IMG/VR virus record: IMGVR_UViG_3300026078_000012
Coordinates: 1-39,714 of that record
Source of the DNA: a virus
Strand: one strand, 5' to 3'
DNA: 39,714 bases
Of the stretch, positions 1 to 39,714 are shown in pieces. The notes under the pieces were generated by a model. That model saw nothing but the letters and a program-made list of their open reading frames with translations. It had not been told where the DNA came from and ran no database searches. How positions within the stretch are numbered: position 1 is the stretch's first letter; each line of letters opens with the position of its first letter. A program made the translations under genes and the position numbers.

Positions 1-127
1 TGCTTTGCTCTTTCGTGCTCACTCTTTTGTAACCTAATCTCATAACATTACCCCTATGATTGAAAGGAATGCATGATATGGGTTGCAAGAACATGTGTCA
101 ATACAAGTTATATAATTAAATCATGAA
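1..127. repeat. Terminal direct repeat, left copy (circular-contig overlap)
   Basis: Identical base for base to 39588-39714. A length of exactly 127 equals the largest common assembler k-mer, so this is best read as assembly overlap of a circular molecule and not as a physical phage terminal repeat. It carries the resolvase start codon (minus strand, at 43) and its upstream region, so the resolvase gene continues across the join. Confidence 0.95.
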
Positions 128-244
128 CAGATATTAAAGTGGTGTTCACAGGATTGAATTTAAAAGTATAGTTCTACGACACAAAGAAATAAAAATAAAA
201 TAAATAAAAAATATGTATCTATATAAGATTAGACATCCATTCAA

Positions 245-395
245 TACATAGGCGCTATACGTTCATAGCCTGCTTATGATGAGGCGTATCGCTATGGGTG
301 TGGGGTCAGTACTCCCATGGCGATCGGAGGGGGTATGCCCCGATACAGAGGCACCCCATCGCAGTGGCTGGAGCCCCTACCCACAAACCACCAGA
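245..395. ncRNA. Candidate structured RNA or regulatory hairpin cluster
   Basis: A GC-rich island inside an otherwise AT-rich gene-free stretch (128-555). The 11-base arm 288-298 (ATCGCTATGGG) pairs with 314-324 (CCCATGGCGAT) with one G-U pair and a 15-nt loop. A GGGG/CCCC hairpin follows at 330-341, and a GCTAT/ATAGC hairpin precedes it near 255-270. Open frames crossing it lack ribosome sites and resemble nothing, so I do not call genes here. Strand is unknown. The rest of the gap (128-244 and 396-555) is AT-rich and I see nothing else definite in it. Confidence 0.4.
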
Positions 396-555
396 CCATT
401 TTCCAAGACGATGTATATATTTAACACAATAATACATATAGAAAATACACACTCTATGATGCCTAAAATTTCCCCAAATATTTTTAAAGATTCTCATTTA
501 CGGCTACAATATTTTTTCTACACAATATGTATAAATATTTTTTGTGAAAATTTAT

Positions 556-732
556 ATGATGACAGATAAACATATCAATCAATGGGCAGGATATTTAATT
601 GAAGACTTTCCAAATTGGAAAGAGTTAGAAAAAATATTGTGCGACCATCCCGAAATAGAACAAGTATTTATAGCGATGTACAAGAAAGGATTCCAGGACT
701 GCTTACAAGAGATAGAGACTACTCATAAATAG
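556..732 (+). CDS. Small hypothetical phage protein
   Basis: Encodes about 58 residues, mostly helical and acidic, with no recognisable domain, signal or membrane segment. The frame is open from a GTG at 544, but the ATG-ATG pair at 556/559 is the more natural start; neither has a strong ribosome site, so start and gene status are moderately uncertain. It is the first gene of the small-gene block and is separated from the next by a promoter-like region with direct repeats. Function unknown. Confidence 0.45.
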   Translation: MMTDKHINQWAGYLIEDFPNWKELEKILCDHPEIEQVFIAMYKKGFQDCLQEIETTHK

Positions 733-755
733 AACCATATTCCTGACGTCACGCA

Positions 756-800
756 AATGGTCTACCATATTGTTGACCTCAACATAATGGTCTACCCTAT
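756..800 (+). promoter_or_regulatory. Direct repeats 30 bp apart over a promoter-like element
   Basis: AATGGTCTACCATAT (756-770) recurs as AATGGTCTACCCTAT (786-800), 14 of 15 identical and exactly 30 bp apart, about three helical turns. A TTGACC -35-like box lies between them (773-778), with CTATAT at 797-802 after an 18-bp spacer. This sits upstream of the paralogue array starting at 865. Inference: an operator pair or iterons controlling that operon. Confidence 0.5.
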
Positions 801-864
801 ATCTCCTATATTTTTATTGGAAATGAATGAATCACTTTACTGAAATGGAAGGAGAGATTTTATA

Positions 865-1011
865 ATGAATGAATTTACAAGAGATGAGCTACCAAATATT
901 TACACTTGTGATAAATGCGGCAGCCAAGTGGAACTTAATCCTGATGCAGTTATTTATGAGCCTTTATGGTCCAGGTTGTTACAAGTGATTAAACGTTGGC
1001 TTAAAAGATGA
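865..1011 (+). CDS. Array paralogue 1, zinc-ribbon-like small protein
   Basis: A 48-residue protein starting MNEFTRDELPN with one CxxC pair (CDKCG, residues about 15-19) and a basic tail. A good GGAGAG ribosome site precedes the ATG. Its stop overlaps the next start (ATGA at 1008-1011). Its first eight residues match those of the next three genes, so the four look like tandem duplicates whose bodies have diverged. Function unknown. Confidence 0.6.
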   Translation: MNEFTRDELPNIYTCDKCGSQVELNPDAVIYEPLWSRLLQVIKRWLKR

Positions 1012-1220
1012 ATGAATTTACGAAAGAAGAATTACAAATTATCCATCTTGATATGACCACGTACGTTAATAGAACGCCGATGTTATCTGAATCACCAAGC
1101 CACAAAGCATTAAGAGATAAAGTTGAATTCATGATCGATAACTATTGTGAGCATGACTGGAGATATACTCAACATGATCAACCTATTGATTGTAGGAAAT
1201 GCGGAATGAATTACATATGA
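1008..1220 (+). CDS. Array paralogue 2, small CxH/CxxC protein
   Basis: A 70-residue protein starting MNEFTKEELQ and ending in a likely metal-binding pattern, CEHDW (about residues 47-51) followed by CRKCG. The phrase IDNYCEHD is shared with paralogue 4 (1389-1586), direct evidence of common origin. Starts in the ATGA overlap with the gene before and ends in one with the gene after. Function unknown. Confidence 0.7.
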   Translation: MNEFTKEELQIIHLDMTTYVNRTPMLSESPSHKALRDKVEFMIDNYCEHDWRYTQHDQPIDCRKCGMNYI

Positions 1221-1396
1221 ATGACTTCACTAAAGATGAGCTAAAAGAAAATGCACTTATTCATAAGCTGGAAAAATTGCATCAATATTTGCATGGTGCC
1301 CACTCAGTTTGCGACCACGATAACTCCAGTGCAACATTTCATCAGGCGTGCCATGCAGTACAAGAATTAATAAATTGGATAAAATGTGATGAATGA
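1217..1396 (+). CDS. Array paralogue 3, small protein
   Basis: A 59-residue protein starting MNDFTKDELKEN. The ATG at 1217 overlaps the previous stop (ATGA), which makes it preferable to the longer upstream start at 1199. The body differs from paralogues 2 and 4: it is helical and has CDHD plus scattered Cys/His but lacks the terminal CxxC. Function unknown. Confidence 0.65.
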   Translation: MNDFTKDELKENALIHKLEKLHQYLHGAHSVCDHDNSSATFHQACHAVQELINWIKCDE

Positions 1397-1586
1397 CTTC
1401 ACGAAAGAAGAGCTACAGTATTTTTTAATGACAATGAAGCCATTTCATTTTCTTTGGAGACATGACCCATTAGAGCTTGAAAATAAAATCCAATCCATTA
1501 TTGATAACTATTGTGAGCATGATGGCGAGATAGGAAAAGATTATCCGGCAGAAAAATGCATGAAATGTAATAGGATGTGGGAATGA
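1389..1586 (+). CDS. Array paralogue 4, small CxH/CxxC protein
   Basis: A 65-residue protein starting MNDFTKEELQ, with IDNYCEHD near residues 38-45 and a terminal CMKCN. It overlaps paralogue 3 by 8 nt in another frame, and its stop overlaps the next start (ATGA). Its nearest relative is paralogue 2 at 1008-1220. Function unknown; the Cys/His arrangement suggests a small metal-binding fold. Confidence 0.7.
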   Translation: MNDFTKEELQYFLMTMKPFHFLWRHDPLELENKIQSIIDNYCEHDGEIGKDYPAEKCMKCNRMWE

Positions 1587-1801
1587 TAATCAGTAACAAA
1601 CAAATCATGCAGCTAATGCAATGCGTACAGACAATGGCATGTAGGTATGCTGCTGAAGGCAAAGAGCATGAAGCGTCTAAGCTAATTTCTTATTTAAAAG
1701 AAATTAGTGACCAACAGTCTGAACAATTACTAGCTCATACCGAAACTGAAGATGGGAAATTGATTTGTCCCGAATTCGGCGAAGATGAATGGGCAATGTA
1801 A
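1583..1801 (+). CDS. Hypothetical phage protein
   Basis: A 72-residue helical protein with an acidic tail ending EFGEDEWAM. The ATG at 1583 overlaps the previous stop (ATGA), so this start is preferred over the GTG at 1577. It lacks the MN(E/D)FT start of the four genes before it but is translationally coupled to them. No domain recognised. Confidence 0.6.
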   Translation: MIISNKQIMQLMQCVQTMACRYAAEGKEHEASKLISYLKEISDQQSEQLLAHTETEDGKLICPEFGEDEWAM

Positions 1802-1869
1802 TCGACACATCCCAATAACCTGTCGAAATTTCCAAAGAATATCGACATAAAGTACAAAAAGGTAATGTA

Positions 1870-2094
1870 ATGACCACAGAATCAATTACAAGATGCGATC
1901 ACTGCTCCAAAGATTTAACTGTGACAACCAACTGCATCGATTATCGATTGACACTTACACCAGAAAGAATCCCTTCTGTATCGGGGCCTGTAACAGCTAT
2001 GCTGATTCATCCTCCGATAGACTCTGATAAGCATTTCTGCAGCATAGTATGCTTACAGAATTGGTTAATGCAAAGTTATCCACAAATCCAATAA
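1870..2094 (+). CDS. Small zinc-finger-like protein
   Basis: A 74-residue protein with two Cys pairs, CDHCSK (residues 9-14) and CSIVCLQNWL (57-66), an arrangement like small treble-clef or MYM/FCS-type fingers. Probably binds one zinc ion; partner unknown. The ATG follows AAAAAGGTAATGTA, a weak to fair ribosome site. The 3' end of the coding sequence contains a perfect DnaA-box consensus, TTATCCACA (2076-2084), possibly by chance. Confidence 0.6.
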   Translation: MTTESITRCDHCSKDLTVTTNCIDYRLTLTPERIPSVSGPVTAMLIHPPIDSDKHFCSIVCLQNWLMQSYPQIQ

Positions 2095-2128
2095 AATTCT
2101 ACAACATATATTTTTTACTCATAGTGGT

Positions 2129-2134
2129 TATAAT
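2129..2134 (+). promoter_or_regulatory. Candidate promoter -10 (TATAAT)
   Basis: A perfect TATAAT lies in the short AT-rich gap before the gene at 2170, but no good -35 box is found 17 bp upstream. It may drive the two-gene unit 2170-2668. Confidence 0.35.
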
Positions 2135-2169
2135 GTTTCTGGGCAATTTGAGGAAACGGATAACCACGA

Positions 2170-2397
2170 ATGACTGAAACAGAATTAAATCAATTACGCC
2201 AAATTACCGCCGCTATGATTATGGATTCTTACCATGGTCACTTTGACGAAATCCATAACGCAATGACCTTCATCACTGATGAGCTAATGTACCTCCTAGA
2301 CAAACAACCAATCGAATACCATGCTAGCGAAATAAAGAATGCAGTGATTGATGCTATTGCATTAGGTTTGCGACTAAAGAATGGATTAAGGGTTTAA
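2170..2397 (+). CDS. Hypothetical phage protein
   Basis: A 75-residue, largely helical protein starting MTETELNQLRQ, with no Cys cluster, signal or membrane segment. GAGGAAACGG upstream supplies a ribosome site, and the next gene follows after 13 nt, so the two are probably one transcript. Function unknown. Confidence 0.6.
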   Translation: MTETELNQLRQITAAMIMDSYHGHFDEIHNAMTFITDELMYLLDKQPIEYHASEIKNAVIDAIALGLRLKNGLRV

Positions 2398-2410
2398 AAG
2401 GATTGACTGA

Positions 2411-2668
2411 ATGATCAAACTCGACATGCAAGGAACGCCAATATCTGAATGCGATAGGCATTTAATTCAATTTCAAATCATCACTGAATTTGCTGACGGT
2501 TCCAAAGACACAGATAATTTCAGAACGCATGGATGGACCACAAAAGACATGCGTAAATTTGAGAAGGAGCTAAAAATACTCCTCAAGAAGCTTTCGGATT
2601 ACAGAAAAAAACAAACTGTTTCGGAAAAACCACCGAGCATGAATGTTAAGATTATATCAGCAGCATGA
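2411..2668 (+). CDS. Hypothetical phage protein
   Basis: An 85-residue protein: a predicted beta-rich first half (RHLIQFQIITEFADGSK) followed by a basic helix with repeated KEL/KKL. No family recognised. It closes the first block of small + strand genes and is followed by a structured leader rather than by another coupled gene. Confidence 0.55.
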   Translation: MIKLDMQGTPISECDRHLIQFQIITEFADGSKDTDNFRTHGWTTKDMRKFEKELKILLKKLSDYRKKQTVSEKPPSMNVKIISAA

Positions 2669-2689
2669 GGTTTAAACGAACTCAATCAG

Positions 2690-2801
2690 CCTAGGTTAGT
2701 GGTTGAGAGGCTAAGTTGCTCGGCCAAATGAAGGAAGTATATCTTCCCAGCAACCTGCAAGGGTCGGCAGTACTAGGGATCGAAGACGGTGGAAGCCCGT
2801 C
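2690..2801 (+). ncRNA. Candidate structured leader RNA (multi-branch fold)
   Basis: CCTAG (2690-2694) pairs with CTAGG (2773-2777), enclosing GTTGCT/AGCAAC (2715-2720 with 2749-2754) that itself contains GGAAG/CTTCC (2733-2737 with 2743-2747), plus CTGC/GCAG (2755-2758 with 2767-2770). A GACGG/CCGTC hairpin (2785-2801) follows, just before the gene at 2822. The nested pairs suggest a real fold such as a leader, attenuator or small RNA. The open frame on the opposite strand looks spurious. Confidence 0.4.
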
Positions 2802-2821
2802 ATTTATTATAGGGGATATAG

Positions 2822-3001
2822 ATGCTAGATCAAAAAACCAGAGATAACATGATGTTCTTGTTAGGCCAATTAGAAGCCATTCGCTTCCCATTAGTTTGGG
2901 AATCAGAAACACGCAGCCAAGCGTACTATGATTTACTTGATTCCATTACTAACCAGTACAGAGGATTCATCAAGCAACTCTATCCAGATTGGACTGACTA
3001 A
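2822..3001 (+). CDS. Small hypothetical protein
   Basis: A 59-residue protein starting MLDQKTRDNMM, rich in aromatic residues and helical, with no membrane segment. TATAGGGGAT lies just upstream as ribosome site. It converges on the replication gene on the other strand with a 4-base overlap of the two stop ends. Function unknown. Confidence 0.55.
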   Translation: MLDQKTRDNMMFLLGQLEAIRFPLVWESETRSQAYYDLLDSITNQYRGFIKQLYPDWTD

Positions 3002-3957
3002 TAGCCTGTCTTTTTCTTCCACTCTTCAAAAGTCATTGATTCAAATCCCTTACTTCTTAAGTCTTGTTCTACCCATGAATTGTAATAGTTGTTGTAATGA
3101 GAGCGCATTAATTCTTCGCTTAATCCGTTATTTTTATTTTGTTCCTGTGATTTATATCCTGGTGGTATTTCAAAACAGCCTTTTCCTAGTAACTTTTTAA
3201 GGCCTGCTATCTTTTGAGTGAAAGAATATTTCTTATCCCCTGAATCAACATGATGTTTGCATTGTTTTAAGAATTCTTCATTGGTTCGTTTATCAGGAGG
3301 TAAATGTTGATTCCGTAGGTCTATTAATTCGTTGTCTATTTTCTCAGAAAAAACACTACTACTACTGAGATGTTTTTCTTGAGGTTTTACCTTCGCTTCC
3401 CTCGGTCGTTCCTCAGTTGTAGTAGTAGTTGGATCAGTATCTGGATCAGTATCTGGTATAGTCATCCGAAATCCGGGAAATCGATTTCCGAATTCTGTGA
3501 AATCCATTTCCGATTTTTCGGAAATGCTAGAGAATAGTCTTTTTACATATTTTTCAACCACAAGATGAGGAAAGTAAAAGTACGCTTTCGGAGTTAATGC
3601 ATACCAAACTGTTCGGTCATATTTGGTTTGATTGTAGTTGGATCGAGCCACAAGACCTTCCTTGATAGAATTATTAATCATGGTCTCAATCTGACTTTTA
3701 GATAAATAAGGAAAATAATCATTCATTGCTTCTATGGTGTCGTAACTCCAAACAAGACCGTCATGAATGTTTTCGTTGTTTGCAAGGTTCTTTTCAGACC
3801 AGAAAGCCAGGTGTCCTAACCACAAAGCCATTGTTGGCGAATAATCTCGTGCTATACCGACGTTAAATGAATGGTTTCTTGTGTCTAATGTTTGTGGGTC
3901 TTTAATAGTTTGGGAAGCAGTTAATGGTTGAGATTTGTTGTTATCTGAAGAATTCAT
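2998..3957 (-). CDS. Plasmid/phage replication protein (winged-helix N-terminus)
   Basis: A 319-residue protein. Residues about 30-130 read as a winged-helix domain of the replisome-organiser type (ALWLGHLAFW, then LSKSQIETMINNSIKEGLV and VWYALTPKAYFY). A low-complexity linker (DTDPDTDPTTTTT, then SSSS) follows, and the C-terminal part (about 215-319) resembles helicase-loader or DnaD-like tails. The gene points away from iteron-like repeats and DnaA boxes at 3996-4258, the usual rep/origin order, so it probably starts plasmid replication. A second, unrelated-looking initiator lies at 34723. The family call rests on fold pattern and context, not on a catalytic motif. Confidence 0.6.
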   Translation of the reverse strand: MNSSDNNKSQPLTASQTIKDPQTLDTRNHSFNVGIARDYSPTMALWLGHLAFWSEKNLANNENIHDGLVWSYDTIEAMNDYFPYLSKSQIETMINNSIKEGLVARSNYNQTKYDRTVWYALTPKAYFYFPHLVVEKYVKRLFSSISEKSEMDFTEFGNRFPGFRMTIPDTDPDTDPTTTTTEERPREAKVKPQEKHLSSSSVFSEKIDNELIDLRNQHLPPDKRTNEEFLKQCKHHVDSGDKKYSFTQKIAGLKKLLGKGCFEIPPGYKSQEQNKNNGLSEELMRSHYNNYYNSWVEQDLRSKGFESMTFEEWKKKTGY

Positions 3958-3995
3958 GTCTATAATTATCCCTGAGGTTAATAGGTATCAATATT

Positions 3996-4258
3996 TATTG
4001 AGGGCCTATTGAGGGTTATAGTCATCATCTGATATAACTGTCTTGTTAAACCAGATAAAGCTAAAACCTTTATCATCCCTTGAATGTTGTCCGGCAAAGA
4101 GTTCATTCAAGACCTTATTTAGGAGGCTTAACCGCCTCCGTCCTACTTAAAAATTCTGCATTAATTACAACAGTTTTCCTCTCCACTCTCAAGATATTTG
4201 TTTTAAATCAACCTGTTCACACGCAATAAACTGAGTTATGCACAGAAATTGTGGATAA
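3996..4258. other. Candidate origin of replication (iterons, hairpin, DnaA boxes)
   Basis: Two TATTGAGGG repeats 11 bp apart (3996-4004, 4007-4015), one helical turn; a GGAGGC/GCCTCC hairpin (4122-4127 with 4134-4139); an AT-rich stretch; then two DnaA boxes facing each other: TTATGCACA (4236-4244, fits TTWTNCACA) and TGTGGATAA (4250-4258, perfect consensus on the other strand). It lies immediately upstream of the rep gene, with no coding sequence between 3958 and 4296. Confidence 0.55.
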
Positions 4259-4296
4259 GTGTTATCTTAAATTGACGGAATTTGGTGGAGTTAATC

Positions 4297-4557
4297 GTGA
4301 AACAATTTTGTGAAACATTATCATTGGTAAAAGAGCGTAATAGATGGAAGCAGCAATTCGAAAATGGAGAAAGAATTAATTCATTGTGGCTTCAAGACTA
4401 CGAAACAAATAGAGAGTCTGAGTTATGGCGCAGTACCAAAGCTTTGGAAGAGTTATGCGAATATATTTTATTTTTAGAAAGAAAGTTATTTCAGCGCCTC
4501 ATCGACCATCCCATAGATGACACTAGCGATAAAGTAAAGAACAGCCCATTCCCATAA
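4297..4557 (+). CDS. Hypothetical protein, helical
   Basis: Starts at GTG 4297, chosen because GGTGGAG (4284-4290) is correctly spaced before it; the in-frame TTG at 4282 is too early for that site. An 86-residue, charged, helical protein starting MKQFCETLSLVKERNRW. Its 3' end overlaps, on the opposite strand, a small membrane-protein gene (4486-4644); both look plausible. Function unknown. Confidence 0.5.
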   Translation: MKQFCETLSLVKERNRWKQQFENGERINSLWLQDYETNRESELWRSTKALEELCEYILFLERKLFQRLIDHPIDDTSDKVKNSPFP

Positions 4558-4644
4558 GGCCAATGGAATTTCTTTGGTAAAAACCAGTATAAGGCTTATG
4601 AAGCCTATAGCCCTCATTGTAATTAACCCCGGTTTGTACTTCAT
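4486..4644 (-). CDS. Small two-helix membrane protein
   Basis: A 52-residue protein starting MKYKPGLITMRAIGFISL, with two hydrophobic stretches (about residues 10-25 and 28-46) and a charged end. ACGAGGATTTTT before the ATG is a good ribosome site. Size and topology would fit a small holin, a phage membrane modulator or a toxin-like peptide, but nothing decides between them. It overlaps the gene at 4297-4557 tail to tail by 72 nt. Confidence 0.5.
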   Translation of the reverse strand: MKYKPGLITMRAIGFISLILVFTKEIPLALWEWAVLYFIASVIYGMVDEALK

Positions 4645-4795
4645 AAAAATCCTCGTATTTTGTCTGGAAGTGTAATTAAATAAGCCGTATTATGCAACCA
4701 GGGTTTACATTAATGCCCAAATATGTCTCAAAAAAGGATTCCAAGGACGAATTCATGATATGGAATGTTTGTAATTTAGTTGTAGGAGTACATAG

Positions 4796-5200
4796 ATGTA
4801 TTTAAGGAAGATTACCGCAGTATCCCTTCTTGCTTTATCCATATCCTCGCATGCCGGATTTGTTTCAAATACGGCACACAGTCGAGGAAATTGTTTTGGA
4901 TTTAATGAATCTATTACATGGAATTGGAGCGAATATCACTGGTGGGACGTGCATTCTTTACACGTAGATAATATTGGGTCCGAATCTCATCTCGTTAGAA
5001 CTTTTATGATATATACCTGGAGAGCTGCTGCACTACATGTAAAAGAATGGGAGGGAAACACGGGAAAAAGATGGACTGTTAAAGGATATCATTTTTACAT
5101 GAAAAATGACGGGACTGTTGTTTATGATGTTGCCACAGTGGGTGTTGACTGTTCAGGTTATGACGGTTGGTGGGATTATCCTCATGCTCGCGGTGAATAA
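4796..5200 (+). CDS. Exported protein of unknown function (cargo gene)
   Basis: A 134-residue protein with a typical Sec signal peptide (MYLRKITAVSLLALSISSHA, cleavage likely after SHA). The mature part is small, beta-like and rich in Trp/His, with Cys at about 33 and 119 that could form a disulfide (GNCFGF and VDCSGYDGWW). It starts an apparent operon with another exported protein 12 nt downstream. Nothing marks it as a virion part; a periplasmic or secreted lysogenic-conversion factor or bacteriocin-like product is possible but unproven. Confidence 0.65.
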   Translation: MYLRKITAVSLLALSISSHAGFVSNTAHSRGNCFGFNESITWNWSEYHWWDVHSLHVDNIGSESHLVRTFMIYTWRAAALHVKEWEGNTGKRWTVKGYHFYMKNDGTVVYDVATVGVDCSGYDGWWDYPHARGE

Positions 5201-5212
5201 GGAAGAAAATAA

Positions 5213-6055
5213 ATGAAGAACAAAATATTATTAGGAATTTTATTAACTCATACAGCTATTGCCGGGGATACGATTACCATTCCTTGGGATCCAAAACCTC
5301 TGGACCCAAATAAAACCAGAGGACAAGAAATTGAAGAATGGAATAAGCTTCATCCTGGTACTACAGGCCCTCTAACCCAACAAGAAAAAGAATATTTTAG
5401 AAGCCAAGGGTTGCCTATTCCTGGAGACAAAGTCAGTGTCAAACCACTGAATTCAATTAAAATGAATGATGCTGCTAAATTGTCTGCTCTGAATTATGTC
5501 AAAGAGCAACAAACAAAAGGTTATTCTGAGAGATTTAGTCAAAATGCTAAAAACCTTTCAAGTATTACAGAAGTAGCCGAGAAAGAATTTGAACACTACA
5601 ACGCCGGCACTTTAGAGGCTGAATCAACTCATTTAAGAAGACAACACTTCGAACTCAAGATTAGTTATAATTATAAGCCTCTTTCTTCAGAAATAACTCA
5701 AGAAGTCATTGGTTTTGCTCCTGAATCAAACTATGTAGAAAATGGATGGAATGGAGCAGTAGAGTTCTTTAAATGGCATGATCACAATTCTATTTGCGCA
5801 TTCCATGAAGTGAATATCAAACGCACAGGGTCTTCTGCGTTCTTCCCTAAAGAAATTGTTCGTTATGATATTAATAAAAAATTAACGCTTGTTTCAGCAG
5901 AAGGAAACGATCAGTCACAATATCTTTATACAGTTGAGTGGTGGGATAGTACTTATAAACGAATTTTAGAATGTACTGCTTCTGAATATTCTAATGATAT
6001 AAAGAATGAAGTGCTGGAAATGGCAAAGTTAATTGATAAAAACCGATCGTCATAA
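5213..6055 (+). CDS. Exported protein of unknown function (cargo gene)
   Basis: A 280-residue protein with a short signal peptide (MKNKILLGILLTHTAIAG, cleavage near AIA-G). A proline-rich segment follows (about 22-60), then a helical region and a C-terminal beta-rich part with WHDHNSICAFHEV and VEWWDSTYKRILECTA, which place Cys near residues 201 and 260. GGAAGAAAATAA precedes the ATG. It is paired with the exported protein just upstream, so they may act together outside the cytoplasm. No family recognised. Confidence 0.65.
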   Translation: MKNKILLGILLTHTAIAGDTITIPWDPKPLDPNKTRGQEIEEWNKLHPGTTGPLTQQEKEYFRSQGLPIPGDKVSVKPLNSIKMNDAAKLSALNYVKEQQTKGYSERFSQNAKNLSSITEVAEKEFEHYNAGTLEAESTHLRRQHFELKISYNYKPLSSEITQEVIGFAPESNYVENGWNGAVEFFKWHDHNSICAFHEVNIKRTGSSAFFPKEIVRYDINKKLTLVSAEGNDQSQYLYTVEWWDSTYKRILECTASEYSNDIKNEVLEMAKLIDKNRSS

Positions 6056-6067
6056 AAAGGATAATTT

Positions 6068-6313
6068 ATGGACCAGTTTAAAAAGGGAGATGAGATGTGG
6101 TGGTTTGTTGTCAATTACAGAGACAGCGCATCAAAGAACCTTTTACCTGATTCAATAGATTTGGTTCACGATCTTGTAACCGAAGACAGCTCAGGACCTT
6201 TTATTAAAGGTGACTTTGGATTTAAGCCCCATGAAAGTATTTGGGGCAAATCACGCCAGGAAGCATGGGATCGGTTGAAGGCTCATATTGAAAAATGGGG
6301 AAAATTGGACTAA
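6068..6313 (+). CDS. Small hypothetical protein
   Basis: An 81-residue soluble, acidic/aromatic protein starting MDQFKKGDEMWWFV. It begins 12 nt after the exported-protein gene behind AAAAGGATAATTT, probably on the same transcript, but has no signal peptide. It might be a cytoplasmic partner or immunity-type protein for that pair; this is only a positional guess. A structured, GC-rich region begins right after its stop. Confidence 0.55.
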   Translation: MDQFKKGDEMWWFVVNYRDSASKNLLPDSIDLVHDLVTEDSSGPFIKGDFGFKPHESIWGKSRQEAWDRLKAHIEKWGKLD

Positions 6314-6650
6314 CTCAGTTATACTGTTGGAAGCTCATCTACCATGACGTAGAAGGAGTATTCGGGTTGCTTACGGGCTTCCCAGAGCGTTCACTGATGA
6401 TTGATTATTCAGGTTGTCAGCCGTAAGCCCTGCGGTGCGCGAAATGGGCATAGAATAAGGGAGAAGGCCTCTAGCATTGGATGTTCGCATCTAAGCACAA
6501 ATCTCTCCCAACTTAACGGGGCGCGCCACACTCGTTCGCTAGCAAGACAGGATAAGGCTCCGGATGGTGTACTTATCTTGAGTGGCGCATTATCTCATGT
6601 ACCAACGGTGCAAGGAGTTGAGCAACGGCTATGCCCGCGCTTCTTATTGG
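6314..6650 (+). ncRNA. Candidate large structured RNA, segment A
   Basis: A GC-rich gene-free stretch with many strong helices: GCTTACGGGCT (6369-6379) with AGCCGTAAGC (6419-6428), one bulged G; GGGAGA/TCTCCC (6459-6464 with 6504-6509) enclosing a 7-bp hairpin capped by a TTCG tetraloop (6477-6494); GCGCCAC..TC (6523-6533) with GAGTGGCGC (6580-6588); and inside it a 9-bp stem 6548-6556 with 6572-6580. A TATACT box (6320-6325) lies at its upstream edge without a clear -35. An open frame from 6401 crosses it without a ribosome site and is not used here. Confidence 0.55.
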
Positions 6651-6658
6651 AAAATGAA

Positions 6659-6853
6659 ATGTATCAATGTGCTTTTTGTTCCAGTACAAAAACAAGGGAT
6701 AAATATTTTTGTTGTCCTTCTTCTATTTGGAGGCCTAATATGTACTCGGTTTGTGCACAGCATGAACATATGACCTTAAGTTGGGAAGATGTTTATCCAA
6801 CAGAAGATTGTAAGCCAATTACCAGGCATGAATCAAAATTAGGTATTTTATGA
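6659..6853 (+). CDS. Small Cys/His-rich protein
   Basis: The frame is open from 6401, but its first 86 codons run through the structured RNA, so the ATG at 6659 is taken as start. The 64-residue product starts MYQCAFCSSTKTRDKYFCC and has CAFC, CC and CAQHEH clusters, suggesting one small zinc site. Its stop overlaps the next start (ATGA). It sits inside the gap between the two structured RNA segments. Function unknown. Confidence 0.45.
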   Translation: MYQCAFCSSTKTRDKYFCCPSSIWRPNMYSVCAQHEHMTLSWEDVYPTEDCKPITRHESKLGIL

Positions 6854-7005
6854 AATATAGGATTAAGTATGATGGATGTTTAAAATTATATTTTCCTCAA
6901 AGAAAACTCCTGTGCTTTTGGGTTGATATGGATCGTGGATTTCTGAGTGAAAGAGAGGCTACGCTGTATATTGAATACAACAAAAATAAATATATTCCTA
7001 TTTAA
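6850..7005 (+). CDS. Small hypothetical protein
   Basis: A 51-residue protein starting MKYRIKYDGCLKLYF and ending with a Lys/Tyr-rich tail, translationally coupled to the gene before by ATGA. Beta-like pattern, no motif. Too short to assign and supported mainly by the overlap. Confidence 0.4.
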   Translation: MKYRIKYDGCLKLYFPQRKLLCFWVDMDRGFLSEREATLYIEYNKNKYIPI

Positions 7006-7021
7006 TCTCTTATCTATCGAA

Positions 7022-7387
7022 AAGGGATGTATAGAGGCCAGCACCAAGCCAGCGTAGCAAATTGGTGATTAGTTTATGACAATCGCGGCGCGGACAGTGA
7101 CGCGCAAGGCGAAAGCGTACATGTAGTCTGATGCATTTTAGGTTTCAATGAAACTTAATGGGGTGTTACGCCTTGGTATAAAAGCCAAATGACTTCAACC
7201 AAGCATCTACCTGGTGCAATTCCGGGCGATTGTCACCTTTTTATGGGATTGGAGCTCGAAAAGCTATAAGCGAAGAGCACCTTATTGTGCCTCTGGCGAG
7301 TCCGTGCTGCTTAGCAGATGCAGTTGAATGGATGGGTAACAGCGGATAACAAGGTAGGTGCAGGTGAAAATCCTGCCAATCCCACCT
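7022..7387 (+). ncRNA. Candidate large structured RNA, segment B, with tRNA-like 3' domain
   Basis: Long-range helix TGACAATCGC (about 7078-7087) with GCGATTGTCA (7226-7235). Inside are CACCAA/TTGGTG-type, GGTTTC/GAAACT, CTTGGT/ACCAAG and CCTGG/CCGGG hairpins and a GAAA tetraloop. The 3' domain (7245-7386) has tRNA geometry: 7-bp acceptor GGGATTG (7245-7251) with CAATCCC (7377-7383), directly preceded by a 5-bp T-like arm with a 7-nt loop (GCAGG TGAAAAT CCTGC, 7360-7376), then A-C-C-T at the 3' end. No anticodon arm or tmRNA peptide frame is evident. Confidence 0.6.
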
Positions 7388-7407
7388 TTGATGTTGGATA
7401 AAGAGCA

Positions 7408-7626
7408 ATGAATTCGATCGTAATTACTAAAGAACAATTTGCCTTTTACCTAGAAGAAACTGCTGCGGAATTACGTGGGTTCACTCTAACAAGAGAGTAT
7501 ATTTATGATGTATGCGATTCTCTCATAAAACACACCATGAATTTCAAAACAGAAGCTTTAGAAGAAGCGCGATTAAAAATATGTACTACCAAGGAAGAGG
7601 ATGAACATAACGCAGGAAGCATCTGA
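7408..7626 (+). CDS. Hypothetical phage protein
   Basis: A 72-residue helical, acidic protein starting MNSIVITKEQFAFYLEE. GGATAAAGAGCA lies upstream. It overlaps the DUF6378-like gene by 26 nt and so is probably cotranslated with it. No domain recognised. Confidence 0.6.
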   Translation: MNSIVITKEQFAFYLEETAAELRGFTLTREYIYDVCDSLIKHTMNFKTEALEEARLKICTTKEEDEHNAGSI

Positions 7627-7873
7627 ATTAGTGAATGGTAACAGGCAAACAGATTATGGTGATATGAATGATTCGTTCAGCCGGATAGCTGGACTTTGGT
7701 CATCTTATCTTAATACTCCAATAGACAAATACGATGTAGCAAAGATGATGATTCTTCTAAAAGTTTCTAGAGCTAAGAATGGGAATCACAGAGACAGTTA
7801 TGTGGATATTGTGGGGTATGTCGAGTGCATTGATCAGCTACTGGCCCTTGATGGAAAGAGCCATAGTAACTAG
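7601..7873 (+). CDS. DUF6378-like phage protein
   Basis: A 90-residue protein. The pattern EASELVNGNRQTDYGD, then FSRIAGLWSSYL, DVAKMMILLKVSRA, and HRDSYVDIVGYVECI is the hallmark of the short DUF6378 family, widespread in phages and of unknown biochemical role (recognised from memory). GAAGAGG gives a ribosome site inside the preceding gene. It closes this + strand group and converges on the XhlA-like gene. Confidence 0.75.
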   Translation: MNITQEASELVNGNRQTDYGDMNDSFSRIAGLWSSYLNTPIDKYDVAKMMILLKVSRAKNGNHRDSYVDIVGYVECIDQLLALDGKSHSN

Positions 7874-7886
7874 GATTCACAATTTA

Positions 7887-8075
7887 TTATATCCACTTCA
7901 GGAAATGCAAACCTACTGGTATGAGGATACCACTAATCACCATACCAATGATCACATTGAGCTTGTGGTCTAAGTGGTCAAATCTTTTCTCTATAGACTT
8001 AAATTTTTCATCATGGACACGAAGCTGCACTTCATGAGCGATATAGTTTTCTTCTGATTTTGTAAAGCTACTCAT
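7887..8075 (-). CDS. XhlA/holin-like coiled-coil membrane protein
   Basis: A 62-residue protein: a charged coiled-coil half (residues 10-38, HDEKFKSIEKRFDHLDHKL) followed by one C-terminal membrane helix (about 40-60, VIIGMVISGILIPVGLHFL). This layout fits XhlA-type holin-associated proteins and similar small phage membrane proteins. It is not next to the endolysin (30840), so a lysis role is a hypothesis. A three-way-junction-like RNA fold lies in its upstream region (8104-8156). Confidence 0.55.
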   Translation of the reverse strand: MSSFTKSEENYIAHEVQLRVHDEKFKSIEKRFDHLDHKLNVIIGMVISGILIPVGLHFLKWI

Positions 8076-8103
8076 TACATACTCCTATGAACTCAATTAA
8101 AGG

Positions 8104-8156
8104 TGAAAGACACTCCAGTGAGTTGCTGGTTATTCGGGCGCGACCCTAGTCTTTCA
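8104..8156 (-). ncRNA. Candidate three-way-junction RNA upstream of the XhlA-like gene
   Basis: TGAAAGAC (8104-8111) pairs perfectly with GTCTTTCA (8149-8156) and encloses two hairpins: CCAG/CTGG (8115-8118 with 8126-8129) and GGG/CCC (8136-8138 with 8144-8146). It lies 5' of the XhlA-like gene in transcript sense and could act as a leader or a small RNA. I recognise no known riboswitch or ribozyme core in it. Confidence 0.4.
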
Positions 8157-8209
8157 AGACCATTATAGCATTTTAGCTAAGCCATAACAAAATGTATATA
8201 ATTATACAT

Positions 8210-8416
8210 TTATTCATTTATATATTTATATAAATATTCAATTAAAACATCCCTCATGCTTTTTTCATCATCGATTAACTTGCGCTTTACCTTTTTAAAC
8301 AGTGGGGTTGGGATATTAAGTAAATACGGCTTTACTTCCTTTTCCTCCATTAACTTAGATAAACTCTCGTGGTTTTTTTCCTTATCAAATTTCTTTCCAG
8401 ACTCAATGTAGGCCAT
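8210..8416 (-). CDS. Ribbon-helix-helix partition protein (ParB/ParG-like)
   Basis: A 68-residue protein. The start at 8416 is used because GAGGAG sits 7-8 nt before it and it overlaps the parA stop. The N-terminus is basic and flexible; the C-terminal part (about residues 33-68, [18 protein letters not shown] then [14 protein letters not shown]) reads as a short beta strand and two helices, the ribbon-helix-helix centromere-binder layout found after small ParA proteins. It probably binds the AT-rich repeats upstream of parA and represses the operon. The order parA then RHH gene is typical of type Ib partition. Confidence 0.7.
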
Positions 8417-9044
8417 TTGAAAACTCCTCAAGCTCATCTACGATTAATTTAATTTCTTTTTTTGCCTCCACAGTATTTGCAGCTTCATCTACAACGGAAT
8501 GACCTTGGCTTACGGTAGCGGCATAAGCAACTCTTTGGGTAGTTCCACTTTTGAACACAGGAAGCCCTAAGCTTTCTAGCTGACCATAAACATCCTTTCC
8601 GATATTCGTTCCTTTTATTTTGCGGCTGACAATAAATGCAGCTTTTGTTTTTCCATCGGTCATTTCAATGCGCTCTTTAACGAGTCGAATTAAATCCTCA
8701 GTAGCCCATATGTCATAAAAAGAAGGCTGTACAGGTATCAAAATTATATTGGCTGCTTTTACAGCACAGACAGTCAAAGCGGCCATACTAGGTATTCCAT
8801 CAATAACAATACGATTATGGGTTTTTGTAAACTTAAGGACGTCTTTATCTAGTGTGGTAGTAGGCAAACAGGTGAGGTCAATTAATTCTCCATTGGATCG
8901 CTCGTGCCATCGAAGAGCAGAGCCTTGGCTGTCCGAATCAACGAGCAGAGATTCATATGCTCTTAGCTTGTATTCCCTGACTATATTTACAGCAAGAGTG
9001 GTTTTACCCGTGCCTCCCTTTTGATTTAGAATAGATATAATCAT
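8403..9044 (-). CDS. parA: ParA-family partition ATPase
   Basis: A 213-residue protein with the deviant Walker A box KGGTGKTT (residues 9-16, with the signature lysine), [12 protein letters not shown] (about 36-47) and IDGIPS (about 83-88) as Walker A'/B region. The length and lack of an N-terminal HTH place it in the short type Ib ParA group, which moves plasmids along the nucleoid with a small RHH partner. The partner gene overlaps the stop by 14 nt. Its presence in a phage genome is the strongest single sign of plasmid-like lysogeny. Confidence 0.93.
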
Positions 9045-9056
9045 TTCTCACCTTAT

Positions 9057-9108
9057 ATATTTAAATAAATATATATTTGCATAAATAAATATTTAAATAA
9101 ATATATAT
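9057..9108. repeat. Candidate centromere (parS) direct repeats
   Basis: A perfect 20-bp direct repeat at 9057-9076 and 9089-9108 (core TTAAATAAATATATAT), 32 bp apart, lies directly upstream of parA. Repeats at this place are typical binding sites for ribbon-helix-helix partition proteins and serve as both centromere and operator. Simple AT richness could produce some similarity, but a 20-bp perfect match is unlikely by chance alone. Confidence 0.6.
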
Positions 9109-9116
9109 CAATTCTA

Positions 9117-9146
9117 TTGACTAAATTATTTAAAATGTGATGTAAT
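9117..9146 (+). promoter_or_regulatory. Candidate promoter for the 9175 gene group
   Basis: TTGACT (9117-9122) and TGTAAT (9141-9146) with an 18-bp spacer, 29 nt before the ATG at 9175. It lies back to back with the parA control region and may start the rightward late or pre-late transcript. Confidence 0.55.
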
Positions 9147-9174
9147 ATCATACATATAAGGGAGACTAAACATC

Positions 9175-9369
9175 ATGGATTTGAAAGAAATAAAAGCCTA
9201 TTGGAATAAGAAATACCCTCATATTGTGATCTCACTTTTCGGTGACGAGAATAGTAAATTCTTCGGTAAAATGATGGCTCATGCGGATAGTATTCAACTA
9301 AACGCAAATACTCTTGGTGAGTTAATTAGTCAAGGCGAAACCTTCTTAAGGAGGGTAAAGCAATGCTGA
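9175..9369 (+). CDS. Hypothetical phage protein
   Basis: A 64-residue protein starting MDLKEIKAYWNKKYPH, with a helix-strand-helix look and no known motif. AAGGGAGACT gives a good ribosome site. It overlaps the next gene by 7 nt. Function unknown. Confidence 0.65.
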   Translation: MDLKEIKAYWNKKYPHIVISLFGDENSKFFGKMMAHADSIQLNANTLGELISQGETFLRRVKQC

Positions 9370-9590
9370 CTCCTATTAAACGCTTATATCTTTTAACAAC
9401 CATCTGTTCTGTATTTTCTACTTTTGTGATGTTTTATACCTATTTCTCATTAGAAGACTATTTAACGAACATGGTTAATCTGCAATTAACAATTCATCAG
9501 AAAGTTCTCGACATAGAAGACTATATGGTTCCAAGAGAAGCGCGCGTTAGTGCTTCTGATTTAGAAGGGGAAGAGAACCTAGATAATTAA
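9363..9590 (+). CDS. Single-span membrane protein, possible holin or spanin-like
   Basis: A 75-residue protein with one N-terminal membrane helix (about residues 8-28, YLLTTICSVFSTFVMFYTYF) followed by a soluble acidic helix. An N-in single-span with an extracytoplasmic helix resembles inner-membrane spanins or pinholin-like proteins. No lysis gene adjoins it, so this stays a guess. AAGGAGG lies just upstream inside the preceding gene. Confidence 0.55.
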   Translation: MLTPIKRLYLLTTICSVFSTFVMFYTYFSLEDYLTNMVNLQLTIHQKVLDIEDYMVPREARVSASDLEGEENLDN

Positions 9591-9615
9591 ACGACGTAAG
9601 CAATAAGGAGATAAG

Positions 9616-10113
9616 ATGCAGGAAGCAACATATGAGTTTGATCCAGCTGAATTAGACGGTTCTCAAGACGATCTAGAATCAGAGGTGACTTTAGACAACT
9701 GGAAGCCAACACCAAAAACTCATAATTTTAGGACTCCATCAAAATGGCGTAATGAAATGAATTGCAGAGGCCTTGGGTACATGGAGCCAGGTCTTGATGA
9801 AATTCATAAGATTCGTGTTTATTTGAAAAACAAAATTTCTGACTTAGAAATTATGGATACTTTCGCAATCAATGCAGACACATTAAGTGCTATTAAAAAC
9901 AACCGATACGATCCCGTGGATGGAATGATGGAGAACCAAAATCAAGTTCTTCAACGTAAATGCGATTTATTAGAAAAACGCATTGAAGACATTAAGAAAA
10001 AAATTAAGTCTCAAGTCACCATTCTGTGCAGTGATGCTTTATTTGTCCAGTGGATTGATGAGCGAATAGCAGCTACCGTAGCATCCGCCATGGAAGGGAT
10101 GTGTTTACAATAA
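9616..10113 (+). CDS. Candidate terminase small subunit
   Basis: A 165-residue protein: an acidic N-terminus (1-35), an HTH-like region (about 60-100, with ISDLEIMDTFAINADTLSAIKNNRYDP), then a long coiled coil (110-135, VLQRKCDLLEKRIEDIKKKIKS) that could drive ring assembly. It lies just before the large terminase, separated by a tRNA gene and one small gene, the usual place of TerS. AAGGAGATAAG precedes the ATG. A second TerS-like protein at 38613 competes for this role. Confidence 0.5.
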   Translation: MQEATYEFDPAELDGSQDDLESEVTLDNWKPTPKTHNFRTPSKWRNEMNCRGLGYMEPGLDEIHKIRVYLKNKISDLEIMDTFAINADTLSAIKNNRYDPVDGMMENQNQVLQRKCDLLEKRIEDIKKKIKSQVTILCSDALFVQWIDERIAATVASAMEGMCLQ

Positions 10114-10120
10114 TTACATT

Positions 10121-10196
10121 TCAGGAGTAGCTCAGTTGGCAGAGCACCGGACTGTTAATTCGGTTGTCGTAGGTTCGAGCCCTACCTCCTGAGCCA
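10121..10196 (+). tRNA. tRNA-Asn (anticodon GTT)
   Basis: A complete cloverleaf with encoded CCA: acceptor TCAGGAG/CTCCTGA, D stem GCTC/GAGC, anticodon stem CCGGA/TTCGG with loop CTGTTAA (anticodon GTT), T arm GTAGG TTCGAGC CCTAC, discriminator G, CCA at 10194-10196. It lies between the candidate small terminase and the large terminase in the same orientation. It may supplement Asn decoding, since the genome is rich in AAT/AAC codons. No integrase is present, so I see no reason to call it an attachment site. Confidence 0.95.
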
Positions 10197-10211
10197 CTTT
10201 AAGAGGAGAGC

Positions 10212-10394
10212 ATGAGTTTTCTAGATAAGACCTTCTGTGCTTCGCCTAATTGCGTTAATGAATGTGGTAGGAAAATGAGCCCTGAAGAAACAGAATATCT
10301 CCAAGCATTAAAAATACAAGGTCGTGAATGGGATTGCATGGTTTCCATGGCCTACTTTTGTGACCACCCTACAAATACACCTCATTTTAAATAA
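10212..10394 (+). CDS. Small Cys-rich protein
   Basis: A 60-residue protein with five Cys (CASPNCVNECG, then C near 42 and 49) and a HPTNTPHFK tail, perhaps metal-binding. AAGAGGAGAGC precedes the ATG. It lies between tRNA-Asn and terL. Function unknown. Confidence 0.55.
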   Translation: MSFLDKTFCASPNCVNECGRKMSPEETEYLQALKIQGREWDCMVSMAYFCDHPTNTPHFK

Positions 10395-10529
10395 AAACAC
10401 AATATATAGTGTATATGGTTAATATATAAGCAAAATAGATAGAAGTTTTCATATCCCTCCGTGTTATTTTAGTGTCGAAGTACTTCTGAAGGCTTGCATG
10501 ATGCAAATTTGGCAAAGGATTGCCCCTTT

Positions 10530-12086
10530 ATGGACAAAGCGACACAGATTAAGCTTGATAACGCAGAACTTGCGGCCAAGCTAAAGGGTAGCCTATTACT
10601 CTTTATTCAATCATTTTTCCCATTACTGACGGGACGAGATTTTATCATCTCGAAACCAGTAGGAAGGGAAAGTCATTTTATTACTATTTGTCGTGCTTTA
10701 ACAAAGTGTACTCGTCTCGAATCTCTTCGTTTATTGATTAATGTGCCACCAGGACATGGTAAGTCCGTCATAGTTAGTTTTTGGATAGCATGGTGTTATG
10801 CGAAATGGGGAGATTGCAATTTTCTGTATATTTCCTACGCTAAGACCCTAGCCGCTACTCATACTGACACTGTGAAGCGATTAATGACGCTTCCTCAATA
10901 CAAGGCGTTATTTGATGTACATCTGAGAGACGATTCCCAAGCGAAAGATGCTTTTACTACAGAAGCTGGAGGAACTGTCTCTGCCTTTGGTTCAGCAGGT
11001 GCTATTACAGGGCGAAATGCCGGTCTGCCTGGACTTGACAGGTTCAGTGGAGCAGTTGTTATCGATGACTCCCACAAACCAGATGAGGTTCACTCCGATC
11101 TTATCCGTGAAAGCGTAATTACCAATTTCCGTGAAACCATTCAGCAGAGACCACGGGGTATTAATGTTCCAATCGTTTTTATAGGACAAAGGTTGCACGA
11201 ACAAGACTTGCCTGCTTACTTCTTAGCGGGTGAGGATGGCTACGAATGGGATAAGGTCATACTGAAGTCACTAGATGATGCGGGAAATGCACTTTATCCG
11301 GAGGCCTTTCCTCTCGATATGTTGCAAATAAGGCAAGAAAAAGATCGATATGTTTTTGCAGCGCAGCATCAGCAAGACCCGCAACCAGCTGGAGGGGGAT
11401 TGTATATGCCAGAAGATTTCCCTCTGTTACAAGAAGAGCCTAAATACTACATCACATTTATCACGGCTGACACAGCTGAAACAGAAGACCCAAGAAATGA
11501 CGCAACTGTATTTTCATTCTGGGGAATGTACAACATTAAAACAGAAGGTCGTGAAACAGGTGTCATAGGACTACATTGGATTGCGTGCCGAGAAATCCGA
11601 GTTGAGCCCAAGAAACTTGAAAATGAATTTCTGGATTTTTGGCAGGATTGCGCACGACATCAAAATCCTCCTCTCTTGGCATACATTGAGAAAAAATCGA
11701 CAGGAGTAACGCTTTTATCCATTCTTCAAGGAATGAGGGGATTAAAAGTGCGTGAGATTGAAAGAACGAGGAAATCAGGTTCTAAATCGCAACGCTTTAT
11801 CGATATTCAGCCATACATTGCCAGCAAACAAGTATCTCTTCCAGCTGATGCGCCTCATACACAGCTTTGCATCAATCACATGAAGAAAATAACCAACAAC
11901 GACAGTCATGCGCACGATGATATTGCGGATACCTGTGCAGATGCAGTGAGAATTGCATTGATAGATAAGAGCCTCACTATTTTTACCAGTAAGAACCTTG
12001 CGTCTAGGGAGGCAACCCTAGCAGCGTTGAATCGCCACAACAATGTCGTTGAATTAAAACGTAGAGCCTATGGGATAAGGATATAA
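10530..12086 (+). CDS. terL: Terminase large subunit
   Basis: The packaging motor ATPase and nuclease that cuts concatemers and pumps DNA into the prohead. From the ATG at 10530 (AAAGGA about 10 nt upstream; an in-frame TTG at 10494 has no ribosome site) it has 518 residues. Walker A PPGHGKS at about 73-79, Walker B GAVVIDD at about 174-180, coupling-type region FIGQRLHEQDLPAY (about 217-230), and an RNase H-like nuclease starting with FITADTAE (acidic residue near 314). Size and motifs fit headful-type terminases. The portal follows after 1 nt. Confidence 0.93.
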   Translation: MDKATQIKLDNAELAAKLKGSLLLFIQSFFPLLTGRDFIISKPVGRESHFITICRALTKCTRLESLRLLINVPPGHGKSVIVSFWIAWCYAKWGDCNFLYISYAKTLAATHTDTVKRLMTLPQYKALFDVHLRDDSQAKDAFTTEAGGTVSAFGSAGAITGRNAGLPGLDRFSGAVVIDDSHKPDEVHSDLIRESVITNFRETIQQRPRGINVPIVFIGQRLHEQDLPAYFLAGEDGYEWDKVILKSLDDAGNALYPEAFPLDMLQIRQEKDRYVFAAQHQQDPQPAGGGLYMPEDFPLLQEEPKYYITFITADTAETEDPRNDATVFSFWGMYNIKTEGRETGVIGLHWIACREIRVEPKKLENEFLDFWQDCARHQNPPLLAYIEKKSTGVTLLSILQGMRGLKVREIERTRKSGSKSQRFIDIQPYIASKQVSLPADAPHTQLCINHMKKITNNDSHAHDDIADTCADAVRIALIDKSLTIFTSKNLASREATLAALNRHNNVVELKRRAYGIRI

Positions 12087-12087
12087 C

Positions 12088-14235
12088 ATGGCTGTTATTG
12101 CTAAAAAACATACGTCACAACTGGATAAGATTAAGCAGTCTGTAGAACAAGCTTATACTTATTTCAGACCAAATTATGAACGCTATCATCAGTTTATGCG
12201 GTTTGTGTATAAATCAACACTGACTGAAGATGATATAGCCGTTCTTGCTACTCTAGGTCGTCCTCAAATTGAATTCAATATGATGGAAGCCTATTTATCG
12301 CGTCTCCGTGGGGAATTCTCGCGTATGGAGCCTGGCTTTGTGGTTCGCGCCCAAGACGGATTTGACCTGGTTGACCCCAAATTAATTGATGTACTTGAGG
12401 CTCATTTTCGAGCCATTCTCGTTGATTCCGATAACGATGGATTTAGCTACGATGTGTACACAGACATTTTAGTTGGTGGATTTTCCGTTGTTGAAGTGTA
12501 TACGGATTATGTTTCTGAAATGTCCATGGACCAGAAAATATGCGTACAAAGAGCATTCGATCCCACCTTATGTGGTTTTGACCCGCTAGCGAGGAAATCA
12601 CATAAAGGAGACGGTAACTTTTGTTTCCAATTATTCCCTAAGGAAGCAGATGAAGTAGAACGTGAATACGGGTCTGATGCACTGAAAGGACTTAAATATG
12701 CTCGCAGCTTTAGCGGTTTCAACTGGTCTTATCGAGCAGCTAAGAAAGATATCGTATTACTCTGTGATTACTACAAGAAAGAATTCAAAAGAGAAAAAAT
12801 AACCAGGCTTTCTAATGGACGCACGATTAGTGTGAAACATTACGAAGAGTTACTGGATATGTGGAATCAAGCAGGATACATCGAACAGCCACCAATCCCC
12901 ATTGGAAAAATGCGTGAAACCACACTAGAAGAAATAACAAGGTACAGATTTTCTGGTGCCGAACTGATAGATGTTGCGAAAACAAATTACAAGATGCTGC
13001 CATTGGTGTTTTTCGATGGCAACAGTGCCGTTTTGAGGGACAATAATGACTCCACTGCAGAGCAGATGACACGTCCTTACATCTACAATGTTCGTGATGC
13101 GCAAAGGCTAAAAAACTATGCCGGTCAGTCCCTCGCCAATGAACTGGAAAATACTGTAGAGCATAAATTTATTGCTGCTGTGGAATCAGTTCCAGAAGAC
13201 TATATAGACGCGTACATCGATGTTCAGAAACCAGGTACGTTGCTTTATAACGCTTTCTTTGATGGCAATCCTAATACTCCTTTACCTGCTCCAAGAGAGG
13301 TAGTGCGTACGCCAATTCCTCCTCAAATCAGTGAGACATTCCAGATGTCGGACAATCTGATTCAGGGAATCTTGGGTAGCTATGATGCAGCGCTTGGTAT
13401 TCAAAATAATGAGTTGTCAGGTGTCGCGATCATGCAGGGTGCCATGCACTCTAATGCTGCAGCTATGCCATATACCGTTGGATTTATGAAAGGCCTCAAT
13501 CGCGTATGCCAACTCATATTAGATTTAATTCCAAAATATTACGTCACACCCAGGTCTTTACCTATTGTACAGCCTGATGGAAAGCGTTCTTACCAAGTAA
13601 TCAACAAAATAGGCAATCCGTACATGCATTTTGACCCCATGAGCCTAGAAGTAAAAGTTGAGGCAGGGGTGAACTTTGAAGTGCAAAAACAAATTAGTTT
13701 AGAAACCATTATTCAGCTCATGCAAACGTCTGAAACATTTAAAGGACTCATTGAGACCAGAGGCTTAGGAATATTGTTAGACAATATCGACATTCGAGGT
13801 ATTGAGGGATTACGTCAACAAGCGTCTGAATACATGGAAGAGCAGCAGAAAAAAGCAGCTCAAATGGAACAAATGGCAATGCAGGAAGCGCAACAACAAA
13901 TCGATCCAAAACAAGTCATGGCAATGCAAGCTCAGGCTGAAATGGCAAAAGTGGAACAAAAACGTGAAGCACGCATTCAAGAAACCCAAGTTCAACTGAC
14001 TAAGATTGCTGCTGATGATGCTGTGAAGAATAAAGAAGCAGACATCGAATTCATGAAAGTCATGGCGCAAATAGAGGGTGCTTCCGTTGATCAGGCATTA
14101 AAGCAAGAAAAGGTTGATGCGGAAAATTCACGTACTGCAGTCCAAATGGCTATTGACGTCAGCCAACACCACCATGAGGTAGAGCAGTCTAGAAAGGAGA
14201 GAACTAATGACAAAACTCACAACCAAGAAGCGTAA
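12088..14235 (+). CDS. Portal protein, P22 type
   Basis: Forms the dodecameric DNA gate of the capsid vertex. The 715-residue length matches P22 gp1 (about 725). The N-terminus (FRPNYERYHQFMRFVYKS, then LGRPQIEFNMMEAYLSRLRGEF) shows the P22-portal-family pattern, and the region around 420-460 (MSDNLIQGILGSYDAALG) is typical of the wing/stem. The last ~115 residues are a Gln/Ala/Met-rich coiled coil, like the P22 barrel. Its 3' end overlaps the truncated DUF6582 copy at 14207. Confidence 0.92.
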   Translation: MAVIAKKHTSQLDKIKQSVEQAYTYFRPNYERYHQFMRFVYKSTLTEDDIAVLATLGRPQIEFNMMEAYLSRLRGEFSRMEPGFVVRAQDGFDLVDPKLIDVLEAHFRAILVDSDNDGFSYDVYTDILVGGFSVVEVYTDYVSEMSMDQKICVQRAFDPTLCGFDPLARKSHKGDGNFCFQLFPKEADEVEREYGSDALKGLKYARSFSGFNWSYRAAKKDIVLLCDYYKKEFKREKITRLSNGRTISVKHYEELLDMWNQAGYIEQPPIPIGKMRETTLEEITRYRFSGAELIDVAKTNYKMLPLVFFDGNSAVLRDNNDSTAEQMTRPYIYNVRDAQRLKNYAGQSLANELENTVEHKFIAAVESVPEDYIDAYIDVQKPGTLLYNAFFDGNPNTPLPAPREVVRTPIPPQISETFQMSDNLIQGILGSYDAALGIQNNELSGVAIMQGAMHSNAAAMPYTVGFMKGLNRVCQLILDLIPKYYVTPRSLPIVQPDGKRSYQVINKIGNPYMHFDPMSLEVKVEAGVNFEVQKQISLETIIQLMQTSETFKGLIETRGLGILLDNIDIRGIEGLRQQASEYMEEQQKKAAQMEQMAMQEAQQQIDPKQVMAMQAQAEMAKVEQKREARIQETQVQLTKIAADDAVKNKEADIEFMKVMAQIEGASVDQALKQEKVDAENSRTAVQMAIDVSQHHHEVEQSRKERTNDKTHNQEA

Positions 14236-14308
14236 TAAGTTATCTAAAAAAACATTTTGGCTGCCTGGTGAGCGTAAATACCCGATGCCAGATAAATCTG
14301 GCATGTGA
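14207..14308 (+). pseudogene. Truncated DUF6582-like copy (upstream fragment)
   Basis: Encodes 33 residues starting MTKLTTKKRNKL. They align with the first ~30 residues of the intact copy at 14776 (KLT..RNKL, then ERKYP and KS) and then stop at TGA just where the intact protein continues with HAANAKAR. A good AGAAAGGAGAG ribosome site remains. Inference: the original gene was broken when the HNH cassette arrived, and the intact copy now lies downstream of the endonuclease. Confidence 0.75.
14285..14304. repeat. Inverted repeat at the HNH cassette boundary
   Basis: ATGCCAG (14285-14291) and CTGGCAT (14298-14304) form a perfect 7-bp stem with a 6-nt loop, at the exact end of the truncated DUF6582 copy and before the HNH promoter. 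It could end portal-operon transcription weakly or mark the insertion edge. Confidence 0.55.
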
Positions 14309-14314
14309 TATAAT
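14306..14314 (+). promoter_or_regulatory. Extended -10 promoter for the HNH gene
   Basis: TGATATAAT is a perfect extended -10 (TGnTATAAT), which needs little or no -35. It is placed to start a transcript 20-odd nt before the HNH start codon. Confidence 0.6.
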
Positions 14315-14315
14315 A

Positions 14316-14332
14316 CCCCCTTTCCAAGGGGG
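14316..14332 (+). promoter_or_regulatory. Ribosome-site-sequestering hairpin of the HNH gene
   Basis: CCCCCTT (14316-14322) pairs perfectly with AAGGGGG (14326-14332), a 3-nt loop. The 3' arm is the ribosome-binding site of the HNH gene, 4 nt from its ATG. Phage homing endonucleases such as T4 I-TevI are known to be silenced by this kind of hairpin in read-through transcripts; initiation from the -10 just upstream may or may not avoid the fold. Confidence 0.6.
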
Positions 14333-14336
14333 AAGT

Positions 14337-14816
14337 ATGTCCAATTATGAAAAAGTAAAAGAGTGGCGCAAGAACAATCCAGAGAAAGTTCTTGAGCAAG
14401 CAAGACGGTACAGGAAGAAAAATCCTGAAACCAATAAAAAAGCCAAAGCAAAGTATAGAGAAAACAATCTGGATAAGATTCGCGAGTCGGACAAAGTGGC
14501 TCAAGCTAAACGAAGGAAAGCTGACCCAGAGGGATATCGAATAAGATATGAACGCTGGAGAAATAAGAAGGAAGCAGAGCTTTGGGATATTGCCGGAAGG
14601 CCAAGAGCAGAGCAATGTGAGTTATGTCTTGAATCTGTAATGACTGTATTTGACCATTGTCATGATGGTGGTCATTTTAGAGGATGGATATGTGACAGAT
14701 GTAACAGGGTACTCGGTAGTGTTAAGGATGACACTGAATTGCTTAGAGCAATGATTAAATATTTGGAGGATGACCGTGGCAAAATTAACCTCAAAGCAGA
14801 GGAACAAGCTTCCTGA
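14337..14816 (+). CDS. HNH homing endonuclease, recombination endonuclease VII type
   Basis: A 159-residue protein. The N-terminal 85 residues are a basic, repetitive helical DNA-binding region (EWRKNNPEKVLEQARRYRK, RRKADPEGYRIRY). The C-terminal His-Me finger (about 100-145) has CELCLES, then FDHCHDGGHFRGWICDRCN: two zinc-binding CxxC pairs around the catalytic DHCH, as in T4 endonuclease VII. The ATG at 14337 follows AGGGGG. It interrupts the portal-to-scaffold gene order, next to a broken DUF6582 copy, as a mobile homing gene would. Its 3' end overlaps the intact DUF6582 copy by 41 nt. Confidence 0.88.
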   Translation: MSNYEKVKEWRKNNPEKVLEQARRYRKKNPETNKKAKAKYRENNLDKIRESDKVAQAKRRKADPEGYRIRYERWRNKKEAELWDIAGRPRAEQCELCLESVMTVFDHCHDGGHFRGWICDRCNRVLGSVKDDTELLRAMIKYLEDDRGKINLKAEEQAS

Positions 14817-14988
14817 TTCTGCATTTGCTTTACCTAAAGAAAGAAAATATCCAATAGAAAATAAAAGTCACGCAGCCAATGCAAAGGCACGTGCCAGTCA
14901 AATGGAGAAGGCAGGCAAATTATCAGCCTCTTCCAAAGCCAAGATTGATGCAAAGGCAAATAAGATTTTAGGAAAAGGAAAGAAATAA
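14776..14988 (+). CDS. DUF6582-like small phage protein (intact copy)
   Basis: A 70-residue protein. Start GTG 14776 is chosen because GGAGG stands 6 nt before it and MAKLTSKQRNKLP then aligns with the broken copy's MTKLTTKKRNKLS; the in-frame ATG at 14770 touches the ribosome site. The pattern LPDSAFALPKERKYPIENKSHAAN is the DUF6582 signature, common near portal/scaffold genes. The Lys/Ala-rich tail suggests nucleic-acid or capsid-interior contact. Role unknown. Confidence 0.75.
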   Translation: MAKLTSKQRNKLPDSAFALPKERKYPIENKSHAANAKARASQMEKAGKLSASSKAKIDAKANKILGKGKK

Positions 14989-15104
14989 TGAAATCTTTAA
15001 ATAAAGGCACAAAAAAATCTAAATCAAAACCCATTAAGCATTCGGATGTAAAGGAAGACAAAAAACTTGTGAAAAAGATGGTTAAATCAGGTTGTATTAA
15101 ATAA
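14988..15104 (+). CDS. Lys-rich micro-protein
   Basis: A 38-residue, strongly basic protein starting MKSLNKGTKKSKSK and ending CIK, with 16 lysines. It starts in a TAATG overlap with the DUF6582 stop behind GGAAAAGGAAAG. Similar tiny basic proteins occur next to phage capsid genes. Function unknown. Confidence 0.5.
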   Translation: MKSLNKGTKKSKSKPIKHSDVKEDKKLVKKMVKSGCIK

Positions 15105-15136
15105 GAACAAATTGAAGTTTCATTTAGAATTAAAAT

Positions 15137-15145
15137 TGATATACT
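15137..15145 (+). promoter_or_regulatory. Extended -10 promoter before scaffold and coat genes
   Basis: TGATATACT fits the extended -10 form TGnTATAmT one base off consensus. It lies upstream of a 170-nt leader and the scaffold/coat genes; no clear -35 is visible. Confidence 0.45.
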
Positions 15146-15151
15146 AGCATT

Positions 15152-15313
15152 AACACAAGATGTGGTGTTTTTATTTGTTAAGAGCACTATATGTAGTAAA
15201 CCTGACTAGCCAGGATGGATTGCTAGGCCATATACGCAGCTATGCGGATAAATAGTCGGAACTACCACGGATGGTAGGTGATCACGGTCACACCGGAAAC
15301 AGTGAGGTTTCAA
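15152..15313 (+). promoter_or_regulatory. Structured 5' leader of the scaffold/coat genes
   Basis: AACAC/GTGTT (15152-15156 with 15165-15169) is followed by TTTTTATTT and could be a weak terminator or attenuator. Downstream hairpins: CTAGC/GCTAG (15206-15210 with 15222-15226), CGCA/TGCG (15235-15238 with 15243-15246), CTACC/GGTAG (15262-15266 with 15273-15277). The scaffold ribosome site GAGG comes after them. No gene lies between 15105 and 15313. Confidence 0.45.
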
Positions 15314-16093
15314 ATGGATGCAAAGGATATTGCAGAAGACTTGCAAGAAACTAATTTAGTAGTGGAACCAGAAGACTTGAAACAGTCTGAGGATTCACCT
15401 CCTGAGAAAATGCTTTCTGTTTCCCGTGTCAACGAGCTTGTAAAGAAAGCCAAAAGAGATGGGGAAAGGAAAATGCAAGAGCAATTAGATGCCGCAAAGC
15501 AACAAATTGAGCAGCTTCAGGCACAACAGGCGCAGCAACAAGCTCCTAATCAGCTGCAAGAAGCACCCCAGCAAGCTCCACAAGGGCAAGCACAAGGTGT
15601 AGATCCGCAGATGATTCAGCAGCAAGTAATGCAACTGTTACAACAGAAGCAGCAAGAGGACGAGCAAAAACGGTACGCTGAACAGCTTGAACAGGAAGTG
15701 AACCAAGTGGCTCAACAGTATTTTGGAAAAATGGCTCAAGGCAAAGATATGTTCGAAGACTTTGAAGCCATTACAGCTGACTTTAATCCCGCTGAATTCC
15801 CTCAATTAGTTTTCTTAGCTAACCAAATGGATAACACCCCAGCCATTATATATGAGCTCCGGAAGAATCCAGGAAAGTTAGCAGATTTAGCAGTATTGGT
15901 TGAGAAATCACCCAATATGGCTAGAAGCGAAATAGCCAAACTTTCCGAATCAATAAAGCGGAATGATGAGGCAAAACGCACCTTGCAAGAAGCGCAAGAC
16001 CCCTTAAACCGTCTGAAACCTTCGCCAGTGGGAACAGACAGTGGTACACGAAATGTACGGGATTTCAAGGCAGCCTCCTACTTAAAAGGCTAG
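15314..16093 (+). CDS. Scaffolding protein, P22 gp8-like
   Basis: A 259-residue protein that probably directs coat assembly and leaves the prohead. Start ATG 15314 follows GAGG; the frame is open from a GTG at 15278 with no ribosome site. Residues about 50-145 are an acidic/Gln-rich coiled coil (QQIEQLQAQQAQQQ, then QMIQQQVMQLLQQKQQ), as in podovirus scaffolds, and the C-terminus is basic (NRLKPSPVGTDSGTRNVRDFK), matching coat-binding tails. It lies between portal and coat genes, the P22 position. Confidence 0.75.
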   Translation: MDAKDIAEDLQETNLVVEPEDLKQSEDSPPEKMLSVSRVNELVKKAKRDGERKMQEQLDAAKQQIEQLQAQQAQQQAPNQLQEAPQQAPQGQAQGVDPQMIQQQVMQLLQQKQQEDEQKRYAEQLEQEVNQVAQQYFGKMAQGKDMFEDFEAITADFNPAEFPQLVFLANQMDNTPAIIYELRKNPGKLADLAVLVEKSPNMARSEIAKLSESIKRNDEAKRTLQEAQDPLNRLKPSPVGTDSGTRNVRDFKAASYLKG

Positions 16094-16154
16094 AAGTCCC
16101 ACCGAACTGGTCATGTCTGTTCTCTGAATAAGGATATTCATTGGAGAAGACGAC

Positions 16155-17393
16155 ATGGCCGTTCCAAATAACATTTTGCAACAAGTACAAACCTATCAGA
16201 TGTCTAACTTGGCATACCTACAAAACTTAAACTGTTTCGTAGCCACTGCTAATACTAAGTTCAAAAACTTTGAGAAATTAACTGCTAACTTAGGTGACAC
16301 AGTTACGTTTGATTTACCACCTCGTTTTACTACTGCTGCTAGTTTGGTTGCTACATTCCAATCAGCTGACCAGAGAGTAGAAAACTTGACCGTGGATAAA
16401 GCGATCAACGTTTCTTATGCATTCACTGCGCAACAATTTATCTTCAACGTAGAAGACTACATGAATCAGTTCGGTAAAGCGGCTGTGATGGAAATGTCTG
16501 CCGAAATTGAATCAGACGTTGCTACTGTGTGTGTGGAAGCTCCTTACCGTTTCTATGGTGATGGAACAACACAAATCAATTCTTATGGCCAATTAGCTGC
16601 AGCGCTTGCTATGTTCCGCAACTACGGTGCTGCCAAGGACAATACTAAGTTCTATTTAAGTGATATTGCTCAATCAGCAATTGTGAACACTGGATTAAAC
16701 CAATTTGTTCCTAAGCGTAACGATATTGCTGCTAATAGCTGGGATGTGGGTGATTTTGATCGTGCAGCATTCTATGTATCTAACTTACTTCCTGTACATA
16801 CAGCAGGAACACTAGGTGAAGACGGCACTGTATTAACTGTAGTTTCAGTAGTTAAAAATGCTGATGATGCAGTGATTCAAATCGTATTCTCTGGTGCAGG
16901 TACTGATGCAGATGCTGTTAAAGAGTTTGATAAATTCCAATTCTCTGATGGGGTTTCTGGTCAACCTAATCTTCGTTACTTAACATTTATTGGCCACAAA
17001 GTATCAAGTAACCCTGTACAGTTCAGAGCTACGGCTAATGCTGCTTCTTCTGCTGGTAGCGTCACCATTGACGTTTATCCTCCACTAAAAGCTTCTGCTG
17101 GTAATACTCGCAACTTGAACTTTGAAATTGCTGCGGGCATGCAGGTTACTGGATTGCCTTCTCACAGAGCAGGCGTTATTACCGCAGGAAATCCTTTGTT
17201 CCTAGGTATGCCAATGCTTCCTGAAGAAGTCCCATTCCCAACTGGTAACGAAGTTGACCCTGATACAGGCGTGTCTCTACGTATGTATTACGGTTCTTTA
17301 TTCGGACAAAACCAACGTGGAATGATTCATGACGCTATTTGGGGCAAAAAGCTAGTTCCTGAATATTCAATGTCTGTGATCTTCCCACTGTAA
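16155..17393 (+). CDS. Major capsid (coat) protein, P22 gp5-like
   Basis: A 412-residue protein, the length of P22 gp5 (430), directly after the scaffold gene. It starts MAVPNNILQQVQTYQMSNLAYLQN, and features typical of the P22 coat group follow: FEKLTANLGDTVTFDLPPRFT near 45-65, and an insertion rich in Thr/Ala/Val around 215-300 that would be the I-domain. HK97 fold expected. TTGGAGAAGACGAC gives the ribosome site. A GNRA-capped hairpin follows the stop. Confidence 0.85.
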   Translation: MAVPNNILQQVQTYQMSNLAYLQNLNCFVATANTKFKNFEKLTANLGDTVTFDLPPRFTTAASLVATFQSADQRVENLTVDKAINVSYAFTAQQFIFNVEDYMNQFGKAAVMEMSAEIESDVATVCVEAPYRFYGDGTTQINSYGQLAAALAMFRNYGAAKDNTKFYLSDIAQSAIVNTGLNQFVPKRNDIAANSWDVGDFDRAAFYVSNLLPVHTAGTLGEDGTVLTVVSVVKNADDAVIQIVFSGAGTDADAVKEFDKFQFSDGVSGQPNLRYLTFIGHKVSSNPVQFRATANAASSAGSVTIDVYPPLKASAGNTRNLNFEIAAGMQVTGLPSHRAGVITAGNPLFLGMPMLPEEVPFPTGNEVDPDTGVSLRMYYGSLFGQNQRGMIHDAIWGKKLVPEYSMSVIFPL

Positions 17394-17403
17394 TTGGACT
17401 TTA

Positions 17404-17417
17404 GGGGCGAAAGCCCC
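17404..17417 (+). terminator. Hairpin after the coat gene
   Basis: GGGGC GAAA GCCCC, a perfect 5-bp stem with a stable GAAA tetraloop, 10 nt after the coat stop. There is no T tract, so it is more likely a stabilising 3' end or partial terminator that keeps coat mRNA in excess. Confidence 0.5.
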
Positions 17418-17437
17418 TTCACTATAAGGATATTAAA

Positions 17438-18250
17438 ATGGCTATATCAACACCTGTTACAAATGCTCGCCAGTACTATATCAATGGGTTGAAGCTTGCT
17501 TATGCGACTACAACTACTTTGACAGTTACTGCTGGACGATGCAGCAATTCAACTAACGTGAACGATATTAGTGTAGGTCTTCCGATAAACGTAGCAGCTA
17601 CTCAAACTGGTACTGAATCTGAGGCTGGCACTGGGACAGTTACAATTAATGGCGCAGCTAATGGAGCTGCTGGATTAGACACAGGTTCATTGGCAGCATC
17701 TACATTTTATGCTGTGTACGCTATCGGTGATAGTTTTGGTATTGAACCAGGGTCTGCTTTAATTTCAGCTAACCTAACCGCGCCTTTACTACCAGCTGGT
17801 TACGACATGTCATTCCGTATTGGATATGTTAAGACTGACGGTTCTTCTCACTTCCTTCCATTTAGACAAGATGGATGTGGCCTAGATCGTTGGATGTGGT
17901 ATGACGCAGCTATAGCTACTGACATTACTGCTGGTTCATCTGCTACTTATGCGCCTGTTAACGCAAGTGCCGGATTACCTTCATCTACTCCTACGATGGT
18001 TAACTGGTTATGCGTATTTACTCCAACAGCTGCTGCTGACAAGTTGGTTTTAGTCCCAGGGACTTCTACTGCAACTGCTGGCTATGCTTCTGCTTCTGGA
18101 GACGTTGCTGCGGTGGCTCACACTGTTAACTTAATATGCCCAACTGATTCGCCTAACACCGACGCTATTGACTACAAAGTCACTGGTTCTGCGGTTGCGA
18201 TTTCTGTTGCAGCTTATTTAGACCAACTTGCCAACGTAGCAGTAGGATAA
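17438..18250 (+). CDS. Virion structural protein, probable capsid decoration or fibre-like
   Basis: A 270-residue, Thr/Ala/Ser-rich, beta-strand protein. The stretch NGAANGAAGLDTGSLAASTFYAVYAIGDS is a pattern seen in many podophage structural proteins next to coat genes. It starts behind ATAAGGATATTAAA, the same ribosome-site style as its neighbours. A decoration or capsid-fibre role is inferred from position and composition only. Confidence 0.65.
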   Translation: MAISTPVTNARQYYINGLKLAYATTTTLTVTAGRCSNSTNVNDISVGLPINVAATQTGTESEAGTGTVTINGAANGAAGLDTGSLAASTFYAVYAIGDSFGIEPGSALISANLTAPLLPAGYDMSFRIGYVKTDGSSHFLPFRQDGCGLDRWMWYDAAIATDITAGSSATYAPVNASAGLPSSTPTMVNWLCVFTPTAAADKLVLVPGTSTATAGYASASGDVAAVAHTVNLICPTDSPNTDAIDYKVTGSAVAISVAAYLDQLANVAVG

Positions 18251-18260
18251 GGAGCCGGCT

Positions 18261-18965
18261 ATGGCCTACACAACTTTGCAGCTTATTAACAATGCTTACT
18301 ATGAGTCAGGCATTGTTTCACGTGGCTTTGAGACTGTGACAGGCCAACAAGCTAACGATGGCTTACAGTTCCTAAATGATCTAATTGCGGATAAGACTGT
18401 AGAAAACGGTCTTATCCCTTATTACGAAGAACATAACTTTACTGCAGTAACAGGGCAAGAAAAGTACTTTATTGAAGACCTAATTAGCATTGATACCTTC
18501 GTGTTCTATATCGACACAGTACGCTATCAAACAGAGAATCGTGCCAGACGAGAATATTTTGGTTCCTCAAGAGCAGATAATATTCAATCATTGCCAGGTA
18601 GTTGGCATATGGAGCGATGTTTTGGAGGAGCAAATCTATATATCTACTTCAAGCCCAATCAAGCTTATCCATTGACCATATGGGGACAATTTCGTCTGCA
18701 ACAGGTCACCATCAATCAGGATTTATCTTTAACGCTTGATCGGTTCTACATTAACTATTTGAAGTTCGATTTAGCTGCAAGGCTTTGTGCAGAGTACAAC
18801 CATACTGTGCCGCCTGGAGTAGAGAAAGCACTTGCCAAGTATGAAGATGATATTAGCAAGAAAAGCGGTCCAATGGATTTAAGGTTAATTAAATTATCCA
18901 GTCTACAAAGACGTGGTGGCATTAACTACGGCCAAGTAAATATTGGGCATGGCTGGGTGAATTAA
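18261..18965 (+). CDS. Tail accessory / head-completion protein, P22 gp4-like
   Basis: A 234-residue protein probably forming the adaptor ring under the portal. It starts MAYTTLQLINNAYYESGIV; the pattern GLQFLNDLIADKTVENGLIPYYEE and later LDRFYINYLKFDLAARLCAEYNHTVPP is that of the gp4-like packaged-DNA stabilisation family. It lies between coat and gp10-like genes, as gp4 does in P22. Longer than P22 gp4 (166 residues). Confidence 0.75.
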   Translation: MAYTTLQLINNAYYESGIVSRGFETVTGQQANDGLQFLNDLIADKTVENGLIPYYEEHNFTAVTGQEKYFIEDLISIDTFVFYIDTVRYQTENRARREYFGSSRADNIQSLPGSWHMERCFGGANLYIYFKPNQAYPLTIWGQFRLQQVTINQDLSLTLDRFYINYLKFDLAARLCAEYNHTVPPGVEKALAKYEDDISKKSGPMDLRLIKLSSLQRRGGINYGQVNIGHGWVN

Positions 18966-18966
18966 T

Positions 18967-20559
18967 ATGATAGCCACTCCTGGATCCCAACAAGTACCAG
19001 TAAAAATCATAGGAAGCAGCATCTTCGGTCGCCATCCTTTTATATCCGATGAGCGTACATGGAATATGTATATTTCTGATGAGAAATTACTGAATTTTGC
19101 GGGCTACGAGGAGACATTACAGCTATCGACAGGAACAGCAGAAGGAAGGGGATTATTCCATTCAGTTAGAGGGAATTTCCTACTACAAGTGATTAACCAA
19201 AAAGTATATCGCATTAACCCCAACTTAGGCTTCCAATTACTGTTTTCATTAAATTCTACCACTGGCGAAGTGAGCATGGATGAGAATCTAAGTTCTCAGA
19301 TTGCCATAGTAGATGGAATAAATTTATACATTTACAACTACACAACAGGAAACATAGGCCAAGCAGTATTTTCCTATGGTAGTGGTGGTGTACCCTTCAC
19401 CCCAAATTACGTAACATATCAAAACACTTATTTTATTTTCGGTAATGCAAGCACTAGCACTTCAGGATCTCAATGGTTCGTTTACCAATCTGGATTTAAC
19501 CCGACAACGTTAGCCAACCCGCTACAAGTAAACTGGGTTCAAACCTTAACATTACAGACTAAACCAGATTTTGCTAAAGCGGCCATTAGGATTCCAAGTC
19601 ATGGAAACAATTTACTGGTTTTAGGTTCTACAGTTGGTGAGATTTGGAACAACGTGGGAGGCTTGCAAGTCTATCAACGTAACTCATCCATTAATATCGA
19701 CTATGGGGTAGCCAGTACATCAACTATTGCTGCTAGTGACGACATGGTTGCATGGCTTGGAATTAATGAGAAATCAGCACCTGTCATTATGTATATGTCT
19801 GGGGGACAAGCGAATAGGATTTCTACAGATGGAATCGATTTTCTATTGAGCCAAGTAAAGCGTCCAGAACAGTCTACGGGTATGTTTTATCGCCAAGACG
19901 GGCATGTATTCTACATTCTAACCTTCTTTAACCAGTTAGATAATTTCTCCATTATGTATGACTTCACCACAGGTAAGTTCTACGACATAACCGACTGGGA
20001 TTTTTCTTATCATCCAGCGCGCCAAATGGCATTCTTCAATGGGGATATTTATTTTGCTTCATTGAAGCAAGGTTCCCTGATGAAAATCAGCACAGAGCTT
20101 ACCGACATGTCTACCGATAGGGATAACATCTATGAAATCCCACGTGTCCGTAAATGTGACACGTTTAGAGTCCCTGGTTCAGAACCATTTATCGTTAATC
20201 GATTCTCTTTCACCATAGAGAATGGCGTGGCTCAAGATGTGTTTTTTGATTATGAGTGCCAGGGATTCATTATTGGTGAAGTCAGTAGCGGCATTATGTA
20301 CACAGAGGATGATATCCCCATCCTAACCGAAGAAGGATTTTGCCAGGTTTATCGTCCACGCATTGATGTCACTATCTCTAAAAATGGTGGTGTAACTTAT
20401 TCAAATGCGAATTCTTATTACATGCATGCAACAGGTCATTATAAAAACCAACCCATCTTTAATCACTTAGGGCAAGCCAATCAGTTCACGGTTCAAATGC
20501 GTTTCTGGGGCTTCGATGCGGTGGTTTCAGACAATGGCGTACTGGAGGTATATCAATGA
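18967..20559 (+). CDS. Packaged-DNA stabilisation protein, P22 gp10-like
   Basis: A 530-residue, mainly beta protein (P22 gp10 is 472). Motifs: RTWNMYISDEKLLNFAGYEE near the start, VRGNFLLQVINQKVYRI, and GQVFYILTF-type strands (HVFYILTFFNQL) with TTGKFYDITDWDFSYH, consistent with the gp10 beta-propeller hub that plugs the portal below gp4. The start ATG follows the gp4-like stop by one base, and the stop overlaps the next ATG. Confidence 0.8.
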   Translation: MIATPGSQQVPVKIIGSSIFGRHPFISDERTWNMYISDEKLLNFAGYEETLQLSTGTAEGRGLFHSVRGNFLLQVINQKVYRINPNLGFQLLFSLNSTTGEVSMDENLSSQIAIVDGINLYIYNYTTGNIGQAVFSYGSGGVPFTPNYVTYQNTYFIFGNASTSTSGSQWFVYQSGFNPTTLANPLQVNWVQTLTLQTKPDFAKAAIRIPSHGNNLLVLGSTVGEIWNNVGGLQVYQRNSSINIDYGVASTSTIAASDDMVAWLGINEKSAPVIMYMSGGQANRISTDGIDFLLSQVKRPEQSTGMFYRQDGHVFYILTFFNQLDNFSIMYDFTTGKFYDITDWDFSYHPARQMAFFNGDIYFASLKQGSLMKISTELTDMSTDRDNIYEIPRVRKCDTFRVPGSEPFIVNRFSFTIENGVAQDVFFDYECQGFIIGEVSSGIMYTEDDIPILTEEGFCQVYRPRIDVTISKNGGVTYSNANSYYMHATGHYKNQPIFNHLGQANQFTVQMRFWGFDAVVSDNGVLEVYQ

Positions 20560-20840
20560 TCATACCAACATTGCAATATGTACAATTTACAGACAAAGAT
20601 GGGTACTTAACTAGCGCTATGCAGCTGTATAATGATGAATTAAATAACGTGCTGCGCAATGGCCTGAGTGATAACGGATGGACCTTACCCACAGTGACAG
20701 CAGCTCAGTTAACTAGCATACAAGGACAAATGCCTGATGGAACTATCTGGTATCTGCATGACACAGGAAGTTCGACGTATGAAGTGATAGTAAAGATTAA
20801 CGGTGCGTTGCGTAAAGTAACTACCACAGCTTACCCATAA
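20556..20840 (+). CDS. Small virion protein, possible tail needle-associated
   Basis: A 94-residue beta-rich protein starting MIIPTLQYVQFTDKDGYLTSAM, with PDGTIWYLHDTGSSTYEVIVK. It starts in an ATGA overlap with the gp10-like stop. Small proteins of this kind often follow gp10 homologues in podoviruses. A needle or adaptor role is only positional. Confidence 0.6.
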   Translation: MIIPTLQYVQFTDKDGYLTSAMQLYNDELNNVLRNGLSDNGWTLPTVTAAQLTSIQGQMPDGTIWYLHDTGSSTYEVIVKINGALRKVTTTAYP

Positions 20841-20849
20841 GGATATGAG

Positions 20850-21482
20850 ATGAGCATATTAAGCAAACTGTTTGGTGGGAATCGGTCCCCTATGGATGCC
20901 GCCAATCAATATTTGAATCAAATTCCTGGAATGGGCCATAAAGGATATGACCCGTATGTGAATGCAGGGCTAGATGCCTCTGGCAAGACAAAGAGTCAAT
21001 ACGAAAGCCTTATGAGTGATCCAACAGGATTTATTAATAAGCTTATGGCGGCCTATAAACCATCTGAAGGCTATGGCTTTCAGAAAGATCAGCTGACTAA
21101 AGAAATGGGTAGCACAGCAGCAGCTGGAGGTATCGCTGGAACGCCACTAGACCAGATGAATCAAGCAGAGGGAGTACAGAAACTCCTGTCTGGGGATATG
21201 CAACAGTTTCTTCAAAATGCTCTTGGTGTATTTGGTACAGGTTTAGAAGGCGAAGAAGGTATTGCTGGACGAGGCTTTGACGCAACTAAGAATCTAACAG
21301 ATTTACTTGGTGGTGCATTAAATCAGCAGGGTGGCTTAGCGTTCCAAGGGCAGCAACAGAAGAATTCTGATAGGAACGGTTGGTATCAAATGCTAGCCAA
21401 GGCATTAGGTGCAGGTGGTGGTGCGTTATTTGGCGGTCTTCCTGGTGCAAAATTTGGCGCTGGACTTTTCGGAGGAAGTTAA
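20850..21482 (+). CDS. Ejection (internal virion) protein candidate, gp7-like
   Basis: A 210-residue protein starting MSILSKLFGGNRSPMDAANQYL with a Gly/Ala-rich C-terminus (GAGGGALFGGLPGAKFGAGLFGG), probably membrane-active. It is the first of three genes at the position of the P22 ejection proteins gp7/gp20/gp16, which leave the particle into the cell envelope during infection. Sequence identity to gp7 is not evident; the call is by order, composition and size. Confidence 0.6.
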   Translation: MSILSKLFGGNRSPMDAANQYLNQIPGMGHKGYDPYVNAGLDASGKTKSQYESLMSDPTGFINKLMAAYKPSEGYGFQKDQLTKEMGSTAAAGGIAGTPLDQMNQAEGVQKLLSGDMQQFLQNALGVFGTGLEGEEGIAGRGFDATKNLTDLLGGALNQQGGLAFQGQQQKNSDRNGWYQMLAKALGAGGGALFGGLPGAKFGAGLFGGS

Positions 21483-21483
21483 G

Positions 21484-22713
21484 ATGGCCATTCAATTCAC
21501 TGATTTCTCTAGAGCCCCCATTCTGGAATCTCCAGTTGCCAATCTATTTGAGAATGTTCTTAAGGGATACCAGATTTCTCAAGAGCCTGGGAAAATGAAG
21601 CAGGAAGCCAGTGCTAGGGAGCTTGCTAATCAGTTACGCAAGCTTGATGTGGAGCATAAGCCTAAGGAATATGCGCTCAATGATCAGCAGAAGACATTTG
21701 CTAATGCGTTGTCTCAGAAAGCACTTGCCCATAGAGATAAAGAATATTCACTATCTGATGCGCTGAAGGAATCTCAAATCAAGAAGAATCAGCAGCCTCA
21801 GGGACTAAAAGGCGCATTAGCTGCAGCATTTCAATTAAGAAATAATTTAAATCCAGACGATCCGAATTATGAGAGAGATACTAAGGCAATTAATAATTAC
21901 ATTGCCAACTTGGGCCAGAAGAATGGTGCTGTGCCCATTACTGAGCCAGGAGAAGGAATTAAAATTAATTTACCAGAAGGGAAGAAAGGCTATATTCCAG
22001 GTGTCGGTAAATTGAAGTCTGGATGGCAATCAGTTAAAGATGCTCAAGGCAATGATATTGGTGTCAATGTGCCAATGTCTGATAAGCAAGTGGAACAGTG
22101 GAAGGCCAAAGAGAAATTCGACATCATCTATCCATTTCTAAATGAATCGTTATCACAATATACCGGTCAGAATAGTTGGGAGAATTTTACTCGAGATGCT
22201 CATAATTACAATAGAGACCCCGAAGCTAAGCAGAGAATAGATAATTTCTTTGCTGCTAAGAAGCTGATATCAATCGGTAGTACTACTGAGAATGCGCGTA
22301 TTGGAGGTCATGCAACCAACATACAATTGGATGAATTGAAGAAAACGCTTGATTCCTCTGAGGTATTTAAGAAGATTGAAGGTGGAAGCGGATTTGTATT
22401 GCCAGCTAAGTACGCTAAGAATTCAGGAAATATATTCAAAGCTTATTTAGATAAGGTTGAGAAAGCGGCTAAGACTAATATTCCTGCCTATGAATTCAGA
22501 GCATTAAATCCTGGAGAGAATACTCCTGCTAGCCCCATTACCCCTATAAAAGCCCCATCTGTTGAGAAGAGTAATCCAGAAGTTCTTGGAACCCAAAATG
22601 GTATTACTACTATTCGCAATGGCGCCAAAATATTCAAGATTCCTGAACATCTTGTTGATCAATACATGATTGAACATTCCCAGTCTGAATTTGGAGGTCA
22701 ATATGGTCGCTAA
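21484..22713 (+). CDS. Ejection (internal virion) protein candidate, gp20-like
   Basis: A 409-residue, mainly helical, Gln/Lys/Glu-rich protein. Start ATG 21484 is chosen because GGAGG lies 8 nt upstream and the preceding stop is next to it; the longer frame from 21409 overlaps the Gly-rich gene. The early part (ANQLRKLDVEHKPKEYALNDQQK, trimmed) is a coiled coil, the middle a mixed domain, the end proline-rich. Second of the three ejection candidates; overlaps the third by 11 nt. Confidence 0.6.
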   Translation: MAIQFTDFSRAPILESPVANLFENVLKGYQISQEPGKMKQEASARELANQLRKLDVEHKPKEYALNDQQKTFANALSQKALAHRDKEYSLSDALKESQIKKNQQPQGLKGALAAAFQLRNNLNPDDPNYERDTKAINNYIANLGQKNGAVPITEPGEGIKINLPEGKKGYIPGVGKLKSGWQSVKDAQGNDIGVNVPMSDKQVEQWKAKEKFDIIYPFLNESLSQYTGQNSWENFTRDAHNYNRDPEAKQRIDNFFAAKKLISIGSTTENARIGGHATNIQLDELKKTLDSSEVFKKIEGGSGFVLPAKYAKNSGNIFKAYLDKVEKAAKTNIPAYEFRALNPGENTPASPITPIKAPSVEKSNPEVLGTQNGITTIRNGAKIFKIPEHLVDQYMIEHSQSEFGGQYGR

Positions 22714-23941
22714 AATCGATTGGTCTCAATATGAAGTGAAGAATAATAAGCCCAGCATTGATTGGTCTCAATACGAGGTAAAAAATAATGGACAGCAAGA
22801 ATCTTATTCAGACGATGAAGAGTTCCCTATTCCAGAAGCCACTGGACTTTCTGGGATAGGTTCAGATTTATTAAGTGCTGCATTAGGAGCCAAATCTTTC
22901 GTGGAAGAGATACCTAATAAGCTTGAGAAGTCTGGTCAATATATTGAGGCTAATCCTGGCAGGTCTATCCTGCATAATCTTGGACAAGTTTTAGCTGAGA
23001 CAGGAGACATTGCTAAGGGATTAATTAACTCTCCTTATAACTTGAATCAGTATTTAGCTCGAAAGCACTTACTTCCACAAGTATTAGGTAAATTGGGTAA
23101 GTTAATTCCTCATTTACCTGAAGATATGGGGATTGAGAAAGAGCTGGGACTGCAAGCTGATCCTAACAAAGGAGATGAATTAGTTCGGGCTATTCCAGAT
23201 ATAGCAGGGATCGCTACTGGAGGAAGAACGATTGCTAAAGCTTCAGGTAAATTATTTAAATCTCCGGACTTAAAAGAAGCATTGAGAGCAACACAGGCAA
23301 AAGTTAACAAAAAAAATGCAGATGCTGGAAAAATATTTGAAACGGTACAAGAAGAAGTAGGGAAGCGTGGCGCATCAAATATCCCAATAGATAAAGATAT
23401 TATCAATGAAGCACAAACTTTTTTAGCGAGAACCCCTGCCAATAAAGCACTAATAGAACGCGCTAAAACTGGTGACTACCCAGCATTGAGAGACCTACAA
23501 GCAGATTTACGGGTAAAAGGCGAAAAGGCTTTGGCTTCTAAATTAGTTGCTGAAAATAAAATGGGTGAGGAAATTCTTTCTACACGTGACGAAGTGAATA
23601 AAGCCATCCAAAGCCATTTAGAAAATACTGGCCATAAAGATTTAGCTGAAGCACTTAACAAAGCAAGACGTGATTATCGCGATATGCAACAAACTTATTT
23701 TTCTAATCCTGCGTTAGCTAAGGTATTTGGAAAGAGCCAACGCGTTCCTAAAGAACCCATGACATTGCTGACTGAAGAAAGTACAGAGATGAATAGATTT
23801 ATGAATGCTCATCCTGAACTGAAGGCTGCGTTAGAAAAAGTATTAAAACATGAAAAAAAGATGAAACCTATTAAGCGACTAGGGAAGTATGCTGCGGCTG
23901 CGTTGTTAGGTGAAGAGCTTGGTAGATTTTTACATAAATAG
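22703..23941 (+). CDS. Ejection (internal virion) protein candidate with N-terminal repeat
   Basis: A 412-residue protein; start ATG 22703 follows GGAGG by 5 nt. The first ~30 residues are a perfect tandem repeat, IDWSQYEVKNN twice (residues 5-15 and 19-29). Similar W-YEV-type motifs begin many podophage internal proteins and may be a packaging or docking tag. The middle is helical; a short hydrophobic segment lies at the end (YAAAALLGEELGRFL). Third gene of the gp7/gp20/gp16 position. Confidence 0.6.
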   Translation: MVAKIDWSQYEVKNNKPSIDWSQYEVKNNGQQESYSDDEEFPIPEATGLSGIGSDLLSAALGAKSFVEEIPNKLEKSGQYIEANPGRSILHNLGQVLAETGDIAKGLINSPYNLNQYLARKHLLPQVLGKLGKLIPHLPEDMGIEKELGLQADPNKGDELVRAIPDIAGIATGGRTIAKASGKLFKSPDLKEALRATQAKVNKKNADAGKIFETVQEEVGKRGASNIPIDKDIINEAQTFLARTPANKALIERAKTGDYPALRDLQADLRVKGEKALASKLVAENKMGEEILSTRDEVNKAIQSHLENTGHKDLAEALNKARRDYRDMQQTYFSNPALAKVFGKSQRVPKEPMTLLTEESTEMNRFMNAHPELKAALEKVLKHEKKMKPIKRLGKYAAAALLGEELGRFLHK

Positions 23942-23985
23942 AAATGTGAAAATATTTTAAACATTAAATAGCAAAAGGATTTGCC

Positions 23986-26181
23986 ATGGCACTACCATTG
24001 AACCCTCTGTTCATCCCTGCGTTCAGCATTGAGACGGTGATTCTCGATAAGGACACGGGTGCTCCTTTATCTGGAGGATTGGTTTACTTTGAAAAAGATA
24101 ACCAACGTGGCCAGTTAAAACCCGTATATCAAATCACTGGTACATCTCCAAACTACAGCTTTATTCAATTACCTAATCCCATGGAATTAAGTTCTATAGG
24201 TACTTTTGTGGATGCCTTAGGTAATCCTGTAGTGCCGTACTTCTTCCCATTTAATAACTTATTACAACCTGAGTATTACTATATTCGTGTTGAAAGTTCA
24301 GAAGGAGTAGAGCAATTTACACGAGAAGCTGTTCCTTATATTGGTGAAAATTCAGACCCTGGTGATGAAGCGATAGTATTTACTAATGAGCTTTCTAATC
24401 CGCAGTTTTCAGAAGTCCTTTTCGATACCACGTCATCAAGTTATACGTACAATTTTACAGACCCTGTACTTCAAGAAACGGCGTTGGCTCCTGATTGGGA
24501 CTTAATAGTGTCAGGTACAGGTGCCTGTACGGTTACGGTCTCTCAAACAAAACCTGTAGGTTCACTCAATAGACCAACCAATCCAGGCACTTTATTAAAT
24601 ATTACTTCCTCGGGATTAAGCTTACTAAGGTTGCGTCAAAGGCTATATGGGTCACCAAACTTATTTGGATCGGGTTATTTAGCAGGATATTTTGTTGCCA
24701 AAACATTCTCTGGTTCTACTCCAACAATAACTCTAGCCTATAGCCAATCTAACGGCGCAGTAGTAAATCAGACGATATTATCAGCGGCATTACCCGCAAG
24801 TGGTGATTACACAGAGTTTACCGGTAACGCATTAATCCCTGCGTCTACCAGTACTGAAGCGTTTCCGGATGCTTATGTAGATATCTACCTAGATTTACCC
24901 GTGAATACTAATGTTGAAATTACTAGTATTCAGGTAGTAGCAACTGGAGATATTAATGTCACAGCCATTACGTATGATCAGATTAGTAATGACCGACAGA
25001 TTGATTATTTATTTCATTATTACAAACCGCAATTAGAGTACAAACCGATACCTAGCTTACTCACAGGATGGGATTTTAATTTAAATCCAGCTCAGTTTTC
25101 AGGAGGTGCAACTCAGACCATTACTACTACTGCAGCCTATAAATGGGATCAAACAATTTGTAAAAGCACAGTTGGTAACATAGCCGTAGTTCGTAATTCC
25201 GTCACAGGTGGGTTCCAGTCTACCACTGCTAATAATGACGAATCGTTCTATATGATTCAGTACTTAAGTGGCGCTCAAGCACGGGCTATGGTGGGTACTA
25301 AACTATCAGTCAACTTAAGTGGCTTTAGGACTCAAGCAGGTGGCGCTGTTACAGCAAGAGTATATTTATACCGAGGAAGTGCTGCTGCTACTATACCGAC
25401 ACTACCAACCACTATTGGGACTTTAGCAGCAAGCGGAGTGTTCACATTAACAGCTGCTAACTGGACATTAATTCCAAGAGGTAATCTTGGTCAGGCACAA
25501 GGCACAATACCTACCGTTCTCACCACAGATTACACCACATTAAATGTTGATGATGATTTGAAATTTAATGGGTGGGAAATTACTACCGGTGCTGAAATTG
25601 CCGACACAGATAAGTTCGCTATTGTGGTCACATTCCAATGTCCTACTACAGCCACTGTGCTCACTATGGATTCTATTTCTCTTGTACCAGGAATGATTCC
25701 AACAAGACCTGCTCCACAAACTAAAGATGAAGTACTAAGAGAGTGCCAATACTACTTTGAAAAAAGTACTAATGAAGGTGTATTCCCAACGGCAGGAACC
25801 TTGTCTGGAATCTTACTTTCCAATATGGGTGTTGGCCAAGTAGTTGGTGGTCAGTTTAACGTCATGCCACGTCCGTGGGGAATTACCTACTATGTCAAAA
25901 AAAGGTTATCTACCGTTGTGCCAGCGGTATATGACGCATCTGGAACCTTTGGAAATCTTTCTGTTCTTGGCTATGAGAGTGCAGTAACAACTATTGCCAC
26001 TAGTGTAGCGTTTGGAAGCTTTTTCGTAATTGCTGACCAAGGAGAGAGAGGAATTAATTTCATTCAGTCAAACGCTGGTACTGCAATGGCGGGTGTGGCT
26101 TCTGGGGGATTTAATCGGGACAGCAGTGCTGGAATTATTTTGTATCACTATACCGTCGATAATCGCTTGGGCATTATTTAA
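23986..26181 (+). CDS. Tail spike/fibre protein
   Basis: A 731-residue beta-rich protein. The N-terminal ~125 residues (MALPLNPLFIPAFSIETVI, then DKDTGAPLSGGLVYFEKDNQ and LQPEYYYIRVESSEGVEQF) read as the virion-attachment head-binding domain common in podophage spikes. A jelly-roll-like middle (about 160-330 and 360-570) and a C-terminal domain with NVMPRPWGITYYVKKRL follow. Probably the main receptor-binding spike; no enzyme motif seen. Confidence 0.75.
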   Translation: MALPLNPLFIPAFSIETVILDKDTGAPLSGGLVYFEKDNQRGQLKPVYQITGTSPNYSFIQLPNPMELSSIGTFVDALGNPVVPYFFPFNNLLQPEYYYIRVESSEGVEQFTREAVPYIGENSDPGDEAIVFTNELSNPQFSEVLFDTTSSSYTYNFTDPVLQETALAPDWDLIVSGTGACTVTVSQTKPVGSLNRPTNPGTLLNITSSGLSLLRLRQRLYGSPNLFGSGYLAGYFVAKTFSGSTPTITLAYSQSNGAVVNQTILSAALPASGDYTEFTGNALIPASTSTEAFPDAYVDIYLDLPVNTNVEITSIQVVATGDINVTAITYDQISNDRQIDYLFHYYKPQLEYKPIPSLLTGWDFNLNPAQFSGGATQTITTTAAYKWDQTICKSTVGNIAVVRNSVTGGFQSTTANNDESFYMIQYLSGAQARAMVGTKLSVNLSGFRTQAGGAVTARVYLYRGSAAATIPTLPTTIGTLAASGVFTLTAANWTLIPRGNLGQAQGTIPTVLTTDYTTLNVDDDLKFNGWEITTGAEIADTDKFAIVVTFQCPTTATVLTMDSISLVPGMIPTRPAPQTKDEVLRECQYYFEKSTNEGVFPTAGTLSGILLSNMGVGQVVGGQFNVMPRPWGITYYVKKRLSTVVPAVYDASGTFGNLSVLGYESAVTTIATSVAFGSFFVIADQGERGINFIQSNAGTAMAGVASGGFNRDSSAGIILYHYTVDNRLGII

Positions 26182-26194
26182 TTAAGGATAAATT

Positions 26195-26584
26195 ATGACA
26201 ACTATGTACAAATTACAAAAGGACGTCGCGGGTTACAACGGCTTTGGTTTGCCATTTAGCGACCAAAAGTTTACAGCATCTCTAGCAGCCACCACGGATA
26301 CCACATTAACTGTTCCAAGTTCAGGCGCTCTTGGAGCTCCTCATAATACGAATAATAGATTTCTAGCAATAGTCAGTATTGAAACAGGTGGAAATGTTTG
26401 GTGCGCATTGAATGCAACAGCAGCAGTTCCCGCTGGAGGTACTTTTGCTGCATCTAACTCTGAGTTAGTGACAGGTGGTCAGTATTACGCCAGAGAGGTA
26501 AAAGCAGCTGATGTAATGCATTTTTATACTGCAACAGCAGCTACTGATATCAGTGTTGTGTTCTATGCATTACCTGCTAGCTAG
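26195..26584 (+). CDS. Small beta-sandwich virion protein
   Basis: A 129-residue protein, Ala/Thr-rich, starting MTTMYKLQKDVAGYNGFGLP; regular beta pattern (FLAIVSIETGGNVWCALN). Behind TTAAGGATAAATT, 13 nt after the spike gene. Probably a minor tail or capsid decoration protein. Confidence 0.6.
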   Translation: MTTMYKLQKDVAGYNGFGLPFSDQKFTASLAATTDTTLTVPSSGALGAPHNTNNRFLAIVSIETGGNVWCALNATAAVPAGGTFAASNSELVTGGQYYAREVKAADVMHFYTATAATDISVVFYALPAS

Positions 26585-26614
26585 TAGTAATTAATCTCAC
26601 AAGGAGTGTGGATT

Positions 26615-28141
26615 ATGGCTTTATTGCCCGATCAGAAATTCAGTACCTTCCAGGATGGAGGGGACATTGCAGTAGGCGACATCGTTGTCGGATTAAGAGA
26701 TGGAGTCAACACTCAATTTGATTACACTGGAGAGCTTCCTCCAGGCGTTATTGTTCCTATAAGTCAAGGAGGAACTGGCGCTTCTAACGCTACTGATGCA
26801 CGCACAAACCTTGGTTTAGGCACTATGGCTGTTCAAGATGCCAATGCAGTGGCTATCACGGGAGGAAGTGCTGCATTAACTACAGGTAGTGTGGCTGGAG
26901 CACCTTCGGCAGGGATTGATATTGCTAATAAGACTTATGTGGATAGTGCTGTTGGTGGCGTCGTAGCAAGCGTAAGTGGCACTGCAAATCGTATTACGTC
27001 CACAGGAGGTACTAATCCTGTAATTGATATTTCAGCTGCTTACGTAGGCCAAGCTTCAATCACTACATTAGGAACCATTGGTACCGGAACGTGGCAAGGT
27101 ACTGTACTTGGTAGCACTTATGGTGGTACTGGAGTCAATAACGGCTCATTTACAATCACTCTTGGTGGAAATTTAGTCACTAGTGGAGCCTTTAGTAGCA
27201 CATTCACTATGACAGGTGCCACGAATGTTACGTTTCCAACATCAGGTACTTTAGCCACTACATCTCAGTTGCCAACGCCGGCAGCTTTGACTCGAGTAGA
27301 TGATACGAATGTCACATTAACTTTAGGTGGAACTCCTGCCACAGCATTACTACAAGCAACAAGTATTACTGCAGGATGGACCGGGCAATTGAGTCTTACA
27401 CGTGGCGGAACAAACGCCAGTTTAGTTGCATCCAACGGAGGAATTGTTTACAGCTCCGCTACCGCATTGGCTATTCTTTCAGGAACAGCGACAGCCAATC
27501 AGATGTTGCAATCTGGTGCTTCCGGCGCCCCTGCTTGGTCCACATCCACGTGGCCAGCAACAACAACGGCCAATCAATTGCTTTATAGTTCAGCTACAAA
27601 CACAGTGTCCGGACTAACTGGCGCGAACAGCGCTACTTTGGTGACCAACTCTACAGGTGTGCCTTCGATGACAGCATCTATGACCAATGGGCAAGTGCTC
27701 ATTGGCTCGACAGGAGCAACACCAACGCCAGCAACTTTAACGGCAGGGTCTGGTATTTCCATATCAAATGGCGCTGCAAGCATCACAATCAGTGGCACAG
27801 GATCAGGAATTGGATGGACTGAAGTAACAGGGACTTCCCAAGCAATGACTGCAGATAGTGGATGGGTGGCTAATAACGCGGGTCTAGTAACCTTAACTCT
27901 ACCGACTACAGCTGCATTCGGAACAGCAATCAGTGTAATCGGAAAAGGCGCTGGTGGTTGGCGTATTGCTCAGAACTCTGGACAAAATATTCAGCATGGT
28001 AATACGTCTACTACGGTTGGTGCAGGTGGAAGTATTTCTTCTACTAACCGTTTTGACTCCATCGACTTACTTTGCACTACCGCCAATACCACATGGACTG
28101 TGTTAGGTGCTCCGCAATCAGCTGGATTAACAATTGTATAA
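26615..28141 (+). CDS. Tail fibre protein, long repetitive type
   Basis: A 508-residue protein; ATG 26615 follows AAGGAG by 8 nt (a GTG at 26606 overlaps that site). An N-terminal part (VVGLRDGVNTQFDYTGELPPG) precedes fibre repeats with the phage motif QGGTGASNATDARTNLGLG and later TRGGTNA and STYGGTG copies. The C-terminal ~110 residues (GWTEVTGTSQAMTADSGW...) form a compact tip domain seen on many fibres. Low-complexity Thr/Gly/Ala composition throughout. Confidence 0.75.
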   Translation: MALLPDQKFSTFQDGGDIAVGDIVVGLRDGVNTQFDYTGELPPGVIVPISQGGTGASNATDARTNLGLGTMAVQDANAVAITGGSAALTTGSVAGAPSAGIDIANKTYVDSAVGGVVASVSGTANRITSTGGTNPVIDISAAYVGQASITTLGTIGTGTWQGTVLGSTYGGTGVNNGSFTITLGGNLVTSGAFSSTFTMTGATNVTFPTSGTLATTSQLPTPAALTRVDDTNVTLTLGGTPATALLQATSITAGWTGQLSLTRGGTNASLVASNGGIVYSSATALAILSGTATANQMLQSGASGAPAWSTSTWPATTTANQLLYSSATNTVSGLTGANSATLVTNSTGVPSMTASMTNGQVLIGSTGATPTPATLTAGSGISISNGAASITISGTGSGIGWTEVTGTSQAMTADSGWVANNAGLVTLTLPTTAAFGTAISVIGKGAGGWRIAQNSGQNIQHGNTSTTVGAGGSISSTNRFDSIDLLCTTANTTWTVLGAPQSAGLTIV

Positions 28142-28150
28142 GGATATACC

Positions 28151-29041
28151 ATGGCGACTAATAATGCGGTCAATACGACTTTAAGCGGTCAATCTGGGAC
28201 AGGAAGCTTTGCTGGAACCACTAGTCCATCCTTCACTACTCCTGCATTAGGAACACCTACAGCAGGAGTACTCACAAGCTGCACTGGATTACCTTTGACT
28301 ACTGGTGTCACAGGAAATCTTCCAGTAACTAATCTGAACTCTGGTACATCAGCATCGGCCACTACATTTTGGCGAGGAGATGGTACTTGGTCTACACCTG
28401 CTGGAACTGGTATTACCACTGTTGTAAGTCAAGCATTCTCTGCATCTGGAACATATACGCCTACTTCGGGCATGAAATATTGCATTATTGAAGCCTGGGG
28501 TGCGGGTGGCGGTGGTGGTGGCTCAGCTAATGCGGGGGCAAATCTATATATAGCTAGCTCAGGTGGTGGTGGTGGTGGATATTCTAAAATTGTTGCAACG
28601 GCTGCAACAATTGGTGCATCGAAAACAGTAACTATTGGTGCAGGAGGCGCCGGCGGAACAGCTGGCGCTAATAATGGAAGCGCTGGATCGGCTTCCTCAG
28701 TTACAACTATTTGTGTGGCAAATGGTGGGAGTGGTGGTACAGGCAGCCAAGCGGCTGTAGGAGGAACAGGCGCCACAGCAGGAACAGGAGATATAGCAGC
28801 AACGGGAGCTTCTGGATTTTCTGGGCTTTCAACAGTTGCAAATACTTCTCTACCTTATGGTGGACAAGGAGCTTCAAGCGCAATCGGTGGTGGTGGTGTT
28901 GCACGTATTAGTGGTGGAACAGGAAGTGCTGCTACTGGATATGCAGCAGGAGGAGGGTCTGGGGCTTCTTTTAATGGAGGCGGTACTGCTGCAGGCGGAG
29001 CTGGAACAAGTGGTTTTATTTTGATCACGGAATACATATAA
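28151..29041 (+). CDS. Tail fibre/adhesin with glycine-rich tip
   Basis: A 296-residue protein. Residues 10-85 carry fibre repeats ([20 protein letters not shown], trimmed by family pattern). From about 95 it has [16 protein letters not shown] and many GGG/GGTG runs to the end, the polyglycine-helix receptor-binding layout of glycine-rich phage adhesins. It starts 9 nt after the previous fibre, so the two may form one fibre. Long open frames on the opposite strand here are artefacts of GGN codons. Confidence 0.75.
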
Positions 29042-29051
29042 GGAGAACTCC

Positions 29052-29294
29052 ATGCAGTGGGCATTAGTAGCAGAGAGAGAACAACAACTAGGGTTGTGGA
29101 TTTCAGTAGATACAGGCCAATTAGACCTTTTCGGGAATCCATATTTTGAAAATCAATGGATAGTCAAAGAAGTTCCACCAGGAACTATTGTAAATATTAT
29201 TGTATATGACGGGGAATCAGAATATATCCCCCCAGAAGGAACAAGGCTAGTAGAAATCGCAGATGGACTGCAAGTAGGAGATGTAATCGAGTAG
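29052..29294 (+). CDS. Small protein after the fibre, possible fibre chaperone
   Basis: An 80-residue acidic beta protein starting MQWALVAEREQQLGLW, with DLFGNPYFENQWIV. It lies 10 nt after the adhesin behind AAGGAGAACTCC. Position suggests a fibre assembly or tip-associated protein. No motif proves this. Confidence 0.55.
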   Translation: MQWALVAEREQQLGLWISVDTGQLDLFGNPYFENQWIVKEVPPGTIVNIIVYDGESEYIPPEGTRLVEIADGLQVGDVIE

Positions 29295-29323
29295 TAACTT
29301 GGCCACTTAATAAGGAGATTAAA

Positions 29324-30193
29324 ATGCCAATTTTAAATGTACAAACGGTGCAATCAGGCTTAGTGGGAGTGTTGCCAAGTCTTGCATATATATTAACTGA
29401 TGACACAATAGCAGAAATAACTACTGCTGGTTATCTTAACAAGGAAGTAGCTAACGGGGTATCTTTTCAAATGCCATGCTTAGCTATAGTTGCAACCAAG
29501 GCTTCTCCGTCTGCTGCGTATGTAGTTAATACCTATCAAGTAACACACTCAGGCGCAAACTGGTCATTGGTATCTACTTCAGTAACTGATGTTATCCCAT
29601 TGACTAGCGCACACATATTAGTAGGTAATGCATCTAACTTAGCTACAGACGTGGCAATGACTGGTGACATAGCGATTACTAATGCTGGTGTTACTTCTAT
29701 TGCTTCGGGCGTTATCGTCAATGCTGACGTGAATGCTGCAGCTGCAATTGCTTACTCTAAGTTAGCTGCTCTGACTAGCGGTAACATTCTGGTGGGTTCT
29801 GCAGGTAACGTGCCTACTGCTGTAGCCATGTCTGGTGATGCCACAATCATTGCTTCTGGTGCCTTGACGATTGCTAACGATGCAATTACTACAGCTAAGA
29901 TACTTAATGCTAACGTAACACTTGCTAAGCTTGCTGCTGGTATTACACCAAGTCATATCATCAAGTTTGCTAACCAGGTTACTACTGTTGGTGGTGCCGC
30001 TGCAGAAGCATTCACCGTGACAGGTGCAGTTGGTGCAACGGACAGAGCATTTGTTCAGGTAGTAAATGACGGCACTGGAAACGTTACTGTATTGCAGGCA
30101 GTTGTAACTGATAACACATTAACAGTAACTTTTAGCGCTAACCCAGGAAATGATACTGTGATCAATTATCAAATTATCAGAGCGGTTGCTTAA
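29324..30193 (+). CDS. Repeat-containing fibre or decoration protein
   Basis: A 289-residue Ala/Thr/Val-rich protein. It has at least two imperfect repeats, LTSAHILVGNASNLATDVAM and LTSGNILVGSAGNVPTAVAM, each followed by an ITNAG or IIASG strand turn, a type frequent in fibre proteins of environmental phages. The C-terminal ~85 residues (TVGGAAAEAFTVTGAVGATD) look like a small beta sandwich. Last structural gene before the late-operon terminator. Confidence 0.7.
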   Translation: MPILNVQTVQSGLVGVLPSLAYILTDDTIAEITTAGYLNKEVANGVSFQMPCLAIVATKASPSAAYVVNTYQVTHSGANWSLVSTSVTDVIPLTSAHILVGNASNLATDVAMTGDIAITNAGVTSIASGVIVNADVNAAAAIAYSKLAALTSGNILVGSAGNVPTAVAMSGDATIIASGALTIANDAITTAKILNANVTLAKLAAGITPSHIIKFANQVTTVGGAAAEAFTVTGAVGATDRAFVQVVNDGTGNVTVLQAVVTDNTLTVTFSANPGNDTVINYQIIRAVA

Positions 30194-30210
30194 CAAAATG
30201 TAAGAAGTAT

Positions 30211-30255
30211 AAAGGTGGCTTATAGGATTTTATTTAAAAAATGTGAGCCACTTTT
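30211..30255 (+). terminator. Late-operon terminator
   Basis: AAAGGTGGCT (30211-30220) pairs with AGCCACTTT (30246-30254), one bulged G, followed by TT; 18 nt after the last fibre gene. The loop is AT-rich and long (25 nt), so strength is uncertain. Confidence 0.5.
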
Positions 30256-30304
30256 GCACAATAACGATGCGTAAAATGGTGATAGGCAATGATATACTAT
30301 TTTT

Positions 30305-30368
30305 GATATCTGTGGCTTATCTCCATAATTGACCCCTTATTATTAGTTCCGTTTCCTCCACAGATATC
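30305..30368. repeat. 11-bp perfect inverted repeat upstream of the lysis genes
   Basis: GATATCTGTGG (30305-30315) and CCACAGATATC (30358-30368), a perfect match separated by 42 nt, directly upstream of the DUF1353 gene. It could be a long-loop hairpin in the 5' leader, a pair of regulator sites or a recombination site. The 190-nt gap 30194-30384 holds only this and the terminator. Confidence 0.55.
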
Positions 30369-30384
30369 CTTAACAGGATATATC

Positions 30385-30840
30385 ATGAAATTCGTACGCC
30401 AAGGATTGGTGGCTTTAGGCTGTATCTATTGTCTCCTAACCGTCATGGTTGGATGTGCGCACTTTCATCAAATACAGTTCATTAATGAGGCCTGCATTAA
30501 GCCTTATAAAGGCTATGATTACCGCACATGCGCTCCAATGAGGGTATCTATCGATGGTAAAAAAATCACTATACCCAAGGATTTCAAGACTGATTTGGCG
30601 AGCATTCCGAGAATTCTATGGCCGATTGTTGCACCTCAATACACAAGCTTCGTGGCTCCTGCCATTCTCCATGATTACCTATACCGTTGCCATACTACTG
30701 TCAGTCGCCAGTTTGCAGATGAAGTAATTTACTCCGCCCTCATTACAGAAAATGTCAGTGCTTTTACTGCATCAAAATTTTATGTCGCCGTTAGATTATT
30801 TGGATCATCGCATTTTGGTGAGCATGAGGAAGGATGTTAA
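30385..30840 (+). CDS. DUF1353 lipoprotein
   Basis: A 151-residue protein. The N-terminus ends in VMVGCAH, a lipobox with Cys at about 24, so it is probably a lipoprotein. The body has the DUF1353 signature: IPKDFKTDLASIPRILWP, APAILHDYLYR and FYVAVRLFGSSHF. DUF1353 proteins are common in phage tail/lysis regions, with a fold reminiscent of metallo-hydrolases, and their role is unknown. It sits one base before the endolysin gene, which suggests a lysis or envelope function. Confidence 0.75.
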   Translation: MKFVRQGLVALGCIYCLLTVMVGCAHFHQIQFINEACIKPYKGYDYRTCAPMRVSIDGKKITIPKDFKTDLASIPRILWPIVAPQYTSFVAPAILHDYLYRCHTTVSRQFADEVIYSALITENVSAFTASKFYVAVRLFGSSHFGEHEEGC

Positions 30841-31385
30841 TGAACACTATTGAATCAAATTTCCAACATTGTGTTAACGCTATTTTAGAGCATGAAGGAG
30901 GATTATCTCTAGATAAGCGTGACCCAGGAGGTGTGACGCAATGGGGCATATCTTTACGATATCTACGTTCTATAGGATATGACATCAATGGGGATGGTAA
31001 AATTGATAAAGACGATATTATTGGCTTACCTATCAAAGGAGCTGTTGGAATTTATCGTAAATATTGGTGGGATAAGTATAGGTATTCAGGATTTAATGAA
31101 CTCATAGTAGTAGAAAAAGTGTTCGACCTTGCAGTCAACATGGGTGGCATGGTGGCTCATAAGTTGCTACAGATTGCCATCAATCGCCTTGCTACTAACA
31201 GGCTACCCATTACAGTTGACGGCATATTGGGTGGACAGACTTTTGGAGGAGCTAATTCCACGGAAGGAATTCAGCTGCGACAGGAGCTAAGGGAATGTGC
31301 TGAACATAAGTACATCGAGATTTTAGCAGCTAATCCTGCCATGGAATGGGCGAGAAAAGGATGGATGAATAGAGCAGCATGGTGA
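30840..31385 (+). CDS. Endolysin, GH108 N-acetylmuramidase
   Basis: Cleaves the glycan of peptidoglycan at lysis. The start ATG 30840 (TAATG overlap) has GAGGAAGG at proper distance; the ATG at 30834 is too close to it. 181 residues: GH108 catalytic part with ILEHEGGLS (Glu about 19) and DPGGVTQWGIS, then a peptidoglycan-binding-3-like C-terminus (DLAVNMGGMVAHKLLQ, TVDGILGGQT). A DINGDGKIDKDDI loop near 49-61 looks like a calcium-binding EF/dockerin-type loop. No signal or membrane segment, so it needs a holin, and none adjoins it. Confidence 0.87.
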   Translation: MNTIESNFQHCVNAILEHEGGLSLDKRDPGGVTQWGISLRYLRSIGYDINGDGKIDKDDIIGLPIKGAVGIYRKYWWDKYRYSGFNELIVVEKVFDLAVNMGGMVAHKLLQIAINRLATNRLPITVDGILGGQTFGGANSTEGIQLRQELRECAEHKYIEILAANPAMEWARKGWMNRAAW

Positions 31386-31732
31386 ATTTAATTCAATATA
31401 CCCTTCCCTGGCCTCCAAGCGTTAATAATTACTGGCGTAGATATAAGGACCGTTATTTTATTAGTGCAAAAGGACAGAAATATCGCAAAGACATACATCA
31501 GTTATGCCACGAGGCAGCGAATGTATTTCGTGCAGATGACAGGCTTTGTGTAACTATTGAGGCCTACCCTCCAGATAAAAGAAGGCGGGATTTAGATAAC
31601 ATCTTGAAGAGTTTGTTGGATTCCATGCAACACGCAGGGCTTTATGATGATGACAGTCAGATAGATAAGTTATCCATTGTTCGAATGAAAGAGTTGATAG
31701 GGCAAATTAGAGTCACCCTATCAACATGTTGA
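31379..31732 (+). CDS. rusA: RusA-family Holliday junction resolvase
   Basis: A 117-residue protein (E. coli RusA 120). It has LPWPPSVNNYWR at the start, and RRRDLDNILKSLLDSMQ then DDDSQIDKL with the catalytic acidic residues (D in RRDLDN and DDSQID). It cuts four-way junctions left by recombination or replication. It overlaps the endolysin stop by 7 nt and ends back to back with ssb on the other strand, linking it to the recombination module. Confidence 0.92.
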   Translation: MVNLIQYTLPWPPSVNNYWRRYKDRYFISAKGQKYRKDIHQLCHEAANVFRADDRLCVTIEAYPPDKRRRDLDNILKSLLDSMQHAGLYDDDSQIDKLSIVRMKELIGQIRVTLSTC

Positions 31733-32125
31733 TTACCAAGGAATATCATCATCCACAAAACCATTGTTTTGAGACTGTTGAGGTTGTTTAGGATTAGAGG
31801 GCTGCGGTTTAGATTTAGGTATTAACTCTAATTGGTTCCCAATAATGGTGAAGCTTGTTTTCTCAATACCATTTTTATCAGTGTATTTTTGATTGTCTAT
31901 CTCACCTTGGATATAAAGTAAATCACCTACGGCTACATACTGTTCTGCAATCTCAGCAAGTTTCGAAAAGAAAGTCACATTATGCCAAGTGGATTTTTCC
32001 TGCTTCTCACCATTCTTCATGAACTTCTTTGATGTGACCATACTGAGCTTGCTAACTTTGACTCCATTTGGCGTTGTATTGGTTTCAATTTTACCAACCC
32101 TTCCAAGAATTTGGCTTAAATTCAT
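31733..32125 (-). CDS. ssb: Single-stranded DNA-binding protein
   Basis: A 130-residue OB-fold protein: LGRVGKIETNTTPNGVKVSKLSM, TWHNVTFFSKLAEIAEQYV, GDLLYIQGEIDNQKYTDKNG, a Pro/Gln linker, and the acidic tip DDDIPW, the partner-binding end of bacterial SSBs (DDDIPF). Protects single strands in phage replication and recombination. Cotranscribed with recT and the exonuclease; starts 9 nt after recT behind AAGGATC. Confidence 0.93.
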   Translation of the reverse strand: MNLSQILGRVGKIETNTTPNGVKVSKLSMVTSKKFMKNGEKQEKSTWHNVTFFSKLAEIAEQYVAVGDLLYIQGEIDNQKYTDKNGIEKTSFTIIGNQLELIPKSKPQPSNPKQPQQSQNNGFVDDDIPW

Positions 32126-32134
32126 TACTGATCC

Positions 32135-33073
32135 TTATAATTTATTCAATTGATTTATAAAATGCTGCGCATAATCATCAGGCAATGCCTCAATAGTATC
32201 TACTTCGTAATATTTTAATGCCTTGGCCAACTTCTCTTCAGTAAACTGTCTTTCAGCCAACAATCTTTTAATTTCAGAATGCAGGTCAATCTTTTCCTCT
32301 CCAGTTTCCTCCACTTCATTTCGCTGGACGTCTTGATCTGATCCGAATGTATCTTCAGGACTCGACACACTATCCATAGGTTGCGCAACTGATTCAGCAT
32401 TTAATTTTCCTGTCTTATGTAAATAATCCTTTTTCAATAACTCAGTTCTAGACAGAGATTTATCCTGAATAACCTCATATTCTCCGTCTATGTAATCTTC
32501 GACTTCCTCTCTCGGTTTGATTCCTTTTAATGCATCAGGAAAGGAGTCTCGCAATGTAAAACTACGTGCCCTAAGCTTTAACATCCGCTCCGGATACTGG
32601 GTCCAAGGGCCAACTTTTCCTAATAATCCTGCTTTCTTAGCATCATTTAAATCGAACTTATTCACTTTAGGAGCGCGTCCTTTACGCTTCACAGTGCAGG
32701 TATAACCAAAGACACTTCCATCTTTAGCAAGAATTGGTTGCTCATCAATGTCTTCAAAGTCAGGGTGGGACATACACAGGGCAAGCATTTCATCTCCCCA
32801 CATGACTGCCTTCCCATTCACTACAGCAATACACTGCATAGCCTGTTCTGGTGACATACCAATCTGATATCCCATAGACCAGCAGATAAAAAGATCGGGT
32901 GCTTTGCCTCTGAAACATTTAGGAACCAATTCAGATGAAGCAAGCTTCGTAGCTAATTGCATATAATGCGGCGCTAAATCTTTTGAGAATAAGCTGTCAT
33001 CTAAACGACTGCTTTTCATGTGATGTACTTCCCGCGTTTCGTCCTTAACTACCGCCAATTCTGCTGATCCCAT
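32135..33073 (-). CDS. recT: RecT-family single-strand annealing protein
   Basis: Anneals complementary strands with its partner exonuclease. 312 residues from the ATG at 33073 (GAGG 6 nt upstream; a GTG at 33085 overlaps the exonuclease stop). The RecT pattern is seen in the middle: VPKCFRGKAPDLFICWSMGYQIGMSPEQAMQ, VMWGDEMLALC and WTQYPERMLKLRARSFTLRDSFPDALKG (each family-typical, trimmed reading). The C-terminus is acidic and helical. Confidence 0.88.
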   Translation of the reverse strand: MGSAELAVVKDETREVHHMKSSRLDDSLFSKDLAPHYMQLATKLASSELVPKCFRGKAPDLFICWSMGYQIGMSPEQAMQCIAVVNGKAVMWGDEMLALCMSHPDFEDIDEQPILAKDGSVFGYTCTVKRKGRAPKVNKFDLNDAKKAGLLGKVGPWTQYPERMLKLRARSFTLRDSFPDALKGIKPREEVEDYIDGEYEVIQDKSLSRTELLKKDYLHKTGKLNAESVAQPMDSVSSPEDTFGSDQDVQRNEVEETGEEKIDLHSEIKRLLAERQFTEEKLAKALKYYEVDTIEALPDDYAQHFINQLNKL

Positions 33074-33081
33074 GTGATCCC

Positions 33082-33912
33082 TCACTTAATATTAAATACA
33101 CGCGTTCCTTTTTTATTAGCCTTCCACGTAGCTAACAACTCACCTTCTTGCCCAACAAGGTACTCAGCATTACCCATATGACTCATGAGATGCATCTTAT
33201 ACATATCTTCAGTATCACTGAGCTCCTTCAACTTCATCTTAACATTCATTAGCTCAGCAAGTGCTGTAGAGGTTTTAAATGTAGAGGGCATCATTTTTTC
33301 AGGACTGGGTGTAGGAAACTTTAATCGACAATCGGACGTGTTAATTGGTTCAGGTTCAATTCTATTCTGGACACAATTCCAGAATTCAATATCTGAATTA
33401 ATGATGATTTCTTCTAAGGATGCATCCCGTTCATAAATAAATTGCTTGTATTCCATGCCACCAATTAAGACTGCGCAATATCCACGTGATGCGTCAGTAA
33501 TCGCACACTGCTTGGCAATTTGGATTAGATAAACCAATGGGATGCCATCATTAAGTGCCATATCCCACTCTTTACGCTGAAAACTATTAGCGCATTTGGC
33601 CTCAATAACTGCTTTTTCACTTTCTATCCAACCATCAAGATTGGCAAAAATAAAAGGATGTTTAGGATGATATACGGTACCAGGAAAGGTTACTTCGACG
33701 TTGTTCTCTTCACTGAATCTCTTAATAATGAGAGGTTCTAATGCTTCTCCCCAGTATTGCAGTTCAGTAAGTTCTTCTTCTAAAGTAACTTGCCCAGTCT
33801 TTTCTAAATACAATTGATAGGGAGTCTTATAACTCGAATACCCCATGATGATAGGAGAGTCAGAAGCCCCTATCCCATTACATCTTTTGGCGCGTTGTTC
33901 GTCCGTTAACAT
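33082..33912 (-). CDS. YqaJ-type viral recombinase (exonuclease)
   Basis: A PD-(D/E)XK exonuclease that resects DNA ends for RecT. The ATG at 33912 is chosen because GGGAGGAAGG stands directly before it and MLTDEQRAKRCNGIGASDSPIIMG matches family starts; a longer frame to 33975 has no ribosome site. 276 residues. Motifs: GIGASDSPIIMGYSSYKTPYQLY, EALEPLIIKRFSEEN, FANLDGWI (Asp) and AVIEAKCAN (the E-x-K pair). The GTGA/ATGA end overlaps recT's upstream region. Confidence 0.88.
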   Translation of the reverse strand: MLTDEQRAKRCNGIGASDSPIIMGYSSYKTPYQLYLEKTGQVTLEEELTELQYWGEALEPLIIKRFSEENNVEVTFPGTVYHPKHPFIFANLDGWIESEKAVIEAKCANSFQRKEWDMALNDGIPLVYLIQIAKQCAITDASRGYCAVLIGGMEYKQFIYERDASLEEIIINSDIEFWNCVQNRIEPEPINTSDCRLKFPTPSPEKMMPSTFKTSTALAELMNVKMKLKELSDTEDMYKMHLMSHMGNAEYLVGQEGELLATWKANKKGTRVFNIK

Positions 33913-34022
33913 GCCTTCCTCCCTGGAAAGCACCATTTTAGAGCCATATCGCTCGCAAATCAAACTAGAAGTCAACCTGAGTTTATCCTACAATAAGTAT
34001 ATGTATGATAAGAGAGTTCCGC

Positions 34023-34241
34023 ATGAGCATTGATGAGGTCTGTGAATACTTTGGCACATTATCTGCTGCATGCTATGCATTAGGTATTAAGCGTCAGAAT
34101 ATAACCAAATGGAAAAGGAAGGGTTACATTCCTTACTTACAGCAACACAGAATTTCTGTTTTAACTGATGGTAAATTACTTCCAGACGAGCACGACCCAC
34201 GGTTTGGAAAATTGAAAACTAACGATTCAGAAAAAAAATAA
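34023..34241 (+). CDS. Cro-like HTH regulator
   Basis: A 72-residue protein starting MSIDEVCEYFGTLSAACYALGI: helix, LSAACYALGIKRQNITKWKRKG as helix-turn-helix, then IPYLQQHRISVLTDGKL. This is the Cro/YdaS-type layout for small phage repressors. Start ATG 34023 is used (AAGAGAG upstream) over the 34005 start. Divergent from the recombination operon, it probably controls this intergenic region and the O-like/DnaB genes. Confidence 0.75.
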   Translation: MSIDEVCEYFGTLSAACYALGIKRQNITKWKRKGYIPYLQQHRISVLTDGKLLPDEHDPRFGKLKTNDSEKK

Positions 34242-34254
34242 ACTAATTAAAAAA

Positions 34255-34330
34255 TATGGGGAGACAGGCAGTGCTCCCCATAGGAAAGTATTTAAGTCGC
34301 GTGCTTAAGTTCTTTCTACGCGATGGCTGT
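34255..34330. promoter_or_regulatory. Two hairpins downstream of the Cro-like gene
   Basis: TATGGGGAG (34255-34263) pairs perfectly with CTCCCCATA (34274-34282). TCGCGT and ACGCGA form a second 6-bp stem near 34296-34322. On the minus strand the first hairpin is followed by a T-rich run, so it works better as a leftward terminator; on the + strand there is no T tract. A small RNA is also possible. No gene lies between 34242 and 34409. Confidence 0.4.
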
Positions 34331-34409
34331 TAATTAGGATAGCAGCAATCACTCATCTCATTTTATCTGCTCCAGATCTTGTTAATCAAGTATTTATTTA
34401 ATTGTGGAT

Positions 34410-34622
34410 ATGTCATGTAGATTTATCCCCCGCACTGTTATATTTTTAGCGCTCTACGTAACGACAAGGGATGTCGAATATGAGTATCATGGACGCATTT
34501 CACGCACGAAATACCCCATAATTTATCGAAGAAAAAACATAAGAATTCATTTAGGAGAACCACTTGTTACCTATTATTCTGAAAGAATAAAGGGCATCCT
34601 GCCCAAAGTAGTTGATGCTTAA
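34410..34622 (+). CDS. Hypothetical small basic protein
   Basis: A 70-residue basic protein starting MSCRFIPRTVIFLALYV from the ATG at 34410; a GTG start at 34404 is also in frame. No ribosome site is clear. Beta-like, with RRKNIRIHLGEPLVTYY. It lies between the Cro-like gene and the replication initiator. Uncertain gene; function unknown. Confidence 0.4.
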   Translation: MSCRFIPRTVIFLALYVTTRDVEYEYHGRISRTKYPIIYRRKNIRIHLGEPLVTYYSERIKGILPKVVDA

Positions 34623-34722
34623 AAAGACCTGCCAGTCATTTTAGCAGATACATCCTGATCATAAACGCATTAATTTAAACAGAATGCCTGCGTTTACAAC
34701 ACTTTTGCGGAGACATTTTATC

Positions 34723-35508
34723 ATGTCACAGAACAAAAAAGAAACATCAATTTATATTAAACCTACATACGAACGGCATGTAGCCATCGATGAAAACATC
34801 CATTCTACCCTCAGTCTTTCAGCTCTGACGCTTTATATGGCTTTTCGATATGAAGCGGATTACCGGCAAAAAGAATCGGACATCAAACGTTCTGCGCAAT
34901 ATCTTTATACAAAAGCCAAAATTTCACGCGCCCAATATTATAGGGCTTTAAATGAGCTTGAAGGGAATGGGTTGGTTATACGTGACGAAAGTAATGCGCT
35001 GGGTGAAAAGTGTACATTTCATATCGCCAAGGAGCTAGGGTATTTTGCTAGGGGTGTCTCTGAAAGAGATAGGGGTGTCTCACCCAGAGATACTGATCAT
35101 AATTCTTCTTCAAATAGTAATATAAATATTACTATTAATAGCGAATTTCAAAATTCGCCAACACCAGAAATTAAGGGGAAAAAGAAAAATTCCCTTGAGT
35201 TGATGGAGTTGATTAATATTTATCGAGAACTATTTCCGCACAACCCCCAGCCTCACAAAAGAGTTATTTCAACAAGCTTGAAGAAAACGCTACTTACTCT
35301 TGTAAAACGTTGGCCAGAGCTTGACCCCAATGGAAATGCACTCACTTATGAAGCCTTTAAACGTTATTTGATTGCACTGAAGTCTAGTGCTCCAAAGTTT
35401 GCGTTGGGCGAGTATGTAACTGACGAAGGGAATCGCAAGAAGAACGGCCTAGAGACATTCGCTCGATGGAATACCGTAGTTAAATTCTTGGAGAATGCAT
35501 ACTCATGA
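34723..35508 (+). CDS. Phage replication initiator (O-like, winged helix)
   Basis: A 261-residue protein. ATG 34723 follows GCGGAG; an in-frame ATG at 34684 lacks a site. The N-terminal ~110 residues are a winged helix (LSLSALTLYMAFRYEADYR, AKISRAQYYRALNELEGNGLVIRD), then a Ser/Asn linker (NSSSNSNINITIN), then a helical C-terminus (LINIYRELFPHNP...LETFARWNTVVKFLENAYS), the order of lambda O and DnaT-like helicase recruiters. It overlaps dnaB by 4 nt, so it probably loads that helicase. Confidence 0.75.
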   Translation: MSQNKKETSIYIKPTYERHVAIDENIHSTLSLSALTLYMAFRYEADYRQKESDIKRSAQYLYTKAKISRAQYYRALNELEGNGLVIRDESNALGEKCTFHIAKELGYFARGVSERDRGVSPRDTDHNSSSNSNINITINSEFQNSPTPEIKGKKKNSLELMELINIYRELFPHNPQPHKRVISTSLKKTLLTLVKRWPELDPNGNALTYEAFKRYLIALKSSAPKFALGEYVTDEGNRKKNGLETFARWNTVVKFLENAYS

Positions 35509-36881
35509 AAATGAAGAAAATACCCAATCACTCATTGGAAATTGAACAGCGTGTACTGGAGAACCTGATGGCTATAGCCATCAATACTGATACCCGAATT
35601 CAACAATCGATGCTAAAGTTAAATGCGGATTGTTTTTACAATCCATGTAACGCGGAAATTTTTGCAATTATTAGGAATTGCTTTAATAAGCAAGAAAGTT
35701 TTGGTTTTGTGGATATTCTCAACTTGATACCAAGAGGCGATGATTCGCTTCATAACACGCTAAGTTGGATTATCGATAACTACAGGCAGCTACCCATGAG
35801 TGATCACAATCTTGAATCGGATATCGATAAACTATTAACGTTATCCATTGTAAGACGGCAAGTACGTCTAGCCGAACAGGCAGTAGACCAAGCGACCGAG
35901 TGTCGGGATGTCTATGAAGCACAAAATATCTTAGTCGATAAAGTTACTGAGATTTCAAATCTTGTATATCGTCAATCGAAACACGGTGTAAGTAATACAG
36001 AGCTTGCTGAAGCATTTTATGATGGCACTCTTAGTAATGATTTGATTTTACCAACCACCTGTAATGTCTTGAACCAACAACTGGGCGGTGGTGTGATGTC
36101 GAAAAGTCTGATCACTATTGCTGCAGGAGCAGGTGTAGGGAAAACAGGGTTCGCTATTTACCTGATGGATGCTATCGCTCGTAATCAACCGGATAAGCAC
36201 AGTTTATTCTTCTCTTTGGAAATGGAAGCGAAGCATATCTGGATGAGGCATGTTGGGATTAGAGCAGGAAAACAGTTCGATACATTAACAAAAGAGGAAC
36301 GTTTAAGTGCTATCAGTTCGTGCCTTGAATTACCTGTAAATATTTACGATGCAGCTTCTTCACGAGCATGTAATGATATCGATTTCATTGTTACCACTGC
36401 TCGACTAAAAGCTATGGAAAAACCGATCTCAGTAGTAGTAGTAGATTATCTAGGACTAGTTCAAAACAAAGGATTGTTTGAACGTAATGATTTGAAACAA
36501 TCGGATATTACAACAAAGCTGGCTAACTTAGCGTTAGAGTTGAACTGCGTGGTTATTGCGTTGTCTCAAATCAACCGAAGCTCTGCAAGTCGCGCTAAAG
36601 ACGATCAGTGCCCCTATCCTAGTGATGCTGCTGATTCAAGTGGTAGTCATCGCTCTAGTACCTTGTGGTTAGGAGTGGATAGGCCTGAATTGTATCAAGA
36701 CGATCCCTGTTATCGGAACCAATTTGTAGTGAAGTGTCGCAAGAATCGTTTTGGAGGAATATTTGAGTTTAATTTGGCGTTTAATGAAGGAACATTTGCT
36801 GAAGTGCATGAAGGTTATTTTCGTAAACCTTATGCTGCTAAAAATAAAAGTCCTGAAGAATATTTATTTCAACAGGAGTAA
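35505..36881 (+). CDS. dnaB: Replicative DNA helicase, DnaB family
   Basis: A 458-residue hexameric helicase. The N-terminal domain (LEIEQRVLENLMAIA, CFYNPCNAEIFAIIRNCF) is of DnaB type. The RecA-like ATPase has Walker A GAGVGKT (208-214), the SLFFSLEMEAKHIWMRHVG helix, Walker B ISVVVVDYLGLV (about 304-315), VIALSQINRS, and SSGSHRSSTLWLGVDRPEL, with the arginine-finger region KCRKNRFGG. Directly coupled to the O-like initiator and followed by a strong terminator. Confidence 0.93.
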   Translation: MKMKKIPNHSLEIEQRVLENLMAIAINTDTRIQQSMLKLNADCFYNPCNAEIFAIIRNCFNKQESFGFVDILNLIPRGDDSLHNTLSWIIDNYRQLPMSDHNLESDIDKLLTLSIVRRQVRLAEQAVDQATECRDVYEAQNILVDKVTEISNLVYRQSKHGVSNTELAEAFYDGTLSNDLILPTTCNVLNQQLGGGVMSKSLITIAAGAGVGKTGFAIYLMDAIARNQPDKHSLFFSLEMEAKHIWMRHVGIRAGKQFDTLTKEERLSAISSCLELPVNIYDAASSRACNDIDFIVTTARLKAMEKPISVVVVDYLGLVQNKGLFERNDLKQSDITTKLANLALELNCVVIALSQINRSSASRAKDDQCPYPSDAADSSGSHRSSTLWLGVDRPELYQDDPCYRNQFVVKCRKNRFGGIFEFNLAFNEGTFAEVHEGYFRKPYAAKNKSPEEYLFQQE

Positions 36882-36886
36882 TTAAC

Positions 36887-36923
36887 TTTACCCCATAGAA
36901 TAAATCAAATCCTATGGGGTAAA
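36887..36923 (+). terminator. Terminator after dnaB
   Basis: TTTACCCCATAG (36887-36898) pairs perfectly over 12 bp with CTATGGGGTAAA (36912-36923), 13-nt loop, followed by TTTTATC. It begins 5 nt after the dnaB stop. The A-rich flank on the other side lets it also stop the leftward operon that ends at 37022. The rest of the gap to 37021 shows nothing. Confidence 0.8.
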
Positions 36924-37021
36924 TTTTATCTATATGAAGAGATATGTATTTTTTGGTGCATAGGTAGCTTAAACATCAAAGTCTTCTTATAATCAAAATA
37001 TGGAGCTTATAGATGAGATTC

Positions 37022-37162
37022 CTATTTATTTTCTTTGTTATTATAATAAATGGGGATTAAGTCACGCATTATTTGTGCCATCTTCTTTAGGCTGTCATAA
37101 GGGAGTAATGGATATATTTTTCTAAGTTCTGCAACAGCAGCATCTAAAAACTCCTTAGTCAT
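37022..37162 (-). CDS. Micro-protein at the end of the XRE operon
   Basis: A 46-residue helical protein starting MTKEFLDAAVAELRKIYPLLP. Its ATG overlaps the last codons of the gene before it by 8 nt. No motif. Supported by overlap and orientation only. Confidence 0.45.
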   Translation of the reverse strand: MTKEFLDAAVAELRKIYPLLPYDSLKKMAQIMRDLIPIYYNNKENK

Positions 37163-37430
37163 GGGTCACCATCCTATCTATGAATTCATTAAAACTTTTC
37201 TGTATGGCTCGAATATCTTCTTTGGCATTAGGCTCTCCACTTTTGGATGCGTCTATAAATATTTCATGGCAAAGCTTTAGTAGTTGACTGGAAAGGGTTA
37301 CTACAATCCCACCGATAGCCCAAGTCATTTCTTGGTTGGGATTGCCATAATCCATTAATGTTTTTTTGAGATTTTGTAGTACAGCGATTGAATAATCACA
37401 TGCACCCATAATAGTTCTATTTTGCTTCAT
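37155..37430 (-). CDS. Hypothetical protein of the XRE operon (paralogue B)
   Basis: A 91-residue helical protein. Its hydrophobic middle (EMTWAIGGIVVTLSSQLLKLCHEIF) resembles VGTITIGMTAIIVQFLSQTRRKLQII of the gene before it in position and spacing, so the two look like distant paralogues. Starts in an ATGA overlap. A membrane contact is possible but the segment is short. Function unknown. Confidence 0.55.
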   Translation of the reverse strand: MKQNRTIMGACDYSIAVLQNLKKTLMDYGNPNQEMTWAIGGIVVTLSSQLLKLCHEIFIDASKSGEPNAKEDIRAIQKSFNEFIDRMVTHD

Positions 37431-37720
37431 TGCAGTGGTCTCTCCTGAAAACTCATGGCTTCTTGTAAATCAATAATACAATTTCTTAAAACCCCAATCT
37501 GGGTCTCAAGTAATTGTTCGTTGGTTATCAATCCATTGCTATTTTTTGCAATAATCTGAAGCTTTCTTCTGGTTTGACTTAAGAATTGTACGATAATTGC
37601 TGTCATACCAATGGTGATAGTCCCTACATCATTTTCTGTGTTTTGCACAAATTCCGCTACATAATCATGGTTATTCTTTATCCATTCATGATTTACATCA
37701 ATCCATGTGTCAGTTTTCAT
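37427..37720 (-). CDS. Hypothetical protein of the XRE operon (paralogue A)
   Basis: A 97-residue protein starting MKTDTWIDVNHEWIKNNHD; an N-terminal charged part, a hydrophobic middle (about 32-50) and a helical end. It starts in an ATGA overlap with the XRE stop and ends in another with paralogue B. Lying after a repressor, it may act in immunity or exclusion; not shown by sequence. Confidence 0.55.
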   Translation of the reverse strand: MKTDTWIDVNHEWIKNNHDYVAEFVQNTENDVGTITIGMTAIIVQFLSQTRRKLQIIAKNSNGLITNEQLLETQIGVLRNCIIDLQEAMSFQERPLQ

Positions 37721-37938
37721 GTTATTCCTTTAAACAAATCTCCAACAGTGACCTCCAAGCATCGGGCAATTTTAATTAAGCTCAGAACAGAGAAATTGCG
37801 TCCGGTTCTTTCTATAGTACCAATATAGGCTCTGTCAATTTCTGCATACATTGCAAACTGTTGTTGCGAGTATCCTTTTGCAAGGCGTAGAGTGCGTATA
37901 TTAACACCTAGTAGCTTTAGTATTTCTTTATCTTCACT
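37717..37938 (-). CDS. XRE/cI-type HTH regulator
   Basis: A 73-residue protein from ATG 37938, which overlaps the previous stop; the frame is open to 37968. It is a single HTH_3 domain: LGVNIRTLRLAKGYSQQQFAMYAEIDRAYIGTIERTGRNFSVLSLIKIARCLEV is the classic five-helix pattern. It has no dimerisation/cleavage domain, so it is not a full lambda-type cI. Probably binds the palindrome in the promoter of its own operon (38152-38167). Confidence 0.8.
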   Translation of the reverse strand, partial: SEDKEILKLLGVNIRTLRLAKGYSQQQFAMYAEIDRAYIGTIERTGRNFSVLSLIKIARCLEVTVGDLFKGIT

Positions 37939-38116
37939 CATAATCTTCTCGTTTATAAATCCATTCATCTTTCATCACAAACTTCCCGCACGAAGAACAT
38001 TGCAGTGCAGCCCAATACAAGTTGTAAGCAACCTGATGTCTCTCACAGTGAGGACATAAAAGAAGCATCACAGAGTCCAATTCCTCTTCCTTTGAGGGGC
38101 TGTCAATGCTCAACAT
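37934..38116 (-). CDS. Zinc-ribbon small protein
   Basis: A 60-residue protein with two CxxC pairs, CPHC (about residues 21-24) and CSSCG (40-44), spaced as a zinc ribbon, and an acidic C-terminus. First gene of the leftward operon; overlaps the XRE start. An internal ATG at 38068 would give a shorter form that still keeps both CxxC pairs. Function unknown, perhaps a cofactor of the regulator. Confidence 0.6.
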   Translation of the reverse strand: MLSIDSPSKEEELDSVMLLLCPHCERHQVAYNLYWAALQCSSCGKFVMKDEWIYKREDYE

Positions 38117-38145
38117 ACAGGTCCTGTCTTGTGTAAAGAATGCTC

Positions 38146-38174
38146 ATGTTAGTAAACCTAGGTTTACAAGTCAA
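38146..38174 (-). promoter_or_regulatory. Leftward promoter with palindromic operator
   Basis: On the minus strand TTGACT (38174-38169) and TAACAT (38151-38146) are 17 bp apart. The spacer contains a perfect 16-bp palindrome, GTAAACCTAGGTTTAC (38152-38167). A dimeric HTH protein there would block RNA polymerase, so this is the likely autoregulated operator of the XRE operon. Confidence 0.7.
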
Positions 38175-38264
38175 CGGTCAATAGCCCTCCATTAATCCAA
38201 TTATTCGGGTTTTCTAAGATGGTGATGTATTATTGGTTTAATAATTAACTAAGGATGGTTTGTA

Positions 38265-38600
38265 ATGGAAAAAGTAAGATGCCCAGCATGCAGAGGCTCA
38301 AAACAGGTGCCTAAACTAGGTGGTATGCTAGGGGACTGCAATCAGTGCCAGGGACAGGGATGTATTAATGCAGCAGATAAAGTGGTTCCTGTTAAAGTAC
38401 AGGAACAATCTCAGGTGCCTAACATTGTGGAACAGGTTGCTGAATGCACTCCTGTAAGTAATCTAAAACATGTATTAGAGCAGTCTGAGGTTAGAGAAAA
38501 TTTAGGGGAAGAACTCAACGCAGTAGTAGAGCATAAATTTCAAGATAAAGTGCCTTCACCAGAACCTAAAAAACACGTATTTCGCAAGAAAAAAGCATAA
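38265..38600 (+). CDS. Zinc-finger protein (DnaJ-type CxxCxGxG-like)
   Basis: A 111-residue protein. The N-terminal CPACRGSKQVP and CNQCQGQG form a pair like half of a DnaJ zinc centre. The rest is a flexible acidic region with a basic end (KKHVFRKKKA). AAGGATGGTTTGTA precedes the ATG. Starts a rightward unit with the next gene, divergent from the XRE operon. Confidence 0.6.
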   Translation: MEKVRCPACRGSKQVPKLGGMLGDCNQCQGQGCINAADKVVPVKVQEQSQVPNIVEQVAECTPVSNLKHVLEQSEVRENLGEELNAVVEHKFQDKVPSPEPKKHVFRKKKA

Positions 38601-38612
38601 GGAGTTGCAATC

Positions 38613-38978
38613 ATGGCTATACACAATCCTCATGTGCCCACGCCTGAACTAAGACAAAGAGTTTGTGATTTGGTCATGAGTGGTGCCCCAATTCATATTA
38701 TATGTGAAATTATTGAGGTGGCTGACGAGACTTTGCGTAAGTATTACGGAAAGGAATTAGCTGTTGCTAAGACTGAAGCAATTGAGCGTATTGGCAAGAC
38801 TGTGTATCAGCAAGCATTGGAAGGCAATGAGAAGTCTCAGGCTTTATATTTGAAGACTCAAGGCGCAAGTCATGGTTGGGTTGAGAAGCAGGTTGTTGAG
38901 ACGGTTAATAGTGATGACACTCAAGCCCTTAAAGAGAAGGTTAAAGAGCTTGAGAGCAAGTTTGAGAGGGATTATTAG
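38613..38978 (+). CDS. HTH protein, alternative terminase small subunit
   Basis: A 121-residue protein. The pattern TPELRQRVCDLVMSGAPIHIICEIIEVADETLRKYYGKEL, a helix-turn-helix followed by helices with ALYLKTQGASHGW, is shared with small phage DNA-binding proteins that sit near terminases and are sometimes named TerS. It ends in a coiled coil (LKEKVKELESKFERD). AAGGAGTTGCAATC gives a good ribosome site. On the circle it is still about 10 kb from terL, so the protein at 9616 is a rival. Confidence 0.6.
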   Translation: MAIHNPHVPTPELRQRVCDLVMSGAPIHIICEIIEVADETLRKYYGKELAVAKTEAIERIGKTVYQQALEGNEKSQALYLKTQGASHGWVEKQVVETVNSDDTQALKEKVKELESKFERDY

Positions 38979-38985
38979 TGGACAG

Positions 38986-39028
38986 ATATAACTGTCACAT
39001 AATTGGTGTTTGTATATGACAGTTATAT
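38986..39028. repeat. 12-bp perfect inverted repeat between convergent genes
   Basis: ATATAACTGTCA (38986-38997) and TGACAGTTATAT (39017-39028) match perfectly with a 19-nt gap, between the HTH gene stop and the resolvase stop. Likely a bidirectional terminator, although no T tract follows; a binding or crossover site for the resolvase is the alternative. Confidence 0.6.
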
Positions 39029-39048
39029 TTAATGAGTCTTTAGCTGGT

Positions 39049-39630
39049 CTAATATTGTACTCTTTTAGTATGGCCAGATAAGAGTTTATATACACTGCCT
39101 CTACTTAATTTCATTGTCTTTGCTATCTGAGTTACATTGTAGCCTTGGTCGCATAGGGCAATAGCTTCGTTGGCTCTATTCATATCTAGTGGTTGAGTAC
39201 CAAACGGTTTACCTGACTTAGTACCATTTAGTTTTGTTTGTTCTATTCCTTCGCGCTGACGTTCTTTACTCATGGCTCTTTCTAATTGAGCGAATGCAGT
39301 CATTACTTGAATCATACACATACTAAATAAGTCTTCTTTACTTCCTGATAGAGTTAATCCTTCTTTAACTAGCTTAAGCGTTGCTCCAGCTTTTACTATC
39401 TGTTCGACTATTTCTATTAAGTCTCGCACTGAACGGCTTAGTCTATCAACGCTATGAACGTACAGCGTATCGCCTTCTCTGAGCATATCTAAGCAGCGTT
39501 TCAGCTCGGGCCTATCTTTGGTAGCGCCACTTACATAGTCTTCGTATGCGGGCTTGTCGAGCTCTATATCCACTAATTGACGCGCAGTGCTTTGCTCTTT
39601 CGTGCTCACTCTTTTGTAACCTAATCTCAT
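39049..39630 (-). CDS. Serine recombinase (resolvase/invertase family)
   Basis: A 193-residue protein. Start ATG 39630 follows AGGGG by about 7 nt; the frame is open to 39681. The catalytic domain has the nucleophile in YKRVST (Ser about 9), with DRLSRS at 62-67, GATLKLVKEGL, and LERAMSKERQREGI, and a C-terminal HTH (about 155-190, YNVTQIAKTMKLSRGSVYKLL). Small resolvases of this size resolve plasmid dimers; as no other integrase exists here, that is the likely role. Inversion of a DNA segment is the alternative. Its upstream region crosses the circle join. Confidence 0.9.
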   Translation of the reverse strand: MRLGYKRVSTKEQSTARQLVDIELDKPAYEDYVSGATKDRPELKRCLDMLREGDTLYVHSVDRLSRSVRDLIEIVEQIVKAGATLKLVKEGLTLSGSKEDLFSMCMIQVMTAFAQLERAMSKERQREGIEQTKLNGTKSGKPFGTQPLDMNRANEAIALCDQGYNVTQIAKTMKLSRGSVYKLLSGHTKRVQY

Positions 39631-39714
39631 AACATTACCCCTATGATTGAAAGGAATGCATGATATGGGTTGCAAGAACATGTGTCAATACAAGTTATAT
39701 AATTAAATCATGAA
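39588..39714. repeat. Terminal direct repeat, right copy (circular-contig overlap)
   Basis: Identical to 1-127; see the left copy. The resolvase start (39630) lies inside it, so the same start appears at position 43 with only a fragment of the gene at the left edge. Removing one copy gives the circular unit. Confidence 0.95.

Follow-up and report, generated by a model that had tools for sequence, protein, structure and literature searches.

Mimicry of tRNA by noncoding RNAs is so far known from few families (tmRNA, YrlA and the 3' ends of plant viruses). The tRNA cluster of phage T4 also encodes stable RNAs that are not tRNAs ("species 1/2", RNA C and D), which are mentioned here as an analogy only. 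In tmRNA, a tRNA-like domain carries a long insert in place of the anticodon arm. YrlA is a modular noncoding RNA of ~90-150 nt, which combines a tRNA-mimicking module comprising D, T and acceptor arms with a non-tRNA part and binds Rsr/Ro60 and PNPase (PMC8394870). GOLLD and ROOL are much larger single RNAs of phages and prophages with unassigned function, and the linker of GOLLD sometimes contains tRNAs (PMC12286853). The abiF antitoxin RNA (RF03085), a small RNA of phages and prophages, acts in trans on a protein, and in Clostridioides difficile it neutralises its own toxin in this way (PMC12373285). Phage tRNAs themselves counter tRNA-cleaving defence (PMC10264068, PMC11555353).

The stretch of DNA analysed here (the window) is the IMG/VR virus entry IMGVR_UViG_3300026078_000012, an uncultivated phage of 39,714 nt; related loci and contigs are labelled with L-numbers (L063 etc.). 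Judged by comparison with these relatives, the region around positions 6314-7387 almost certainly comprises separate conserved structured RNAs, among them one termed modA. Like YrlA, modA joins a tRNA-like domain to a non-tRNA part, but the 5' and 3' ends of YrlA pair in a separate long stem, whereas those of modA form an acceptor-like stem, and the extra part of modA replaces the anticodon arm. The latter is shared with tmRNA, although the insert of modA is hypervariable and mostly unrelated between copies. With GOLLD and ROOL, modA has in common the occurrence in phages, the unassigned function and the proximity to tRNAs, but its copies comprise only ~80-230 nt and are independent of each other. 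The abiF RNA is unrelated to these modules in sequence and structure and is absent from the window. Neither Rfam nor ARAGORN detected a tmRNA in the window, and no Rfam match to Y RNA was obtained in the window or the scanned relatives.

The GC-rich blocks of the window and their folding

Two non-coding blocks showed an increased GC content compared to the background of 0.31-0.40, namely block 1 (~6314-6660) with 0.44-0.505 and block 2 (~7006-7400) with 0.40-0.49. An initial annotation of this DNA had described two GC-rich blocks with no protein behind them, and indeed neither Pfam nor PHROG nor any open reading frame explained them. The spacer between the blocks consists of ordinary small genes, and the first of these is not part of any RNA (Table 1).

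The initial annotation had also counted more than ten strong helices. While the named helices are present, the amount of folding lies within the chance range of shuffled sequences, with MFE z-scores of -1.52 for block 1, -1.49 for block 2 and -1.58 for the coding spacer. Since the blocks score like the coding spacer, about 1.5 SD below the shuffles, the folding energy of a single sequence is uninformative, and many helices in one sequence count for little. Among the individual helices, the TTCG-capped hairpin was confirmed with 7 bp, and no relatives of 6455-6520 were found by nhmmer. A supposed GAAA-capped hairpin (7109-7116) comprises a mere 2 bp and has no comparative support. The 10-bp helix reported to span ~150 nt exists as the pairing 7077-7086/7226-7235, but its innermost pair C7086-G7226 lies outside the conserved structure, as in the comparative data G7226 pairs with C7210 instead and closes a T-arm-like stem.

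Table 1. Position of RNA modules, genes and further elements in the window.
Feature	Position	Strand	Basis
Block 1, at least two further RNA modules	6331..6645	+	nhmmer relative, E 9.1e-29
modC copy 1, CUCAU-CUAC...GUAG-A-AGGAG motif	6334..6358	+	regex scan
UUCG-capped 7-bp hairpin	6477..6494	+	read from sequence; part of MFE fold
modC copy 2, then conserved tail UUGAGCAACGG.UAUGCCCGCGC to 6638	6594..6617	+	relatives
Small gene in the spacer, protein with CxxC motifs	6659..6853	+	relative in L110 by tblastn, E 1.6e-7
51-aa ORF in the spacer	6850..7005	+	best PHROG match sub-threshold, E 0.008
modD, short conserved RNA piece just 5' of modA	7008..7069	+	relative in L011
modA, tRNA-like RNA	7077..7235	+	61-sequence covariation; CM 104.7 bits (training member, so a match by construction)
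modB, second RNA family, tRNA-like 3' half	7244..7384	+	10 members, nhmmer or pattern
tRNA-Asn (GUU), just upstream of terminase	10121..10196	+	ARAGORN and Rfam

The RNA cluster is directly followed on its 3' side by a gene for a DUF6378 protein (7601-7873, Pfam 4.5e-30). Further genes of the window encode a ParA-type partition ATPase (8403-9044, minus strand, Pfam AAA_31 2.9e-17), which is also present in L035 and L074, and a protein reading like a serine recombinase (39049-39681, minus strand). Both are in agreement with a phage-plasmid. The tRNA-Asn is the only true tRNA of the window according to ARAGORN and Rfam.

The modA family and its resemblance to tRNA

The structure of modA starts with a closing, acceptor-like stem (7077-7085 with 7227-7235) of 8 bp, often extended by a ninth pair U-A. 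It is followed by a 2-nt linker, which is CG in 52 of the 61 aligned copies, a D-arm-like hairpin (7088-7105, loop GACAGUGA), the variable insert (~7106-7209) and a T-arm-like hairpin (7210-7226, loop UGCAAUU), to which the closing strand is attached without gap. Both hairpins comprise 5 bp. The inserts of 32-163 nt are hypervariable, as the 61 inserts fall into 51 clusters, and they are kept within subtypes.

A search with the pattern TCGCGGCGNNGACAGTGANNCG matched 33 viral contigs with ~30 true members; L050, L054 and L057 were judged to be chance matches, for which no T-arm was found (L054 reached 25 bits with the model). A slightly longer 5' pattern matched two bacterial assemblies, whose contigs of 34-36 kb may both be phage. 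A pattern in which only the T-arm and the closing strand on the 3' side were fixed matched 45 contigs, of which ~25 were new, and most of these newcomers have the expected 5' strand together with a hairpin with a GACAG-type D-loop. Since the 3'-only pattern recovers the same architecture, the 5' half is no artefact of the first pattern. Altogether, relatives were found in more than 50 viral contigs and two bacterial assemblies, and modA is a member of a widespread, undescribed RNA family absent from Rfam. When the model was applied to 188 bacterial relatives of the BBSC-SA01 genome, BBSC-SA01 alone matched. The region showed no DNA similarity to GenBank phages and PLSDB plasmids, in which the 33-nt core consensus of modA gave only partial matches (E 0.09-0.9) inside annotated protein genes. 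An earlier description of the modules was not found in the open-access literature, subscription literature being outside the scope of the search.

The portal protein of the window, which belongs to a PHROGs portal family, has a relative in 29 of the 49 searched modA contigs (21-84% identity), so modA tracks a broad group of related phages. Together, the portal and major-capsid matches suggest that these are P22-like podoviruses.

Covariation, proposed as a check in the initial annotation and run on modA only, was strong. In a MAFFT alignment of the 61 sequences, which was not fitted to the structure, 96.0% of the cells were paired, and 16 of the 19 base pairs showed changes on both sides. The alignment comprised 118 double-change cells compared to 31.0 +/- 3.9 in shuffles, none of 500 shuffles reached as high a value, and no more than 21 such cells were found when the partners were slid. 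For the acceptor-like stem and the T-arm (helices 1 and 3), 95.6% and 97.4% of the cells were paired. An alignment of 33 sequences gave the same picture. Although the shuffle test ignores the relatedness of the sequences, the covariation is secure, since the effect is large and in several copies the whole closing stem is replaced with compensation (TGAGACGCT/AGCGTCTCA, TGTTAGCAG/CTGCTAACA and TGGAAATAG/CTATTTCCA).

Based on these data, the architecture of modA is very probably that of a tRNA in which the anticodon arm is swapped for a variable insert. As in canonical tRNA (RF00005), the acceptor-like stem stacks directly on a T-arm of 5 bp, the loop of which comprises 7 nt, a 2-nt linker and a D-arm are present, and the genes occupy the same genomic slot in tRNA arrays. 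In contrast, the closing stem comprises 8-9 bp compared to 7 bp in the tRNA acceptor, the insert takes the place of both anticodon and variable arms, the D-loop is GACAGUGA, and an encoded NCCA was found at the 3' end of only 5 of the 61 copies, so that no CCA end is conserved. An anticodon arm with a readable anticodon is absent, ARAGORN found no tRNA at 7077-7235, and the Rfam tRNA model did not match the window copy. Due to the stem length and the rare NCCA, modA is not an ordinary tRNA, and a tRNA-type 3' processing is putative.

A further common feature of modA and the tRNAs of these phages is the joint change of D-loop and T-loop, in which A18/G55 alternates with G18/U55. All three modA members with a canonical T-loop (UUCGACU, UUCAAGU, UUCGAUU) have GG in the D-loop, and in nearly all other members a UGC T-loop goes along with an AG D-loop. 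Among the true tRNAs of the phages, 80 showed GG with U55 and 6 non-GG with G55, with 3 exceptions (Fisher p 1.4e-7, ignoring shared descent). In tRNAs of L003, L009, L011, L012, L013 and L023, GG is changed to non-GG (mostly AG) together with U55 to G55 (UGC T-loops), which amounts to 6/6 compared to 80/83. The co-changing positions presumably correspond to the 18-55 contact of the standard tRNA structure. This indirectly suggests that the D-loop of modA meets its T-loop in the same way, with only three members in the U55 state. The near-universal tRNA elbow pair G18-U55 is thus naturally swapped to A18/G55 in a coordinated manner, in modA as well as in real tRNAs, and a G at position 55 would exclude pseudouridine there.

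Several other RNAs of the relatives are related to tRNA. One sequence (L088, 675-806) scored with the Rfam tRNA model (40.6 bits) as well as with the modA model R1 (42.3 bits). At L013:8621-8816, a modA insert harbours a tRNA-like sequence (36.2 bits with the Rfam tRNA model), for which ARAGORN gives an intron-like insert in the anticodon loop. A long tRNA-like RNA with a perfect 7-bp acceptor, a UUC T-loop and an ACCA end, ~50 nt too long for a tRNA, is near-identical in two phages (L006:1845-1970 and L029:7044-7170). Enlarged anticodon loops were found in tRNA genes of L036:7356-7459 and L021:3605-3701 (ARAGORN inserts of 26 and 24 nt, Rfam tRNA 43.8 and 43 bits). A "tmRNA" called by ARAGORN in L006 overlaps two separate tRNAs and was judged spurious.

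Genomic neighbourhood and proposed role of modA

For 13 of the 61 modA copies, a separate tRNA was found at a distance of up to 500 nt and without exception on the same strand, at a tRNA density in the modA loci of only 0.037 per kb. Some copies are 0-3 nt away from a tRNA, and many are isolated among protein genes, followed on the 3' side by a nearby ribosome-binding site. The 55 ORFs found 3' of modA, based on a crude ORF choice, fall into 44 clusters, the largest of which comprises 4.

Our overall explanation, to which we give about even chances, is that the region is a tandem of separate RNA genes and that the modA-type RNAs are trans-acting tRNA mimics with a possible role in counter-defence. 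The layout of the tandem would be related to the tRNA-gene arrays of sister phages. Like tRNAs, the modA-type RNAs would be cut from a polycistronic transcript; joint processing with tRNAs is plausible because of the copies directly next to a tRNA. The excised RNAs would then accumulate as stable tRNA mimics. Their action in trans is probable, since the genes downstream of modA are not related to each other. Host proteins that handle tRNAs would be bound by the constant tRNA-like body, while the variable insert would confer specificity, and the combination of a constant core with a hypervariable insert fits such a docking mimic. As a role we tentatively put counter-defence first, in which the RNAs may decoy or block host nucleases or toxins acting on tRNA or RNA. 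This choice is based on the known anti-defence function of phage tRNAs and on an abiF antitoxin RNA in L063 (3893-3937, minus strand), an orphan that directly precedes the relative of block 1 on its 5' side. This RNA scored 41.0 bits (cut-off 37; E 3.7e-6 in a scan of 501 bases), and an Abi_2 gene is absent from this contig. The link of abiF to block 1 comes from this one contig.

A role in cis would also be compatible with the many copies that stand alone with a ribosome-binding site shortly 3'. Two such roles can be considered. Similar to the tRNA punctuation of mitochondria, the relatives of modA could be processing signals, which are cut by enzymes of the RNase P/RNase Z type and thereby separate phage mRNAs, leaving an excised RNA with no further job. 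The tRNA-like ends, the position of copies between a stop codon immediately 5' and the ribosome-binding site of the next gene a short distance 3', and the lack of relation between contigs among both upstream and downstream genes would fit to this. However, tandem arrays of modules in L058, L098 and L109 contain nothing to separate, the conservation of inserts within subtypes would be unneeded, and modA has no conserved CCA, which makes this explanation rather unlikely. Alternatively, modA could be a regulatory leader, similar to a T-box or a riboswitch, of the gene immediately downstream, as it is often located 10-60 nt upstream of an ORF on the same strand with a ribosome-binding site. This is quite improbable, since the ORFs show no conserved gene class, no terminator-like element was found in the RNA region of the window, and modA also occurs in tandem copies and inside tRNA arrays.

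Further modules, possible cassette arrays and the idea of a single large RNA

The second family, modB, has a closing stem (7244-7251 with 7377-7384), a D-arm-like 5' hairpin and a T-arm-like hairpin (7360-7376, loop UGAAAAU). Its closing stems are compensated between members (GGGATTG/CAATCCC, GGGATG/CATCCC, TGACAG/CTGTCA and GGAGCG/CGCTCC). The two modules modA and modB are direct neighbours in the window, L056 and L053, and either of them can come first. Both share the plan of a long closing stem and a directly abutting 5-bp hairpin with a 7-nt T-loop-type loop. A descriptor of this plan matched 58 places compared to 8 in reversed/complemented control sequences, whereby the 58 include overlapping calls and calls related to tRNA, and the searched loci include those fetched for modA.

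Block 1 as a whole has one relative, in L063 (3886-3620, minus strand), in which the helix 6523-6529/6582-6588 (GCGCCAC/GTGGCGC) is unchanged. The piece 6419-6453 recurs in L017 (E 0.24) and L041 (E 0.02). Relatives of modC copy 1 were found in L003 (GUAC/GUAC) and L063, those of copy 2 in L014, L018, L093 (CUAU/AUAG) and L063; judged on few sequences, modC may also be a coding sequence (LSNGYARAS). The relative of modD (L011, 411-472, 85% identical, E 1.2e-6) lies between two tRNAs. A module TGGCCGACGATA...AAAATAGGCCA was present in 14 viral contig stretches. In a further one (L019:9383-9505 and L021:345-452), the closing stem differs with compensation (GGCAAATG/CATTTGCC versus GACAGCCAA/TTGGCTGTC), and ACCA follows in each case. 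Moreover, about ten different structured modules follow each other in L058 (3840-5270) with a repeated CCAAAGAATTATGG junction, and similar CCACCAGTTTATGG junctions occur in L074, L082 and L049. In several relatives, a conserved protein of 134-135 aa is encoded between the tRNA/RNA array and the terminase (L019:9521-9928, L013:9189-9593), and this protein showed no Pfam match.

Such mosaics with recurrent junctions resemble cassettes that can be exchanged. The modules could be regarded as attC-like recombination hairpins, i.e. DNA-level cassette ends whose structure acts as DNA, as they are shuffled between contigs with recurrent junctions (CCACCAG-TTTATGG, CCAAAGAA-TTATGG). Nonetheless, the identities and the co-change of T-loop and D-loop are traits of a folded RNA, and the modules are more than a single inverted repeat, so this is very unlikely.

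The initial annotation had proposed a large ornate noncoding RNA, or an RNA pair, resembling GOLLD and ROOL, with the small genes in a peripheral loop. A structured noncoding RNA in a phage without database match was borne out, but a large ornate RNA was not supported, and the term RNA pair, although nearer, falls short of at least four separate modules. Size, phage location and the tRNA-island neighbourhood of the relatives would be in line with one giant RNA over 6314-7387, as GOLLD and ROOL likewise occur near tRNA islands (PMC12286853). Rfam 15, however, gave no match to GOLLD, ROOL or the also suggested group I/II introns and tmRNA, neither at the gathering threshold in the whole window, where only the tRNA-Asn was found, nor up to E = 5 in 6000-7600, where nothing but a chance snoRNA call appeared. 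In the window and ~39 loci (scanned whole or in part), Rfam detected only tRNAs, one abiF RNA and one int-alpA RNA. The block 1 relative in L063 lies 3.3 kb from the modA of this contig, which argues that the two blocks are separate RNAs and contradicts a peripheral loop, as do relatives with modA or modB alone or in tRNA arrays. Furthermore, short pieces of the region recur among the 36 related contigs from a terminase search as separate units among tRNA genes just upstream of the terminase. A circularly permuted single large RNA, considered due to the block order in L013 and L014, was dropped, as the pieces are independent modules among tRNAs. Taken together with a folding energy no better than that of shuffles and the presence of modA on more than 50 contigs, one giant RNA has hardly any probability. 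Finally, decaying tRNA genes of a phage tRNA cluster, which the array position, the tRNA-like arms and the missing CCA and anticodon might suggest, have a probability close to zero. In the 61 divergent copies, all three helices show compensatory changes and the loops hardly vary, which indicates purifying selection on structure and refutes this reading for modA; for some parts of block 1 it is conceivable.

In a broader sense, uncultivated P22-like phages may carry arrays of RNA cassettes as an RNA-based counter-defence arsenal, which we consider as a doubtful but conceivable extension of the preferred explanation. Such arrays would be put together within and near tRNA clusters from tRNA-shaped RNAs and other compact RNAs, whose inserts can be exchanged. 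They would act as decoys or inhibitors of host immunity that cleaves tRNA or is activated by RNA, and antitoxin RNAs borrowed from elsewhere, such as abiF, would be part of them. To the few families of tRNA-mimicking RNAs, modA, which has no cultured representative among the GenBank phage and PLSDB plasmid records searched, adds a phage-borne one, in which a constant tRNA-like core carries a hypervariable payload and which has strong comparative support. It is a concrete, testable candidate for RNA-based counter-defence.
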